A program made the translations under genes and the position numbers. Source: Zygosaccharomyces rouxii (Eukaryota > Ascomycota > Saccharomycetes > Saccharomycetales > Saccharomycetaceae). From it: a stretch of 64,000 nt of DNA. Numbering within the stretch: position 1 is the stretch's first letter; each line of letters opens with the position of its first letter. Below, piece after piece: positions 1 to 64,000 of this stretch. The stretch covers positions 248,001 to 312,000 of the forward strand of contig NC_012990.1 of the NCBI RefSeq assembly GCF_000026365.1, given 5' to 3'. The notes below the pieces were generated by a model. That model ran no database searches and was not told the DNA's origin. It saw nothing but the letters and a program-made list of their open reading frames with translations.

Positions 1-1
1 T

Positions 2-2164
2 AGTGACGAGGTTAAACCATTGCAGTCGTCAACCTCCGCCAATTATTTATCGCCTGCATCGCTTGATAACGGATTCTCTTTAACTGGGCCTTCTAGGTTT
101 ACACCTGACTTATTTTCGAAGAAGGGTAGTGCACCTCCAGTAATTGGTAGCATCGAATTGACTCCATCCGACGATAAGTTGATGGCTACACCCGAGGCCC
201 TAGCCAGCGCGAATGGAGATATGGGGTCTCAGAAGACTGCAGGTAGTGTTTCTTCTACTGTTACCGACGGTGAAGGTAAAGTGGTGAAGAGGAAATATTC
301 TAGGAATGGATGTACCGAGTGTAAGAGAAGAAGGATGAAGTGTGATGAAACCAAACCCACATGCTGGCAATGTGCAAGGTTAAATCGTGAATGTGTCTAC
401 ATTCTGAATGCAAAGAATAAAAAAAGAAAGCCAAGAGAAGCTAGAATTAAGTCTACCGATCGTAATAATAAAAAAGGCTTGGCGAAGACTAATGGTTCCA
501 TACCGCCTGCTGCTGTGGCAGTGGCTGCTGCTGCTGCCGCTGACGCGAATACCAACAAATTGGAAAAAGATATGATCAACAACATGCAGGTGTTGGAGCT
601 TCCGAATGTGATTAGTGCCAGTAACATGGATGGATACGATGCGAACTTGTTGATTCAAAATTTGAACGATATGGTCAGTATGAAGTTGAATGATTCCTTT
701 TCTTTAAATGAAGGCTTGAAAGATTTCCATTTACCTGATCTCGATATTCCAGAATTGATGCCTCAGTCTAAGGCTTCTGAGAATAGTGTACCAATTTCAT
801 TTTTAGTGAACAACGTGATTACTTTTAACACAAGGTTGAGTTCTTTTCAATTAGGTGGAGTTCATGACAAATACCTAGAAGTTTTTTTTTATGATTGTTT
901 GGATTCCATAGCACCGTTTTTTCAAAATCAAGGAAATCCTCTAAGGGATATTATACTTTCATTTGCCCGTAACGAGTCTTATTTGTTATCAGCTACACTT
1001 GCTGTGGGGGCCTCTATAGCTCACAGGAATTCAAATAAATTAGAGGATGAGAGAAACTACTGTGCGTATTTATCGCACTGTTTAAGTCTTTTGGGGGAAC
1101 AATTTCAAAATGAGTCTAACGTGATGCATAAGATTGAACCAATAACATTGACAGTTATTATGTTGGCGTGGGATTGTATTAACGCAATGAATTCACAGTG
1201 GAGATCACACTTGAAAGGTGTTACTGATCTTTTTAAAAAAATTAATTCGGGGAATTCTTCTAAAGTCATGAATGTTGCCAAATGTTGGTTTAAAGTGATG
1301 GAAACATTTGCTAGTATAAGTACAGTGCTTGGGGGATCGCTAACTGATGAGCAAGATATGGATTTGATTTTTAACCCGCAAGATTTCCAATACATTGACT
1401 CTTTGAAATTTCTAAATATTATGACGCCGCTAAATGAATTTAACTTATTAAGGGGTCACAAAGAAGATTTTGATCTTGTAATCAAAGAAGTGATTAAAGC
1501 CTTGAATGCAATCAGAGATCAGGAAAAAGAACATTTTGTTGGTGAAGAAGAGATCTTCCCCAAAAATTTGGATTACCTACAATGGACACCGGAAGCCGAT
1601 ACTAAGCAAACACTCTCTTATTTTAATACACAAAAGATTTTGGTGGAAATTGACAAACAGTTAGAATATGAATTCATTGATAAATCCGGTATTATACCGC
1701 CGGAGAGTCAATCACATCCTGATAATAGTCACATTGACGATAATGCCATTGATGTAGTAGTTTTGAGAAGTGGTGAAAGAATTGCTATCAGTTGGTATGA
1801 TATTTCACATCAAACACAAGTCCTTTCCGTCTTACTGACGGTTTTACTGAAACTCTTGGGTATACCGAAGGAATCAATAACCATCCAACAGGTGGTCAAG
1901 AAGATAATGTCTTTTTTCAAATTCTTAGATAGTGATGAAGCACCGCAGAATTCAAGAACTTGTTACAGTAATTTTGCAGTCCTCATTGCGGGTTTCAATG
2001 CTTTGGATGAGCCCACCAGAGATCTGGTGAGAGCTTACTATAAATTGAACGGTGGTCGTTTCCGCAAACTAACGGAACACAATCTCAATAGGTTGAGAAA
2101 AGTTTGGTACGGCAATGATGGGGGCAATTATAGACTTGTCGACGAGGACGTTTTAACCTGGTAA
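2..2164 (+). CDS. LYS14: LYS14-like Zn2Cys6 transcription activator, 5'-truncated by window edge
   Basis: The reading frame is open to the left edge, so the true start lies outside the window; no in-frame ATG precedes the conserved part. Counted from the TTG at base 20, residues 98-125 form a fungal binuclear zinc cluster, C-x2-C-x6-C-x6-C-x2-C-x6-C (bases 311-394), in a context RKYSRNGCTECKRRRMKC that is highly characteristic of Lys14. An alanine-rich run lies near residues 165-178, and a long fungal-specific regulatory region follows. Known of the family: Lys14 activates lysine biosynthesis genes in response to alpha-aminoadipate semialdehyde. At least 720 residues are present against about 790 in S. 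cerevisiae. LYS14 and MRH1 are neighbours in S. cerevisiae, and an MRH1-like gene lies 6 kb to the right here, which supports the call. Confidence 0.85.
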   Translation, partial: SDEVKPLQSSTSANYLSPASLDNGFSLTGPSRFTPDLFSKKGSAPPVIGSIELTPSDDKLMATPEALASANGDMGSQKTAGSVSSTVTDGEGKVVKRKYSRNGCTECKRRRMKCDETKPTCWQCARLNRECVYILNAKNKKRKPREARIKSTDRNNKKGLAKTNGSIPPAAVAVAAAAAADANTNKLEKDMINNMQVLELPNVISASNMDGYDANLLIQNLNDMVSMKLNDSFSLNEGLKDFHLPDLDIPELMPQSKASENSVPISFLVNNVITFNTRLSSFQLGGVHDKYLEVFFYDCLDSIAPFFQNQGNPLRDIILSFARNESYLLSATLAVGASIAHRNSNKLEDERNYCAYLSHCLSLLGEQFQNESNVMHKIEPITLTVIMLAWDCINAMNSQWRSHLKGVTDLFKKINSGNSSKVMNVAKCWFKVMETFASISTVLGGSLTDEQDMDLIFNPQDFQYIDSLKFLNIMTPLNEFNLLRGHKEDFDLVIKEVIKALNAIRDQEKEHFVGEEEIFPKNLDYLQWTPEADTKQTLSYFNTQKILVEIDKQLEYEFIDKSGIIPPESQSHPDNSHIDDNAIDVVVLRSGERIAISWYDISHQTQVLSVLLTVLLKLLGIPKESITIQQVVKKIMSFFKFLDSDEAPQNSRTCYSNFAVLIAGFNALDEPTRDLVRAYYKLNGGRFRKLTEHNLNRLRKVWYGNDGGNYRLVDEDVLTW

Positions 2165-2210
2165 ATAAAGTTTTATATAAACAGTTGTAATTTGTTTTGT
2201 TTTTCTACCC

Positions 2211-3482
2211 TTAATCTATTGTCATTAGACCCAGTATGGAGTCAACTACACTGGCGGCTATGGTGCTTGTAATATCACCATTAGTATCGTAAGCTGGTGC
2301 TACTTCTACTACATCAGCACCAACAATGTTAAGACCTTCTAAACCATCCAAAATGGTTAAAATTTCTCTAGCACTAAATCCACCTGGTTCTGGAGTACCT
2401 GTTCCCGGTGCTACCGCCATATCGATACTGTCGATATCTAGAGTGAGATACACGGGCCATCCAGTAACATGCTGCTTGATACGATCTACTATGCCCTTGA
2501 TACCTACAATGTCAATATCCCTTGCAACAATTTTTTCAAATCCACATTCGAAATCGTGCTTTTCATCATCGGGTCCGAGAAAAGGTGCTCTTATACCAAC
2601 GTGGATAGAATTGTTAGGTGCTAAATAACCCTTTTCATGAGCATAATGTAAAAAGGTACCATGATTTAGAGCTGTAGACTTCGTAATGTTACCACCCAAG
2701 ACTCTAGGATCCCATGAATCGATATGAGAATCGAAGTGAATTACCGCTAAACGACCCCATTGCTCATAAGCGGACCTCAAATTCATCAAAGTTACGGTAT
2801 GATCACCACCGAGAGTAATAATTTTTGGTGGTTGACTAGGATCCTTGACACTTTTGTTTTTATGGATAGTTCTTTGACCCCTATACAGCTGGTTTAACGC
2901 TACTCTGTTGTCGAATGGGGACATGGGTACATCTCCGCAATCGACTAATTTGTAACCGGCATTATATGGATCCAATTGACGCAATTTAGAGCCGGGGAAA
3001 CCTCTTACAGGTGATACACCACTACCTAACCGACGAGAACCCTGCCTAATGCCATTAGGACCAAAGCGTGCACCTGGTCTAAAAGAAGTGGAAGTATCGT
3101 AGGGTGCCCCCACAATGGCAATATCAAAATCCTCAGCGCCGGGTGTAAAGCAGCGAGCAATTGGTAAGTGTGCGAACGAAACTATACCAGCAAAAATTAC
3201 TAAATCTGAACCAAGTCCGTCGCTTGGCAATTGAACTGGGTTCTCGTTATAAAATCCGCAACGAGCTCTAAACTCCTCATCATCTTCGTCTGATGGAGTG
3301 ATCTTAGAATGCAAGGATTGCATCTCAAATCCTTCTCGAGAGATAAGCAAGTCACCATAAAGTTGATCAACTAGTGATGTATTGTCGACTTCGGCTTCAA
3401 ACCCGTGCTGGGGTAAAACAGAGGCACTAACGAAACGGCCCAAAGTGGCGACTGATAATGTTAACGTGTAGATCAAACGCAT
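2211..3482 (-). CDS. agmatinase-like ureohydrolase with N-terminal signal peptide
   Basis: This 423-residue protein belongs to the arginase/agmatinase family. Visible manganese-ligand motifs are GGDH (residues 225-228), D-S-H-I-D (251-255) and D-I-D-S-I-D (349-354), followed by the PGTGTPEPGG segment typical of agmatinases. Agmatinases hydrolyse agmatine to putrescine and urea. The first 20 residues (MRLIYTLTLSVATLGRFVSA) look like a cleavable signal peptide, so the enzyme is probably secretory, vacuolar or cell-surface; similar secreted forms are known in other fungi. S. cerevisiae has no agmatinase, and this gene interrupts the otherwise conserved LYS14 neighbourhood. It is convergent with LYS14 (46 bp apart) and divergent from the MATE gene. 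Substrate is inferred from family only; guanidinobutyrase or another ureohydrolase activity is possible. Confidence 0.85.
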   Translation of the reverse strand: MRLIYTLTLSVATLGRFVSASVLPQHGFEAEVDNTSLVDQLYGDLLISREGFEMQSLHSKITPSDEDDEEFRARCGFYNENPVQLPSDGLGSDLVIFAGIVSFAHLPIARCFTPGAEDFDIAIVGAPYDTSTSFRPGARFGPNGIRQGSRRLGSGVSPVRGFPGSKLRQLDPYNAGYKLVDCGDVPMSPFDNRVALNQLYRGQRTIHKNKSVKDPSQPPKIITLGGDHTVTLMNLRSAYEQWGRLAVIHFDSHIDSWDPRVLGGNITKSTALNHGTFLHYAHEKGYLAPNNSIHVGIRAPFLGPDDEKHDFECGFEKIVARDIDIVGIKGIVDRIKQHVTGWPVYLTLDIDSIDMAVAPGTGTPEPGGFSAREILTILDGLEGLNIVGADVVEVAPAYDTNGDITSTIAASVVDSILGLMTID

Positions 3483-3831
3483 CCTTTGAGCGACAGTATC
3501 CTTCGCTAATTGTCCTCATTCTACCGTTCTAGAGATCTCCTTCACTTTTATATGTGTTTGCTGATAAGGAGCCGCCAGTACAATACAAATTTCATGTCTC
3601 GGAAAAAAATCCGCCGACCAATACGTAATCAGTGATTTACAGCTCGGAAAAAGTCTTCCCTTTGAAACTATTTTTTTTTTTTCACTGAGTCATCCCCGAG
3701 GGAAGTTAACCTCGAAACCGGTGAAATACTTCGAGAAGAGAGGGCCTAATAAAAGAGTCTCTGTGAACTATGGTAAGAGAATATGTTTAGCCAGATTCAC
3801 TTGCAAAGAGGTTCACCAGAAAGTTTGCCAA
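3483..3831. other. divergent promoter region, agmatinase-like / MATE
   Basis: About 350 bp separate the two divergent starts. It holds a T-rich run near 3671-3682 and a perfect TGAGTCA (3686-3692), the Gcn4-type site. An open frame extends left from the MATE start to 3721 but begins with GTG, so I treat it as leader. Confidence 0.5.
3686..3692. promoter_or_regulatory. Gcn4-type site TGAGTCA
   Basis: Perfect TGASTCA core about 145 bp upstream of the MATE start and 200 bp upstream of the ureohydrolase start. It could link either gene to amino-acid starvation control; this is inferred from the motif only. Confidence 0.35.
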
Positions 3832-5292
3832 ATGGTACATCAACAGGCTGAAAACGAGACAGAGGATAGCCGTTTAATTAGAGCGGGTGGGAGTTATGGG
3901 GCTTGTCCGTGTGATGAGTTAGGAGAAAATGAAGAGGATTTCACAAAGATCACGACTTATTTTGATGAATTTATCCAAATTTTGCGCAAATCACTTCCGC
4001 TTGCCCTTACTCTCCTTTTACAAAATTTAATATCTTCCGTTTCACTGCTGTTCGTTGGTAGGTTAGGTTCGCTCGTGTTGGGATCTGTGACGCTTGCTAA
4101 TGTTATCTTCAATGCTACTGCAGTGGTTTTCCTCGGTTTAGCCACATGCCTTGATACACTGTGCCCCCAGGCATATGGAGCTGGGAACTACACTCTTGTA
4201 GGGTTGTATTTCCAAAGATGTATAATCATTAGCACCATAGTATCTATTCCTATCAGTTTTGTGTGGATTTTTTCGAAACCGCTGCTGAACTTGGTAGCCA
4301 AAGACGCCGAATTGATTAACATCTCATCACAGTATTTGAAATGTATGGTTGGATGTATTCCTGGCTACATTGTATTTGAATGTGGGAAAAAATATATGCA
4401 GGCCCAAGGTGATTTCCATACGGCTCAAATGATTCTTTTAATTGGATTTCCATTCAGCATTCTTGCCAATTACATCTTTATTTTGAATTCACCTTTAGGT
4501 TACTTGGGAGCGCCCTTGGCGTCTTCATTGACCTTTACTCTAATGGGAATCCTAATGGCATGCGCTATGCTGCGTGATCGTAAGTGTTGGCATGAATTTC
4601 ATTGGAAAACCGTTATACATGGATGGGAACCCTTAATTAGACTTGCAGTTCCTGGAATTATTATGATAGAGGCTGAATTCTTGGCATTTGAGTCCCTGAC
4701 AGTGCTAGCGGCAAGATTCGAAACTACTGAATTGGCCTCGCAAGCTGTAGCTACTTCCGTTCAGTCCATTTCCTTCCAAATTCCATTCGCGGTTTCCATT
4801 GCCGCTTCAAACCGAATTTCCACACATGTGGGCCGCGGAAAGATTCCCGATTGCCAAATCGCTACAAGGTCCACATTGTTCTACATGGGACCCGCAGTGA
4901 GTATGCTGAATCTAGTAGGATTACTCGGCGGAAGGTATTTCGTGTCTTCGTTATTCACCAGTGATCCTGCAGTTATACAGAGAGCCGCCAAGCTAATATC
5001 TGTGATAGCCATCAACCAAATCTGGGACGCATACAACGTGCTCGGAGCAGGATGCCTCAGAGCACAAGGTCGTCAAAACATAGGTGGTTACCTAAACTTA
5101 GTAGCATATTACGTGTTTGGAATGCCACTGGCGATATATTTAGGATTCTATCTTGATTGGCAAGCATTCGGATTTTGGATCGGCCTCGGATTCGGTATTT
5201 TCGCACTAGCAATCGGTGAAATGTACTGTGTCTATCGTTCCGATTGGCCTTTAATTATGTTACAATCTGAACTACTACATGGAGCGGCCTAG
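3832..5292 (+). CDS. MATE-family multidrug/toxin extrusion transporter
   Basis: The protein has 486 residues from the first in-frame ATG at 3832; the longer open frame begins with GTG and has no ATG before this one. It has about 12 hydrophobic segments in two bundles and MATE signatures: an N-terminal PLALTLLLQNLISSVSLLFVGRLG segment split by a charged turn, the conserved LDTLCPQAYGAGNY stretch, and the second-half counterpart around SFQIPFAVSIAASNRIS with VG. MATE proteins are proton- or sodium-coupled exporters of small molecules; yeast Erc1 is the best-known relative. It shares a promoter region with the ureohydrolase and is convergent with the RFS1-like gene. It has no counterpart at this place in S. 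cerevisiae. Family assignment is strong; substrate is unknown. Confidence 0.88.
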   Translation: MVHQQAENETEDSRLIRAGGSYGACPCDELGENEEDFTKITTYFDEFIQILRKSLPLALTLLLQNLISSVSLLFVGRLGSLVLGSVTLANVIFNATAVVFLGLATCLDTLCPQAYGAGNYTLVGLYFQRCIIISTIVSIPISFVWIFSKPLLNLVAKDAELINISSQYLKCMVGCIPGYIVFECGKKYMQAQGDFHTAQMILLIGFPFSILANYIFILNSPLGYLGAPLASSLTFTLMGILMACAMLRDRKCWHEFHWKTVIHGWEPLIRLAVPGIIMIEAEFLAFESLTVLAARFETTELASQAVATSVQSISFQIPFAVSIAASNRISTHVGRGKIPDCQIATRSTLFYMGPAVSMLNLVGLLGGRYFVSSLFTSDPAVIQRAAKLISVIAINQIWDAYNVLGAGCLRAQGRQNIGGYLNLVAYYVFGMPLAIYLGFYLDWQAFGFWIGLGFGIFALAIGEMYCVYRSDWPLIMLQSELLHGAA

Positions 5293-5637
5293 TTACCTCT
5301 ATTGTATGTCCTTCTTTCCGTCCTTCCCTGTTGGGAACCTCATTCTTTTGGTACATTCGCGCTGTACTGGGACGAGAAGTAGCAAAAGTTTGTTTTTTTA
5401 GCAGCAGATACAAGCGGTGCGCTCAATGGGGAAATGTAATGGCGAGTGATCATCAGCTTCCAAATAGGAGATGTCGTTCAAACGGGTACAAAGCTAATAA
5501 CCGTTTTTGGTTTCCCTGTCCAAAAAGGGGCAGTATCCCTCCCCTCCCGCCGAGATTTACATGCCAACTAAAATAACATAATGTGATAAAACTTACTATT
5601 AACGTATGAATACATACTTTCTTAAACTGCCTTCCAA
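5293..5637. other. convergent intergenic region, nothing recognised
   Basis: 345 bp between the 3' ends of the MATE gene and the RFS1-like gene. Small open frames here lack plausible starts or similarity. I see no RNA gene or repeat. Confidence 0.5.
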
Positions 5638-6234
5638 TCAATGAGTAGTCTTCCAGTAGATCTTACCAAACTTTCTACCTTGTTCTCTTGCAATCTTCTT
5701 TTCAATCAACGACGGTTCCCTTTCACCCTCTGGACCTGAAATGGTACCGGCACCCCATGGGCCACCACCTTTAACCTTGTCCATCCTACTCAATTTTTTC
5801 ATAACGTTGTAGTAACCCAGCGGCACGTAGATCATACCGTGGTGTACAAGGGTCGTCACAGCACTTGCAATCGTATTTTCATTGCCTCCACCGCTGCCGG
5901 TGCAAACGAATACACCTGCTAACTTACCGTGTAAGGAGCCTTTAATCCATAGTGTGTTAGTGGCATCCCAAAATGCGGACCATTGAGCTGGCATGTTACC
6001 AAACCTAGTTGGAATACCTAGTAAAAACGCATCGTATTTCTCTAGTACTTCTCTATTAGCAATAGGGTAATTGGTTGGCTTGCCACCTAGTTCCTTAACG
6101 GTATCAGCATCAAAAGTTTCGGGAACTTGAAAAATATCACATTGAATGCCATTGAGTTCAACACCTTCCTTCTCAATCTCTGCTAAAGCCGCTATATGTT
6201 CATGTAGCGAATACAAAATTATAGCGATTGCCAT
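5638..6234 (-). CDS. flavodoxin-like NAD(P)H:quinone oxidoreductase, RFS1/PST2 paralogue
   Basis: 198 residues from the ATG at 6234; the longer frame to 6249 begins with a TTG codon. The protein is a WrbA-type flavodoxin fold: an N-terminal IILYSLHEH loop at the FMN phosphate site, [18 protein letters not shown] and the TGSGGGNENT loop. Known members Pst2, Rfs1 and Ycp4 are membrane-associated quinone reductases of oxidative stress responses. It is clearly more diverged from yeast Pst2 than the second copy at 9891. The usual phosphate-loop glycine region reads SLHEH instead of SLYGH, which may weaken FMN binding. It lies next to a YBR053C-like gene, the same neighbour that RFS1 (YBR052C) has in S. 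cerevisiae, so it may be the positional RFS1; orthology is unresolved. Confidence 0.85.
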   Translation of the reverse strand: MAIAIILYSLHEHIAALAEIEKEGVELNGIQCDIFQVPETFDADTVKELGGKPTNYPIANREVLEKYDAFLLGIPTRFGNMPAQWSAFWDATNTLWIKGSLHGKLAGVFVCTGSGGGNENTIASAVTTLVHHGMIYVPLGYYNVMKKLSRMDKVKGGGPWGAGTISGPEGEREPSLIEKKIAREQGRKFGKIYWKTTH

Positions 6235-6351
6235 TTTTAAGATGAACAAAAGTCAATTGAGATGGTTCTTCTTTCTTGTTGTTGTTAAAAAGTGTTGTTC
6301 TTTGTTTTCCTTCAAGTATAGCTTGTAGTATATACTTTTTTCGAGTAAATC

Positions 6352-7329
6352 CTAGTCATCCCTATATATGATGCCCCTAGTACTGAATTCGTCACTCTCA
6401 GGAATTACGTCGCTCAATCGGTACAAACAGCCACCCTTAGAAGGTTGCCCGACTTTGCTGGTACCTAAATGTTCACTGCCAGTGGTAACAAACAAATCCG
6501 AGCCAACGACAGCACAGCAAGAAACTCGCGGGGTCTCCTCAGGAAGCAAAATTTCTTGCAATAGCGCTCCATCCTTCGTAGAAAAAACTTGCACCTTAGA
6601 ATGGCCCCAGATGGAAACAAACAACAATTCACCATTAGAACTTAAACAACTTCCATCTGGTTCTGGGAGATTTCCCTCTGGATCCGTACTGTACTGTGTA
6701 ACATCAATAAATTTTTCTCTTTCTTGAAATCCGTGCTTTGTTCTCCAAATGCATGAATTCATAGAATCCGTAACAAACATATACTCACCCACCCAGTAGA
6801 GAGAGTTAGGAATTGAAATGCGTGGCCAAAACACGTCAATCTTCTTCGAAACTAAATTGATTTTAAATATGACACCTTCGTCTGTCGTCTCTTGATCAAA
6901 GTCATTAATCAATCCAATGTACAAGTCTTCGCCATGCACGTTACCGTCATTGCTTCTTAACCGCTTCAATCTTTCGCTGTCAAGACCGCTTTCGCTGTAC
7001 TTGACCACATATTTCCATGAGCCGCCGAACTGTCCGTGCGCTATCCCTTCCTTGGCGGCAAACAGAAACTCCTCCACCTGTGTATCATTGCCATCACTAC
7101 TGCTGCGCTTCAATATGGGGAAAACGGCCCCGATAGAACCGCTGCCATCTGCATGGAAAACATCTGTAACGCCTGTATCCATTCTTCTGCGGTACACCTT
7201 GGCCCTGTAAATGTCGACCCATAGAAGGGTACGAGCGGGGGAGACGTACACTATGCCTTCACTTAGAACTGCATCTGGAACTGCAACAAACGGTTCGACT
7301 TTACTGTAGTCTTGTTTACTCACTTGCAT
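6352..7329 (-). CDS. YBR053C: SMP-30/gluconolactonase/regucalcin-like protein, YBR053C relative
   Basis: 325 residues from the ATG at 7329. The sequence shows the beta-propeller pattern of the SMP-30/gluconolaconase family: an early SEGIVYVSPARTLLWVDI (metal-ligand Glu and WVDI), a central glycine/asparagine segment SIPNSLYWVGEYMFVTDSMN and the late EPDGSCLSSNGELLFVSIWG strand-turn. The family includes lactonases and regucalcin; yeast YBR053C is uncharacterised. It sits between an RFS1-like and a YRO2-like gene exactly as YBR053C does in S. cerevisiae (order YBR052C, YBR053C, YBR054W, same relative orientations). Catalytic role is inferred only from family. Confidence 0.82.
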   Translation of the reverse strand: MQVSKQDYSKVEPFVAVPDAVLSEGIVYVSPARTLLWVDIYRAKVYRRRMDTGVTDVFHADGSGSIGAVFPILKRSSSDGNDTQVEEFLFAAKEGIAHGQFGGSWKYVVKYSESGLDSERLKRLRSNDGNVHGEDLYIGLINDFDQETTDEGVIFKINLVSKKIDVFWPRISIPNSLYWVGEYMFVTDSMNSCIWRTKHGFQEREKFIDVTQYSTDPEGNLPEPDGSCLSSNGELLFVSIWGHSKVQVFSTKDGALLQEILLPEETPRVSCCAVVGSDLFVTTGSEHLGTSKVGQPSKGGCLYRLSDVIPESDEFSTRGIIYRDD

Positions 7330-7591
7330 AATAATGGTAACAGTAATATGTACGTTAGTGCTAATGCTAATGTATGGGTCGGTAGACTATCACCCTAGCT
7401 AGCCAAGCAATTGTTCTTGTGAGTGTGTCTCTATGTATTATGTTGTATTCGCTTAACACCCTCCTTTAAATCCCTCACCTCGCGACAAGGCCCTTCCCCA
7501 CAGGCTTGGGGCACAATTCTTCCCTCCAGACAGCCTCACCCCTAATGCTGAGGGATTTCGGCAGTAAGACCATGTAACGCACGGCTTCTGT

Positions 7592-7598
7592 TTACCCG
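7592..7598. promoter_or_regulatory. Reb1-type site TTACCCG
   Basis: Perfect Reb1 core about 265 bp from both flanking start codons, the usual place for a nucleosome-free-region factor in a divergent promoter. Confidence 0.45.
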
Positions 7599-7624
7599 AG
7601 ATCGCCATGACAACGACACAGACA

Positions 7625-7648
7625 AAGCGCTAAAGCGCTAAAGCGCTA
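7625..7648. repeat. three tandem copies of AAGCGCTA
   Basis: Three exact 8-bp units (7625-7632, 7633-7640, 7641-7648). Each carries the palindrome AGCGCT. It lies about 215 bp upstream of the opsin-related gene; I do not recognise a known regulator for it. Confidence 0.8.
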
Positions 7649-7863
7649 ATACGAAACAAAGGCACTCTGTAACAACATATTGTTAGAGTGTGTATTTAAG
7701 GATACTATGGCTACAGGACTCATATAACAAAGAGAGAGGATGATCCATTAATTAATCTGGCAACCATTCCTATATAGTCCTCCAAAAACTGACCCGTAAG
7801 TAGTACGCTCGCTTATTGACGATACCCGAAAGAGACAAGTGATTTGCAGACTTGCATATAGAA

Positions 7864-9000
7864 ATGAATCAGTTTATTGATATTCATAAGAGGGGCGGTA
7901 ATCAAGCCGTGACAATCAATAAACCATACAATGTGGACATTCACATCACCAAAAATGGTTCATCCTGGTTTTGGGCGGCGTTTTGTATTTTTACCGCGCT
8001 TGCCATGTTGGTTATAATTTTAATGTTTAGAAAACCCGCCAATGAGCGTCTTTTCTACTATACCGGATTCGCACCTGTTATGTTCATGGCGCTTAACTAT
8101 TTCACTTTGGCATCGAATTTGGGGTGGATTCCAGTCAAAGTGAAATATAAACATGCGACAACGGCTAGTGAACATGGACACCTTGGTACGAGGCAAGTTT
8201 TTTACTCTCGTTACATTGGTTGGTTTATGGCATTCCCATGGCCAATTATACAAGCCTCTTTGCTCGGTAATACCCCGCTATGGCAGATTGCCTTTAACAT
8301 TGGTTTAACCGAAATTTATGTGGTTGTTATGTTGTTTGGCGCTGTCGTCCATACTACTTACAAATGGGGGTACTTTGTGATTGCAATTGCTGCAGGTATC
8401 ATTACCTGCATTAGCGTAATGACCACTACTAGAAATTTAGTCAGAAATATCAGTCCCATCGTTTTGAAGTGTTTTAGAATTTATTTTTACATCGTTATGT
8501 TATTTTGGTTCCTCTATCCGATAAGTTTTGCACTTTCTGAGGGTGGTAATGTTATGCAACCAGATTCTGAAGGTGCCTTTTATGGTATTTTGGATGTGCT
8601 GTTTTTGGGTTTTTTACCTGTGCTGTTTATTCCCGTAGCTTCCTACATTGGATTTGATAAGTTAGGATTGAACAAAACCGTTAATCATTATGGACAAGAT
8701 TCATCTCCAGCGGAAAATGCAGTTTCAAGACCACCCGCACCGCTACCAAAACCACCACCTTCGAGCGGCGCCAAGGATTCCAGTAAGGGACCGGGTGTCA
8801 AACAACCAGGTAAAAAGACAAAGAAGGTAAAGAGGGTAAAGAAAGTTATGAGACCTGTTCAAAAACCTGCTGAAAGACCTCCAAGTGAAGAACATGTCGG
8901 TGAAAAGATGAGTGAACCCGCTGAAGGGACCAGTGAACCTACTGAAAAGGTAAGTGAGCCCGCTGAAAAGGGTACCCCAGACAAATCAGAGGAATATTAA
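7864..9000 (+). CDS. opsin-related membrane protein of the YRO2/MRH1/HSP30 family
   Basis: 378 residues from the ATG at 7864 (a TTG codon opens the frame at 7852). Seven hydrophobic helices lie between residues 30 and 270, in the fungal opsin-related pattern (ERLFYYTGFAPVMFMALNYFT, SRYIGWFMAFPWPIIQASLL). In the last helix the segment GILDVLFLGFLPVLF aligns with the retinal-lysine helix of microbial rhodopsins, but the Schiff-base lysine is replaced by leucine, so it should not bind retinal covalently. The C-terminal tail is proline- and lysine-rich and ends in repeated SEPAE/SEPTE units. Known relatives are plasma-membrane proteins of stress and acid responses. YRO2 and MRH1 are whole-genome duplicates, so this single gene stands for both; its neighbours match both yeast loci. 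Confidence 0.9.
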   Translation: MNQFIDIHKRGGNQAVTINKPYNVDIHITKNGSSWFWAAFCIFTALAMLVIILMFRKPANERLFYYTGFAPVMFMALNYFTLASNLGWIPVKVKYKHATTASEHGHLGTRQVFYSRYIGWFMAFPWPIIQASLLGNTPLWQIAFNIGLTEIYVVVMLFGAVVHTTYKWGYFVIAIAAGIITCISVMTTTRNLVRNISPIVLKCFRIYFYIVMLFWFLYPISFALSEGGNVMQPDSEGAFYGILDVLFLGFLPVLFIPVASYIGFDKLGLNKTVNHYGQDSSPAENAVSRPPAPLPKPPPSSGAKDSSKGPGVKQPGKKTKKVKRVKKVMRPVQKPAERPPSEEHVGEKMSEPAEGTSEPTEKVSEPAEKGTPDKSEEY

Positions 9001-9604
9001 TACCATTATTTTTTTTTATTCATTTCCTTTTCATCTTTGGATTGCTTATTAGAGCCATTTCCGTTCATGCGGTTGGGTTCATACGCTATTGTATAACATT
9101 TTTATATATTTCTTCTCAGTGATAAAAAAGGCAAGGTGGGGACGCAACGTAAATCTTGTTTAACTTTTTGTTTCAGTACGGACACTTTCGGAGAATATGC
9201 TCGAACAGTTTGCATACTCTGTCAAAGCATTTAATCTAAACAGATACTTCACTGTCGCCGAGACAACCGCAGTGCGGCTCGAATACCGTGGCGGCTATTT
9301 TCGTGATTCCTGAGACAAGGAGAGACGTTTCCTAGTTACCGGCTATGTAGTAGCCGTATACGCTTTTTTCTCGAGGGGCTTTGCTCTCGGACTATGTTGC
9401 GAATTTTCGCTTGCCCCTCTTTTTTTTACTTTTTTTTTTTTTTTTTTTTTTCCGGTTTCTCCCTTATTTTGTATGTAATATTTAATAATACGATGCGTAT
9501 TACTACATGCATTAGTCGTACGTATTTTGGGTATATTACTACTTGTATTACTACTTGTATTAGAAGCGGTTGTCACGTAAAACAGTTCAAATTAATTAGT
9601 TATC

Positions 9605-9611
9605 TTAGTAA
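9605..9611. promoter_or_regulatory. Yap1-type site TTAGTAA (distal)
   Basis: Perfect TTASTAA Yap1 response element 280 bp upstream of the PST2-like start. Confidence 0.5.
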
Positions 9612-9704
9612 GTTTATTACTTGAGTGTATTCTTTGTTTTTCTCTTGGAGTGTATCTGCCCTTCGATGATTCTTCTATTTCTTTGTCATTCGTTGCTGTC
9701 TCTG

Positions 9705-9711
9705 TTAGTAA
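9705..9711. promoter_or_regulatory. Yap1-type site TTAGTAA (proximal)
   Basis: Second perfect TTASTAA element, 180 bp upstream of the PST2-like start and exactly 100 bp from the first. Confidence 0.5.
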
Positions 9712-9890
9712 AAAATTTGTCAGTTTAACGCAAGGCGTGTAAACGTTCTGTCAACACAGTAGCAAAAAGGTATATATAAGGATGATGGGATCTTGACTCG
9801 AATTACAATCGTTTGTCTTGTTATTTGTAGATTCATTTTTTAACACAGTATAGTACAACTACTACAACTATAAACATACAATACAAAGCA

Positions 9891-10490
9891 ATGGCTCCAA
9901 ACGTTGCAATTATCATTTATTCTTTATACGGTCACACCGCTATTTTGGCTGAAGCTGAAAAGAGAGGTGTTGAAGCCGCTGGTGGTAAAGCTGACATTTT
10001 CCAAGTCCCTGAAACTTTGTCCCCAGAAGTTGTCAAGGCTATGGGAGGTGCTCCAAAGCCAGACTACCCAATTGCCACTGCTGACACCTTGGTTAACTAC
10101 AACGCCTTTTTGTTCGGTATCCCAACCAGATTTGGTAACTTCCCAGCTCAATGGAAAGCTTTCTGGGACCACACCGGTGGTCTATGGGTTAAAGGTGCTT
10201 TGCAAGGTAAGGTTGCAGGTGTCTTCATCTCTACCGGTACCGGTGGTGGTAACGAAATGACTGTTGTTAACTCCTTGTCAGTTTTGGCTCACCATGGTAT
10301 CATCTACGTTCCATTGGGTTACGCTAATGCTTTCAAGGAATTGACTAACTTGGAAGAACCTCACGGTGGTTCCCCATGGGGTGCAGGTACTCTTGCCGCT
10401 GCTGATGGTTCCAGAAAGCCATCTGAGTTGGAATTGTCCATTCACGAAATCCAAGGTAAGACCTTCACTGAAACTGTCAGAAAGTTTTGA
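9891..10490 (+). CDS. PST2: flavodoxin-like NAD(P)H:quinone oxidoreductase PST2
   Basis: 199 residues, colinear with yeast Pst2 (198 residues) over the whole length: [10 protein letters not shown] at the FMN phosphate loop, [38 protein letters not shown], and [20 protein letters not shown]. The enzyme reduces quinones with NAD(P)H in two-electron steps and is part of the oxidative stress response. The codon choice is strongly biased to preferred yeast codons, unlike the paralogue at 5638, which implies high expression. The neighbours MIX14 and RAD28 on the right match the order PST2-MIX14-RAD28 (YDR032C-YDR031W-YDR030C) in S. cerevisiae. Two Yap1-type sites lie upstream. Confidence 0.95.
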
Positions 10491-10598
10491 ATTTGGTGAC
10501 CTCCATTGACTCTATTTAGTAACAAGTCAGGTACTTCTTTTGCTTTTTAAATTTTATTATGTAGAGGAGGAATTTTAAGAAAAAAAAACGGATTTATA

Positions 10599-10940
10599 TT
10601 AGTCTTTAACCATCTCATTGATAGGCCTTGTACCTTGTAGGGCATGTTCCGATGCACACGATCTCATCTGCTCCAGTAGCGGCACACAGTTGTTAACAGA
10701 ACGGGTATCCATGTTATCTCTAACGCATTTCTCGTAGTTTTGCATCAAGGATCCACATTTTTCCATTACCCTTTTCACACTAGGCACTTTATTTTGAATG
10801 CAGCTTGAAAGATCCTTCTGTCTAAAAGCACACTGTTGTAAATCATCACGGTTTGAAGACACACATTTATGATATTCCATAAATTCACGGGGGCAGTATC
10901 TAGCGACGTCTTCCATAATAAACTGATCTAATTGTGACAT
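10599..10940 (-). CDS. MIX14: mitochondrial intermembrane-space twin CX9C protein MIX14
   Basis: 113 residues from the ATG at 10940; the longer frame to 10961 begins with TTG. Four exact C-x9-C motifs are visible (C16/C26, C37/C47, C62/C72, C85/C95), the layout of intermembrane-space proteins oxidised by the Mia40 relay. Known of Mix14: a conserved CX9C protein of the intermembrane space with a role in respiratory-chain assembly. It is convergent with PST2 and divergent from RAD28, and the two divergent ATG codons are only one base apart, the same gene order as in S. cerevisiae. Confidence 0.9.
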   Translation of the reverse strand: MSQLDQFIMEDVARYCPREFMEYHKCVSSNRDDLQQCAFRQKDLSSCIQNKVPSVKRVMEKCGSLMQNYEKCVRDNMDTRSVNNCVPLLEQMRSCASEHALQGTRPINEMVKD

Positions 10941-10941
10941 T

Positions 10942-12183
10942 ATGAATACTTGTCTTCTCAAATATCAGTTGAACAGTATTGGTAGTAATTATTTGAATCA
11001 CTTGTCAGTTCAACATGAGTTTGAAAAAATGGTTGAAAGCGAATCACCAAGAAAATACCAATATTCCAAGTCAAAAATTGGTGGTACTAGCTGTTTACAA
11101 ATTGATCCAAATACGGGTAAATTTCTATTAGCTTGTGGTAATGATGGTTCACTTGGTATTTGGTCATTAGACGATAGATGTCAAGACGATGAGTTGTACT
11201 GTAAGAGGATTAAATTTAGTGCCAGAACTGGCAGCAATGATGAGCCGATAGCGATACCAACCAATAAAAATGCTCAGATGGTTCATAGTTTTGAAACCAG
11301 GAAAAACAGATTTAGACTATATCGACAATCCTCTTCACCATTAGCGCCCGCGCAATCGCAATCACGTCCTGGCCATCGGTACGGTATAAGATCATGTCAG
11401 TGGTTTAAACTGGATAATGGTATGTTTTTCACTGGTTCTAACGACTTGAGCGTACAACTGTGGGATACAAATAGTTTGGAGGCTGTCCATTCGGTGGATG
11501 TTGGTCATAGGGTTAACCAAATTGATACAACTGATCATTGCATTGTAGTAGCTACGGAAGATGGCTATCCAAGACTCATCGACTTAAGAAATCCAACAGG
11601 AATTACACATTTAGGTTCAGGTACCATGCCGCACGAGATGCTTACGGTCCACTGTAACCCACAAAAGACCCACATTGTAGCTACGGGTGATTCTAATGGT
11701 AGTATTAAACTTTGGGATTTGAGGAAAAGAAATCAGTTGTTAATGGAAGTATACCACGATACTCCAAGGAAAAGAGCTCATCTAAGCTATTGTCAAGATT
11801 TAGCGTGGAATTCCAATGGTTCTCAATTGGCATCAGTTGGTGCTGACGGTCGTATCTATATTTGGTCACCATTTAACCAATCACATCGTGCATCACAAGT
11901 GGGTCCCCACGATTTACCACGTACCAGACATTTAAGACGTACTTCTCAAAGATTGCTCTGGTCCGAAAACTATATCTTGTGTAATACGGATTACGGTGAA
12001 ATTCAACTCTTAGACCCTGTTCACAAAAAACTCTGGACTAAGATTGAAGACCCTGAACCAACTTCATCGACCTCGTCGACAACCCAGTTCTCGGGAATGG
12101 CTCTACAAGATAAACTATCTAATGGTATGGGGCTAAGGCTCTATTTAAGTACAGGTAACTCTATATACGAACACACATCATAA
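10942..12183 (+). CDS. RAD28: WD-repeat protein RAD28 (Cockayne syndrome A-like)
   Basis: 413 residues with WD40 repeats: GKFLLACGNDGSLGIWSLDD (about residues 64-83), GMFFTGSNDLSVQLWD, HIVATGDSNGSIKLWDLR and GSQLASVGADGRIYIWSP. Rad28 is the yeast relative of human CSA, a DDB1-type ubiquitin-ligase substrate receptor in transcription-coupled repair. I keep the first ATG because about 45 residues before the first repeat match the CSA layout. Identification rests on the repeat pattern plus the conserved neighbours MIX14 and REG1. S. cerevisiae Rad28 is longer (506 residues). Confidence 0.85.
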   Translation: MNTCLLKYQLNSIGSNYLNHLSVQHEFEKMVESESPRKYQYSKSKIGGTSCLQIDPNTGKFLLACGNDGSLGIWSLDDRCQDDELYCKRIKFSARTGSNDEPIAIPTNKNAQMVHSFETRKNRFRLYRQSSSPLAPAQSQSRPGHRYGIRSCQWFKLDNGMFFTGSNDLSVQLWDTNSLEAVHSVDVGHRVNQIDTTDHCIVVATEDGYPRLIDLRNPTGITHLGSGTMPHEMLTVHCNPQKTHIVATGDSNGSIKLWDLRKRNQLLMEVYHDTPRKRAHLSYCQDLAWNSNGSQLASVGADGRIYIWSPFNQSHRASQVGPHDLPRTRHLRRTSQRLLWSENYILCNTDYGEIQLLDPVHKKLWTKIEDPEPTSSTSSTTQFSGMALQDKLSNGMGLRLYLSTGNSIYEHTS

Positions 12184-12757
12184 TGCGCCGATTCCATGAC
12201 TCGAACCTCGACCCAAAATTCCTACCCCGTGTTGTCAAATTCATCTCCCTGATTTCCTTTCTTATTTCATTTGATTCTTCCCATCTGATTCTTGTCGAGG
12301 CGGAAAAATAAAGTAAAATTAAAAGTAACTAAAACCATCTTCAACACACAAGAGAATACATAATTTCTAAAAAATTTTAAAAAAGCTAAAAGGGAATTCG
12401 TATTTGGAGGAAAGTCGAAGCTTTTTGTGAGACGTGTAGGCATCGGATCCAACGCTATTAGTTGAGCTAGCCGACGTTCTCAATCTCTTTTTGTTGTTTT
12501 TTCACTTGCAATATTCAACCATTGCGAGAAGCAAGTTGAAGAAAAAAAAAAAAAAGCTCTAGTGCGCCAAGGATTTTTGTTTTCCAAAGGTGTCTGCTAA
12601 CATTTGGACTGACTATCTCTAATACTCTGATCTGGCACTTCTCTTTGGTTTTTTTGGCAAATTCCAAGTAAAGTTAGGGGGAACGTACCCGATTATAATA
12701 ATAAAGTGAAGACCAGTTCTGTTTTGTTTTTTTGGTTTTGGAGAAAAAAAGTGAATA
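12184..12757. other. RAD28-REG1 intergenic region
   Basis: 574 bp. It contains a run of A (about 12541-12554) and, just after RAD28, an isolated B-box-like sequence on the minus strand (GGTTCGAGTCA, about 12198-12208) with no matching tRNA fold. Otherwise I see nothing. Confidence 0.4.
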
Positions 12758-15700
12758 ATGGGAGATAATTTAGCAGCCTTCTTTGCTGATCGTGTTTCTC
12801 AGTCACAAACTACGCCTGTAAAATCTTATAGTGCTCCTACTACACCTATATCTGGTGACCCTCTGGACGGTGGTTTGAAAAAACTGGGGAAAACAAATGG
12901 GAATGGACAAGATGACATGGGACCAACTGTTTCTATGGCAGTTCACGCTAATGATGACGATTCTTTCCACAAATCTACTTTTAATTTAAAGAGAACTAGA
13001 TCTATGGGATTATTAGATGAGTATATTGACCCCACTAGAAAATTACTAGGAAGAAATGATAATGAAAATCATCGTATTAACCATGGCAGCAAAAATATTC
13101 CTCTGAATGAAACTACTGTTCGTGCACGTCAAGTTGGTGAAGATGAAGACGAAGATCAAGCTGATGATGAAGGAGCGGAAGATAATGACGTAGAAGATGA
13201 AGATATTGATGAGGATGAATATTTTGACGACAATAGGAACGGTAGGAGGGTGGAAAGGACCGAAAGTGAATGGGACGATGCTAATAGATCGATGTCAGTC
13301 TCTCCCCCACCTGCAGATGATGCTAGTATCTTGTTACCACAAGATGATAACGATTTGATGAGAGAACCTGAAAGACATGTTGATTATTTGTCACACGAGT
13401 GGAATGAATCGGATATTTCCAATTCTTGGAAATACATCATTTTGAAGAAAAAGAAGAAATCATCTATTGATCAAGTTAATGCGGCAAGATTAGAGAATGC
13501 ATCTTGGAGAACCTGGGCAAAGGCAAGAAATCATTTAAGGACCGTTTCACCAGAAATTGTTAATTGGTCGAAGGATTCTGATGTTACCTGGTTGTACGGT
13601 CCAATTGTCAGGGAAAGTGATAATCACGATAAAGATGTTGAAATGGGGTATGGTTCGGACGACGAAACTTCAAAGAGGATGAGTACGCCAAGAAAGAAAC
13701 AGAAGGATTCTCATGCTCCTAAACCAATTTTGAAGAAGAGAACTGTACAAGAAATTTTAAAGGATAATTCCCTTTGGAAACTAAGTGAAGCTAGAAAGCA
13801 CAAACATGAAGGTAGACATTCTACTTCGGCAGCAGATACTAGTGATATCATGTACGAGCCACACGATGCTTACGATGATTACGATGCATTGGCAGCTAAA
13901 GTAAATGCTCAGTACTATGGTCCTAAGAAAACAAATTCTGGTGCTGAATTTAATAGTGGTGATGGTCATAATAAAAGTGTTGATGGTAGCAGTGACAAAC
14001 CTACCCACACTACTACAACAGGTAGTAGTGAAACAGTACCGCAGGCGGAGGATCCGTTAGCATCTTCTGTTGGAGGTGAGGGTTCAAACGACAAGGCTTT
14101 AAAGACGATCTTAACGTCTTCAAATAATGATGGGACTGGTTCCAAATCAAGGCCTGGTAGGGACAGACATATCCATTTCAATGATCGTGTAGAACAATGT
14201 ATGGCGATAGCAGATCCAGATTTTGATAGCGATTTTATTGATAATGAATCGGATCAAGGTGATGAGGATGCTGATTCATATGGTTCAACAAGCATTATTG
14301 GTGACCGTAGTGGTGAAACCTTAGCACAAGCGGCAAATTTTGGTAGAACCAGCGGAGATTCAGCTACTTCATCTTCTGATGATGGAGATGCGGATGAAGA
14401 CGATGAGGATAATTCAGGATTATTTATTAGTCCAGCAATGCCACGTAGAACTGACTCAGCTACACATTCTCCAATTACAGATAATTCATCTACGGGTTCT
14501 ATGAAAAATTCAAAACTTTCCTTAAATCCGATTATTAAACTGCTACCAGCAACTACATTAAATCACGGATCTGACGATGAAGCTTCTGATGACAGCGATT
14601 ATAATGGCTATGGTAGTTCTGTTTCCCATAACGTTAACACATATCGGGGTTACGATTACATGTATGATTACAACTCCGTGTACACGGGAGATACTTCAAG
14701 TTTCTTACCCGTGGAAAATTGTGATGTTGTTGATGTTCCTGAAGGTATTGGCCTTCACAGTGCGATTGCTGGTGACAACGCGTCTACTTATGAATTCAAC
14801 CATGCTGCCTTATCAGACTTAGATCACGAAGTGCAGGCTGATGAGCAACAACATAAAATTCACGAACAACCACAAGCAGCAACACAACAAGAACCGAACA
14901 CTCCTTCCTTATTAAACAATGATTTTGATAATTCTGGATTTGATAGTGACGAACAATTCATAGAAGATAGTCAGTATCATAGTAGTGATGACGATGAAGA
15001 TGAAGAAGAAGATTTGGGATTAAAAAGAGCTGTATCAATGGGTAGAAGTAGTAGTTCTAGTTCGCTAAAAGATTTATCAAATCCACAACCGTTAAACACA
15101 ATCAACCCACAATCAAGAACTTGTAGTTTCATCTCAGGTAAACCACTAAACTATGCACCATCTTTACCAGAGGATAATTCTAATTTCATCGATGTTAATG
15201 ACAATTACGACAACGGTAATCATAAAAACTTTGACACCACGAGTAATAGTGATGACGATAATAGTAAATTCGATAACAAGAACAGTGTTATTAGTAGTGA
15301 TGGAGATAATCAAAGACAGAAAAGTTCTCACATGCCCCTAAAGCGAGCTCCATCTTCACCATTTATCTTCAACTCGGAAAGTGAAGATGAAGATGAAGAC
15401 GATGAGGCAGATGAAGAAGACGATCATAATATTATAAGTTGTAGTCCTAAAGGTCCCAATCTTCAACATCACCAAGAAATTGGTGATTCACCAAAATTCT
15501 CACTACAATCTCATTCTAAAACTGCACCGCCTCAAAGTTCTGTGATCTTACCAACTAGCGGTAAGTCTGCAACTGCTTCAGGGCCTCAATTATCCGATTT
15601 ATCCAAAAGTATTAGAATTAAGAATTCGCTATCACCAGCAGAAGTCGGAGCTAGTGATGTAGCTATCACCGGTAGTTTTTCACCTGTGAATGAGTCGATA

Positions 15701-15997
15701 AAATCCGTGGTTACAAATGAAGGGATTATCGGTAGGGGCGCATCATCACCGTTTACTAATAATCAAAACACTCATAATAACAATGAGATTAGAGATGTAA
15801 ACAGAAACTTACAAGACTGTCATATTGATGAAAATAGATCCAATGGAGTTGGTGAGCAACGAGACTCCAGTGAAAGTGTACAAAAGATGATGCAAAATGC
15901 AAGGGAAATTGCAAACAAATATTTACATTCGTGGAGAAAAGGAGACGGGAATTCACAAGGCACAAAATCAGATAACAAGAATTCAGGAACAGATTAA
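12758..15997 (+). CDS. REG1: REG1, regulatory subunit of protein phosphatase 1 (Glc7)
   Basis: 1079 residues. The diagnostic block LSHEWNESDISNSWKYIILKKKKK...ASWRTWAKARNHLRTVSPEIVNWSKDSDVTWLYGP (about residues 210-290) is conserved in Reg1/Reg2. The PP1-docking RVxF-type motif RHIHFND starts at about residue 470. The remainder is disordered, with acidic, Asn- and Ser-rich tracts. Known role: Reg1 targets Glc7 to the Snf1 kinase and to Mig1 control, maintaining glucose repression. REG1 and REG2 are duplicates in S. cerevisiae, so this single gene is ancestral to both; length and neighbours (VPS54, REB1) favour the REG1 side. Confidence 0.93.
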   Translation: MGDNLAAFFADRVSQSQTTPVKSYSAPTTPISGDPLDGGLKKLGKTNGNGQDDMGPTVSMAVHANDDDSFHKSTFNLKRTRSMGLLDEYIDPTRKLLGRNDNENHRINHGSKNIPLNETTVRARQVGEDEDEDQADDEGAEDNDVEDEDIDEDEYFDDNRNGRRVERTESEWDDANRSMSVSPPPADDASILLPQDDNDLMREPERHVDYLSHEWNESDISNSWKYIILKKKKKSSIDQVNAARLENASWRTWAKARNHLRTVSPEIVNWSKDSDVTWLYGPIVRESDNHDKDVEMGYGSDDETSKRMSTPRKKQKDSHAPKPILKKRTVQEILKDNSLWKLSEARKHKHEGRHSTSAADTSDIMYEPHDAYDDYDALAAKVNAQYYGPKKTNSGAEFNSGDGHNKSVDGSSDKPTHTTTTGSSETVPQAEDPLASSVGGEGSNDKALKTILTSSNNDGTGSKSRPGRDRHIHFNDRVEQCMAIADPDFDSDFIDNESDQGDEDADSYGSTSIIGDRSGETLAQAANFGRTSGDSATSSSDDGDADEDDEDNSGLFISPAMPRRTDSATHSPITDNSSTGSMKNSKLSLNPIIKLLPATTLNHGSDDEASDDSDYNGYGSSVSHNVNTYRGYDYMYDYNSVYTGDTSSFLPVENCDVVDVPEGIGLHSAIAGDNASTYEFNHAALSDLDHEVQADEQQHKIHEQPQAATQQEPNTPSLLNNDFDNSGFDSDEQFIEDSQYHSSDDDEDEEEDLGLKRAVSMGRSSSSSSLKDLSNPQPLNTINPQSRTCSFISGKPLNYAPSLPEDNSNFIDVNDNYDNGNHKNFDTTSNSDDDNSKFDNKNSVISSDGDNQRQKSSHMPLKRAPSSPFIFNSESEDEDEDDEADEEDDHNIISCSPKGPNLQHHQEIGDSPKFSLQSHSKTAPPQSSVILPTSGKSATASGPQLSDLSKSIRIKNSLSPAEVGASDVAITGSFSPVNESIKSVVTNEGIIGRGASSPFTNNQNTHNNNEIRDVNRNLQDCHIDENRSNGVGEQRDSSESVQKMMQNAREIANKYLHSWRKGDGNSQGTKSDNKNSGTD

Positions 15998-16443
15998 GGA
16001 TCGGTATTATTATCATTATCATTATCATTATTATCATTATTACTATTTTCACATGTGATTTAAAAACTCACATATACGCATAAGGCACTAACTAACATAC
16101 ATGGGACATGTATGTATGTATACATGTATTTTAGTGTATGTAAATATTTGTCACTGGAACTCTTCTTATCACGAATTTGATATGTGAATTGATTAAATTG
16201 AATGACCTGGAGTTAGTTGATCCGTTCCTAGCGATGATTACTTTGTATTCAGATACTACACGTTCTTTAGACGGCCCGAGTTTAAAGGAAAAAGCACCTT
16301 TGAATTCACCGGTCTTTGGTCAAAATAATTGTAAATACAGAGGCGCCCTTCTCAAACTATTAGCCGTTGGTCAAGTGGATTTGATTTCAATTTAGATCAA
16401 GTGGATTTATTCTTGTACATTATTTCACATTTCTCAATTGGTC
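15998..16443. other. REG1-VPS54 intergenic region with TTATCA-type microsatellite
   Basis: 446 bp. Just after the REG1 stop there is a microsatellite of ATTATC/ATTATT units (about 16005-16047), then palindromic CATGTATGTATACATG-like sequence near 16108-16128. A 72-codon open frame here starts with TTG and is not convincing. Confidence 0.5.
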
Positions 16444-19179
16444 ATGTCAAAGGATGTCAAAAAAGATGAAAGAATAGGTGAGAATGATGATTTACAACAA
16501 GCCAATTCCGTGGAAAGTCCCCTTAATACCAGTACTCCAAAGATGACAAACTCCGATTCATCTCCAAAGCTCACCCGAACGCCTTCAATAGATGGATCTT
16601 TAAACGATGATTTGGTTAGTGTATCAGGTAATGTTGGTAAATTGTTACCTTCTTCAAGAATGAGCATGGATTCATTTTCAGTTAGAAGTTTAGATTCTTC
16701 AGCAATTGGTGGAAGAATAAGCTCAAGGCCGTTTGTATTTGATCATAGTAATCATAGTGGATCTATGGAATATTCGCCACTGGGTAATAATTCAATCTTT
16801 GAAATTGTTATGAACACAAGAAGGAAAAATTGGCTTGGATATCCATCAGTACAAGATATTCCTCCGGTGGTATTAACCAAGGATATAGTAGATCCCGAAA
16901 TACAAAATACTGTAATGAATTATGTGCAATCCATAGGACCTGAATGTGCTGTTTTTGAAAGTTCTAATAATTTGAAAATTATCAACAGAATCGAACAGAT
17001 TAAACAACTGGAAATTCATGATAATGGTAATAATAATTTTGGTGATGAATCTGAAACTGCGTTACAAAATAAGGAAAATCTCAAAGAATTGGAGAAAGTA
17101 CCAGATTTCTACTTCAGTAAAAATTTCCAATTAGATAATCCAAGAACTTTCCAAAAAGTGCTTAAAAATGTAGATTTACAATTGGGAGAATTGAGTATTG
17201 AGAGCAAACCACAGAGGGACCATGCATATTCGGAATTGAGAGATAGACTTAATGATTACTTGGACGCCGTCGAAGGTCTTTTAGTAGGGGAAATATCCAA
17301 ATCTTCTCATAAATTTTTCCATGCACTTGGTGATGTTGATCTTATACAACGAAAGGCTGAAAGTACTGTGAATGAATTGGATCTTCTGGTGGAAAATGCG
17401 GATATTTTGGATAAGGAAAAGATCCAAAGGAGGATTGATCTTTTACAAAAAACCTTTAAAAGGAAAAATGTACAAAAATTGGAACAAGGCCTTTTACAAG
17501 TTAAACAAGTTCTTCTACGCACTGAGGAATGTAGAAAGCTTTATGAGAAGGAACAATATGATATATGTCTGCATATGATTAAATCAATCGATCTTTTGAT
17601 CAAAGGCGATGGTTCTCAAGACAAAGCGGTTCAACAATGGGTTCAAGGTTGGCCTTTCAAACTGGCCGATTTAAAATCTGTACCTGCTCTTACAGAAACA
17701 AGGGAATTTTTGACTAATATGAAGATAGAAATCGGTGGCAAATATTCTTTACAATTATGTTCAGTGCTTTTGGGAGACGTCAGAAACTATTGCAAATCTG
17801 TAAGCAGTAAGGCTACTTTGAATAGGTTACAGAACAATACCCGTGAAAAGAAATTTTTAGATATCGACGAAGGATTTCGTGGTAAAGTTGCTAATATTGT
17901 TCATCAATTAAGAAGGTGTGAAGAACTTGCAAGTGCGCTGAGCCTATATCAGGACAAATGTATCGCAGAAATAAAATCTATTATCAAGAGTTATTTACCA
18001 CAAGAGACTCTGCCATCAGAATCGTCATCTGAGGATAAAAAAATTGGTACTCCTGGTACCCAACAGTATCCACAACAACAACAGCAACAGCCTGTAAACA
18101 ATGGATCTAAACTTTCTAAGCTCATAAAAGAACAAACACCCATGGACTTTCAAGACATGTTGGTTCACATCTTTACACATGCTAGTGAAGCTCTCAGAAG
18201 ATTTTACAGACATCAAAAGCTTCTGCTGGATCTATCCTTGAATGAAATTGTATCGGCCAATGATCCAAATGAAAACCAACAAAGTATGATTACCCAGTTG
18301 GATATTCGTAATGGTATTAATGAAACCATACGGATACTGCAATTACGTACTGGTAAGATCATTGCGGTAAGGCGTGAGCTGACTTGCAACTTACGATATG
18401 ATCATTTCCTAGAGCTTTATTCCATATGTGTTCTTTTCATCCAAGAATGTGAAGCTGTAAGTGGAGAATTCCTCACGAGGTATCTAAGTGACGTCTTAGC
18501 CGCTCAAATTAAGAACTTCATAGTCAATCAAAGCTCTAAAAATATTAGGACGATTCAGAGAAAGATCGAATCAGAGACATGGACTCCATTTGTGGTAGAT
18601 CCATCAGTGCAGAGGGACGTAAATGATATTGTGTCTAGTATGGAATTAGACCCCATTGACTGGATTAAAAAGTCTGATTTAGTTAGGGCAAGTGAAGAAG
18701 ACGAAAAGAATGATGACGACAAGGAGAACGAAAAGAAGGAAGCTCAAGCTGGTCATAAAAAATCTGTTGTGGTCGAAGATAATACATTTGTTGCAAGCGA
18801 CTCATTATTAACCAACATAGGGCTCATCAAGGAAGTTTTCATCCTTGCAGTGAATTTACCCAGTGCGTACTTGGCAAATTTTGAGAAAATGTGCTACGAT
18901 TTATTGAGGTATTTCAACATCTTTGCGGTAGCGGCTCTCAATGATCCTGCAAAGAGCTCATTACAATCAAATAAAAATTATTCCATCATGGGAGAATCTC
19001 TGGACTGTCTCTCACGCTTTGTACATATTGTGCAAAGGTTCTTCCAAAGACTGTCCAATTTCAACAAGGACTATTCGTCATTGGACCAGAGTCACTACAA
19101 CCATCTACTTCATCAGTATCACATGTCCTCAGAGAAAATCTACATGGCCAATGCGCCACCGCCACCGGCGCCTGTATAG
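16444..19179 (+). CDS. VPS54: VPS54, GARP tethering complex subunit
   Basis: 911 residues from the ATG at 16444 (the frame opens with TTG at 16438); yeast Vps54 has 889. Recognisable parts are the NTRRKNWLGYPSVQDIPPVVL segment, a coiled-coil region near residues 270-400 and the C-terminal Vps54 domain. Two low-complexity insertions are visible: a Gln run near residue 545 (PQQQQQQP) and a Lys/Asp/Glu-rich stretch near 760. The GARP complex (Vps51-54) tethers endosome-derived vesicles at the trans-Golgi. The gene lies between REG1 and REB1, as VPS54 (YDR027C) does next to REG1 (YDR028C) and the REB1 duplicate NSI1 (YDR026C). Confidence 0.93.
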   Translation: MSKDVKKDERIGENDDLQQANSVESPLNTSTPKMTNSDSSPKLTRTPSIDGSLNDDLVSVSGNVGKLLPSSRMSMDSFSVRSLDSSAIGGRISSRPFVFDHSNHSGSMEYSPLGNNSIFEIVMNTRRKNWLGYPSVQDIPPVVLTKDIVDPEIQNTVMNYVQSIGPECAVFESSNNLKIINRIEQIKQLEIHDNGNNNFGDESETALQNKENLKELEKVPDFYFSKNFQLDNPRTFQKVLKNVDLQLGELSIESKPQRDHAYSELRDRLNDYLDAVEGLLVGEISKSSHKFFHALGDVDLIQRKAESTVNELDLLVENADILDKEKIQRRIDLLQKTFKRKNVQKLEQGLLQVKQVLLRTEECRKLYEKEQYDICLHMIKSIDLLIKGDGSQDKAVQQWVQGWPFKLADLKSVPALTETREFLTNMKIEIGGKYSLQLCSVLLGDVRNYCKSVSSKATLNRLQNNTREKKFLDIDEGFRGKVANIVHQLRRCEELASALSLYQDKCIAEIKSIIKSYLPQETLPSESSSEDKKIGTPGTQQYPQQQQQQPVNNGSKLSKLIKEQTPMDFQDMLVHIFTHASEALRRFYRHQKLLLDLSLNEIVSANDPNENQQSMITQLDIRNGINETIRILQLRTGKIIAVRRELTCNLRYDHFLELYSICVLFIQECEAVSGEFLTRYLSDVLAAQIKNFIVNQSSKNIRTIQRKIESETWTPFVVDPSVQRDVNDIVSSMELDPIDWIKKSDLVRASEEDEKNDDDKENEKKEAQAGHKKSVVVEDNTFVASDSLLTNIGLIKEVFILAVNLPSAYLANFEKMCYDLLRYFNIFAVAALNDPAKSSLQSNKNYSIMGESLDCLSRFVHIVQRFFQRLSNFNKDYSSLDQSHYNHLLHQYHMSSEKIYMANAPPPPAPV

Positions 19180-19298
19180 AGCAAATATTGAAAGAAAATT
19201 ATTCACGTTACGATTAAGACCATTTTGAATCTTAAATTCCTCGCACTTATTCTATATTACTCTTATTACTGTCGTTACTTACAGCTCCACACACGTCG

Positions 19299-19305
19299 TT
19301 ACCCG
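19299..19305. promoter_or_regulatory. Reb1-type site TTACCCG upstream of REB1
   Basis: Perfect Reb1 core about 235 bp upstream of the REB1 start, consistent with autoregulation. Confidence 0.5.
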
Positions 19306-19406
19306 CACTTGGTGATTTTTTCTCTACCGTGATTTTCAGGCCGAGTTTGACAACTTTGAGGGACTCAAAGAACGTTTAAAGTTTATAATAGAGAGTCGTG
19401 TAGCGT

Positions 19407-19413
19407 TTACCCT
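19407..19413. promoter_or_regulatory. Reb1-like site TTACCCT upstream of REB1
   Basis: One mismatch to the core TTACCCG, 125 bp upstream of the REB1 start. Confidence 0.35.
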
Positions 19414-19537
19414 GACAACACGTTAGCAGGTTCACCAGAAGCCGATAACTAGGTTAAGGTTAATCGAGTATATCTTTGGTATTGCGCTGTTGTGTTTTGT
19501 GTGTCATCGTGAGTGTTTATTTGCACACCATTGAAAT

Positions 19538-21544
19538 ATGGCTAGTAATCAAGAGAAGCACTATCGCGACCAGCCTCATCATCTGCCTCACGAGGGCGGT
19601 TCGAGACATGAAAGTGTAGAGGAAGCTGTTTTCAAATACGTTGGTGTTGGTTTACAAAATGATGATGACAATCCCAAGGATCCCAAGTCCTACGATAAGC
19701 GAGACGGTAGTAATGTGGTAGATACAAGTAAACCTGGAGATGGAAATCAGGGAAATGATATGGATTGGCTGTTTAGGAATGCACACAATGACGAAGATAT
19801 TGGTGGTGATAATAATGAGAATTCACCCCGATTCCAGTCGGTAGCTTTGGCTGCTATTGCTGCGGCTTATGGCTCAGGTGCAGGTGCAGGTTCCGGAGAA
19901 CACAAGAGGAGAAGAGCTAGGGATGGTGGTGAAGCTAGTGATGGTGAAGATGATGCAAATGGCAATAATGATAACAGTAACAATGGTGGAAGACGTAAAA
20001 GTTCTAAAAAATCTAAAAAGAATAAAGAGAAAAGGGCTAAATTACAATTGGCGGTAGATCCTGAATTAGCCACTCTAGATGATTCAGATGTTACTAGTCA
20101 TGATCAGTTAGTGCGTAAGGCTATCATGGATACAGATTCTATTGCTCAACATCCCGATTTCCAACAATATTTAAATACAGATGAGGAACCCCAGAAATCA
20201 AAAGATTCTATGAAACATAAAGATAAAAATCATCGCCCAGTGGGCGATCATGAAGATGAAGATGAAGAGGAGGAGGATGAGGAAGATGAAGATGAAGATG
20301 AAGATTCTAGGGATACAAGAGATGTGGATCCTGCTGTAGTGGAAGCTGCTGCTAGGGATGAGGCAGAAGATGACAATTTAGATGATGTTACAAAACAATA
20401 TTCAGAATTACAAAAGGATTCAGTTATGGATAACCCTGTGACGAAATCGATACAGAAGAAAGACTACAGAGAAGTACTACCCAAAGTCCTTTCATCTTCG
20501 GATATCGGTGTAGATACGGATGTATCACATTTGATTCAATCTGCTGCTTCTAAAGCGTCTGCTATCATTGGCACAACAAGTCAATCGAGTGGTAAAAGTT
20601 TTGATCAAGCAGAAGAAGCTGCATTGGAACAATTCATTACAGAATATCAAACTATTAAAAATTTGGATAGGCAACAGATTTGTGAGAGAATTTGGAGTAA
20701 TGAAAGACGCAAAGACGATTTTTGGAGCAATATTTGTAAAGTTTTACCCTATAGGACGAGATCATCAATCTATAAACACGTTAGGAGGAAATACCATGTT
20801 TTTGAACAGCGTGGTAAATGGACCCCTCAGGAGGATGCAGAATTAGCACGTTTATGTGTGGAGAAGGAGGGTCAGTGGTCAGAAATTGGCCGTGCATTAG
20901 GTAGAATGCCTGAGGATTGTAGAGACCGTTGGAGAAATTACGTTAAATGTGGTTCAAACAGAGCTTCCAACAAATGGTCACCTCAAGAGGAAGAATTATT
21001 GAAAAGAGTAATTACTGAAATGTTAGAGGAATCACAAAGACATCATACGAGGGGTACAGATCATTTAGTACAAGAAAGTGACGAAGAAGAGGATGTACCA
21101 GCAAGTGATGATGAAAAGCAAGATTTTGACAAGAAGGATGGCAGAAAATCTAATCGAAAGACGTCCTTTAAGGATGTAATTAACTGGACCATAGTCAGCG
21201 AACGTATGGGCGGTACGAGGTCGCGTATCCAATGTCGTTATAAATGGAACAAGCTTGTTAAGAAGGAAGCTATTGCTAAGATTCAATCGATTACAGAAAC
21301 TGACAAGCGTTGGATTTTGGAAAAATTAAGAGATCTAGGTTTTACAGAAGACTCACAAGTGGACTGGGAAGAATTAGCCGCCCTGAAGCCGGGAGTCAAA
21401 TGGACGGGGACGGAATTAAAACTATGTTACGAAAGGATGAGAAGCGGAGTACGGTATTACAAGCAAAAGTCTATTAATGATATATCTAAGGAACTCTTAG
21501 AAATGCTTGACGGTTCTGTTCCGTTGGAGGCTAAATCGAATTAA
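19538..21544 (+). CDS. REB1: REB1, Myb-type DNA-binding general regulatory factor
   Basis: 668 residues. The N-terminal ESVEEAVFKYVGVGL matches the start of yeast Reb1. The middle is acidic and Asn/Asp-rich. From about residue 375 to 620 come Myb/SANT-like repeats (FEQRGKWTPQEDAELARLCVEKEGQWSEIGRALGRMPEDCRDRWRNYVKCG, then a diverged repeat with GGTRSRIQCRYKWNKLV). Reb1 binds TTACCCG, keeps promoters nucleosome-free and terminates RNA polymerase I and II transcription. REB1 (YBR049C) and NSI1 (YDR026C) are duplicates in S. cerevisiae; this single gene stands for both. Two Reb1-type sites lie in its own upstream region. Confidence 0.95.
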   Translation: MASNQEKHYRDQPHHLPHEGGSRHESVEEAVFKYVGVGLQNDDDNPKDPKSYDKRDGSNVVDTSKPGDGNQGNDMDWLFRNAHNDEDIGGDNNENSPRFQSVALAAIAAAYGSGAGAGSGEHKRRRARDGGEASDGEDDANGNNDNSNNGGRRKSSKKSKKNKEKRAKLQLAVDPELATLDDSDVTSHDQLVRKAIMDTDSIAQHPDFQQYLNTDEEPQKSKDSMKHKDKNHRPVGDHEDEDEEEEDEEDEDEDEDSRDTRDVDPAVVEAAARDEAEDDNLDDVTKQYSELQKDSVMDNPVTKSIQKKDYREVLPKVLSSSDIGVDTDVSHLIQSAASKASAIIGTTSQSSGKSFDQAEEAALEQFITEYQTIKNLDRQQICERIWSNERRKDDFWSNICKVLPYRTRSSIYKHVRRKYHVFEQRGKWTPQEDAELARLCVEKEGQWSEIGRALGRMPEDCRDRWRNYVKCGSNRASNKWSPQEEELLKRVITEMLEESQRHHTRGTDHLVQESDEEEDVPASDDEKQDFDKKDGRKSNRKTSFKDVINWTIVSERMGGTRSRIQCRYKWNKLVKKEAIAKIQSITETDKRWILEKLRDLGFTEDSQVDWEELAALKPGVKWTGTELKLCYERMRSGVRYYKQKSINDISKELLEMLDGSVPLEAKSN

Positions 21545-21847
21545 GACAAAACGAAATGAATGAACATTACTGCCGAAACCGTTGTATAATAATAATAAAA
21601 AGAATCATAGAAAGAAATTCATGGAGGAATTACAGTATTACTAATAATGTGTTCAAAGAACAAAAAGATTTGTAACTAATGATCGTCTAACTAATTATTG
21701 TAGAAATTAACGTTTATGAAAAACCGACCGCGGTTCTCTTTTTTCTTTTTCACACACTCTTCAGAGTTGCATTTTTATTTTAAACACATTATACAAATGA
21801 TTATCTGAACAAGAGAAAAACGGATGTTCTTGTGCTAGTTTAAAACC

Positions 21848-22315
21848 TTAGAATTTAGTGAATTGCTTCTTAGCACTAGCGTTAGCAGCAACCTTAACGA
21901 CGTTAAATCTAACGGTCTTGGAGATTGGTCTGCATTGACCAGCGGTAATGATGTCACCAACGTTGATACGGAAAGCTGGAGAAACGTGGACTGGAACGTT
22001 CTTGTGTCTCTTTTCGTATCTGTTGTACTTGGGCACGTAGTGCAAGTAGTCTCTTCTCATAATGACGGTACGGTGCATCTTAGTAGAGACAACGACACCA
22101 GTCAAGATCTTACCACGGATGGAGACCATACCAGTGAATGGGCACTTCTTGTCAATGTAGGAACCCTCAATAGCGGTCTTTGGGGTCTTGAAACCCAAAC
22201 CAGCGTTCTTATACCATCTCTTAGCCCTCTTGGTGGTCTTGATCTTTGGGTTGTTGAAGATGTGAGGTTGCTTTTGGAAAGCTCTTTCAGACTGAACGGT
22301 CAACTCAGTGGACAT
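21848..22315 (-). CDS. RPS11: 40S ribosomal protein S11 (uS17), intronless
   Basis: 155 residues, nearly identical to yeast Rps11 from [20 protein letters not shown] to KKQFTKF, with strong codon bias. The protein is an early-assembling 40S subunit component that contacts 18S rRNA. The reading frame is continuous through codon 15, the place where both S. cerevisiae copies carry an intron, so that intron is missing here. A Rap1-type element lies 355 bp upstream beyond a GC-rich stretch. It is convergent with REB1. Confidence 0.98.
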
Positions 22316-22790
22316 CTTTACGGTTCCTTAGTTCCAATTCTGCTCAATCTATCCCTTCAAGATGACCAAATTCTAATCCAAATTATTTACTACTAACGAT
22401 GGCGTACCACTTCGAAAAGTTTTGGAAAATTGATTGTGTGTCGGTTTCCCTCGGCCCAGAGTCTGCGTGCGTGGGGAGGGAGAGTCCGAGCTCCCCCCAC
22501 GAGCGACCGTCTAGTTTTTCCGCCTGGGTTCCTTGCTAGGCTTAGGCCCCTCCTGCCTAAGCACTCCCCGGTTTCCACCTACCGTCCGCCTAGGGTCCCT
22601 TTACCAATTCTTCGCGTCGTGGTACCAACGCAGAAACATCTCGAATATTTTCAAGCAATTTTCAAAAATGGTGTACGGATTCTTTTTGCCGAAGACAGTC
22701 ACTTGAAAAATAAGCTCATCGCATTTTAGAACCACATAAAATATACATACACTTGTACATACGTACTCATAAATTCATTAACTTACCTGT
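22316..22790. other. RPS11 upstream region with GC-rich, hairpin-rich stretch
   Basis: 475 bp. About 22441-22600 is roughly 65% GC by hand count (104 of 160), far above the surroundings, and contains an exact 8-bp inverted repeat (GCTTAGGC 22540-22547 with GCCTAAGC 22555-22562, 7-base loop) and a GTGGGGAG...CTCCCC inverted pair (about 22471-22500). A Rap1-type site follows at 22670-22680. Confidence 0.6.
22670..22680 (-). promoter_or_regulatory. Rap1-type site (ATCCGTACACC on minus strand)
   Basis: The minus strand reads ATCCGTACACC, close to the Rap1 consensus ACCCRTACAYC used by ribosomal protein genes, 355 bp upstream of RPS11 in the transcription direction. Confidence 0.55.
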
Positions 22791-23339
22791 TTAGTCCTTT
22801 TTTTCATTCTTCTGCATATTATCGAATACAGACTTACCTTGAAGTAGAACGTCAAATATGAAGGTGTGACCACCGTTTAGCATCAACGTTAGCTTGACAC
22901 CCTTGGAAAAATCTAAGTAACGCTCAATTATAATTTTATCGCCAATGTTTCGACATTGAATTGATCTTAGTGGGAAACTAGGTCGGGTGTCACCAGTTTC
23001 ATTTGCAGGCTCAGAATGCTTGGGTATTACCTGCAATTCTATGAATTGCTCCAATTGGAATACCAATTCTTCCGGACAATCTTCAAAATCTGTATACTTC
23101 TTATGCAATTGCTTCTCGAGAAACTCCTGTGAGAACGCCTGCAACTCATCGTAGAATTTCTCGATATAATTGGAATCATCTGGTAACTGCTTGTATTCGT
23201 GTCTTGGTATTCTGTTAAATTTAGGTCCCTGATTATTGAAATGTGTTGCCGGGGGTACTATGATCCTGCCAGATACGGTCTTGGATAAAGGTACTCTCGT
23301 TGTCGATAAGAAACGCAGAAACACTTGTCTAAACAACAT
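22791..23339 (-). CDS. FMP23: FMP23-like mitochondrial protein
   Basis: 182 residues. The N-terminus (MLFRQVFLRFLSTTRVPLSKTV) is basic, hydroxylated and free of acidic residues, like a mitochondrial presequence. No catalytic motif is visible. The identification rests mainly on position, between RPS11 and ZTA1, as FMP23 (YBR047W) lies between RPS11B and ZTA1 in S. cerevisiae, and on similar length (175 residues). Fmp23 is a mitochondrial protein linked to iron-copper homeostasis. Divergent from ZTA1. Confidence 0.7.
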   Translation of the reverse strand: MLFRQVFLRFLSTTRVPLSKTVSGRIIVPPATHFNNQGPKFNRIPRHEYKQLPDDSNYIEKFYDELQAFSQEFLEKQLHKKYTDFEDCPEELVFQLEQFIELQVIPKHSEPANETGDTRPSFPLRSIQCRNIGDKIIIERYLDFSKGVKLTLMLNGGHTFIFDVLLQGKSVFDNMQKNEKKD

Positions 23340-23778
23340 GGACGCTGGAAAAGTGTGGTGGATGAAGGTGTTGATCGCTATTCGAATTATGTAAATAGTA
23401 GGTCAAAGTCTATCAAGCTTATTGAGAGGGTTTTGACCTTTTAGGGCTCTTGTTGGTTGTACTTTACACCCCTTTTCGAATAAGGATTCGGAGTTATTAC
23501 TTTATAAGACAAGGGTAGATCGGATTGAAGGTCTTGAGGTATAAGGTCAAAGAAGGTAGAAGAGTACAGCTCTAAGCTTGAGATGTGTTAAGGAGGAGGT
23601 ATTCTTGAGAATATGACAGAATGAGGAGGCGGCGTCAATGTCTTAAGTTATTCTACGAGATGCCACACACTCAACTTGTACGGTTGAATAATTTGTAAGC
23701 ATCAATAGTATGCGATTGTTTTCTGCTAAACATATATAAAAAGGATACAGTTCGTTTGAGTCAGGCAGGATTGATAAT
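23340..23778. other. divergent promoter region FMP23 / ZTA1
   Basis: 439 bp, purine-rich in the middle (AAGGTAGAAGAG, AAGGAGGAGG). A TATA box (TATATAAAAAGG, about 23732-23743) stands 40-50 bp before the ZTA1 frame on the plus strand. Nothing else recognised. Confidence 0.5.
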
Positions 23779-24828
23779 ATGCTTAGATCGACAATATCCT
23801 CAGTGTTCAACAAGAGGGCAACAATGGCAACCACAACTATTCCAAAGACCCAAAAAGTTATTTTGATTAACGATACTGGTAGTTATGATGTGCTGAAATA
23901 CCAGGATCATCCGGTGCCTAGTATTACTGACAATGAATTATTGGTTAAAAACAAGTACAGTGGTATTAACTTCATCGAATCTTACTTCCGGAAAGGTATT
24001 TATCCCAGTGAAAAGCCACTGATCCTAGGTCGTGAATCTAGTGGTACAGTTGTTGCTAAGGGTAATTCCGTAAAGGATTTTGATATTGGTGATAAGGTTG
24101 CTTATCTATCTGGATCTGCCTTTGCCCAATATACTAAGGTTGATGCTGCTGGTAAAGTAGTTAAATTACCAAAAGATGCCAATGATGAAACGTTAAAGTT
24201 GTATGCTGCTGGTTTGTTACAATCTTTAACAGCACTCACTTTTATTGATGAAGCTTACAATGTCAAGAAAGGTGATTTCATCTTAAACTATGCGGCTGCA
24301 GGTGGTGTTGGATTAATCTTAGACCAATTGCTAAAGGAAAGGGGTGCTCATACGATTGCAGTAGTTTCTACAGAGGAGAAATTGGAATTAGCCAAGAAGC
24401 ATGGTGCTGAATACGGAATTATCTCCAGTAAAGAAGATATTGTCACTAGAGTTAAGGAAATTACAAACAATCAAGGTGTGGATGCAGCATTTGATTCTAT
24501 TGGTAAGGATACTTTTGAAACTACAATTTCTGCACTCAAAAGGAAGGGTACTTTTGTATCTTACGGCAATGCTTCTGGGCCTGTTAGCCCATTCCCCTTG
24601 ACTAAGCTGACCGGAAACATTAAGATTTTGAGACCGTCGCTATTCTCCTACATCGCAACAAGTGAGGAATGGAAACATTATTCTAGGGAATTTGTTTCTC
24701 TGGTCAGTTCTGGTAAATTAAAGATTAATATTGGCCATGTGTTTCCGCTAAGTGAGTATCCAAAGGCAACCCAGCTCTTGGAAGAAAGAAAGACCACTGG
24801 TAAACTAGTCTTGGAGATTCCTCAATGA
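23779..24828 (+). CDS. ZTA1: ZTA1, zeta-crystallin-type NADPH:quinone oxidoreductase
   Basis: 349 residues from the first ATG, 334 from the second (23824), which equals the length of yeast Zta1. The medium-chain reductase fold is clear: ILGRESSGTVVAKG in the catalytic domain, the Rossmann segment ILNYAAAGGVGLILDQL, and the C-terminal KATQLLEERKTTGKLVLEIPQ. Zinc-ligand residues are absent, as usual in the quinone-reductase branch. The 15 residues before the second Met (MLRSTISSVFNKRAT) look like a mitochondrial presequence, so two forms are possible. Zta1 reduces ortho-quinones and binds AU-rich RNA. A TATA box lies just upstream. Confidence 0.95.
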   Translation: MLRSTISSVFNKRATMATTTIPKTQKVILINDTGSYDVLKYQDHPVPSITDNELLVKNKYSGINFIESYFRKGIYPSEKPLILGRESSGTVVAKGNSVKDFDIGDKVAYLSGSAFAQYTKVDAAGKVVKLPKDANDETLKLYAAGLLQSLTALTFIDEAYNVKKGDFILNYAAAGGVGLILDQLLKERGAHTIAVVSTEEKLELAKKHGAEYGIISSKEDIVTRVKEITNNQGVDAAFDSIGKDTFETTISALKRKGTFVSYGNASGPVSPFPLTKLTGNIKILRPSLFSYIATSEEWKHYSREFVSLVSSGKLKINIGHVFPLSEYPKATQLLEERKTTGKLVLEIPQ

Positions 24829-24882
24829 TTCTAACGGCTGCATCTGTTTAGTTTGATTTTATTTTATGTTTACTTTTTTTTT

Positions 24883-24891
24883 TTTTGTGTC
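24883..24891 (-). promoter_or_regulatory. middle-sporulation-element-like site upstream of GIP1
   Basis: The minus strand reads GACACAAAA, matching the Ndt80 element gNCRCAAAW, about 180 bp upstream of the GIP1-like start. It abuts a poly(T) tract, which raises the chance of coincidence. Confidence 0.35.
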
Positions 24892-25071
24892 GCGCGACAG
24901 CGCCAGGTTTCAATGACGCTTGGTTGACACTAAATAAATTCAAAGAAAATCAATTATATTTCTTCGAAGGATCAAGGTGGGCTAACCTACTATCAGAATA
25001 CGAGACCAACGAGCTAACGATTATTAATTTTAAGGAAATTTTCTAGAAATAAGTCAATCAATCAATTAGCT

Positions 25072-26970
25072 ATGGAAATATCGCTAGCTCAAGAAAATTG
25101 GTGCTCTGAAGATTGTAGCCAAAATTCAATGTCTAATGGCGACAACGACAACGAAACAATATCTTCCGGAAGTGTTGGAACTGGCGGTGGTAAAAGAAAT
25201 TCCTTAAAAAAATGGCTTCACAAAGCTGTATTGGGGTATGATGTAGATGATAGCTTTGATAATGAAGATACGGTAGTAATTGAAGAAGATGATGATTTGG
25301 TTTTTATTCCTACTACCTCAGATTTGTCGAATGGATTATTTTCCTCCAACAAGGAATTATCACCATTACTATTTGAGCAAAATCCTGGGCGTAAGAATTA
25401 TCGTAGACAAAAGATAAAAGATTTTAAATTTCATTTAAAGATGAGGATGCGTTTGGCTAGAGGTGATGAAACCGATAAAAATGGTGAAATGCTCTATAGA
25501 AGACAATGTTTGATGGGTCAAGACGGTGGTGGTGATAGTGGTGAGTATAATGAGGAAGAGTTAGATTGTTATCAAATGTTCAAGACCCAACCTGAACACT
25601 TAGATGCACTTTTCGACTATGCAATGAAAAGTTCATTGGAGCAAACATCGCCCTCAGACTTTGCTGATTTTAACTATGCTTCTAGTCCAGTTAAAGAATT
25701 GCAGCCATTCCAAAACTTAAACTACGATGATATAAACTTAAATGTGGAGCATGCTGCATTTGTTCCACTTGATGTTTGGGATATAGATAAAGAAAGTGAT
25801 TCAAAACGTTTAGATAGTGCAGAAGATCCAAGGGTTTGTGGTTCTAGCAATGATAGTAAAGGGGAGGAGGATTGCCCGACATTGTCGATGGACAGTACAG
25901 AAATGGAATCCTTCACGACAGGTGAATCAACTGAACGATCATTGGAATTGACACCGTCAGTTTATCTGGCTAACGAATTGACTATGAAAGATGGCGCTAC
26001 AGGTAGCGATGTTGCTAATGATAGCTTTAATTCGACAGAAGGGGAAGTAGAGGAGACGTCTTGTGAAGATTCCCAAGATACTCAAAACACTTTATGCAGC
26101 TCTGGAAGTCCCAGCATTGACTCTGTTTTAGATTCTGGTGATTCCAATACTATAATTTATACAATTCCTACTTTCAAGCAAGGACGTGGCCAGCTAAACG
26201 TATCGGGTATAATACAAAGCTTTAAAGATGGCACCTTGACTGAAAAAAATTTGACTCAAATGGCCAAGGGAAGCTCTTTGGGTCTCTCTTTCCGTAGTAA
26301 GGAGTTCTATGAGCAACCGCCCTCGAGTGATGAAGATGAGCAAGCACAAGGACGAAAGCAGGAAATGCCAATGGCTCCCTCTGAAAATGATAATATTAGG
26401 GAAGCTCCAGAAAATTACGGGGTTGAGTTTGCTGGAAATGGTGAAGGTGTAAAATTTGACAAATATTCGCACATCTTAGTCTACAGGGCGGTTAAGAGAA
26501 ATGTGCAAGATAAAGGGTTTAGTTGTCCTAGTTTGAGAACGCCGAACAATGGAAACAGTTCTATAACATCTGGAGTCAGTGAGTCACCATCGGCCTCCAA
26601 GCCAATTCTCAAGAAGACAGATAATGAAAGAGAATCTGAAGAGATTGTGAGAGCTACACTCTGTGATAAAGTAGATGTGAAGTCATTTTTAGCTTATTTT
26701 GAATATTTTGAACACCAAAAGCATTCAGATGAGGTTAACCTGAGTAAGTTTAGAGAGGAGCAGTTAAGCCATTATTATTCAAAGGAGTTTTTCCCAGAAC
26801 TATTAGAAGATATAAAGTTTAAACATGCTTTCAATAGTGAATATAGGAAAAGCAAAATGGCCACAGAATTAAATATTGGTCGAAAGATTGGTGATGGTGA
26901 TGAACAACATGTTCGTCGTTTAGTCAACGTTATAGAAGATCCTACAATAGGATCCGCCAATTTTAAATAA
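25072..26970 (+). CDS. GIP1: GIP1-like protein phosphatase 1 (Glc7) interactor
   Basis: 632 residues, mostly disordered and acidic. A PP1-docking-type motif GVKFDKYSH occurs at about residues 461-469, followed by a PILKK segment and a more ordered C-terminal region (VDVKSFLAYFEYFEHQKHSDEVNLSKFREEQLSHYYSKEFFPELL). Gip1 (573 residues in S. cerevisiae) directs Glc7 to septins and spore-wall formation during sporulation. The call rests on position directly after ZTA1, as for YBR045C/YBR046C, and on the docking motif; sequence identity is not obvious by eye. A middle-sporulation-like element upstream is consistent. Confidence 0.7.
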   Translation: MEISLAQENWCSEDCSQNSMSNGDNDNETISSGSVGTGGGKRNSLKKWLHKAVLGYDVDDSFDNEDTVVIEEDDDLVFIPTTSDLSNGLFSSNKELSPLLFEQNPGRKNYRRQKIKDFKFHLKMRMRLARGDETDKNGEMLYRRQCLMGQDGGGDSGEYNEEELDCYQMFKTQPEHLDALFDYAMKSSLEQTSPSDFADFNYASSPVKELQPFQNLNYDDINLNVEHAAFVPLDVWDIDKESDSKRLDSAEDPRVCGSSNDSKGEEDCPTLSMDSTEMESFTTGESTERSLELTPSVYLANELTMKDGATGSDVANDSFNSTEGEVEETSCEDSQDTQNTLCSSGSPSIDSVLDSGDSNTIIYTIPTFKQGRGQLNVSGIIQSFKDGTLTEKNLTQMAKGSSLGLSFRSKEFYEQPPSSDEDEQAQGRKQEMPMAPSENDNIREAPENYGVEFAGNGEGVKFDKYSHILVYRAVKRNVQDKGFSCPSLRTPNNGNSSITSGVSESPSASKPILKKTDNERESEEIVRATLCDKVDVKSFLAYFEYFEHQKHSDEVNLSKFREEQLSHYYSKEFFPELLEDIKFKHAFNSEYRKSKMATELNIGRKIGDGDEQHVRRLVNVIEDPTIGSANFK

Positions 26971-27128
26971 TTATGAATTCTGCGATATATGAAGTAAACG
27001 TATAAATTTTAAATGATGGAAACAGGATAAATTATTGTTGAAAAATCTCTATGTTTTTGTCTTTATTCTTCTTTCTTTATATAAACTATTGAATGAGATA
27101 CAAGGCGATTTTAAATAAAACTTGGAGT

Positions 27129-28508
27129 TTATTTCTTACCCTTGTTAGAAGTTGAGTTCTTTGGTAGTTCCTTGATGAAAGGCAAGAATTCAGGTTCACC
27201 TGGAATGTATTTTCTCAAGACTTCAGGGACCACTAGACCGTCCTCAGTTTGGTAGTTTTCTAAAACACAACACAAGGCTCTTTGAGTTGCAGCTAAAGTA
27301 GAGTTCAAACAGTGAACGTATTTCTTTTCTCTGTCACCCATCTTCTTGATACCGCATCTGATTTCCAAGTTTCTTGATTGGTAATCGGTACAGTTGGAGC
27401 AAGAAACCAATTCTTTGTATTCCTTTTGGTATGGGAACCAAGCTTCTAAGTCGAACTTCTTGGCTGCAGCGTTGTTCAATTCACCTGAAACGATACCAAC
27501 GACACGGTATGGCAAATTCAAACCTTGGTAAAATTCTTCAGATAATGAAATCATTCTGTCAAATTCTTCCCAAGATTTTTCAGGTTCAGTCAAACAGAAC
27601 TGTTCAATTTTTTCAAATGCATGAACTCTAAAGATACCCCAAGCATCCTTACCATGGGCACCAGCTTCCCTACGGAAACAAGATGAGTAACCAGCGTAAC
27701 GAACTGGTAATTGTTCTTGAGGTTTTTCAAACCATTCACCACTGTGGTATGCTGAAATTGGTTGTTCAGAAGTTGCAATCAAGTATTTCTCGTCATCACC
27801 ATCCATTACCTTGTACAATTCTTCGTCGAATTGTGACAATTGGGCGGTCTTTCCCATAACTTCTTTATTCATCATAACAGGTGGTTGTAATGGAGTGTAT
27901 CCCTTAGTGGCCAAAAAGGACAAACCATAATTGATCAAGGCTTGGTTCAAGAACACACCGTTGTTTCTGAAGAAATAACCTCTGTGACCAGAAATTTTAA
28001 CACCACGTTCTGGATCATATCCATCCAATCTAAGCAAAACTTCGTGATGAGACAATTTTGCAGGTTTACCAGTAGCAGCAGCAATAGGCCCCACTTCTTT
28101 TAAATCTTTTGGTCCCCAGGTACGTACCAACTCGTTGTTTTCTTCATCGTTAGAAACCACAACAGATGGATGAACGATGTTACCAACTACGTTAACCTTA
28201 ACCTTCAAATCGTTATCTTCCTTTTGTTCCTTTTCAGTAAGTTCCTTCTTTTCGTTGGTCAATTTATCCTTTTCAGCTAGAAGACCTGAAGCATCTTCCT
28301 TGTTTTTAAATTTTAGACCGATGTCCTTTTGCAATTTGTTCAATTGCTTGTTTAACTCATCTAATTCAAATCTAGTCTTGACCCAATTCTTGTAATCAGC
28401 GATGATCTCATCAACAATTTCCACGCTGGCGCCTCTTGCTTTCTGGGACTTTCTAATAAGTTCAGGATTACCACCTTTCTCCTCAATAAATTGATTCACA
28501 TCCAACAT
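27129..28508 (-). CDS. SES1: cytosolic seryl-tRNA synthetase SES1
   Basis: 459 residues against 462 in yeast. The N-terminal part is the long helical coiled-coil arm (residues 30-105, rich in Lys and Glu) that binds the tRNA-Ser variable arm. The class II core follows: motif 2 FRREAGAHGKDAWGIFRVHAFEKIEQF and motif 3 LNSTLAATQRALCCVLENYQ, with the serine/ATP site ATSEQPISAYH. The C-terminus is basic, as in fungal enzymes. Codon use is strongly biased. It charges tRNA-Ser and is essential. Position next to the tRNA-Val gene and ATG31 fits YDR023W. Confidence 0.97.
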   Translation of the reverse strand: MLDVNQFIEEKGGNPELIRKSQKARGASVEIVDEIIADYKNWVKTRFELDELNKQLNKLQKDIGLKFKNKEDASGLLAEKDKLTNEKKELTEKEQKEDNDLKVKVNVVGNIVHPSVVVSNDEENNELVRTWGPKDLKEVGPIAAATGKPAKLSHHEVLLRLDGYDPERGVKISGHRGYFFRNNGVFLNQALINYGLSFLATKGYTPLQPPVMMNKEVMGKTAQLSQFDEELYKVMDGDDEKYLIATSEQPISAYHSGEWFEKPQEQLPVRYAGYSSCFRREAGAHGKDAWGIFRVHAFEKIEQFCLTEPEKSWEEFDRMISLSEEFYQGLNLPYRVVGIVSGELNNAAAKKFDLEAWFPYQKEYKELVSCSNCTDYQSRNLEIRCGIKKMGDREKKYVHCLNSTLAATQRALCCVLENYQTEDGLVVPEVLRKYIPGEPEFLPFIKELPKNSTSNKGKK

Positions 28509-28657
28509 TTCTCACTGAAATTTGTCAAGTAGTCTCAAACCTTGCTAAAGACAGATAGATGTTTCTGATCAGTGGTTTAAGTCGCACACATACACGTCAA
28601 CAAACCATTACAAGCTTGCCAAATATCAGTTCACGCTTCTGTTAGAATTTGATGTCT

Positions 28658-28674
28658 CGATGAGAAAAATTTTT
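28658..28674 (+). promoter_or_regulatory. abutting PAC and RRPE elements
   Basis: CGATGAG (28658-28664) is followed without gap by AAAAATTTTT (28665-28674), the ribosome-biogenesis promoter pair, 150 bp upstream of SES1 and 57 bp before the tRNA. It most likely serves SES1. Confidence 0.5.
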
Positions 28675-28730
28675 CCAAGCTGAATATGGTATAAGAGGCT
28701 GCCATTAGGAGTACATAACAACAAGGAACA

Positions 28731-28804
28731 GGTCCAATGGTCCAGTGGTTCACGACGTCGCCTTTACACGGCGAAGATCCCGAGTTCGAACCTCGGTTGG
28801 ATCA
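28731..28804 (+). tRNA. tV(UAC): tRNA-Val(UAC)
   Basis: 74 bases fold as a complete cloverleaf: acceptor stem GGTCCAA with TTGGATC (one G-T pair), discriminator A, anticodon stem TCGCC/GGCGA around the loop TTTACAC (anticodon TAC), and T arm CCGAG-TTCGAAC-CTCGG. The gene has no intron and no encoded CCA. A poly(T) terminator follows within 20 bp (28818-28829). It is nearly identical to the yeast valine UAC tRNA. Confidence 0.97.
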
Positions 28805-28817
28805 AATCCTAGTTTAA

Positions 28818-28829
28818 TTTTTTTTTTTT
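28818..28829 (+). terminator. RNA polymerase III T-run terminator after tRNA-Val
   Basis: Run of T about 13 bp after the discriminator base. Confidence 0.7.
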
Positions 28830-29003
28830 CATCTGCTATTTCAGTCTTATGTAATTGATTGGAGTGTTCCTCACAGGTTTAGGTGTCTATTAATTCAAGT
28901 ATACCTGGTCCAGACACTAATTTAAAATATAGCATATCCGCCGTCTCTTGAGCATTTATACTCAAAACTAGAATAAATTTGCTTTCCTATTTTGCTAAAT
29001 CGC

Positions 29004-29014
29004 GGATTCGAACC
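29004..29014 (-). promoter_or_regulatory. isolated perfect TFIIIC B box
   Basis: The minus strand reads GGTTCGAATCC, an exact B box, but the flanking bases do not form a T stem and no A box is visible at tRNA distance. It lies about 100 bp before the ATG31 start. Confidence 0.45.
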
Positions 29015-29116
29015 CGGGTACTCAATTTGCGTCTCTATACAAACTCATCATCTCTTCAACAGTATTCAAGATTGAAGGTAAAGACAGTTATTTATCAGAT
29101 AGATCCTCAGACTGAA

Positions 29117-29560
29117 ATGCATCCTCTCACTATTACTGTTTATGACCGTAATGTAAGGCACATGCTAAGTGATGATAATCAATCGAGCAGTCATCATACA
29201 CCAGACGGTAATTCTCATGCTATGTTCCCTACAAATATTAAATACGTCTTTGAAGATGATGATACCAGTTTAGCACCAACAGAATCTGAAAATGATGATG
29301 GTATTGAAAATATGATCATTGTTAATTTGGAAGAGTCAGGAACTCTAAGCGGTGTAGAATTGATTAGTGATCAATTCGAGATGTTATCGTATAAGGGGGT
29401 GACCAGTGGTAATGATCCAATGGTAGACGATGTGGAACTGGAAGTGGTTTCTCAATTTACCGATTTATCGAATTTAGTTCATGATCTACCGCTAGATGAA
29501 CTGATTAGACTTTACGTTATACAGAATGAACAAATGCAAACGATTTCAAATTCCATGTGA
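29117..29560 (+). CDS. ATG31: ATG31, autophagy scaffold subunit
   Basis: 147 residues from the ATG at 29117. The open frame continues left to 28979 but only from a TTG and across the B-box region, so I reject that extension; MHPLTITVYDRNV aligns with the start of yeast Atg31. The block HAMFPTNIKYVFEDD and the C-terminal LDELIRLYVIQNEQMQTISNSM are clearly conserved. Atg31 bridges Atg17 and Atg29 in the starvation-specific preautophagosomal scaffold. It is shorter than yeast Atg31 (196) because the central acidic loop is reduced. Convergent with FAL1, 24 bp apart. Confidence 0.93.
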   Translation: MHPLTITVYDRNVRHMLSDDNQSSSHHTPDGNSHAMFPTNIKYVFEDDDTSLAPTESENDDGIENMIIVNLEESGTLSGVELISDQFEMLSYKGVTSGNDPMVDDVELEVVSQFTDLSNLVHDLPLDELIRLYVIQNEQMQTISNSM

Positions 29561-29584
29561 AGGGGGACGGGATAGAAAAGCATA

Positions 29585-30784
29585 TCACGACAATTCTGAA
29601 AGGTTTGCTGGCATGGGTTTAATTTTGATCCCATACATTTTTTCAGTAGCTTTCAATTTAGATGAATCTTCCCTTGTAATGAAATTCACGGCAACACCTT
29701 TTCTACCAAATCTACCACTTCTACCAATACGATGGATATAGTTTTCCATGATTTCTGGCATATCGTAGTTAATCACCAGTGAAATCTGTTGCACATCAAT
29801 ACCACGCGCCCAAACGTCTGTGGATATTAAAACTCTGGAATGTCCAGTTCTGAAATCGTTCATCACTTTATCTCTGTCCTCCTGCTTCATGTCACCGTGC
29901 ATGGAAACGACTGCAAAATTGGATTGGATCAACTTTTTCGATAGCCAATCTACCTTCTTCCTGGTATTGCAAAATATAACACATTGAGTAATGGTCAATG
30001 AATCGTATAAATCACATAATGTATCAAACTTCCATTCCTCTTTACTAACATCCACGTAATACTGTGAGATACCTTCTAAGGAAATCTCATCTCTTTTAAC
30101 CAAAATCTTGACGGGATCACTCATGAATTTTTTAGTCACTTCTAAAATATCTCTACTCATGGTAGCACTTACGACTACCACTTGGCATCCAGGCGGCAGA
30201 CGAGCAAAAATATCGTAAATTTGCTGCTTGAAACCCAAAGTCTCACTTAATAACTCATCGGCTTCATCTAATACCAACACTTGTACATTTCTAGTTTGAA
30301 CCACTTGTCTTTTTATTAAATCTAATACACGTCCCGGAGTACCGCTGACTACATGGCAACCACTACTTTGAATTCTTTTCAAGTCGTCCTTCAAGGCCTT
30401 CCCACCGGTTAATGCAAAGGCTTTCACATTAAGGTAATCCCCCAAATTGGACACCACCTGGCAACTCTGAGATGCTAATTCTCTTGTAGGTGAAAGAACC
30501 AAAGCCTGTAAATCCTTACGTTTTAGTTCGAGCACTTGTAACATACCAATGGTAAAAGTCGCAGTCTTACCAGTACCGGATTGTGCTTGTGCAATAACAT
30601 CCTTACCAGAAATGATCTGCGTGATGGCTCGAGATTGAATAGAAGATGGTGCTTCAAATCCATATGAATATATGCCTCGAAGAAGGTCATCCTTCAAGTT
30701 CATAGCCTCAAAGGTAGGCGATACCCTGAGCTTCTTAGAAGTCTTGAATTTCAACCTGCTATCATCTTCTCTATTGAATGACAT
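29585..30784 (-). CDS. FAL1: FAL1, DEAD-box RNA helicase of 40S biogenesis
   Basis: 399 residues, equal to yeast Fal1. All helicase motifs are visible: Q motif ([12 protein letters not shown]), AQSGTGKT (motif I), [21 protein letters not shown] (motif II), SATMSR (motif III), [11 protein letters not shown] and [13 protein letters not shown] (motif VI). Fal1 is an eIF4A-type helicase needed for early pre-18S rRNA cleavages in the nucleolus. A PAC element lies 43 bp upstream, as expected for a ribosome-biogenesis gene. Shares its promoter with DAS2. Confidence 0.96.
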
Positions 30785-30826
30785 CTTGTCCCTGTGAATA
30801 GCTTGTCTTAGTCTCTTGTTTCTGTA

Positions 30827-30838
30827 CTCATCTCATCG
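30827..30838 (-). promoter_or_regulatory. PAC element upstream of FAL1
   Basis: The minus strand reads CGATGAGATGAG, a full PAC element, 43-54 bp upstream of the FAL1 start. Confidence 0.6.
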
Positions 30839-30957
30839 ATTTATTAGTAGTCAAAACTTTTCAAGCACTTCTTGATGATGATAATGATAAGGCGCTATAT
30901 TGAAGAACAGCCATAGCGACTATCAGAAATATAAGAACACCAAGTGTCGAAGAGGAA

Positions 30958-31647
30958 ATGAGCCCTAGCATCCAGCAGATTGTGGTTTCCATCGGTGGAG
31001 GACATGCTACTGGTGTAGTTGAGACTGGTGAAGAGATAGAGAGGTCCCTCAAGAACCTTTTCCCTTCAACAAATGTTAAAATAATAAACCTGGATAAACT
31101 GGATCCAAATAAACCTAGACAGTACAATTACAAGGACTACGATTTTGATCAAGTTTACAATGAGATATGCGGTGCAGGCCAGAAGCGATCCAGTATAGTC
31201 GGGAACGTAGAACCACACATGCAAGACCCTGTAGAGATTGTACTGCTATGTGGATGCTATGCACTTTATGATAATAGGATTAACGAAATTGTGCAACTTA
31301 AGATTTTTCTAGATAGCGATGGTGACAAGAGGTTGATTAATCTAATTCATCAGAATCATATTACCACTAGAGAACAATTGGCTGAATTACTCGCGGAATA
31401 CTTGGATCATCTGAGATTAGAAATGCAAAAGTACATCAAACCTACTAGAGCACAAGCAGATCTAATCATTCCCAGCAATTTTGACACCACCGCTCGTGAC
31501 ATTATAGTCGATGGTATATGTAAAGTAGTTGAAGCAATAAAGGGGAACCAAAGTCCACCAGCTATTTCCAAAATTTCACCATTGCTATTGGATTTTGAAG
31601 CAGAAGCAATGGACGTTGAGAAGGAAAGGTACTATGATTTATCATAG
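30958..31647 (+). CDS. DAS2: DAS2, uridine-kinase-like protein
   Basis: 229 residues against 232 in yeast. The fold is that of uridine kinase/phosphoribulokinase: a nucleotide-loop-like segment VVSIGGGHATGVVETG (residues 9-24), YKDYDFDQVYNEI, EIVLLCGCYALYDNRINEIVQLKIFLDSDGD and the IKPTRAQADLIIPSN segment near the C-terminus. The P-loop lacks the usual Gly-Lys-Ser/Thr, so classical kinase activity is doubtful. Das2 is described as a putative uridine kinase that suppresses dst1. Position next to FAL1 matches YDR020C/YDR021W. Confidence 0.9.
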   Translation: MSPSIQQIVVSIGGGHATGVVETGEEIERSLKNLFPSTNVKIINLDKLDPNKPRQYNYKDYDFDQVYNEICGAGQKRSSIVGNVEPHMQDPVEIVLLCGCYALYDNRINEIVQLKIFLDSDGDKRLINLIHQNHITTREQLAELLAEYLDHLRLEMQKYIKPTRAQADLIIPSNFDTTARDIIVDGICKVVEAIKGNQSPPAISKISPLLLDFEAEAMDVEKERYYDLS

Positions 31648-32161
31648 CATGTATTTATAGTTTTGTGTAAGAATGATTTTATGTGTGTGCAATTGAAGCG
31701 GTGAGCAACGATACAAGAACTAAATGTTAAAATCAACATGCGTGAATCAAAGTACAAATCGACGAGATGCAAATGTGTCCATGCTATACTACCCAGATGT
31801 CTGAACTGATCTCTACTTAACACTGGGTCCAAAAAACATATTGCATGGTACGAGATGTCATCAGGGACATCATCGCATTCAATCTGTGGTCTTCCAAGAG
31901 CTGTTACTCAATGCAAATAGAATAAAGTGAGCACCAAAGCGCAGCTTAGACCAGCTACAAACAATTATTAAGAATTAAAATGTAGTCCTACGAAAGTTAT
32001 TCAACTTTCTTTTGTGGTTATAGATCTAATTGAACCTTAGTTTGACAAATTTCATATGATGATAACTTATCGGACACTTTGACATGAAAAACCTTTGTTA
32101 AGAAAGGATGGAAAACCGATGAATATTGAGATAATATTCGACTTCAAATAGCCCGTTGGAA
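31648..32161. other. DAS2-TCM62 intergenic region, nothing recognised
   Basis: 514 bp of ordinary composition. I see no RNA gene, repeat or convincing short open frame. Confidence 0.5.
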
Positions 32162-33871
32162 ATGTTTAGACGATCTATACACAAATCAGTTTGTCAATCA
32201 ATACGTACCGTCAAGACTTTGCATACACCAATCTATGAAACGGGGCAGTTGTCCACCAAACAGTCCCTCATGCAGGGAATCAAATTATTGGACAATGTAG
32301 TCAATTCCACTACTTACAACAAGACATTGTTGCAATTGTCCAAATATAATACGAATCCCAAATTCATCACGTCAAGAGACAGTATACGGTTGCAGAATGT
32401 AGTCAGAGAGCTTTTGGACGGTTTACGAATGGATGAAGTCATGACAGGTAGAGAACGCCAAGATCATCAATCGAGGTTAGCTAAAATTGGACTACAATTA
32501 TTCTGTGAAATCCACGAAAGCAACATTTTACCTATAAGCACTAGTTTAACCTTGACCTTAATGGCTGAATACGCCAAGAGTCCAAATGTGACTACTTTGA
32601 GGGCCATGCTCGATGGCTTAGAAAAAGTACGAACTTTCTTAACGGAGAACATCATCCATATTTCTTCTACTGTGGATATCGATGCATTGGTCGATAAACT
32701 GACTATTTTAAGAGAAGACTCTGAAACGGTTAAACAAGTACTGAAAGCATTGGATTACAAACTTTACAGCGATGATTTGGTAAGAATCGTCAAGGGGAGG
32801 AAAACCACCGACGAAATTGACGTTTCCAAAGGCTGGAAATTCCCGGCCGGTATATTGGACACTAATGAAGCCTATTTGAGATCAATCGAATTACCCCAGA
32901 AGAAGCTTGTATCTGTGGATGACGAAATGCTAGTATTGATTTATGATGGTACTCTTAGAGATGCTAATGCCGTGCTACCTACACTTCACCATGCCTCCAA
33001 ATCTAAAAAATCGTTACTTTTGATGGTTACAGGTGATTGTACAGGTGATGCGTTGGCGTCTATCGTCATCAGTAACAACAGAAACAGACGCCAAGGTATC
33101 AAGAGTCAAACTTTCATCATTAAGTATGATACTAAAGCCAACGACGGCATCTCCTTGCATGAAAATTACGATTTGGTACAGTTCTTGCGTCTACCACAGG
33201 GGTTCGCAAGTGTCTATTCTCCAGATTACAGTACCCTAGTCCCAAGTAAGATGTGTGCGAACCAATACTATGGGAAATTGGATTCTTTGAAAGCCACTAC
33301 AGGTGAAGCATTTCTCTACAACCCAATCGAATGGTCTGGTGAAGAACAGGAAAACCCATTTACTAAAATGACCGTCACTGTGAATGTGGGAGCTCAGAGT
33401 GAGATAGAGATCGACCATAGAAGAAACTTCCTCGATAATTTAATCAACAATACGCTGTGCCATGGTCTTTCCAAGGGCTTCATCCCGGGCTATAACGTGG
33501 CTCTAGCTAAAGCTGTGCCGCTTTTGGAGAAGTTGGCTTTTACTGCGCAAGACGTGGATACTAAGATGGGCTACGAGGCGGTTATCATGGCCTTGGCACA
33601 ATCTTTACAAAGGTCCTTAACCAACGCATTTGGATACAATAAATTCACAAGCACATCACTGCTAGCTGAGACCATCAAGGACCCGAATTTCTCCACTGCC
33701 GCCATCGAACCCATGGGAGACTTACAGGAACTGTCAAGATCGGGCATTTTGGACCCATGGGATAAAGTCGACAGGTGTTTGGCAAGCATTGCTAGTTTTA
33801 TGAGAATTTTATCCAGCAGCGACAAAATAGTGGCTCAAGTATTTGAACCTCCAAAGAAGAGACAACCATGA
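32162..33871 (+). CDS. TCM62: TCM62, mitochondrial chaperonin-like assembly factor
   Basis: 569 residues from the ATG at 32162 (the frame opens with TTG at 32156); yeast Tcm62 has 572. The N-terminus (MFRRSIHKSVCQSIRTVKTLHT) is a clear mitochondrial presequence. The rest has a diverged Hsp60/GroEL pattern (for example GYEAVIMALAQSLQRSLTNAFGY at the place of the chaperonin equatorial helix) without the ATPase signature. Tcm62 assists assembly of succinate dehydrogenase in the matrix. Neighbours TCM62-QDR3 match YBR044C-YBR043C, with GCV1 interleaved from the chromosome IV track. Confidence 0.92.
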   Translation: MFRRSIHKSVCQSIRTVKTLHTPIYETGQLSTKQSLMQGIKLLDNVVNSTTYNKTLLQLSKYNTNPKFITSRDSIRLQNVVRELLDGLRMDEVMTGRERQDHQSRLAKIGLQLFCEIHESNILPISTSLTLTLMAEYAKSPNVTTLRAMLDGLEKVRTFLTENIIHISSTVDIDALVDKLTILREDSETVKQVLKALDYKLYSDDLVRIVKGRKTTDEIDVSKGWKFPAGILDTNEAYLRSIELPQKKLVSVDDEMLVLIYDGTLRDANAVLPTLHHASKSKKSLLLMVTGDCTGDALASIVISNNRNRRQGIKSQTFIIKYDTKANDGISLHENYDLVQFLRLPQGFASVYSPDYSTLVPSKMCANQYYGKLDSLKATTGEAFLYNPIEWSGEEQENPFTKMTVTVNVGAQSEIEIDHRRNFLDNLINNTLCHGLSKGFIPGYNVALAKAVPLLEKLAFTAQDVDTKMGYEAVIMALAQSLQRSLTNAFGYNKFTSTSLLAETIKDPNFSTAAIEPMGDLQELSRSGILDPWDKVDRCLASIASFMRILSSSDKIVAQVFEPPKKRQP

Positions 33872-34121
33872 ATATCTAATCCTTGTATATACGTGACATA
33901 TATGGTTTGAACCCTTAAGCGCCCTTGTTAATACTTATCTGACTGACTTCTTTTTCCGATCTAAAAGTGACCCCTTCCCCCCGATCTGACTTCTTGCAGT
34001 AGCGACATGACTCCGAATCCTTAAGGGTAGAGAATATAAAGATAGCTGAGATGAGATGAGGTGGCATCACAACATCGATTGTTCAATTAAACGACCCTCC
34101 CCTCCAAAGGATACTGCTGCC

Positions 34122-35297
34122 ATGATTAGATCCGTTAGGTTTAACTCCACACAAGCCGGCCTAAAGAAAACCGCTCTGCATGATTTACATGTAGAACTGG
34201 GTGGTAATATGGTCCCCTTTGCTGGATATTCCATGCCGGTTGCCTACAAGGGTCAGTCGCATATTGAATCTCACAGGTGGACCAGAACCCATGCAGGGCT
34301 ATTCGACGTCTCCCACATGCTACAGAGTACTCTTCAAGGTAAAGATGCCGTCAACTTTCTTCACAAGGTGACCCCCACGGACTTCCAACAACTACATCCT
34401 GGTGTTGGCACTCTATCTGTCCTTTTGAACCCTAACGGCGGGATAGTAGATGACACATTAATCACCAAACAAAGCGCGCATGATTTCTACATGGTTACGA
34501 ATGCCGCCTGCGCCGAAAGGGATTCACAGTTTCTAGTCGATGAATTAAAATCCGTAGCAGACGCCAAGTGGACCCCAATCACAGACAGATCTCTACTGGC
34601 ATTGCAAGGTCCCGATGCCCACAGGGTCTTGCAGCATGTGTTAGCTTGGGACCAGTCACTGGCCGATCTGTACTTCGGGCAGAGACGCTCCTACAAACTC
34701 TTCAACGGGGCCTATATAGACGTCGCCAGGTCTGGTTACACCGGCGAAGACGGATTCGAAGTTAGCATTCCTAACGAAGATGCCTTACAGTTTGCCCAAT
34801 CGCTTCTCGATAACGAGATGACCAAGCCAATTGGATTAGCCGCTAGAGACAGTCTGCGTCTAGAGGCTGGTTTATGTCTCTACGGCCATGAACTCGACGA
34901 ATCTATCACACCCGTGGAAGCCGCTCTCAGCTGGGTTATTTCCAAAAGCAGAAGGAACATCACCGAAGGTGTCAAATTCAACGGTTACGACAAAATTATA
35001 GATCAGATCAACAACAAAACTCACAAGAGCCTACGTGTGGGCTACAGATACCAGACCAAAGGCCCCGCTGCCAGAACTGGTTCCAAGATTTTCCTCCCAG
35101 ACGGAAAGACTGAAGTGGGCCATGTAACTTCGGGTAGCGCTTCGCCCAGTCTAGATAACATAAACATCGGCCAAGGTTACGTGCTAAAGCCTCACAACAA
35201 GAGAGGAACCAACCTTTTGGTACAGGTAAGAAACAAGTTATTGCCCATTGAGCTGGTGAAGATGCCTTTTGTTCCTTCCAACTACTATAGAGGATAA
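34122..35297 (+). CDS. GCV1: GCV1, glycine cleavage T protein (aminomethyltransferase)
   Basis: 391 residues from the ATG at 34122, where MIRSVRFNSTQAGLKKTALHDLH matches the yeast start; an upstream in-frame ATG (34056) would add 22 residues unlike any relative. Conserved parts are VPFAGYSMPV, RTHAGLFDVSHM, ALQGPDA, SGYTGEDGFEVSI and GLAARDSLRLEAGLCLYGHEL. The N-terminal segment is a mitochondrial presequence. The enzyme transfers the methylene carbon of glycine to tetrahydrofolate in the matrix decarboxylase complex. The gene matches YDR019C, whose neighbours DAS2 and KCS1 are also in the window. Confidence 0.96.
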   Translation: MIRSVRFNSTQAGLKKTALHDLHVELGGNMVPFAGYSMPVAYKGQSHIESHRWTRTHAGLFDVSHMLQSTLQGKDAVNFLHKVTPTDFQQLHPGVGTLSVLLNPNGGIVDDTLITKQSAHDFYMVTNAACAERDSQFLVDELKSVADAKWTPITDRSLLALQGPDAHRVLQHVLAWDQSLADLYFGQRRSYKLFNGAYIDVARSGYTGEDGFEVSIPNEDALQFAQSLLDNEMTKPIGLAARDSLRLEAGLCLYGHELDESITPVEAALSWVISKSRRNITEGVKFNGYDKIIDQINNKTHKSLRVGYRYQTKGPAARTGSKIFLPDGKTEVGHVTSGSASPSLDNINIGQGYVLKPHNKRGTNLLVQVRNKLLPIELVKMPFVPSNYYRG

Positions 35298-35782
35298 GGC
35301 GCATGTGGGACACCGTTGCTCGGCGGCTGATTTTCAGAACCCTCATCCTCCGGAGTTGTTCGGTGCTACCGGACTCCCGACATCTTTAAACGCGAGTTTC
35401 TCCGGTAACTAGCGATAAATTTTGAGATACCGGACCCGTCTCGATGCACTATAGAGAAAAATATGACAATCAGGCAATAATGTATACAAGTCAGAAGATA
35501 ATTAATTAAGCATATAAATCATAAGATAATAAAAATTCATAAATCAGAAGATAATGAGCAAGAGTCTTGCCCCTAGCAAGTCCTATAAAAGAATTCAGCT
35601 AATTTAGCTGTTACTTGGGCGAACGAAGCCAGATTCTATGGGTGATATTTCTTTTTCTAAGCGATCTCCTGTGGCTTTTCGCTTGTCGTTTAATCGAATA
35701 CCATTTGAGTCATCGGTACATATTTAAGCCCTCATTTGCACGAAATCTGAACTGCAATACATACCGCATAGAACGCCATAAC
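35298..35782. other. GCV1-QDR3 intergenic region with spaced repeat
   Basis: 485 bp. Three copies of a 14-bp unit RRTCAKAAGATAAT occur in a very AT-rich stretch. The QDR3 frame is open upstream to 35615 but only from a TTG. Confidence 0.5.
35489..35555. repeat. three spaced copies of a 14-bp GATAAT-containing unit
   Basis: Copies at 35489-35502, 35517-35530 and 35542-35555, each ending in AAGATAAT, lie 230-295 bp upstream of QDR3. The GATAA cores could bind GATA factors of nitrogen control; this is inferred. Confidence 0.6.
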
Positions 35783-37837
35783 ATGGTAGATCCTACTAAT
35801 ACTACTGCTAAAGATGGCGGTAGTGTATACTCGTATAATTCCTATTCAGACTCCGACCTTTCCCCTGGGAAAAAAGACGAGGAAGGGGGATTCCAAGATC
35901 CACAAGCGTACAGAGGACCACATGGAGAACCAACGGCTTCTGACGGAGCTGAATCCACCGGTGAAGGTTTTCATGAAGGTGATGTAAAGGCAGAGTCAGA
36001 ACAAGATGAGAATAAGAAAGTCGGCGTTTGGAAGAAACTGAAGGACAGAAGTTACTGGACTCCTCGAAAGGAACGTAGAGGTATCCTACCACATCTCTCG
36101 TTGATACCAGAGTTCAAAGATGCAAGAGATTACCCGCCGCATATCAAGAAGTTCATCGTGTTTGTCATTGCATTCTCATCAATGATGGGACCCATGGCAA
36201 CGTCTATTGTCTATCCTGCCATTGATCCCATCAAAGAAGATTACAAGACTACTTCGATCATGGTCAACGTATCAGTCGGTGTTTACCAGATCAGCTTAGG
36301 TGTTTTCCCACTATGGTGGTCTTCTATATCTGAAATGAACGGGAGGAGGACGGTCTATGTCCTTTCATTTCTTCTTTTACTAGCATTCAACGTGGGGACC
36401 GGTTTGTCGCCCAACATTAACGATTTTATCATTTTAAGAGTTTTATCTGGTGGTGCTGCTGCATCAGTGCAGTCTGTGGGAGCGGGGACTGTTGCTGATT
36501 TGTACGTTCCAGAGGAAAGAGGTACAAACATCGGTATTTACTATATGGGTCCGCTAATGGCACCATTAGTCTCCCCCATCATCGGTGCTGCGTTGGTCTC
36601 GGGCTTTCCATGGAAATCCACGCAGTGGTTTATGGTGATTCTGTCTGGTGTCAATGTCATCCTGCTGGTACTTTTCCTACCAGAAACGCTTCGTAAACAG
36701 GACAGCGGCGCTGCAATAACGGCTATTCTACAGGCTCGTAGGAAAGGTTCGCCCGGTGTTAATGCGAATCAGACAGAGGACAAGAGCGGATACCAAACTC
36801 AATATAACGAAGATACGCACAGCATTAGTGATCCTTCAATAGCAACTCATGAACACGGTAATGATGCTGATTTAGAAAGGGTATTGAGTCGGACCAGTAA
36901 CAGCATGACCCGATTCAACAGTAATAATGACCTGGATCCAATTGCACCACAACTTTCAAAGATCCACTCCTATGATCCGCGACAAGAACAGATGTTGAGA
37001 GAGTACGAGGCAAAGAGGGTGGAAAACAACTTAGAGGAGGAACTGTCCCGTATGGAAACCGCTAAATCCAACCATACCGCTCGGAGCGATGGTGATAAAA
37101 TCGAACAAACGAGATTTCAAAAGTATCGTCACCTGGCATATTTGTATTTGATAAGACCTCTCAAATCGTTATACTTTTTGGAGTACCCACCTGTCCTTTT
37201 GGCCATTACGTTTTCGGCAATTTCATTCGCCGTCTTATATTTTGTCAATATGACTTTAGAATACGGCTATTCTCGTCCTCCCTACAATTTTTCACCAATG
37301 CTTATAGGTCTGATGTACATTCCCAATTCCGTCACATATCTGTTAGCATCCGTCTTTGGCGGTATGTGGACAGATAATCTGCTGTTAAAGTACAAGGCTA
37401 AACATGGGGAAATGGTACCGGAGGCCAGAATTTCGTGGAACATCGTTACTGCAGTCATAGCTTTCCCCATATCCTTACTAATTTTTGGTTGGTGTCTTGA
37501 TAAAGGTGAACATTGGGAAACTCCGCTCGTGGGTACAGCTCTCTTTGGTTATGCCAACATGATGACTATTGGCGCTACAGTATCATATCTGGTCGATTCT
37601 CTCCCGGGCAAAGGTGCTACCGGTGTGGCTCTCAACAATCTAGTTAGACAAGTGCTGGCAGCAGCAGCAGTGTTCGTGACAGACCCCATGCTGGACAATA
37701 TGACCATTGGTTGGTCCTTCACTATGTTGGCATTCATCATTATCGGTGCGACGAGCGTGCTGGTCGTTCTGAAAAAATACGGTGACCACTGGAGGGAAAA
37801 TTTCGACTTGGAACGTTTGTATAATAAATTGGAATGA
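35783..37837 (+). CDS. QDR3: QDR3-like MFS multidrug/polyamine transporter
   Basis: 684 residues from the ATG at 35783, close to yeast Qdr3 (689). After an acidic cytoplasmic N-terminus (about 135 residues) come 12 hydrophobic helices of the DHA1 family, with SSISEMNGRRTVYVLSF at the loop 2-3 motif and a 180-residue cytoplasmic loop between helices 6 and 7. Known function: plasma-membrane proton antiporter for drugs, polyamines and, in relatives, dityrosine during sporulation. Position between GCV1 and CST26 matches YBR043C/YBR042C. Confidence 0.92.
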   Translation: MVDPTNTTAKDGGSVYSYNSYSDSDLSPGKKDEEGGFQDPQAYRGPHGEPTASDGAESTGEGFHEGDVKAESEQDENKKVGVWKKLKDRSYWTPRKERRGILPHLSLIPEFKDARDYPPHIKKFIVFVIAFSSMMGPMATSIVYPAIDPIKEDYKTTSIMVNVSVGVYQISLGVFPLWWSSISEMNGRRTVYVLSFLLLLAFNVGTGLSPNINDFIILRVLSGGAAASVQSVGAGTVADLYVPEERGTNIGIYYMGPLMAPLVSPIIGAALVSGFPWKSTQWFMVILSGVNVILLVLFLPETLRKQDSGAAITAILQARRKGSPGVNANQTEDKSGYQTQYNEDTHSISDPSIATHEHGNDADLERVLSRTSNSMTRFNSNNDLDPIAPQLSKIHSYDPRQEQMLREYEAKRVENNLEEELSRMETAKSNHTARSDGDKIEQTRFQKYRHLAYLYLIRPLKSLYFLEYPPVLLAITFSAISFAVLYFVNMTLEYGYSRPPYNFSPMLIGLMYIPNSVTYLLASVFGGMWTDNLLLKYKAKHGEMVPEARISWNIVTAVIAFPISLLIFGWCLDKGEHWETPLVGTALFGYANMMTIGATVSYLVDSLPGKGATGVALNNLVRQVLAAAAVFVTDPMLDNMTIGWSFTMLAFIIIGATSVLVVLKKYGDHWRENFDLERLYNKLE

Positions 37838-38087
37838 GATGACTTATGTTTGGCATTTAGGAATTTGTTTCTTACAGATTCAATTTATAGACTTTTAAAG
37901 ATAGACTATTAGGGCTTATGTTTGTACGAATGGGCATCGGACCATTATCCTTCCGAGCCCAACATGTGGAACTCACGATCCAACTTTTCAAAATGATACT
38001 TAACACCAGAGTAAGGCTGGCATAGGACTTTAGTTAGCTTTGTTTAACTAGCCTTAGATCCTGGAACTGGCTTCTCATAAGGGAAAG

Positions 38088-39290
38088 ATGTCGTTATCCA
38101 GTGGACTAAACAACGGGTTGCGGAAATGCAAGATTATGGTCAGAGTAATCATTGCTCTGGTGATATTCGTTCAGGCAAGTCTCTGTATTACCTCTATGCA
38201 AGTTATAGTTCGAGTCGTCTACCATAACAACGTTGCTAAACGTCACCATGGTATTGATTTCACTAAGAAGGCATTTATCTCAATGCTAATATCCACTTTA
38301 CATCTAATTGCACCATCAGCAGTCAGAGTCACGACAGATAATAATTCAATCCCCAAGGGAACTTTCTACAAGGATTTGAAAAATGGCAGAATTGCATCTC
38401 ATTTGAAACGCAAATCTGTCATTGTAGCAAATCATCAAATCTATACGGATTGGGTGTTCCTATGGTGGCTAACCTCGACAGCCGACCTAGCTGGTAAAGT
38501 TTACATCATATTGAAGAAATCTTTGGAGTATATCCCCATCTTGGGATTTGGTATGAGGAATTATAAGTTTATCTTTATGTGCAGGAAATGGGAACAAGAT
38601 CGTTTGACCCTGCACAATTCTCTGGGGGTTATTGATGCTAATTCAAGAGGTGTTGGCCCCATTTCTGGTAGATCCCCAGTCAGAGAGGATGCCGATGGAG
38701 AGATCTTTTGGGATACAACAAGTACAAATGCACGCCAAGAAAGTTGGCCTTACTGCTTGATTCTTTTCCCCGAAGGTACTAACTTGAGTCCCATAACCAG
38801 ACAAAGATCCTTTAACTATGCAAATAAGATTGGTAAGACACCTTTTGAAAATGTTTTATTGCCACACGCCACTGGTGCAAGACATTCCCTATTGAAACTA
38901 AGACCAAGCTTGGATGTAGTTTATGACATTACTATTGGCTACTCTGGTGTTAAGAAGGGGGAATATGGTGAAGCTCTTTACACGTTGAATAATGTCGTTT
39001 TTAAGGGTGAAAGTCCAAAATTGGTAGATATGCATATCAAGGCATACCATATAAATGAAATTCCAATTGATGATGAACAACAATTTTCGGATTGGCTTTA
39101 CGACCTTTGGGCTGAAAAGGATAGATTGATGAATGTTTATTATGAAAAGGGCACATTTGACTTGGACCCTGATCCAGATCATACAATTACTGGCGAATTT
39201 AAAATCTCTGCCTACCCATTCTTTTCCTGTGTGGTCTTCATCAATTCCCTCGTATGCTTACCATTTTTAATCTGGTACCTCTTGCGCTAA
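38088..39290 (+). CDS. CST26: CST26/PSI1-type acyltransferase
   Basis: 400 residues against 397 in yeast. The acyltransferase signature NHQIYTDW (HX4D) lies at about residues 121-128, and the substrate motif FPEGTNLS at about 226-233. Hydrophobic helices near residues 15-40 and at the C-terminus (FSCVVFINSLVCLPFLIWYLL) anchor it to the ER. Cst26 is a lysophosphatidylinositol acyltransferase that places stearate in phosphatidylinositol. CST26 (YBR042C) and YDR018C are duplicates in S. cerevisiae; this gene represents both. Confidence 0.93.
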   Translation: MSLSSGLNNGLRKCKIMVRVIIALVIFVQASLCITSMQVIVRVVYHNNVAKRHHGIDFTKKAFISMLISTLHLIAPSAVRVTTDNNSIPKGTFYKDLKNGRIASHLKRKSVIVANHQIYTDWVFLWWLTSTADLAGKVYIILKKSLEYIPILGFGMRNYKFIFMCRKWEQDRLTLHNSLGVIDANSRGVGPISGRSPVREDADGEIFWDTTSTNARQESWPYCLILFPEGTNLSPITRQRSFNYANKIGKTPFENVLLPHATGARHSLLKLRPSLDVVYDITIGYSGVKKGEYGEALYTLNNVVFKGESPKLVDMHIKAYHINEIPIDDEQQFSDWLYDLWAEKDRLMNVYYEKGTFDLDPDPDHTITGEFKISAYPFFSCVVFINSLVCLPFLIWYLLR

Positions 39291-39400
39291 CTAATGCCAA
39301 ATTTTGAGACGCACAATACATTTGAGCACTACATAACATGACTATATATCCCTACTGTCCACTTCTTTATATTTTATTTGTAAATGGACGACAAAGCAGT

Positions 39401-41416
39401 TCAGAGTTTTGCTTTTTGTGATTTAATGGCTGACCAATCTTCATCAGTCAATTGCTTATATTCTTTGTAATCCTTTAACCAGTAGACCGTTTCATCTCCA
39501 TTAGCACCATGAGGTAGAACCTGGTTCCTATAAATCTTCTTCGAGATTTTATTAGTGTCCGTCATCTCAATGTGATCCACTAATTTGACAAACACCGGGT
39601 GTGCGTATTTGGGCAATTCACGATTCAAATGGGTTAACATCCGATTCAAGACCGCAATTCTACCGCTTTCAGGTGTTTCTGGATTTTTCAATTTGATAGT
39701 AGCAAATCCGGCTCTACCTTCATAACCAGGTACTTTAATACCAACAACCACTACCTGTGCGAAATCATCATGATTACTACCCATTATTTGGTCTTCCACT
39801 TCGGTGGTAGACACATTTTCAGACTTCCACCTAAATGTATCTCCCATTCTGTCCACAAAATACCATAACCCATATTCATCCGATTTCAAAAGGTCACCGG
39901 TTCTAAACCAAGCATCACCTTCTCTAAAAACGTTACGAAGCACCTTGGATTCAGTTTCTTTTTTGTTACCCACATAACCTTGAAATGAAGTCTCAGGTTT
40001 CTTTGGATAAAAAATTCTCATCAACATTTCACCTGATTCACCAACTGCTGGTTTCTCACACAATCCCTTAGAATTTCTGTAGATAGTAGCATCATCATCG
40101 GGGTCCATTCTAACCAGGGTCTGTTGTAAACTTAGGAACCATTGAATACCGGTACCATAATTCCTACAAGCTCCTACACCAAATTCACCCTTTTGGTAAG
40201 AGGTAGTTGCCAAAGGCGCTTCAGTAGCTGCATAAAATTCACCAATAACCTCAATATGGAATCTGTGTCTAAATTTTTGCCAGATATCAGGTCTCAACCC
40301 ATTACCATAAGCGACTTTGACAGAGTGCATATTTTCATATTTGGAGACTGGTGTGTTAAGCAAATATCTACAAATTTCCCCCACGTATTGACAATGAGTA
40401 GCCTTGGTCAAATATGCTTCTTTCCAAAAATTGCTTGCAGAAAACTTGTTAGAGATTGCCACACAACCACCTTTAGACCAAACGGAACAAACACCAAGTA
40501 ACGTAGCGGTAGAGTGGAATAAGGGCATAGCAGTGAAAACAACACTGTTATTATCCATGTGCTCAATGTGAGCAAATAAGGTACAACCAACGGTAGCTTT
40601 TCTCCACGACATGATAGCAGACTTGGGTAAACCTGTGGTACCAGAAGTATAAATGAACATGGCAGGCTTGTAATCGGTAAGACCCTGTGGGGATCTCAAA
40701 TCATCTTCTTGTAAAAATTTGGGTGTCTCTGGATCTTTTAGAGTTTTTAAAAGCTCGGTCTCATCCAAATAATTTAATCTGACATTTGGCAGTTCTTCTT
40801 TGATCTCTTTTTCAGATGATTTGATGGGTCCACTAGCTTGTGGGTCGACAAAGACTTGTGTAATACCAGAGATCCTTAGTGAATGCACTAGAGGATTACC
40901 CAGTGTATTGTAATTCAATAATGCAGGTATAGCACCAATATTCCAAGATGCTAATAGTAAAAACAGAAACAGTGGCTTATTAGTAGAATCAATAGCAATG
41001 TTATCACCGGAACGTACACCATATTGTTCAGACAAAATGTGTGATAGTCTTAAAACTATATCATAAGTCTCCCTATAAGTAAACGATTCCACTTCAAATT
41101 CTCCCTTTTTCGACAATGGTCTTGGGTAACTAATAGCCAAACGATCAGCATTTTGTTCCACTTGTTTACTAAATAGATACCAGTACTGAAACCTATGATT
41201 TCTGACAGCCAGAAAATATTGTGCCACACTCTTGATGAAAAACGTTATAATGTAAAAATCTTCTTTAACTCTATGTTTTCTATCCAAGTATTCGATTGGA
41301 CCCTTTAAACATAGCGATAGAATTGCAAATACTGGCACCAAAGCCGTCTTTACAATACTAAACACAATGAGCCATGCATTCAGCAGGACGTGTCCTACTG
41401 GATTCTTAGTTCCCAT
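39401..41416 (-). CDS. FAT1: FAT1, very long-chain fatty acyl-CoA synthetase / transport protein
   Basis: 671 residues against 669 in yeast. The AMP-binding signature YTSGTTGLPKSAIMSW and the FATP motif WYFVDRMGDTFRWKSENVSTTEVED are intact. An N-terminal hydrophobic segment anchors the protein. Fat1 activates very long-chain fatty acids at ER, lipid droplet and peroxisome and takes part in fatty acid import. Tandem with FIG1 and ATP3, all on the minus strand, as YBR041W-YBR040W-YBR039W. Confidence 0.96.
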   Translation of the reverse strand: MGTKNPVGHVLLNAWLIVFSIVKTALVPVFAILSLCLKGPIEYLDRKHRVKEDFYIITFFIKSVAQYFLAVRNHRFQYWYLFSKQVEQNADRLAISYPRPLSKKGEFEVESFTYRETYDIVLRLSHILSEQYGVRSGDNIAIDSTNKPLFLFLLLASWNIGAIPALLNYNTLGNPLVHSLRISGITQVFVDPQASGPIKSSEKEIKEELPNVRLNYLDETELLKTLKDPETPKFLQEDDLRSPQGLTDYKPAMFIYTSGTTGLPKSAIMSWRKATVGCTLFAHIEHMDNNSVVFTAMPLFHSTATLLGVCSVWSKGGCVAISNKFSASNFWKEAYLTKATHCQYVGEICRYLLNTPVSKYENMHSVKVAYGNGLRPDIWQKFRHRFHIEVIGEFYAATEAPLATTSYQKGEFGVGACRNYGTGIQWFLSLQQTLVRMDPDDDATIYRNSKGLCEKPAVGESGEMLMRIFYPKKPETSFQGYVGNKKETESKVLRNVFREGDAWFRTGDLLKSDEYGLWYFVDRMGDTFRWKSENVSTTEVEDQIMGSNHDDFAQVVVVGIKVPGYEGRAGFATIKLKNPETPESGRIAVLNRMLTHLNRELPKYAHPVFVKLVDHIEMTDTNKISKKIYRNQVLPHGANGDETVYWLKDYKEYKQLTDEDWSAIKSQKAKL

Positions 41417-41606
41417 CGTTAACAGTTGGAGAAAGTGCTTTACAATGATTTCTGTTGATGGTTAGTGTGTGTATATCTTCTACAAAAATCTCCTTTAGAT
41501 CTTACAATCGTCTGACGTGAACGACAGCGTCAGTGTGTCGCTGGTAGAAAATAAAATAAAATAAAAAAATAAAAAATAAAATATTTTTAAAAATGTGGAC
41601 AGTTGA

Positions 41607-42521
41607 TTAAACTTTGTAGTTCAATGTCGAGGAATCAGAAAGATCCCCAGGATTATGGAAAGGTGGTTGGTTGTTATTGGTATTATTGATTTTGTCGATT
41701 TCTTCACTTAGATTTTTCCTATCCCTCAAGTACAGAAACCATAATATTCCTAATTGTGCTAACAAAAATGCGAACGAGACCCACGACATTGCAGCCGCCT
41801 TTATACCTCTGTGGATTTTCAATATGCCCATGCTTGCACTGGGAACGAGCTTGGAACAAGCATGAATACCCACATGGGTCCACATCGCGCCAATCCCCCA
41901 GAATAAAACCAAAAAAGCTGATACACACAAAGTAGCACGTAATACCCAATATTTAAACGGCAGAGCGGGAATCGTACTGTATATTAACATGAGAAACATG
42001 AGCGTTGCCAAAATTACCGTGACCATTAAAATGTATGGATGCACCACATATCTAGAAGTGGTCTCAGCCAATTCTAAAATGTTCAAGTTAATGGGCAATT
42101 GCTTCTGAGTACTCTTCTTATCAGAGGAAGGAACATTAAACAATTCAATGGATAAATCGTTATAAAGTGGATTGTTTGCCAGATCTTTTCTTGGGTAACA
42201 TACAGACTTCACGCCTTTATCGTAGTCCTTCGGAATATTCGTTATACAAACGCCCATGTATCCGGATGCAATACTGACCTGCTCCAAGCCCGACATTTGT
42301 GTAGTACCATTAGATTGGTTAAACGATTTTTGAATTACATTGTAAAATGGTGAACTTCTATCAAATTTATAACGGACTAAGAAAGTCGAATCATTGGATA
42401 AATTGGAACATCCCATGAGTAGAAAAACTGTGAGAAAAATTGTAATTAAATTAAGCACCAGGGAAATTACCTTGGGCATACGCTTGAGGAAGAACCAAGC
42501 CATTTTCCAATATAATATCAT
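41607..42521 (-). CDS. FIG1: FIG1, mating-induced membrane protein
   Basis: 304 residues from the first ATG; a second ATG at 42503 would give 298, the yeast length, and either is possible. Four hydrophobic segments are present, with the GCSN motif after the first one (claudin-like fungal family) and a long extracellular loop with two cysteines between helices 1 and 2. Fig1 is needed for low-affinity calcium influx and cell fusion during mating. An exact pheromone response element lies about 225 bp upstream. Confidence 0.92.
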   Translation of the reverse strand: MILYWKMAWFFLKRMPKVISLVLNLITIFLTVFLLMGCSNLSNDSTFLVRYKFDRSSPFYNVIQKSFNQSNGTTQMSGLEQVSIASGYMGVCITNIPKDYDKGVKSVCYPRKDLANNPLYNDLSIELFNVPSSDKKSTQKQLPINLNILELAETTSRYVVHPYILMVTVILATLMFLMLIYSTIPALPFKYWVLRATLCVSAFLVLFWGIGAMWTHVGIHACSKLVPSASMGILKIHRGIKAAAMSWVSFAFLLAQLGILWFLYLRDRKNLSEEIDKINNTNNNQPPFHNPGDLSDSSTLNYKV

Positions 42522-42828
42522 AATAATTTTTCTTGTTTTTTTTCTTCCCTCTAGTGACAGTGTGACGCCGAGATTTGAGATACTACAGAAAACTGAGAAT
42601 GTCTATCCATTCATCGTTGGAATTATATACGCCATAAGTTCAATTTCATCGCTGTGCCAGCATCGTCTTAGTTCAAGATTAGCCGATTGGGTCCCTTATG
42701 ATCTGACCAATTTCCTACAATCCTGAAACGCATGAGATCAATGTTGTTTCATTCGTATCTACCTAAATCTTGCGTACTATATTTGAATATAATAGATGAA
42801 TATAATAATTTCTGTTTTGTTAATGGCA
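42522..42828. other. FIG1 upstream region
   Basis: 307 bp between ATP3 (3' end) and FIG1. It holds the pheromone elements listed separately. An open frame on the plus strand crosses it but overlaps FIG1 in antisense and is not convincing. Confidence 0.5.
42745..42751 (-). promoter_or_regulatory. pheromone response element (TGAAACA) of FIG1
   Basis: The minus strand reads TGAAACA, the exact Ste12 site, 225-240 bp upstream of FIG1. A one-mismatch partner TGAAACG lies at 42724-42730 on the plus strand, 15 bp away. Confidence 0.6.
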
Positions 42829-43734
42829 TCAGTCCAAAGAAGAAGCACCAGTAATGATATCAACCAATTCGTTGGTGATAACTGCTTGTCTGGTTCTGTT
42901 GTACAAGATGGAGTATCTGTTAATCATGTCACCTGCATTCTTTGAGGCGTTGTCCATAGCATTTCTTCTTGCTGAAATTTCAGCAGCGTAACCTTCAGCC
43001 AAGGCTGCCAAAATTTTGTTGGACAAAGTGTATTCGAAAAGATCTTGAGAAACTTGGCCATCATTGTCAATTTCAAATTTACTGAAAGATGGAGAACTTT
43101 CGATGGTTTCAGGGTTGAAAACGTCCTTTGTAGAAGGTTCAAAAGACAATGAAGAAACTGGGTTGTTGAAGAAAATGGTAATCTTTGGATAGTTTTGAGC
43201 ACCTAATCCCAATAGAGTATCAGCAATAGCTGACGATAGTTGGAAAGTTGGAGCTTCCTTACCAATACCATTGATACCAATTTTAACGTTATCTGGATGA
43301 GTTCTCATTAGTTGAGTTCTCATTTTATCACCAACAGCTGCAACAGCAGCGTTTGGTGAGTCTGCTAGATGCTGTCTGACTCTCTTGGCCAATGCAGAGT
43401 GAATTGAACCACACAAACCTTTATCGGAAGAGACTGCAACGACTAATTCTTTATCCTTAGCAGCAGTTTCAGCATCTTCTATTGGTTTTGTCTCGGCGTT
43501 GTTGTAGAAGGCGGAATCTGCCTCATCAAATTTCTTAGCAGTGACCTTAGCCTTTTCAGCTCTACTCAATCTAGTGGAAGCCACAATCTTCATAGTTTTG
43601 GTAATCTTTTCAATATTTTTAATGGACTTCAAACGGGTTTCCACTTCCTTTAAAGTAGCATAGTTCCTTGCTTGTGGTACACGAGGCACCATAGCACCAC
43701 AACGGACTGCATTGACACCAACTCTAGACAACAT
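42829..43734 (-). CDS. ATP3: ATP3, F1 ATP synthase gamma subunit
   Basis: 301 residues from the ATG at 43734; the frame start at 43740 is GTG. The first 25 residues (MLSRVGVNAVRCGAMVPRVPQARNY) form a mitochondrial presequence. ATLKEVETRLKSIKNIEKITKTMKIVASTRLSRAE and the C-terminal NASKNAGDMINRYSILYNRTRQAVITNELVDIITGASSL are hallmark gamma-subunit helices. It is the rotating central shaft of the matrix F1 sector. Two CCAAT boxes upstream suggest HAP-complex control. Confidence 0.97.
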   Translation of the reverse strand: MLSRVGVNAVRCGAMVPRVPQARNYATLKEVETRLKSIKNIEKITKTMKIVASTRLSRAEKAKVTAKKFDEADSAFYNNAETKPIEDAETAAKDKELVVAVSSDKGLCGSIHSALAKRVRQHLADSPNAAVAAVGDKMRTQLMRTHPDNVKIGINGIGKEAPTFQLSSAIADTLLGLGAQNYPKITIFFNNPVSSLSFEPSTKDVFNPETIESSPSFSKFEIDNDGQVSQDLFEYTLSNKILAALAEGYAAEISARRNAMDNASKNAGDMINRYSILYNRTRQAVITNELVDIITGASSLD

Positions 43735-43871
43735 GGTCACTTTATTGAATCAATCGTTTTTCTTCTTTTTCCTTATATTTTAACGTATACCTCTAGTACA
43801 TCTCTTTAGAGCACCTTTTCTTCACTCCCAAAGTTTTGTCGAAAAACGGCTTCGTGGTCCGTGATGACGCG

Positions 43872-43890
43872 ATTGGCGGAACGCTATTGG
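43872..43890 (-). promoter_or_regulatory. pair of CCAAT boxes upstream of ATP3
   Basis: CCAAT on the minus strand at 43872-43876 (in CGCCAATCG) and 43886-43890 (in GGCCAATAG), about 140-155 bp upstream of ATP3, the usual place for Hap2/3/4/5 sites of respiratory genes. Confidence 0.55.
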
Positions 43891-44020
43891 CCAAACAAGA
43901 TCGAGACCAAAAAGAGCTGAAATGGGCTAATAGAAGCTGGTAAAAATATGGGCATTCATATCTGCCTGAACTTATTGAACCAGGACATCTCTTTTAATTA
44001 ATTTTAATTAATTTATGTAC

Positions 44021-44100
44021 ATGCGACTACCATGCTGAGATTCGAACCCAAGACTTTTTGATCATGAAACCAAGATTAAACAATGGCCGGGCAACTATTG
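44021..44100 (-). other. possible decayed tRNA (B box with T stem)
   Basis: The minus strand contains GGTTCGAATCT (10 of 11 bases of the B box, 44038-44048) flanked by bases that form a 5-bp T stem with two G-T pairs. No clear A box, acceptor stem or anticodon arm is found. It may be a relic of a tRNA gene. Confidence 0.3.
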
Positions 44101-44800
44101 TTTCAGGGAGAAAACGGACCAGTCAGATTCAAGTGAAAGAGAAGAAAAGAAGAAAAAAAAATCTGCGGCTACAATGCAAGGAAGCTAAGATCGTGGCGAT
44201 GCAATATAATACATGCTACTATAATACAGTAATATTACAGCGATCGTTCGTGCTAATCTAATTCTTTAGATTTACACCGTGCTAAACAATTTCAAGAACC
44301 CTTAGTATCTTCCTAATAATCTTGCTACCACGCTTTCCCTTGTTATTATAATATCCTCTTGGTTTAATAAAGCACATCATAGATATCAAAAAGGTAAAAA
44401 CACCGATTGGAACATAAAAAGTATAAGAGAAAAAAAAATTTATAAGGCAAAACCATTTGGTGTATGAAAGACAAGACTGATATCAAAGTCAACGCCGCCA
44501 AGGTCCTTTATACGATATTATAAGATATAATATCGCCTCATACTTCTTTTTTTTATCTGTCGCTTTACTACGTTTTCTAACAAAATAGTATTTTTAAGTT
44601 CATTATCTTTACTACAGCTGCTAATACTGCCAGATTTCGTAACATCGCACTCACATAGCTAATAGTTTGACGATACGTCTTCCAATCTCTTACAAACAAC
44701 AACAACAAAAACAACAACTAGCATAAACAAAATACGCAACATTACGCTGCGCTAAGAGAAGGTTTTTATTATCGTTGTTTATGTACGTTTTCTGTTGATC

Positions 44801-47737
44801 ATGAACATTGGAGATGAAAGAACCAGTGGTGATTGCAAATTTATAAAAGATGAACAAGAACATAGACAAGAACAAGAACAAGAACACGAACAAGAGCAAG
44901 AGCATGAACATGACAGGGAAGGAGAGCAAGAGGAGGATAATGAACCCGTTACTTCTTTGAAAGATCTAAATATATCAGACAAGAAGAAGCTATCATCAAA
45001 CGTTATACGCGGGAGAAAGGCAAGTACTTATTTGAGAATATTCAGAGATGACGAAGGGTTAACGGATAACAATATACATAGACAAATCATCAAGCAACAA
45101 GAGCTGAATGCAAGACAAGAACCGCAACCAGTGCCACAGAAGCCACAACAGGAGGTAGTTGTACATCCTCAGCAAGATAAGAAAACAAAGAAACCAACAT
45201 CTTTCTATGATACTAATTACAAGTTTTCCATTAAGCCTGAAGGGAAATCTTCGAGATCTCAAAATCCTCTAGCGTCGAAGCCTTATGCAGTAGCGAAATA
45301 TTTGGAATCTGCAATTTCTGAACCGAATAAACAACAGCAGCAACAGATGCAACAAACCGATTTGGGTTTAAAACCAGTTTCATCGGCTACATATTATCCG
45401 CATAAATCGAGGGGTTCTACGCGGTCAATAAGTGATGAAGAGCCTGGCGAGGGGACTGCGATCCCAGTTGTCCCAAGATTTCAATATAAAGGTACGTCGG
45501 TTGCTGAGACCGAAGCGACAACACTAGCATCGATTACACACGACCATGTGGCGCAATCACCGGATGGACGAGCTTCAGGTTCAATTTCAGAAGCAGCTGT
45601 GGAAAGTGATGAAGATTACTACGATGATAATGAGGAAGATGAAGAAGAGAAAGATAGTGTTTATCCTTTAGCCGTTGAACTACAGCCTTTTACCAATAAC
45701 GTTGGCGGTCACACTGCGATCTTCCGTTTTTCAAAACGCGCTGTTTGCAAGGCTTTAGTCAATAGAGAGAATCGATGGTATGAAAATATTGAAGTTAATC
45801 ATAAAGAATTGTTACAATTCATGCCTCGTTACATTGGCGTGTTAAACGTTAGACAGCATTTCCATAACAAAGAAGATTTTTTGAGAGAATTATCATCTTC
45901 GCAAAGGCATAAACAAGAGCATAGGGCATTTCCATCATCACGGTGTATTAAACTGTACCAACAACAACGGCAGCAACTGGAGAATCAAGACCAGCAGCAT
46001 CAACATCAGCATTATGATCAACATCAGCAACAGCAGCAGCAGCAACGAGGACAATACCTGCCACAATTTCAACAAAATAATTGCTCAAGAAGCATTTCTT
46101 GTAATAGTAGCAGTGAAATGGGTGGGTTACCTGAAGTGGTTCTTAGCGATAATAGACACATGGTGCCGGATTCCATGTTAAGCATGTATCCATCCAACTT
46201 ATGCAATTCCTCAGGAACAGGTTCTTTTCTACAGTCAACAGGCGGATCGTCTGGTAAAGAATCATCGGGTTCCACTACGGTAAATACCAAATTGAAAGAA
46301 TTAGTACTACAGGAGGTATTTGCGCTTTCACCAGGAGAGCATGATATAATAGAAGGTCATTTGAAAAAGGTAAGAAGACCATCATCAATAAAGAAAAGTC
46401 GTTCAAGTTCTCAAGATTCTTCGTCACAATCAACCTCAAGAAGAGGCTCTAATTATTCTTTGAAAAATGTTCCAAATCAAGGTTCAGGTTCTCCTCTTTT
46501 GAAGAAATCAATTAGAGAGACCATTTCTCACTCTTTGAATAGTCCAAGTTCAATGATGGATTTGAGACAATTTCAGAAGAAGGAACTGGTCAGGGAAAAA
46601 TCACAACTAAGAAGGGCAAGCTTGTCATCTTCAAAAGATGAGAACAATCCTACGATCTCGCCATTATCACTACCGAGAGACCATCCATTAGTGGAGGAGT
46701 TTGCAGTGGAAAATGAGGATGATACAAACTTCAGCCTTGATGGTAAAGAAAATCATACTAATACTATCAGTACTACTAATAGTGACATTACTAATAATAC
46801 TAGTAGTGCCGGTAGTACTAGCAATACTAGTCATCTCGCAAAACCAAGTCAAGGTAAGCATAACGAATCAATTACTTTTGAAGAACATTCCGATACTGTT
46901 GTATCAAAATTTATATTATTGGAAGATTTAACAAGAAAATTGAATAAACCTTGTGCTCTCGATCTAAAGATGGGAACAAGACAATACGGTGTAGACGCTA
47001 AACCATCCAAACAACATTCACAACGTAAGAAATGTTTAAAGACAACTTCTAAAAAATTAGGAGTTCGTATCTGTGGTCTAAAGATTTGGAATCAAACTTA
47101 TTACATCACAAGAGATAAATATTTCGGTAGAAGAGTACAGGCTGGTTGGCAATTTACAAGAGTCTTAGCGAGATTCATCTACGACGGTCTTCATATTTCA
47201 AGTGTCGTTAGACAAATCCCCAGGTTGACCAAACAATTAGATACCTTAGGTTCAGAAATTGCCCATTTAAAAGGTTACAGATTATACGGATCATCACTTC
47301 TTTTAATGTTTGATGGCAATGATTCAGGTAACAAAAGATGTAGGGTTAAAGTGAATCTGATCGATTTTGCCCGTTGTGTGACAAAAGAGGACTTAAAGGA
47401 AAGTTACGATTTATTCCGTATACCACCAAAGAATCCTGATGTTGAGGATCGTGGATTTTTAAGAGGGGTTCGTAGTTTGAAATTTTACCTGATGCTAATT
47501 TGGAACTATTTGACTAACGACGCTCCACTTTGTAACGATGATGAAGAGTTACAAACATTTTTACAAGAGAACGTTGAAAAATTCGACAAACCATGGGATT
47601 GGTTGGATGAGTTTGATGAAGAAGATGAAGAAGAATTTAATAGTCCAACCAGTCCATTGAGGAAAAAATGGAGAAAATACGAATTAATCTTCAACACGGA
47701 ACCAAGATTCACTAACGATGGAGAGATGAGCGATTAA
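44801..47737 (+). CDS. KCS1: KCS1, inositol hexakisphosphate kinase
   Basis: 978 residues from the ATG at 44801 (a TTG opens the frame at 44795). The first 60 residues contain repeated EQ/EH dipeptides, and a Gln/His-rich tract lies at about residues 385-420. The catalytic domain occupies the last third: PCALDLKMGTRQYG (PxxxDxKxG inositol-phosphate kinase motif, near residue 715), the C-terminal SSLLLMFDGND and the LIDFAR segment. Kcs1 makes the 5-pyrophosphate of inositol hexakisphosphate and affects phosphate signalling, vacuoles and telomere length. It heads the KCS1-DAD1-HED1 block (YDR017C-YDR016C-YDR014W-A). Confidence 0.95.
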   Translation: MNIGDERTSGDCKFIKDEQEHRQEQEQEHEQEQEHEHDREGEQEEDNEPVTSLKDLNISDKKKLSSNVIRGRKASTYLRIFRDDEGLTDNNIHRQIIKQQELNARQEPQPVPQKPQQEVVVHPQQDKKTKKPTSFYDTNYKFSIKPEGKSSRSQNPLASKPYAVAKYLESAISEPNKQQQQQMQQTDLGLKPVSSATYYPHKSRGSTRSISDEEPGEGTAIPVVPRFQYKGTSVAETEATTLASITHDHVAQSPDGRASGSISEAAVESDEDYYDDNEEDEEEKDSVYPLAVELQPFTNNVGGHTAIFRFSKRAVCKALVNRENRWYENIEVNHKELLQFMPRYIGVLNVRQHFHNKEDFLRELSSSQRHKQEHRAFPSSRCIKLYQQQRQQLENQDQQHQHQHYDQHQQQQQQQRGQYLPQFQQNNCSRSISCNSSSEMGGLPEVVLSDNRHMVPDSMLSMYPSNLCNSSGTGSFLQSTGGSSGKESSGSTTVNTKLKELVLQEVFALSPGEHDIIEGHLKKVRRPSSIKKSRSSSQDSSSQSTSRRGSNYSLKNVPNQGSGSPLLKKSIRETISHSLNSPSSMMDLRQFQKKELVREKSQLRRASLSSSKDENNPTISPLSLPRDHPLVEEFAVENEDDTNFSLDGKENHTNTISTTNSDITNNTSSAGSTSNTSHLAKPSQGKHNESITFEEHSDTVVSKFILLEDLTRKLNKPCALDLKMGTRQYGVDAKPSKQHSQRKKCLKTTSKKLGVRICGLKIWNQTYYITRDKYFGRRVQAGWQFTRVLARFIYDGLHISSVVRQIPRLTKQLDTLGSEIAHLKGYRLYGSSLLLMFDGNDSGNKRCRVKVNLIDFARCVTKEDLKESYDLFRIPPKNPDVEDRGFLRGVRSLKFYLMLIWNYLTNDAPLCNDDEELQTFLQENVEKFDKPWDWLDEFDEEDEEEFNSPTSPLRKKWRKYELIFNTEPRFTNDGEMSD

Positions 47738-48207
47738 GGCAACCGACCCTTCCCCCTTTGTAATAATAAATATCCAAGTAATGGCAGTAATGAAAAAAAA
47801 GATCAAAATAGTAAAATAAATACGATGATATTATGTGTGTGTGAACAACAGTAATGCCAGGTGAAACGGAATGGGTTCGCCCGACTGAACTTAAGTCGTT
47901 CAAGCCAATCTTCCAGCTTAGAGAGACCGTCCCAATGTTGGCGAAATTGGGACAGCCAATGATACTGGTTGTTGTTATTTATTTTTCTTCTTTGTAAACC
48001 AAAAGTGAGATTAACAGGTGATGGAAGCGATAAATATTTCATCAACTTGCATCTTTTTATTATGGATAAAATATGCGGGTAACCCAATGAATTGTTGATG
48101 AAAAGGAAATTCCATCACGGCTTTAAAACAAGGGCTCAGGCTCAGGCACTGGTTTATACTTCAACGATACATGCAAACAGGGCTAGGCGGTCTGGTTGTA
48201 GAAAGTC
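47738..48207. other. KCS1-DAD1 intergenic region
   Basis: 470 bp. A Reb1-type CGGGTAA lies at 48076-48082, about 130 bp upstream of DAD1. Nothing else recognised. Confidence 0.5.
48076..48082. promoter_or_regulatory. Reb1-type site CGGGTAA upstream of DAD1
   Basis: Exact core, 126 bp before the DAD1 start. Confidence 0.45.
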
Positions 48208-48495
48208 ATGAATAATGATACTTCAGCTAGGGATAAAGAGGAAAATGTACCTGTACCAACACTGAGTGCTGCTGACAAGTATTTCATCGAGCAACGTGAT
48301 CTAGTTTTACAAGATATCAACAACACGATGGATTCGATTTTGAATAATCTCAATTCTTTGAACATCTCGCTAGAGAATTCCATCGCTGTTGGTAAAGAAT
48401 TTGAGTCAGTAGCTGAATTGTGGAAAACATTTTATAACGGTTTAGAAGGTACAGAAACTGTATCGTCATCACAAGACGATGAATTAGAAAAATAA
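48208..48495 (+). CDS. DAD1: DAD1, DASH/Dam1 kinetochore complex subunit
   Basis: 95 residues against 94 in yeast. The helical core YFIEQRDLVLQDINNTMDSILNNLNSLNISLENSIAVGKEFESVAELWKTFYNGLE is strongly conserved. Dad1 is part of the ring-forming complex that couples kinetochores to microtubules. The stop codon directly abuts that of HED1 on the opposite strand (no spacer), so the two transcripts must overlap. Confidence 0.96.
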   Translation: MNNDTSARDKEENVPVPTLSAADKYFIEQRDLVLQDINNTMDSILNNLNSLNISLENSIAVGKEFESVAELWKTFYNGLEGTETVSSSQDDELEK

Positions 48496-49086
48496 TCATT
48501 GTAAAGATGAGGCTCCGTTAATTTTCCTCCTTGGGTGTAAACTGGGTACTTTCTTCGATAATCCAACTTTAATCCTTACCTTATTAGAATCAACGTCGTA
48601 AGCCTCTTTGTTGGCCTTAAAGATAAGATCCTTTAATGGTTTGTGAACGTTTTCAGGTGGTAAAGAATCGTTAACAGATGTACTCAAGGTATCCGTGTAT
48701 GATCCATCCTCCAAATCGCCTTCGTATTCAGAAGATGAAGATGGTGGATCTCCCAAAGTACTATTATTGCTATGGAAAGAAGATTCACAATTTGCTTGTA
48801 CCTCTGTATTCTGTGAGGAAGAGTTATTGGCTTCCTCTTGCTCTGTTCCCGAACTTCCAGGCAGAGCAGTGTACTTTATTCCTGCAAATTCCTCATCTTC
48901 TCGATTACTGAAATATTGTGCTGGCTCGTAAGACGCTTCTTCAACATCCGATTTGGCCTCAACCAATTCCAATCCACCCAATCTTTCTTCAACGTGTGAA
49001 AGGGGTGATACCGCCGATGTTGTGGAAGCTCTCTTGAGACCTGCTGTGTGAGCTGCTGGCTGATACGTAGTAACACTTCTCCTCAT
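48496..49086 (-). CDS. HED1: HED1-like meiotic Rad51 regulator
   Basis: 196 residues from the ATG at 49086 (the frame is open one codon further, but from GTG). Mostly acidic and serine-rich, with a basic C-terminus (VRIKVGLSKKVPSLHPRRKINGAS) that would be the DNA- and Rad51-contacting end. The call relies on position between DAD1 and RAD61 and on the basic C-terminal block; yeast Hed1 has 162 residues. Hed1 inhibits Rad51 during meiosis in favour of Dmc1. A TATA box (minus strand, 49171-49178) and a URS1-like site lie about 90-100 bp upstream, fitting meiotic control. Confidence 0.7.
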   Translation of the reverse strand: MRRSVTTYQPAAHTAGLKRASTTSAVSPLSHVEERLGGLELVEAKSDVEEASYEPAQYFSNREDEEFAGIKYTALPGSSGTEQEEANNSSSQNTEVQANCESSFHSNNSTLGDPPSSSSEYEGDLEDGSYTDTLSTSVNDSLPPENVHKPLKDLIFKANKEAYDVDSNKVRIKVGLSKKVPSLHPRRKINGASSLQ

Positions 49087-49179
49087 CACTGGAGTTTCTG
49101 CTGCTTTATTTCCCTTTCTATTTGAAGTAGTAACTAGGAGAAAAAGTGAATAAAGGAGGTTCTAAATATGCTTTTATAC

Positions 49180-49189
49180 TCAGCGGCTA
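49180..49189 (-). promoter_or_regulatory. URS1-like site upstream of HED1
   Basis: The minus strand reads TAGCCGCTGA, nine of ten bases of the Ume6 site TAGCCGCCGA, 94 bp upstream of the HED1 start and next to its TATA box. Confidence 0.45.
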
Positions 49190-49229
49190 ATCCGTGATCA
49201 TTTAATACGTGGATTTTTTTTTCTGGGGC

Positions 49230-49237
49230 TATAAAAG
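49230..49237 (+). promoter_or_regulatory. plus-strand TATA box with no coding sequence behind it
   Basis: TATAAAAG followed by GAGGAG. The nearest plus-strand start codon of a real gene (PDX3) is 900 bp away, so this TATA box implies a non-coding transcript starting near 49265-49300. Confidence 0.5.
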
Positions 49238-49264
49238 GAGGAGCGAGGTTTGGAAACGCGTTAC

Positions 49265-49890
49265 ACTCTTCCCTCTCTTACCTTCAGAAACACACCAAAC
49301 AAATAAGTCATTGTGTGATTGTGATGAGCCCATCATTACAGTCGTAGGTCTGGTAAGTGGCAGATGCTCATTTTCGAAAGAATGGCATGAGATGCCAACG
49401 GATCGAAGTGAGTCTCGTCTGCCGCTGAGAACCCATACCTCGTACCACAACACCCATACTGCAATCGGGAACTGCCCTCGACCGGTTTGGGCAAGATACA
49501 TAGTGTATCACAACGATGGTAGCCTTGGATTTGAGCTAGGTTTGCAAAATGGATGAAGTACATGCTTCTCAGAACGCCAAAAGGGCCCGAACGAATGTCT
49601 GGCTCATGGATAATCCGTTGGTTACGATCAGTTGTTATAAGATTTTTGCCCATTCCTTAATTTGTTTCCAATACGTAAATGGGCCTCTTTTCAGTGAATT
49701 TTCTCTCCCATCATGAGCAAAATTCATTTACCAGATGGTCTCAAAGGCCATGGACTACATTGGCTTGTTTGATGAACTGAGCTGGCTTATTAGGGTATCC
49801 GTATTGGCTTTTGGGGCAGTCTTCCAAGTACGTTTGCCAAATCTGCCAGCTAGTTATCACTATCACTTTTTGGAAACTGATCACCCCTTC
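49265..49890 (+). ncRNA. candidate telomerase RNA gene (TLC1-like); ends approximate
   Basis: Seen: an 8-bp stem GTGGCAGA (49357-49364) with TCTGCCGC (49418-49425, one G-T pair), then five bases later a C/A-rich segment 49431-49459 that begins and ends with the same 8 bases (ACCCATAC at 49431-49438 and 49452-49459). Its complement is G/T-rich with a single C in the unit and contains a Rap1 core GGTATGGGTGT-type sequence, like known yeast telomere repeats. Further right are a TGAATTTT/AAAATTCA hairpin (about 49694-49725), an 11-bp bulged stem (49775-49786 with 49845-49855), an Sm-like ACTTTTTGGA (49865-49874), and an outer 8-bp helix GATCAGTT/AACTGATC (49626-49633 with 49875-49882) enclosing both hairpins. 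Known: TLC1 neighbours PDX3 in S. cerevisiae. Against: about 600 bases is short for this family, the Sm site is imperfect, and the orientation relative to PDX3 differs from what I recall for TLC1. Alternatives are tandem Rap1 sites or an H/ACA RNA on the other strand. Confidence 0.42.
49431..49459 (+). other. putative telomerase template: 21-base unit with 8-base terminal repeat
   Basis: The unit ACCCATACCTCG + TACCACAAC (49431-49451) is followed by a second ACCCATAC. A template of one unit plus a terminal repeat lets telomerase realign after each copy, as in Kluyveromyces lactis. Read as DNA it also gives two Rap1-core sites 21 bp apart, the alternative explanation. Confidence 0.45.
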
Positions 49891-50140
49891 ATTATCATCT
49901 ATTGATGAGAAGTTGGAATTGAAAAAAGACGTGGTAAAACGCCTTAAATTCGTCGTCATCACCTATCACTTGACCATACTCAAAGTTAACCGTATCGTGA
50001 TGTCTGCTTCCCCATTCTTTTTTTTTCCTTTTCTTTCTTTTCTTTCTTTATCTTTGTTCGTTAACGAGTTCCTTTCCCTGTTCATCACCCCAGAGTTTAA
50101 ACCGTGACTTTTATAAACATCTTGTTGTAATAAAAGAAAG

Positions 50141-50905
50141 ATGAGCATTGGACTTTTAAGGCAATTCGTTTCAAGAATATCTTGCTCGTTACCCAAATAC
50201 CGTCCATTTATTAAAACTATGGCTGACGACATTGAAAGAACTCAAACCCCTATTATCTTTGCGCCTGAAACTTATCAATACGACAAGTCTTCACTTAACG
50301 AATCGCAACTGGTCAAAGATCCAATAGAACAGTTCACTAGATGGTTCGAAGAAGCCAAGAGTGATAAATCAGAAACCCTGCCAGAAGCCATTACCTTTTC
50401 GTCTGCTGAGTTACCAAGTGGTAGAGTCTCATCAAGGGTGTTACTTTTCAAAGAACTAGATCATCGTGGATTCGTTATATACTCTAACTGGGGAACTTCC
50501 AAGAAAGCTCGAGACATCCAATCCAACCCCCATGGTGCGATCAATTTCTTTTGGAAAGATTTACAAAGACAAGTCAGGGTGGAAGGTTTTACAGAACATG
50601 TTAACCGTGAAACTTCGGAAAGATATTTTAAGGTAAGACCCCGTGGATCAAAGATTGGTGCCTGGTCTTCACCACAATCATCTACCATCAAGAGTAGAGA
50701 TGAACTAGATCAATTGACCGCTGCTAACACTAAAAAATTCGAAGGTCAGGAAGAAATTCCATGCCCGGACTACTGGGGTGGAGTGAGAGTGGTTCCCCTC
50801 GAAATTGAATTTTGGCAAGGTAGACCAAGTCGATTACACGACCGTTTCACCTATAGGAGGAAAAGTGAACATGAAGAATGGGAAATCATTAGACTAGCAC
50901 CATGA
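50141..50905 (+). CDS. PDX3: PDX3, pyridoxamine-phosphate oxidase
   Basis: 254 residues from the first ATG, 228 from the second (50219), which equals yeast Pdx3. Conserved segments: ETLPEAITFSSAELPSGRVSSRVLLFKELDHRGFVIYSNW (FMN site), FFWKDLQRQVRVEG, RPRGSKIGAWSSPQS and the C-terminal PLEIEFWQGRPSRLHDRFTYRR. The enzyme makes pyridoxal 5'-phosphate. The 26 residues before the second Met (MSIGLLRQFVSRISCSLPKYRPFIKT) look like a mitochondrial presequence, suggesting alternative forms. Convergent with RAD61, 30 bp apart. Confidence 0.96.
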   Translation: MSIGLLRQFVSRISCSLPKYRPFIKTMADDIERTQTPIIFAPETYQYDKSSLNESQLVKDPIEQFTRWFEEAKSDKSETLPEAITFSSAELPSGRVSSRVLLFKELDHRGFVIYSNWGTSKKARDIQSNPHGAINFFWKDLQRQVRVEGFTEHVNRETSERYFKVRPRGSKIGAWSSPQSSTIKSRDELDQLTAANTKKFEGQEEIPCPDYWGGVRVVPLEIEFWQGRPSRLHDRFTYRRKSEHEEWEIIRLAP

Positions 50906-50935
50906 AATTTAGACATTTAGAGAAATTTAAAGAGT

Positions 50936-52639
50936 TTATAATTTATCTGTGACGTATTTGATCTTATCTGAGATACTTCCATTATAATGCTGGGATTCCT
51001 GGGCAAAAAGCTCTAAATGTGAAATTAAACCTGTTTTCACTTTAGTCGGCAACCTTTTGTTTAACAAAACAGTCATATAGGCAAAATTCAAATAAAACAT
51101 GTTAAGCAAAAACGAGTCGTCGTCATTGGACTCTAATTTATGGAAGAAAGTTTGTGCCTGTAGCCATAATGCATTTTCTAAGTGTGATATTCCACTTTCA
51201 CCACTAATAACGTTCAAACATAGACCAAGATGGAGAATAAGAATATCTGTAGATCCTAATGGCGGCAAATGATCAAGAACAAACTTCATACAGGTATGAA
51301 AAACTTCGCTATTCCTTTCCAAAGTTTCTTCATTAGTGAATAAAATCAATGATTTGATTAGATGGTCATCTTGGCAATTATTCGGTAGCAGATCTATTAA
51401 TTTGTTGGAAACAACTGACAACAGATTAGCATCTTCAGCAGTATTTCCACTAGAGGCTAATTTCTCTACTACAGGGAAAATTCCACGTGGCAAAGCCTCA
51501 CTTGCCACAAGAGTTTGTACGATCCGATTAACCAGCGGAGCACACGAAAGTATTACCCCAGGATATTGAACGCACAGTTCCAACACATACTCCTGACCCG
51601 TTCTATCTTGAGTATTATGCAAAAAATCGTTGTAATTCAATTGTGCAATCTTGTTACCAGATAACCCATTAATAGGTAATCGATTCCGTTTGTAAAGTGC
51701 CTGTATAAATTCATTGAAGAATTTCGGCAGTTCGTTTGGCGGCAGTTGGAATTTAGTCGCAAGAAACCCCTGTATTAACAACAAGACATCATCATGAAAA
51801 TCCATTTGGTGGAAAGTTCTTCTCCACATGTCTCGTGCTTGTCGTTTGTTCACATAGCGGCAAAACTCTTGATCACCGTTCATTGCTAATGCAATATTTA
51901 AAAGATGCGAAACGAACTGAGACCGTGACATTCGTGACGGTGTCCCTTCTAATAACAATTCTAAGTCATCTTGGTACTGTAACATATCCCCCATATTTTT
52001 CAATTCGTTGATGTGATATGTTTGACTATCGTCTCCATCCTTCGTATCACCATCTTCGGTCGGTTTTGGCTCCTCATCTTCTGCTTCCAAACCTTCTTCT
52101 TCATCTTTGCTCATTAGCATAGTTCGAGAACGATCGTAGGTCAATTTCCCAGAAGTGTTCTTCGAGGTACCATCCTCTACTGACTTTTCCAACTCTTTCT
52201 TAAACGTATCTTGTAATAGCGTCTCATCACTACTCTTCAAAGAGGATACAAATGTGTTTAGGTCATTAATTGTCCTGTTTAAGGGGTTTTCGTCTACATT
52301 AGTGTCTTTCTTGTCCTGCGTATCATCTGAGTGATCCTCGTGGTAAATCCTTCTTCTCTTCTTAGGTGCCTGAGCCTTATCCAGGAAGTCAAAAGCCTTC
52401 AAATTGGACACATTCGAACCTACACTTGAAACTAAACTTGAATCCACACTTGGATTCATTTTTGAATCACTTGTCATAGGGCGAATGTCATCTGTAGAGT
52501 TATCAATCACAGTTTCACGTTCGTTACTCTCCAATATGGGTTCTGGTTCGGACTCATAGTCACTTAATTCCACCTCAGATGAATTATTCTGACTGGCATA
52601 AATCCCTAATGATCCACTACGCTTGCCATAGACCTTCAT
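50936..52639 (-). CDS. RAD61: RAD61/WPL1, cohesin release factor
   Basis: 567 residues against 647 in yeast. The N-terminal 190 residues are acidic and disordered; the rest (from about residue 200, YHINELKNMGDMLQYQDDLELLLEGTPSRMSRSQFVSHLLNIALAMNGDQEFCRYVNK) is the helical Wapl domain. Rad61 works with Pds5 to open cohesin rings. Identification from the Wapl-type block and position among HED1 and PSF1 (YDR014W, YDR013W). Confidence 0.92.
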   Translation of the reverse strand: MKVYGKRSGSLGIYASQNNSSEVELSDYESEPEPILESNERETVIDNSTDDIRPMTSDSKMNPSVDSSLVSSVGSNVSNLKAFDFLDKAQAPKKRRRIYHEDHSDDTQDKKDTNVDENPLNRTINDLNTFVSSLKSSDETLLQDTFKKELEKSVEDGTSKNTSGKLTYDRSRTMLMSKDEEEGLEAEDEEPKPTEDGDTKDGDDSQTYHINELKNMGDMLQYQDDLELLLEGTPSRMSRSQFVSHLLNIALAMNGDQEFCRYVNKRQARDMWRRTFHQMDFHDDVLLLIQGFLATKFQLPPNELPKFFNEFIQALYKRNRLPINGLSGNKIAQLNYNDFLHNTQDRTGQEYVLELCVQYPGVILSCAPLVNRIVQTLVASEALPRGIFPVVEKLASSGNTAEDANLLSVVSNKLIDLLPNNCQDDHLIKSLILFTNEETLERNSEVFHTCMKFVLDHLPPLGSTDILILHLGLCLNVISGESGISHLENALWLQAQTFFHKLESNDDDSFLLNMFYLNFAYMTVLLNKRLPTKVKTGLISHLELFAQESQHYNGSISDKIKYVTDKL

Positions 52640-52788
52640 TAGCAGGCCATTACCATCGATCTTATTACGCGACTGTTCAATATGGAACGCGGTAATGTTT
52701 TAAAGAGATGTTCATCTCATCTCAAACTTAGCTTTTAATTTGAAACCGGTCAAAGAAGTGAAAAGTGAGAGTAATAGAGATTTAACTG

Positions 52789-53415
52789 ATGTATGGTGAT
52801 TTAGCTAATAAGCTTGTATTGGAGGCTAAGAGAACAAAACAATTGAATGGTAGAAACAACCAGCGGTACGCACTACCCATGTACCACGAAGAACTTGTAC
52901 AAGGAATATTGAGAGAAGTAACGCAGCTGAAGAGGAACTCAGAGTTTTTAAAAGATCAGCAACAACTGGCTCTCGTTGATGACAAGATTTCTAAATGCCA
53001 GTATTTTGTTACTTTGCTCTGCATGGAGAGAAACAAGAGATGTCTCTTGGCATATCAGAAAGTCAGGTCCGATATCTTAAACTCTTTGGCCTGGGAAAAT
53101 AATGGGTTAGATATAATGAACGGTCTCATAGGAGCAGAACAAGACACCAGTGATTTATCCCATCAAGAACAAGACTATTTGAAAGAGTATACTGATCTTT
53201 TAACGGAATTAAAAAGTGGTGATTTAGCAGATATCGACCTTTCAGGCAGTCTAACACCGCCAAGTGATGTGTTCATCGACGTGAGAGTGCTTAAAGATGC
53301 AGGAGAGATTCAAACGGAGTACGGTGCATTCAACTTGATTAAAGATTCTCAATTTTTCGTTAGACAGTCGGATGTGGAAAGACTGATTCAGCAAGGGTAC
53401 CTACAAAAGATTTAG
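52789..53415 (+). CDS. PSF1: PSF1, GINS complex subunit
   Basis: 208 residues, exactly the yeast length. MYGDLANKLVLEAKRT, the central KCQYFVTLLCMERNKRCLLAYQKVR and the C-terminal SQFFVRQSDVERLIQQGYLQKI are strongly conserved. GINS (Sld5-Psf1-Psf2-Psf3) is part of the CMG replicative helicase. It is divergent from RAD61 here, whereas the two genes are in tandem in S. cerevisiae. Confidence 0.97.
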   Translation: MYGDLANKLVLEAKRTKQLNGRNNQRYALPMYHEELVQGILREVTQLKRNSEFLKDQQQLALVDDKISKCQYFVTLLCMERNKRCLLAYQKVRSDILNSLAWENNGLDIMNGLIGAEQDTSDLSHQEQDYLKEYTDLLTELKSGDLADIDLSGSLTPPSDVFIDVRVLKDAGEIQTEYGAFNLIKDSQFFVRQSDVERLIQQGYLQKI

Positions 53416-53708
53416 ATGCAGATGAAGAAACCGAATACTGGCTACAATTATACTTGCCTCCCAAGCTCTGGCGGCTCACAATGGCTTCTCATCGACTTTA
53501 GCATGTGCGGTGTATGGTTGCGATGATCTTGGACAAAGTTAAAGTTCAGACGAAAAAAAAGTAATCTTGAAAAAGGCCGATGGGCATCGTGAAATTTTTT
53601 ACCCATAAAACAAAATATTGAACACTAAGTCGAGACATTGAAGAAATTTCAAGTAGTTGAATACTCCTATTAGTTGAACTACCAAAGATATTTCACTCTC
53701 CAGCAGTC

Positions 53709-54737
53709 ATGGAATCAGCTACACAGAAGAGCGCCTTGACTCAAAGCGAGCAGCACTATTTCAATTCTTACGATCATTATGGTATTCATGAGGAGATGCT
53801 TCAAGATTCTGTAAGAACCTTATCCTATAGAAATGCCATTGCTCAGAACAAGGATTTATTCAAGGATAAGGTTGTTCTAGATGTCGGTTGCGGGACAGGT
53901 ATTTTATCGATGTTCGCTGCTAAATACGGTGCTAAACATGTTATTGGTGTCGATATGTCGAGTATTATTGAAATGGCTCAACAGCTCGTCGATTTGAATG
54001 GGTATGGTGACAAGATCACTCTTCTACGTGGTAAATTGGAGGATGTTCAATTACCTTTCCCCAAAGTGGATATCATTGTCTCTGAGTGGATGGGATACTT
54101 TTTACTCTATGAATCCATGTTAGATACCGTTCTTTATGCAAGAGATCATTTCTTAGTTGAAGGTGGATTGATTCTCCCAGATAAATGTTCTTTACACATT
54201 GCAGGTTTAGAAGATTTTCAATACAAGGATGAGAAATTGAGCTATTGGCAGGATGTTTATGGATTTGATTTTTCACCATTCATACCACACGTTATGAAGG
54301 AACCAATTGTAGACACGGTGGAAAGTCAAGTTGTCAACACGACAAAGTGTGAGTTAATCGAATTCGACTTAAACACTGTTCAATTGTCGGACCTTTCATT
54401 CACTGCTAAATTTGAAGTACAAGCTAAAAGACGAGATTGGATTAATGGTATAATTACTTGGTTCGACGTTAAGTTCCCTGCACCACCAGGTGAAAAGCCG
54501 GTCACCTTTTCTACTGGTGCACATGCACCATATACGCATTGGAAACAATCTGTTTTCTATACCGCCGATGATTTAGAATGTGAAGAAGGTGACATTTTGA
54601 AGGGTCAAATAATATGCCAACCAAACAAATTCCATAAGAGAGATTTGGACATCAAGCTCACTTACGATTTCCAGGCAAAGGGTGTGGATGGTGACCGTAG
54701 ATGTAAGAAAAACACAAACTACTATATAATGCACTAG
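53709..54737 (+). CDS. HMT1: HMT1, type I protein arginine methyltransferase
   Basis: 342 residues against 348 in yeast. S-adenosylmethionine motif I VVLDVGCGTGIL (residues 55-66), the double-E loop SEWMGYFLLYE (125-135) and the THW loop (YTHWKQSVFY) are intact. Hmt1 is the major nuclear enzyme methylating RGG-rich RNA-binding proteins such as Npl3. It matches YBR034C, next to PDX3 (YBR035C) and RPL4A (YBR031W). Confidence 0.97.
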   Translation: MESATQKSALTQSEQHYFNSYDHYGIHEEMLQDSVRTLSYRNAIAQNKDLFKDKVVLDVGCGTGILSMFAAKYGAKHVIGVDMSSIIEMAQQLVDLNGYGDKITLLRGKLEDVQLPFPKVDIIVSEWMGYFLLYESMLDTVLYARDHFLVEGGLILPDKCSLHIAGLEDFQYKDEKLSYWQDVYGFDFSPFIPHVMKEPIVDTVESQVVNTTKCELIEFDLNTVQLSDLSFTAKFEVQAKRRDWINGIITWFDVKFPAPPGEKPVTFSTGAHAPYTHWKQSVFYTADDLECEEGDILKGQIICQPNKFHKRDLDIKLTYDFQAKGVDGDRRCKKNTNYYIMH

Positions 54738-54872
54738 AACTTTTCTGTTTTCTTTTTTTGAACTTCGTTCTAATGTTCTGTAAATTAAATTAGTATAGTA
54801 AGTACTAAACTAAAAGGAATAATCGATTAGGGCATATAAAAATAAAAAATTCTATATACTAGATTATTCAGT

Positions 54873-55961
54873 TTAGTCGTGCTTCAAAGTTTCGTTGAAA
54901 AGCTGAGATGGCTTAACAGAAGCCTTTGGAGCCTTCTTAGAGCCCAACTTTTCGTTAGCGAAAACCTTAGCGTATGGGTTCAATCTCATCAAGATTTGCT
55001 TGTTTCTCAATGGGTTCTTCTTCAAGACATGAGTACGCTTTTGGTTAGCTTGGCCAGCTGGTCTAACAACAGATTGGATTTCAGAAGAGTTGATGATTCT
55101 GGTAACATCAGTGGTGGAGATGATGTTAGATGGCAAGCTGTAACCAGACTTGGCAGAAGCAACAGCTTCAGAACCCCAGACCTTGTCCAACTTGGAGAAG
55201 GCACCTTCGGTCCAGATAACGAATCTACCCAAGTGAGCACCTGGAGCCAATTGCAACAAGTTCAAAGCAGTAACGTCACAAGTTTCAACACCTGGAACGT
55301 TTCTGAAAGCCTTGACCAAACCGTTGTCTTGGGCGTAGACAACCAATGGACCTCTTCTTTGAGTCCATCTTCTGTTTCTGTATTTACCCTTACCGGCTCT
55401 CAATTTCTTGGATCTGACAACCTTAACCAAGTCGGCACCAGCACCCAAAGACTTCAAAGCAGACACAGCTTCCTTGGTTCTAGTGATAGATTCCAAGTCG
55501 TTGGAAACAACCAAAGGAATTTCTGGGATCTTTTCAACTCTGTGACCTCTAGCCAAGACAAGAGAAGCGACACCAGAAGCAGCAATAGCAGAGGCAGTAG
55601 CGTAACGCTTTTCGTTTTGGTTAACCTTAACGTTCCATCTTCTCCAGGTCTTGGTTGGAGCAAACATACGACCACCACGACACATGTTACCGAAAGCACC
55701 CTGACCGGCGGCGTGGGTACCACCACCTGCAACTCTTGGAATACGGGCAACAGCACGACCAGTACCCCATGATTCAGCAGAGTGTTGCATACCGGCTTGT
55801 GGGGAGACAGAGTAAGCTTGTCTCTTGTTCTTGTTCACAGAGGTGAAAACAGAGTGAACAATGTCAGCACGGATTGGTGCTGCGAAGACAGCTGGCAATG
55901 GGACAGCTGAAGAAGTAGCTTTACCTTCTAGAGATTGAACGGAAACTTGAGGACGAGCCAT
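54873..55961 (-). CDS. RPL4: 60S ribosomal protein L4 (uL4)
   Basis: 362 residues, exactly the yeast length, no intron. [14 protein letters not shown], the tunnel-loop segment [31 protein letters not shown] and the basic C-terminus are conserved. Codon bias is extreme, which also creates a long antisense open frame. Upstream are PAC and RRPE elements; I find no clear Rap1 site, in line with L4 genes being unusual among ribosomal protein promoters. Confidence 0.98.
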
Positions 55962-56018
55962 GGTAATCTAATATGTTTGTGCTTTGTGGATTTTTCTACA
56001 AAATTTGAAGAAAGATGT

Positions 56019-56051
56019 GATGAGATGAGTTCAAGAATGAAAAATTTTTCA
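56019..56051 (+). promoter_or_regulatory. PAC and palindromic RRPE upstream of RPL4
   Basis: GATGAGATGAG (56019-56029) and the perfect palindrome TGAAAAATTTTTCA (56038-56051) lie 58-90 bp upstream of RPL4. Confidence 0.55.
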
Positions 56052-56217
56052 AAGCCCTTTTATACTTCAAAAATTTCTGCGTGGTGAAAAAAAAGAAGAT
56101 CGAGGACTTGAAAAAAAGGCAAAATATTTACCGATGAACAATGAAAATAAACAACTTTATATGCAGATTGTGATCAATTAAAGTCCAAAAGGGCGTTTCT
56201 ACAAACCTTTATGTACT

Positions 56218-57774
56218 TCACAAGTTTGAATTCAGATAATGCTCAGCTTTTTCCAGAATTTTACGCTCAGATTCGAGCATGATACGGGCAGCTGCGTTAT
56301 TGATCTGTGGTACTGGTCTTTTTCTCTTATGCACCAGATTCAGTAGAATTTTACGTGCTCCCTTGCTGAGTGGCTTGTCTAGCAAACCAATCTTGTCTCC
56401 CGTAGACTCGACATCTTGCTCTATGGAGCGTAATTTGTTCCAGTCTCTGTCGTTGAATGCTAATAGATTGAGCAGAGCTCTCATGGGGGACGAAGGTTCA
56501 CCATTGCAGTCTATACACATTACGGTTAGCCAGTACGGCTCGTCGTCCTCCTCGTCATTCTCGTCGTCTTCCTCCTCTTCATCGTGGTCTTCTTCTTCTT
56601 CTTCCTTGTCTTCTTCTTCCTGCTCATCCTGCTCTTTGTTTAGCGCACACCACTTGTTGTACAGCGGATAACCCAAATGTTTCCACCATCTAGCCCTTAA
56701 GGCCAGACGCTTGTCTTTTAATAATTTTAAGAGGTCCCTGCCTAAATATGCAACGTCCCAGGGGTTATTTTCAACACAGAACCCGTATCTGGCTAATAGT
56801 AAGGCGTTAGAATAGTCTCCGTAAGAATTGAATATCTCTTGACCTTTAGGAACACTTTGCGTAAGGACGATGTCGACGCAATCATCAGGCTGAACACCCT
56901 CTACTAGCCCCTTCTCCTTAGGATTGGTAACTTCTTCCTCTTCTTGCGATTCCAGCTCCTTGATCAACTGCATGTCTATCAGCCCATCACCGCTTTTTGA
57001 AGGCGGTTTCTTTTCACGTTCTTGCTCCTGCTCTTGTTCCTCTTCAAGTGCCTCTGCCACCAAATGCCTGCACATCCCAGGCTCACCACACTCGCTGCAA
57101 ACATCATAGAGGGAAACGAATCTAACGTCCGGGGTCGATACGTGGTGATTGAACAGATCCGCTATGGGTACCAATCCGCTCTCGTGATAATTATCAATTT
57201 CAAAGACCCTCGAAGAGATGGCATATGCACATGCAACGAATTTCTCTAAATTATCGAGATACTTCCATGGAATTGGAATACCGACTTCTTTATTCCATCT
57301 ATGGGCCAATTCCAAAGCAATTTGGAACCCTTGTTGTATATCAGGTTCAGGGTCCAATCCCTGGTAAAGCGTATCGAGTGTAAACCCCTTCAGCATATCA
57401 CGGTCCGGCCAATAGTTGGGCGGCAGATACAATGATCCAGCTTCTTCAATTTTGACACTCTTCAAGTACGGCCACCAGTGGCTCCTCTCTTGGAATACGG
57501 TCGTCTCATACACAAAGGCAATGGTAAGCGCTAGCATACCATCCAATTCGCTATCCACTAGCAAATTGGAAATGGAACTGTTCGATGCAGAAAAAACAGC
57601 ACTCTTGGGCAACTGCAAAAGGGTCTCACCTTCATTTAAATCACATTGCGCAAATACACCTAACCCACCGACTGGTGAACGTTTCACCAGACATTTTGAG
57701 CCAGGGAAAAAGCCTTTACAGTCCTCTACGAACCCTAAAACACCAGGGAGATCTTCTGAAATGGTAGAAGCCAT
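56218..57774 (-). CDS. RKM3: RKM3, SET-domain ribosomal lysine methyltransferase
   Basis: 518 residues against 552 in yeast. A split SET domain is recognisable: GGLGVFAQCDLNEGETLLQLPKSAVF at the start, YAISSRVFEID...LVPIADLFNHH (the NHxx core) and EIFNSYGDYSNALLLARYGF. An acidic run rich in Glu and Asp (about residues 385-415) and a Glu/Gln run (about 245-255) are inserted. Rkm3 methylates lysines of Rpl42. Position between RPL4 and CDS1 matches YBR030W. A sevenfold GAGAT repeat with a PAC core lies just upstream. Confidence 0.9.
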   Translation of the reverse strand: MASTISEDLPGVLGFVEDCKGFFPGSKCLVKRSPVGGLGVFAQCDLNEGETLLQLPKSAVFSASNSSISNLLVDSELDGMLALTIAFVYETTVFQERSHWWPYLKSVKIEEAGSLYLPPNYWPDRDMLKGFTLDTLYQGLDPEPDIQQGFQIALELAHRWNKEVGIPIPWKYLDNLEKFVACAYAISSRVFEIDNYHESGLVPIADLFNHHVSTPDVRFVSLYDVCSECGEPGMCRHLVAEALEEEQEQEQEREKKPPSKSGDGLIDMQLIKELESQEEEEVTNPKEKGLVEGVQPDDCVDIVLTQSVPKGQEIFNSYGDYSNALLLARYGFCVENNPWDVAYLGRDLLKLLKDKRLALRARWWKHLGYPLYNKWCALNKEQDEQEEEDKEEEEEDHDEEEEDDENDEEDDEPYWLTVMCIDCNGEPSSPMRALLNLLAFNDRDWNKLRSIEQDVESTGDKIGLLDKPLSKGARKILLNLVHKRKRPVPQINNAAARIMLESERKILEKAEHYLNSNL

Positions 57775-57805
57775 CTCCTATGATCCTTTTTTTTCTATTG
57801 TAACC

Positions 57806-57840
57806 ATCTCATCTCATCTCATCTCATCTCATCTCATCTC
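57806..57840 (-). repeat. seven tandem GAGAT units with PAC core upstream of RKM3
   Basis: Seven exact ATCTC units on the plus strand; on the minus strand this reads CGATGAGATGAGATG and onward, which gives repeated GATGAG PAC cores 30-70 bp upstream of RKM3. Confidence 0.8.
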
Positions 57841-57910
57841 ATCGATTTTTTTCATTTTTGAAATTTACCAAATCAATGCCCCATATGATAATTGACACAA
57901 ATGAAAGTAA

Positions 57911-58005
57911 AATACACCTTGATCGAACCGTGGCCAACCCTCAAAGATACTCTTGATACTCTAGAATCCAGATGAATGGACTTTAACCGCTGAACTACGG
58001 TATAT
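57911..58005 (-). other. possible tRNA relic (A box, acceptor stem)
   Basis: The minus strand reads ATATACC (58005-57999) and GGTGTAT (57918-57912), a 7-bp stem with one G-T pair, as an acceptor would. TAGTTCAGCGG matches the A box in 10 of 11 bases, and GGTTCGATCAA in the right place resembles a damaged B box. The T and D arms do not fold, so it is not a functional gene. Confidence 0.3.
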
Positions 58006-58294
58006 ATCGCCCAAATATGCTTCTACGTATAAAGCGATTCCTTTCTTACCTTCACATGTTCTTTTATCCATGAAGTTTCAACAAACAATGTCAAACTTTG
58101 ACAAGTAGCAAACACTCATAAACTAGAGGTTCAAATCACATATAGGAAATTATTTGGCCAATCAATTAGTTTGGAATAATTATTGGTTGTCTACGCTTCT
58201 CAATTGTCAGCAGCTCTTAATTTCAAAGGAGCTAATTCCATCGAAAAAGAAGAGAGAGAAAAGGTGGTGTCCCCTTAGGCGATAGATAACAATA

Positions 58295-59626
58295 ATGAGC
58301 AAGAAAGAGTTAAAGAGACCACAAAGTGTGGATAAGAAGGTAAATGATACTGCTGAAACGGAGCCATCTCCAACCAAGATGCCGCCATCACAGAATGGTG
58401 TAAAAGATGGAGACGAGAAGGAAAAGAAAAAGTATAATTTCTTAGTTAGAACCCTGTGGACATTCGTAATGATTGCAGGTTTTTTTGCTACACTTGCTGC
58501 TGGTCATTTCTGGTGTATTATTCTAATCTTGGTATGCCAAATTACTACTTTTAAGGAGTGCATAGCTGTTACTAGTGCCTCAGGAAGGAAGAGAAATCTG
58601 CCTCTTATCAAGACCTTAAACTGGTACTTTTTATTCACCACCATATACTATTTGGAGGGTAAATCACTGTTCCGCTTTTTCCAAAGTTATTTCCTCGAAT
58701 ACAAATTCTTAGCAACAGTGGCCGCCAATCACAAATTTATCTGTTACTGTCTCTATTTGCAAGGGTTTGTCATGTTTGTGTGCAGTTTACGCAAGGGATT
58801 TCTCAAGTGGCAATTTGCTAGTCTCTGTGTTACACACATGACTCTTTTACTGGTGGTTTTCCAAGCACATTTAATCATTAAAAATGTGATTAACGGGTTG
58901 TTCTGGTTCCTGGTTCCATGCGGATTAGTTATCATTAACGATATCTCTGCCTACTTATGTGGTATCACGTTCGGTAAAACCAAACTGATTGAAATCTCAC
59001 CAAAGAAAACTTTGGAAGGATTTTTGGGAGCATGGTTCTTTACAGCAGTTGCTAGTTTACTATTGACTAGACTACTCTCACCTTACATGTATTTAACATG
59101 CCCCGTTAAAGATATTCGCACGAATTTCTTCACATCCGTCAATTGCGAATTGAACCCAGTATTCATTCCACAGGATTACAGACTACCACCAATAATATTT
59201 GAAAAATTTGGAATTTCAGTGGTTACCTTGAAACCAATTTATTTCCATGCCTTGAATTTAGCATCATTTGCGTCTATATTTGCACCATTCGGTGGATTTT
59301 TCGCTTCAGGTTTAAAGAGAACTTTCCAAGTCAAAGATTTCGGTCATTCCATCCCAGGTCATGGTGGTATTACTGACAGAGTCGACTGTCAATTTCTCAT
59401 GGGATCCTTTTCCAACTTGTACTATGAAACTTTTATTAGTGAACACAGAATTACAGTCGAAACCATTTTATCTACCATCCTCATGAATTTAAGTGAAAAA
59501 CAGATTCTAGAGCTAATCAACACTCTGAATCTGATATTCTTTAGGAAAAACCTGGTAAGTGCGAACAACTACGACGATTTGATCAACATTTATAAGTCTG
59601 CAGCGGATGCGATTTCCGAGAACTAA
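58295..59626 (+). CDS. CDS1: CDS1, phosphatidate cytidylyltransferase (CDP-diacylglycerol synthase)
   Basis: 443 residues against 457 in yeast. A basic cytosolic N-terminus is followed by at least six membrane segments. The family signature SGLKRTFQVKDFGHSIPGHG + GITDRVD is complete (near residues 340-370), and GKTKLIEISPKKTLEGF precedes it. The enzyme makes CDP-diacylglycerol, the precursor of phosphatidylinositol, phosphatidylserine and cardiolipin, in the ER. Matches YBR029C. Confidence 0.97.
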   Translation: MSKKELKRPQSVDKKVNDTAETEPSPTKMPPSQNGVKDGDEKEKKKYNFLVRTLWTFVMIAGFFATLAAGHFWCIILILVCQITTFKECIAVTSASGRKRNLPLIKTLNWYFLFTTIYYLEGKSLFRFFQSYFLEYKFLATVAANHKFICYCLYLQGFVMFVCSLRKGFLKWQFASLCVTHMTLLLVVFQAHLIIKNVINGLFWFLVPCGLVIINDISAYLCGITFGKTKLIEISPKKTLEGFLGAWFFTAVASLLLTRLLSPYMYLTCPVKDIRTNFFTSVNCELNPVFIPQDYRLPPIIFEKFGISVVTLKPIYFHALNLASFASIFAPFGGFFASGLKRTFQVKDFGHSIPGHGGITDRVDCQFLMGSFSNLYYETFISEHRITVETILSTILMNLSEKQILELINTLNLIFFRKNLVSANNYDDLINIYKSAADAISEN

Positions 59627-59914
59627 TAACGAACAAGATGGAGCATGGAAAGGGGACATAGAGAGTATATAATTTTATTCCGTCATGTATAGTTTCGTAC
59701 ACTTTTCCAGTTATGTACCTTCCTGCACGCATATATAATATTTTATTTTATATCATTCTGTAAAGTTACCACTCGCTATACTCATTTAACGGTCAAATTT
59801 TCAGTCTTTCGTTGCATTGTTTCTCGAAACACGACTCTTTATCGAGATAAAAGATGACTACTAAGAAAGACACAACATATCTACCTCTACAAGGACCTCG
59901 AACCACGTAATAAG

Positions 59915-61273
59915 ATGGTTTTTACACTTGACGAAGATATTGAAGAATTATGTATTAGTGATGATGATTGTGAAGAGGCACCTCAGCAACTTTTACAACC
60001 AATGGGCGCTGAACATGTCGGTAAACATAGAAGGAAGTCATCTGTTCTCGAGAAGTTCCCTGTAGTTGCACCTCTACATTCGAGAAGATTATCACTTTCA
60101 GTAGGCGAAGGTCAAGGACAAGGTGTTGATCCAAGACTTTTAGCAGATTTTAAACCTGTTCGTGTATTAGGTAAGGGCGCCTATGGTAAAGTAGTATTGG
60201 TTAAAGATGAGCGTACTTCCAAATTGTATGCCATGAAACAATTACAGAAAGCTGAAATTATTATTGAAAACGATGAATCTCAGGATGTTTCCAAACGTGT
60301 GGAAAGAATCTTCGCTGAAAGAACCATTTTATCTCAATTGGATCATCCTAACGTTGTAAAACTTTTCTACACGTTCCATGATAATTCGAGACTCTATTTG
60401 CTCTTACAATATATTCCAGGCGGTGAACTTTTCTACCATCTTAAGGAACGTGGTACTCTAGATGAAGATACTGCTGCCTTTTATGCGGCAGAAATTAGTT
60501 GTGCACTAAAGTTTTTACATGAAAAGGGAATTGTCTACCGTGATTTGAAGCCTGAAAACTGCTTGTTGGATGCAGATGGCCATCTAGTCTTGACTGATTT
60601 CGGTCTAAGTAAGAAGAGTGTAGACGATAACAATTCATTATCAGCACCTGAAGATGTTTCTGTTTTACATTCAATAATTGGTACTCCGGAATACTGCGCA
60701 CCAGAAATCTTGAAAGGCGAACCTTATACACGTAACTGTGATTGGTATTCTCTAGGATGTCTAGTATACGATATGCTAGTGGGCAAACCTCCATATACCG
60801 GTGTTAATCACAAGGTTATTCTTAACAAGATTCAAAAGGAAAAGCAAGGTCCCCGTCTTCCATACTACCTCAGTGATGGCATGAAAGACTGGTTAGGTGC
60901 TCTGCTTAAGAAAGATTGCAACAAGCGTTGGGACGTGGACCGTTATTGGGCAGCCCAACCGCAAGCACAACAAGCACAGCAACAACGCAGAAGGAAGAAA
61001 AAAGCTGGTCAGGAACGTACTTCACCCTATACCAGCCATTTCGTGTTTCGTAAAATCAATTGGGCCAAGATACAAGATGGTCCGCTACAAAAGTCTGAAC
61101 AAGGCCCCATCGTACCTATCATTACGGATCTCGAGCTAGCGGAAAATTTTGACGAAGAGTTTACTTCGTTGCCCTTCGAGGAAAATCCACAGGGAAGAGA
61201 CATTCCTAAGTCAGACATCTTCAAGGGATTCAGCTACAAGGCCAGCGGTAGCTACTTAGAGAAGTACTTTTAA
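59915..61273 (+). CDS. YPK3: YPK3, AGC-family S6 kinase
   Basis: 452 residues against 525 in yeast. Kinase motifs: GKGAYGKV (86-93), the lysine in YAMK (108), YRDLKPEN (208-215), DFG (228-230) and TPEYCAPE (257-264). An insertion of about 20 residues separates DFG from the APE loop. The C-terminal hydrophobic motif FKGFSY (436-441) is the TORC1 target site type. Ypk3 phosphorylates ribosomal protein S6. A Gln/basic insert QPQAQQAQQQRRRKKK lies at about 349-364. Matches YBR028C next to CDS1. Confidence 0.95.
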   Translation: MVFTLDEDIEELCISDDDCEEAPQQLLQPMGAEHVGKHRRKSSVLEKFPVVAPLHSRRLSLSVGEGQGQGVDPRLLADFKPVRVLGKGAYGKVVLVKDERTSKLYAMKQLQKAEIIIENDESQDVSKRVERIFAERTILSQLDHPNVVKLFYTFHDNSRLYLLLQYIPGGELFYHLKERGTLDEDTAAFYAAEISCALKFLHEKGIVYRDLKPENCLLDADGHLVLTDFGLSKKSVDDNNSLSAPEDVSVLHSIIGTPEYCAPEILKGEPYTRNCDWYSLGCLVYDMLVGKPPYTGVNHKVILNKIQKEKQGPRLPYYLSDGMKDWLGALLKKDCNKRWDVDRYWAAQPQAQQAQQQRRRKKKAGQERTSPYTSHFVFRKINWAKIQDGPLQKSEQGPIVPIITDLELAENFDEEFTSLPFEENPQGRDIPKSDIFKGFSYKASGSYLEKYF

Positions 61274-61455
61274 GTTGTGCCTCTCACGTGCCCCCATAGT
61301 CATGATCATCGGTACGTGATTTTTCAACATCTTAGGGCCCAAAGGGAATTGAATCTTACAAAGGAGGATATCAAAGGGGGATATAAAAGAAGGAGATACC
61401 TCGGGGAACCTCTTCAATAAATCCAACAGCAATCCTACATTGAAATATCCCACAA

Positions 61456-62571
61456 ATGCAAGCCTTTAAAAGATTTGCCTCTAGCGTTCCCTCTCAATTC
61501 CGCTCCGTCATTTACTCTTCTCATAGCTTGGAGGATGTTACTAGTGTTTTGTCAGTGCATCGCTACACACCCAAGGAATCTTTAGAGAATTCTGTTGTGG
61601 TTCGTACCTTAGCCTTCCCTATTAATCCATCAGATGTAAACCAATTGCAAGGTGTTTACCCTTCAAAACCTGAAAAAACTTTGGATTATGGTACAAAAGA
61701 TCCTGCAGCTATTGCAGGAAATGAGGGTGTTTTTGAAGTCTTATCAGTACCATCCAATGAGAATTCTTTGAAAGCCGGTGATTGGGTAATTCCATTGTAT
61801 GCAAACCAGGGTACTTGGTCTGATCATCGTGTATTTAAAAATGCATCTGATTTGATTAAGGTCAATGGATTAGATTTGCATACTGCAGCTACCATTGGCG
61901 TCAATGGTGTTACAGCATACCAATTAGTTCACGACTACATCAAATGGACCCCTGGTGGTAACGAGTGGCTGATCCAAAATGCTGGTACTTCAGGTGTCTC
62001 CAAGATCGTTACACAGGTGGCCAAAGCTGCGGGTATCAATACTCTAAGCGTAATCCGCGATCGTGATAATTTTGATCAAGTGGCTAAAAAACTAGAAAAT
62101 CAACTTGGTGCCACTAAAGTAATTTCTGAATCTCAGAACAACGATAAACTTTTTGGCAAACAGGTGTTGCCCACCATTTTGGGTTCGAATGCAAGAGTTC
62201 GTTTAGCATTAAACAGTGTTGGTGGTAAATCAAGTGCTGCCATTGCTCGTAAATTGGAAAAAGATGCGTTGATGCTAACCTATGGTGGTATGTCAAAGCA
62301 ACCTGTTACTTTGCCAACTTCTCTTCACATTTTCAAAGGTCTAACCTCAAAGGGATTTTGGGTAACTGAGAATTGCCGTCGTGAGCCAAATAAGAAACTA
62401 GACGCAGTCAATGCGCTTGTCAAACTTTATAAAGAAGGAAAACTCATATCGCCAAAGGACGAAATCGTCACCACCGATGTGAACGCCAATGGTAGTGACC
62501 AAGACTTGTTGGAAGCCGTCAAGAAGGGAATCAGTGCTTCAGGTAAACAACTTGTTGTGTTTAAATGGTAA
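61456..62571 (+). CDS. ETR1: ETR1, mitochondrial 2-enoyl thioester reductase
   Basis: 371 residues against 380 in yeast. The presequence MQAFKRFASSVPSQFRSVIYSS is basic and mitochondrial in type. The medium-chain reductase core shows FPINPSDVNQLQGVYPSKP (with the catalytic Tyr), GNEGVFEVLSV, the nucleotide loop QNAGTSGVSKIVTQVAKAAG, and LTYGGMSKQPVTLPTSLHIFKGLTSKGFWV. The enzyme reduces enoyl-ACP in type II fatty acid synthesis, needed for lipoate and respiration. Matches YBR026C. Confidence 0.96.
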   Translation: MQAFKRFASSVPSQFRSVIYSSHSLEDVTSVLSVHRYTPKESLENSVVVRTLAFPINPSDVNQLQGVYPSKPEKTLDYGTKDPAAIAGNEGVFEVLSVPSNENSLKAGDWVIPLYANQGTWSDHRVFKNASDLIKVNGLDLHTAATIGVNGVTAYQLVHDYIKWTPGGNEWLIQNAGTSGVSKIVTQVAKAAGINTLSVIRDRDNFDQVAKKLENQLGATKVISESQNNDKLFGKQVLPTILGSNARVRLALNSVGGKSSAAIARKLEKDALMLTYGGMSKQPVTLPTSLHIFKGLTSKGFWVTENCRREPNKKLDAVNALVKLYKEGKLISPKDEIVTTDVNANGSDQDLLEAVKKGISASGKQLVVFKW

Positions 62572-62592
62572 ATATGAAACTATAGTAAATGC

Positions 62593-63747
62593 TTAGTGTA
62601 GAGATAAATGCTTCTTCTCGTAGTATGCAATTGACAGCACTACGCATGCTACACTCAACATGATGTATCCAATGACTTCCCAGCGCACAATGGTCGTCTG
62701 CGTGGGCTCACAGATCCAGTCAGAGATACCCATGAAGATGATAGCACCAAGATTAATTGTTGTCGAATACGATGGAGGTGTTTGTCTTTGAATTAGTGAG
62801 AGTGAAAAAACATGAGGTAGAGTACCAAAGAGGAATGCAGCTAGTGCCTCCAACCAAAATACTTTATTTGTTGGAACCTTTGCCAAAGTCGATAGAGCCC
62901 TTGGCAAGAATGGTAATAAAACAGCCATACAGATCGATGCAATGTAAGTCAAGTGCTGGCACTGATGAGAAAGCGTAATACGATCAGAAAAGTTAAACCA
63001 ACGGTTCCAAAGTACTGTAAAGGGACCCAACGTGAGGGCACCTAACCCACAAAGTAAACAACTCTTCAATCTATCAAAAAGAAATGGGTCCTCTAATTCA
63101 CCTGTCTTTTGGTTGATAGAAAATTTACCTGCCAAAAGGTCACAGGTAGCCTTCGTGTAAGATACCAAGACGATACCCATTAATGCAATCATCATAACGA
63201 TAAAATTACGGAACACATTCTTACGTCGAGATAATCCACATACACCATACAATAAGGAAGTGATCTCAAAAATTGAAGTGTTTTGTATAAGACCCACATC
63301 AAATGCTGGTGTCAATGACAGTGCATTCATATAAGTAAGGACTGGCACCAGTAGAAGTAATGATAAAATCACTAGTTTAACCACATAACTTACTTTCCCG
63401 ATAATATCATTATTTTTAACTCCATTGTCGTAACTGTCATAACTTCTTCCATTATTACTGTTGTTATTGTTTTCGCCATCCATAATACCATTGCGTTCAC
63501 CACGGGCTCTCAACTCTGGCGTCCCCGGTCTAGAAACTGTCATGGAGCTCGCTATTGATACCAGACGAGCAGAAGGTACTAGTAGCAACCAAGGCACAAA
63601 ATACATAAACAACAGGAAAATTGCGACCCCCTGGTGGTCGATACCAGGCCTCTCACTATCCCTTGCACTCGATTGTAATAGTGAGAGACATTTGGTCTGT
63701 ATGATGTAACTAAAGACTGCCACAAACCAGTAAATCCTAGTGTCCAT
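62593..63747 (-). CDS. multi-pass membrane protein, EamA/DMT transporter-like
   Basis: 384 residues from the ATG at 63747 (the frame to 63759 opens with TTG). About ten hydrophobic helices are visible, with a short Asn-rich cytoplasmic loop (GENNNNSNNGRSYDSYDN) after the second. The arrangement and the segment ALSLTPAFDVGLIQNTSIFEITSLLYGV, a typical helix 3-4 pattern of drug/metabolite transporters, suggest a relative of the yeast Thi74/YML018C type, but I cannot name the orthologue. S. cerevisiae has no such gene beside ETR1. Its stop lies 21 bp from that of ETR1 (convergent). Confidence 0.6.
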   Translation of the reverse strand: MDTRIYWFVAVFSYIIQTKCLSLLQSSARDSERPGIDHQGVAIFLLFMYFVPWLLLVPSARLVSIASSMTVSRPGTPELRARGERNGIMDGENNNNSNNGRSYDSYDNGVKNNDIIGKVSYVVKLVILSLLLLVPVLTYMNALSLTPAFDVGLIQNTSIFEITSLLYGVCGLSRRKNVFRNFIVMMIALMGIVLVSYTKATCDLLAGKFSINQKTGELEDPFLFDRLKSCLLCGLGALTLGPFTVLWNRWFNFSDRITLSHQCQHLTYIASICMAVLLPFLPRALSTLAKVPTNKVFWLEALAAFLFGTLPHVFSLSLIQRQTPPSYSTTINLGAIIFMGISDWICEPTQTTIVRWEVIGYIMLSVACVVLSIAYYEKKHLSLH

Positions 63748-64000
63748 GGTCTGGTTCAAGTTTAAGTTATTTCTCCCCTAAACAAAGAAGAGATTCTCAA
63801 CTCAAGCAGCTCTTTAACTTTTAAATAGCTTCTTCGCTTGCGTACTTGCCTGCGTGCTTGCTTGAATTCCTCAGCTATTGACAGTTTAATTAATTCACAA
63901 TCCCTCCAGCTCTTCAACTTTGTTGTATTTTAAGGCCCTTATGCTAAGGGAAAAAGAAAAAATAATAATATCATGGTGATAACAGTTTCAAACCCTCAAA

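Follow-up and report, generated by a model that had tools for sequence, protein, structure and literature searches.

The telomerase RNA gene of Zygosaccharomyces rouxii was described in two papers, of 2018 and 2021, before the stretch of DNA considered here was first annotated. Table 1 of Waldl 2018 (PMC6115765) lists it on the plus strand of NC_012990.1 and gives 297,087-297,883 for the gene, 297,527-297,616 for the Est1 site and 297,865-297,873 for the Sm site; that row has no entry for a Ku hairpin, a template or a three-way junction, and the three-way junction and the Ku hairpin are said there to be missing in some other members, too. The template was identified and discussed in Peska 2021 (PMC8211666), where it is stated to correspond exactly to the 21-base telomere sequence that reads yield for Z. 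sapae. The two species have this template in common, and it contains the 21-base motif letter for letter; for Z. rouxii, however, that paper (PMC8211666) arrives at a telomere repeat of 6 bases with a one-base anneal, which it terms a 'paradox'. A repeat of 25 bases is given there for Kluyveromyces lactis (Peska 2021, PMC8211666), whose telomerase RNA, TER1, is described with a pseudoknot that contains a triplex and with a template boundary element (PMC9504884).

We analysed a window of 64,000 nucleotides, i.e. the whole stretch from 248001 to 312000 of NC_012990.1 (contig C1). The genome, which we take to be that of strain CBS 732, comprises 9,764,635 bases in 7 contigs. With 248,000 subtracted from the published NC_012990.1 coordinates, the gene listed in Waldl 2018 lies at window positions 49087-49883, its Est1 site at 49527-49616 and its Sm site at 49865-49873 (PMC6115765). 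The initial annotation of the window had placed a candidate telomerase RNA gene in the gap between HED1 and PDX3, and this is the published locus: position, strand, Est1 site and Sm site are shared with the entry in Waldl 2018, and the template is that of Peska 2021. Because the coordinates of the one paper and the template of the other agree with it, the find was correct and already in print. The interval is thus almost certainly the telomerase RNA gene of Z. rouxii, the orthologue of TLC1/TER. The assignment to Z. rouxii is backed by the agreement of the coordinates and also by a neighbouring gene product, for which a 99% identical protein carries the name Z. rouxii. Whereas the Z. rouxii row in Waldl 2018 is without a template, the present analysis places it at 49431-49459 (see the table). 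To this we add a predicted core anatomy, made up of two helices, one enclosing the core and one bounding the template, and of a less secure pseudoknot.

A genome-wide search with the gap sequence returned a single match, the gap itself. Covariance models, to which the initial annotation had looked for support, provided none: Rfam includes a yeast telomerase model, and no telomerase family of Rfam matched the gap, even with the threshold relaxed to E <= 10, nor was there a telomerase RNA match in the whole window at curated cut-offs.

The gap is bordered on one side by a gene for a 196-aa protein, which we assume to be HED1, and on the other by PDX3, an identification that a Pfam match bears out; in S. 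cerevisiae, TLC1 presumably neighbours PDX3 as well. To call the gap free of coding sequence, as had been done, is fair, its two antisense open reading frames of 90 and 105 aa having no Pfam match at E <= 0.01. The wider order, from 44801 to 55961, runs from an inositol polyphosphate kinase gene (KCS1-like) over DAD1, the 196-aa gene, the telomerase RNA gene and PDX3 to Wap1 (RAD61-like), PSF1, an arginine methyltransferase gene (HMT1-like) and RPL4. The snoRNA snR161 sits between the kinase gene and DAD1, near the telomerase RNA, and we believe that it neighbours TLC1 in S. cerevisiae, too. The neighbours listed are, we assume, split over chromosomes II and IV in S. cerevisiae, a mixture that is expected because Z. 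rouxii is a yeast without whole-genome duplication. The genome encodes the domain families of TERT (C7:872142), Est1 (C3:364978) and Rap1 (C3:820836).

Features of the telomerase RNA locus and its neighbours, in window positions
Feature	Position	Strand	Basis and remarks
snR161 H/ACA snoRNA	47835-47982	-	Rfam RF01237, 124.6 bits
196-aa gene	48496-49086	-	conserved, 15 homologues
TATA box TATAAAAG, presumed Pol II promoter of the telomerase RNA	49230-49237	+	sequence
Telomerase RNA gene	49262-49883	+	Waldl 2018 Table 1; fold
Core-enclosing helix, 5' strand GTCTGGTA	49348-49355	+	predicted, minimum-energy fold; pairs with 49729-49736
Predicted template boundary helix, 5' strand	49356-49365	+	pair probability 0.80-1.0; pairs with 49417-49426
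Predicted template boundary helix, 3' strand	49417-49426	+	fold, pair probability
Template: 21-base unit plus 8-base terminal repeat ACCCATAC	49431-49459	+	sequence; template of Peska 2021
Est1 arm, long bulged stem	49515-49630	+	published site 49527-49616 (Waldl 2018 Table 1); fold
Candidate H-type pseudoknot	49679-49728	+	S1 49679-49683/49707-49711, S2 49693-49702/49719-49728
Core-enclosing helix, 3' strand TACCAGAT, directly behind the pseudoknot	49729-49736	+	predicted, minimum-energy fold
Sm-binding site ACTTTTTGG	49865-49873	+	Waldl 2018; sequence
PDX3	50141-50905		Pfam PNPOx

The 29-base C/A-rich segment ACCCATACCTCGTACCACAACACCCATAC (10 A, 14 C, 1 G, 4 T), which the initial annotation had singled out for its identical 8-base ends, is indeed found at the reported place, and it occurs exactly once in the 9.76 Mb genome. 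Its 8-base end, ACCCATAC, has two plus-strand sites in the window, both inside this segment, and two minus-strand sites. As in the telomerase RNAs of other Saccharomycetaceae, the template comprises one repeat plus a terminal direct repeat (29 = 21 + 8). The 21-base unit predicted initially, the reverse complement of 49431-49451, is letter for letter the Z. sapae telomere motif; the window has one copy of this motif, CCCATACCTCGTACCACAACA, at 49432, where 29 bases agree with the tandem of the motif. On its own, the 8-base repeat is not strong evidence; it is convincing by its setting. When the gap was shuffled 5000 times with its dinucleotides kept, 2062 shuffles had a direct repeat of 8 bases with its copies 8-37 bases apart, and 192 had one with at most two G and at least eight C, on either strand. 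The mean unpairedness of the template is 0.575, a value reached or exceeded by 55 of the 601 segments of 29 bases in the transcript, the template included; in the minimum-energy fold, which is that of the naked RNA, the 3' copy of ACCCATAC has six of its eight bases paired with 49485-49491.

Around the template, the predicted elements stand in the order expected of a yeast telomerase RNA core: the enclosing helix comes first, then the boundary helix, the template and the Est1 arm, and last the candidate pseudoknot and the closing strand. The boundary helix corresponds to the 8-bp hairpin stem of the initial annotation, in which GTGGCAGA (49357-49364) pairs with TCTGCCGC (49418-49425), with one G-U; it is part of the minimum-energy fold, where it is extended to 49356-49365/49417-49426, and the region from 49340 to 49435 folds better than 200 of 200 shuffles (z -3.72). 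Five bases separate it from the template, as had been claimed, or four if the extra pair 49356-49426 is counted. As far as a prediction from one sequence goes, the RNA would therefore have the helix that bounds the template on its 5' side in this family. Directly outside it lies the predicted enclosing helix of 8 bp, with a pair probability of 0.64-0.69 for 49350-49355; helices of at least 7 pairs in such a position were obtained in 84 of 20000 flank shuffles, under criteria that were set post hoc. The pseudoknot, with its U-rich loop CCTCTTTTC at 49684-49692 beside an A-U-rich stem, probably lies in the core closed by this helix, but is a candidate and less secure than the two helices. Its strict form arose in 2 of 1000 shuffles, with thresholds chosen after the candidate had been seen, and had replaced, once the candidate was known, a loose rule that was satisfied in 145 of 500 shuffles. 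In the minimum-energy fold, S2 is formed and S1 is absent, the 5' strand of the latter pairing with 49649-49653.

The plus-strand TATA box that the initial annotation had reported at 49230 is present, and the 5' end that we give for the gene, 49262, is a guess from it. For the 3' end we follow Waldl 2018 and place it 10 nt beyond the Sm site; the 5' end of that entry, at 49087, is upstream of the TATA box, and 5' ends are stated there to be approximate. None of 20 shuffles of 49262-49890 folds as stably as the sequence itself (z -4.46), and for the Est1 arm, 2 of 200 do (z -2.74). This arm is predicted 3' of the template, as is typical of these RNAs, and the published Est1 site falls inside its bulged stem. 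An Sm site near the 3' end is a further trait of Saccharomycetaceae telomerase RNAs that is found here: ACTTTTTGG is one letter off AATTTTTGG, the common form according to Waldl 2018 (PMC6115765), and the interval proposed initially ended at 49890, 17 bases past it. Between 49884 and 50140, TCTT words occur at 27.2 per kb, compared with 7.5 in the window. If TCTT is a Nab3 motif, as we presume, this stretch could be a Nab3-type 3'-end signal of the RNA, or it could simply be a T/C-rich PDX3 promoter.

In such an arrangement, a Pol II transcript would start behind the TATA box and end near the Sm site, and its core would be closed by the helix 49348-49355/49729-49736; inside it, the boundary helix would come first, then the template and the Est1 arm, and last, probably, the pseudoknot. 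Est2 would set the 3' end of the chromosome on the 3' copy of ACCCATAC (49452-49459) and copy 21 bases towards the boundary helix, which would halt reverse transcription. For each further round, the product would re-anneal over at most 8 bases, and the outcome would be that (GGTATGGGTGTTGTGGTACGA)n is laid down, with one Rap1-type core per unit.

The two copies of ACCCATAC might instead act as Rap1 sites in the promoter of PDX3 or of the 196-aa gene, without any RNA gene, which we hold to be extremely improbable. The pattern ACACCC[AG][TC]AC, which we take to resemble the Rap1 core, matches the window at one site, plus-strand position 49450 inside the 29-base segment, and a Rap1 DNA-binding domain is encoded in the genome. 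However, 682 bases separate the end of the segment from the ATG of PDX3, the segment lies behind the TATA box and inside the published gene with its Est1 and Sm sites (Waldl 2018, PMC6115765), and the transcript fold is more stable than all 20 shuffles.

A different question is which repeat the telomerase RNA specifies. Peska 2021 has only CACCCA copied, with re-annealing by one base, into a 6-base telomere, whereas the initial annotation and the present analysis arrive at 21 bases and an anneal of up to 8; the two readings differ only in the repeat made. We consider the 6-base telomere unlikely, even though permutations of CCACAC are reported as the prevalent 6-base candidate in real Z. rouxii reads and CACCCA as present in the template (Peska 2021, PMC8211666), where ACACCCA stands at 49450. 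A match of six bases plus one is found in the RNA strand of the published gene for 130 of 670 six-base motif classes, on either strand for 219 of 670, and within 49262-49526 for 7 of the 37 G-free, C-rich (telomere-like) classes, and under the 6-base reading, neither the terminal repeat of 8 bases nor most of the template would have a use. Furthermore, the default in Peska 2021 is five units in tandem, which a repeat of 21 bases can reach only in reads of 105 bases or more; the species named there as redone with two units are only K. lactis, L. kluyveri and T. blattae, and for the 26-base motif of L. kluyveri, 100-base reads are stated to be too short for five units (PMC8211666). For Z. bailii, the same paper gives 6 bases (PMC8211666), whereas in Z. 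parabailii, a hybrid one of whose parents is Z. bailii, an assembly from long reads gave an 11-base consensus, tgtgggtgggg, that matches its TLC1 templates (PMC5433688). Because the five-unit default would prevent the calling of 21-base repeats in reads under 105 bases and the six-plus-one match is weak, we favour 21-base telomeres in Z. rouxii, too, over 6-base ones, and regard them as likely. Narrower than the 6-base reading is the proposal that the paradox is real, i.e. that Z. rouxii and Z. sapae have a common template, yet Z. rouxii makes its 6-base repeats with a one-base anneal, in which case the protein, and not the template alone, would set the repeat; this seems very unlikely to us. 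Among the papers listed in literature searches, drawn from a collection with few subscription papers, we noticed no further reports on Z. rouxii telomeres.

The assembly itself is unable to decide between the 21- and the 6-base repeat. At the 14 contig ends, which were scanned over 3 kb on the left and 5 kb on the right (2500 of the 3000 bases at the left end of C6 being N), neither tandem was seen, and the longest match had 10 bases. Across the whole genome, the 21-base unit with up to 3 mismatches was found in the template only, a 16-base piece of it with up to 2 mismatches in 12 places (13 for a reversed control), and TGTGGG x3 with up to 2 mismatches in none (one for a reversed control); the pattern search skips simple repeats, which makes these absences weak. 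An 84-base tandem search gave no match, but also missed the template itself and therefore carries no weight; 31 bases of the tandem had no match in one scan of viral contigs. The sequence CTACCATTAGTCATCTTATACGTA is present once each at the left ends of C4 (L018) and C7 (L021) and the right end of C5 (L027), 3 of the 14 ends, and has the same orientation towards the end in all three, which suggests that these contigs stop in common subtelomeric sequence, short of the telomere.

Compared with K. lactis TER1, the Z. rouxii RNA is alike in its probable long regular repeat, its predicted boundary element and its candidate pseudoknot, and differs in repeat length. Telomerase RNAs evade ordinary similarity searches, and Rfam has no telomerase match here, yet the logic of the sequence alone was sufficient to find the gene, in agreement with two papers (Waldl 2018; Peska 2021). 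The choice between 21 and 6 bases tests whether the terminal repeats of a template predict the telomere of a yeast, and also how credible an anneal of just one base is.
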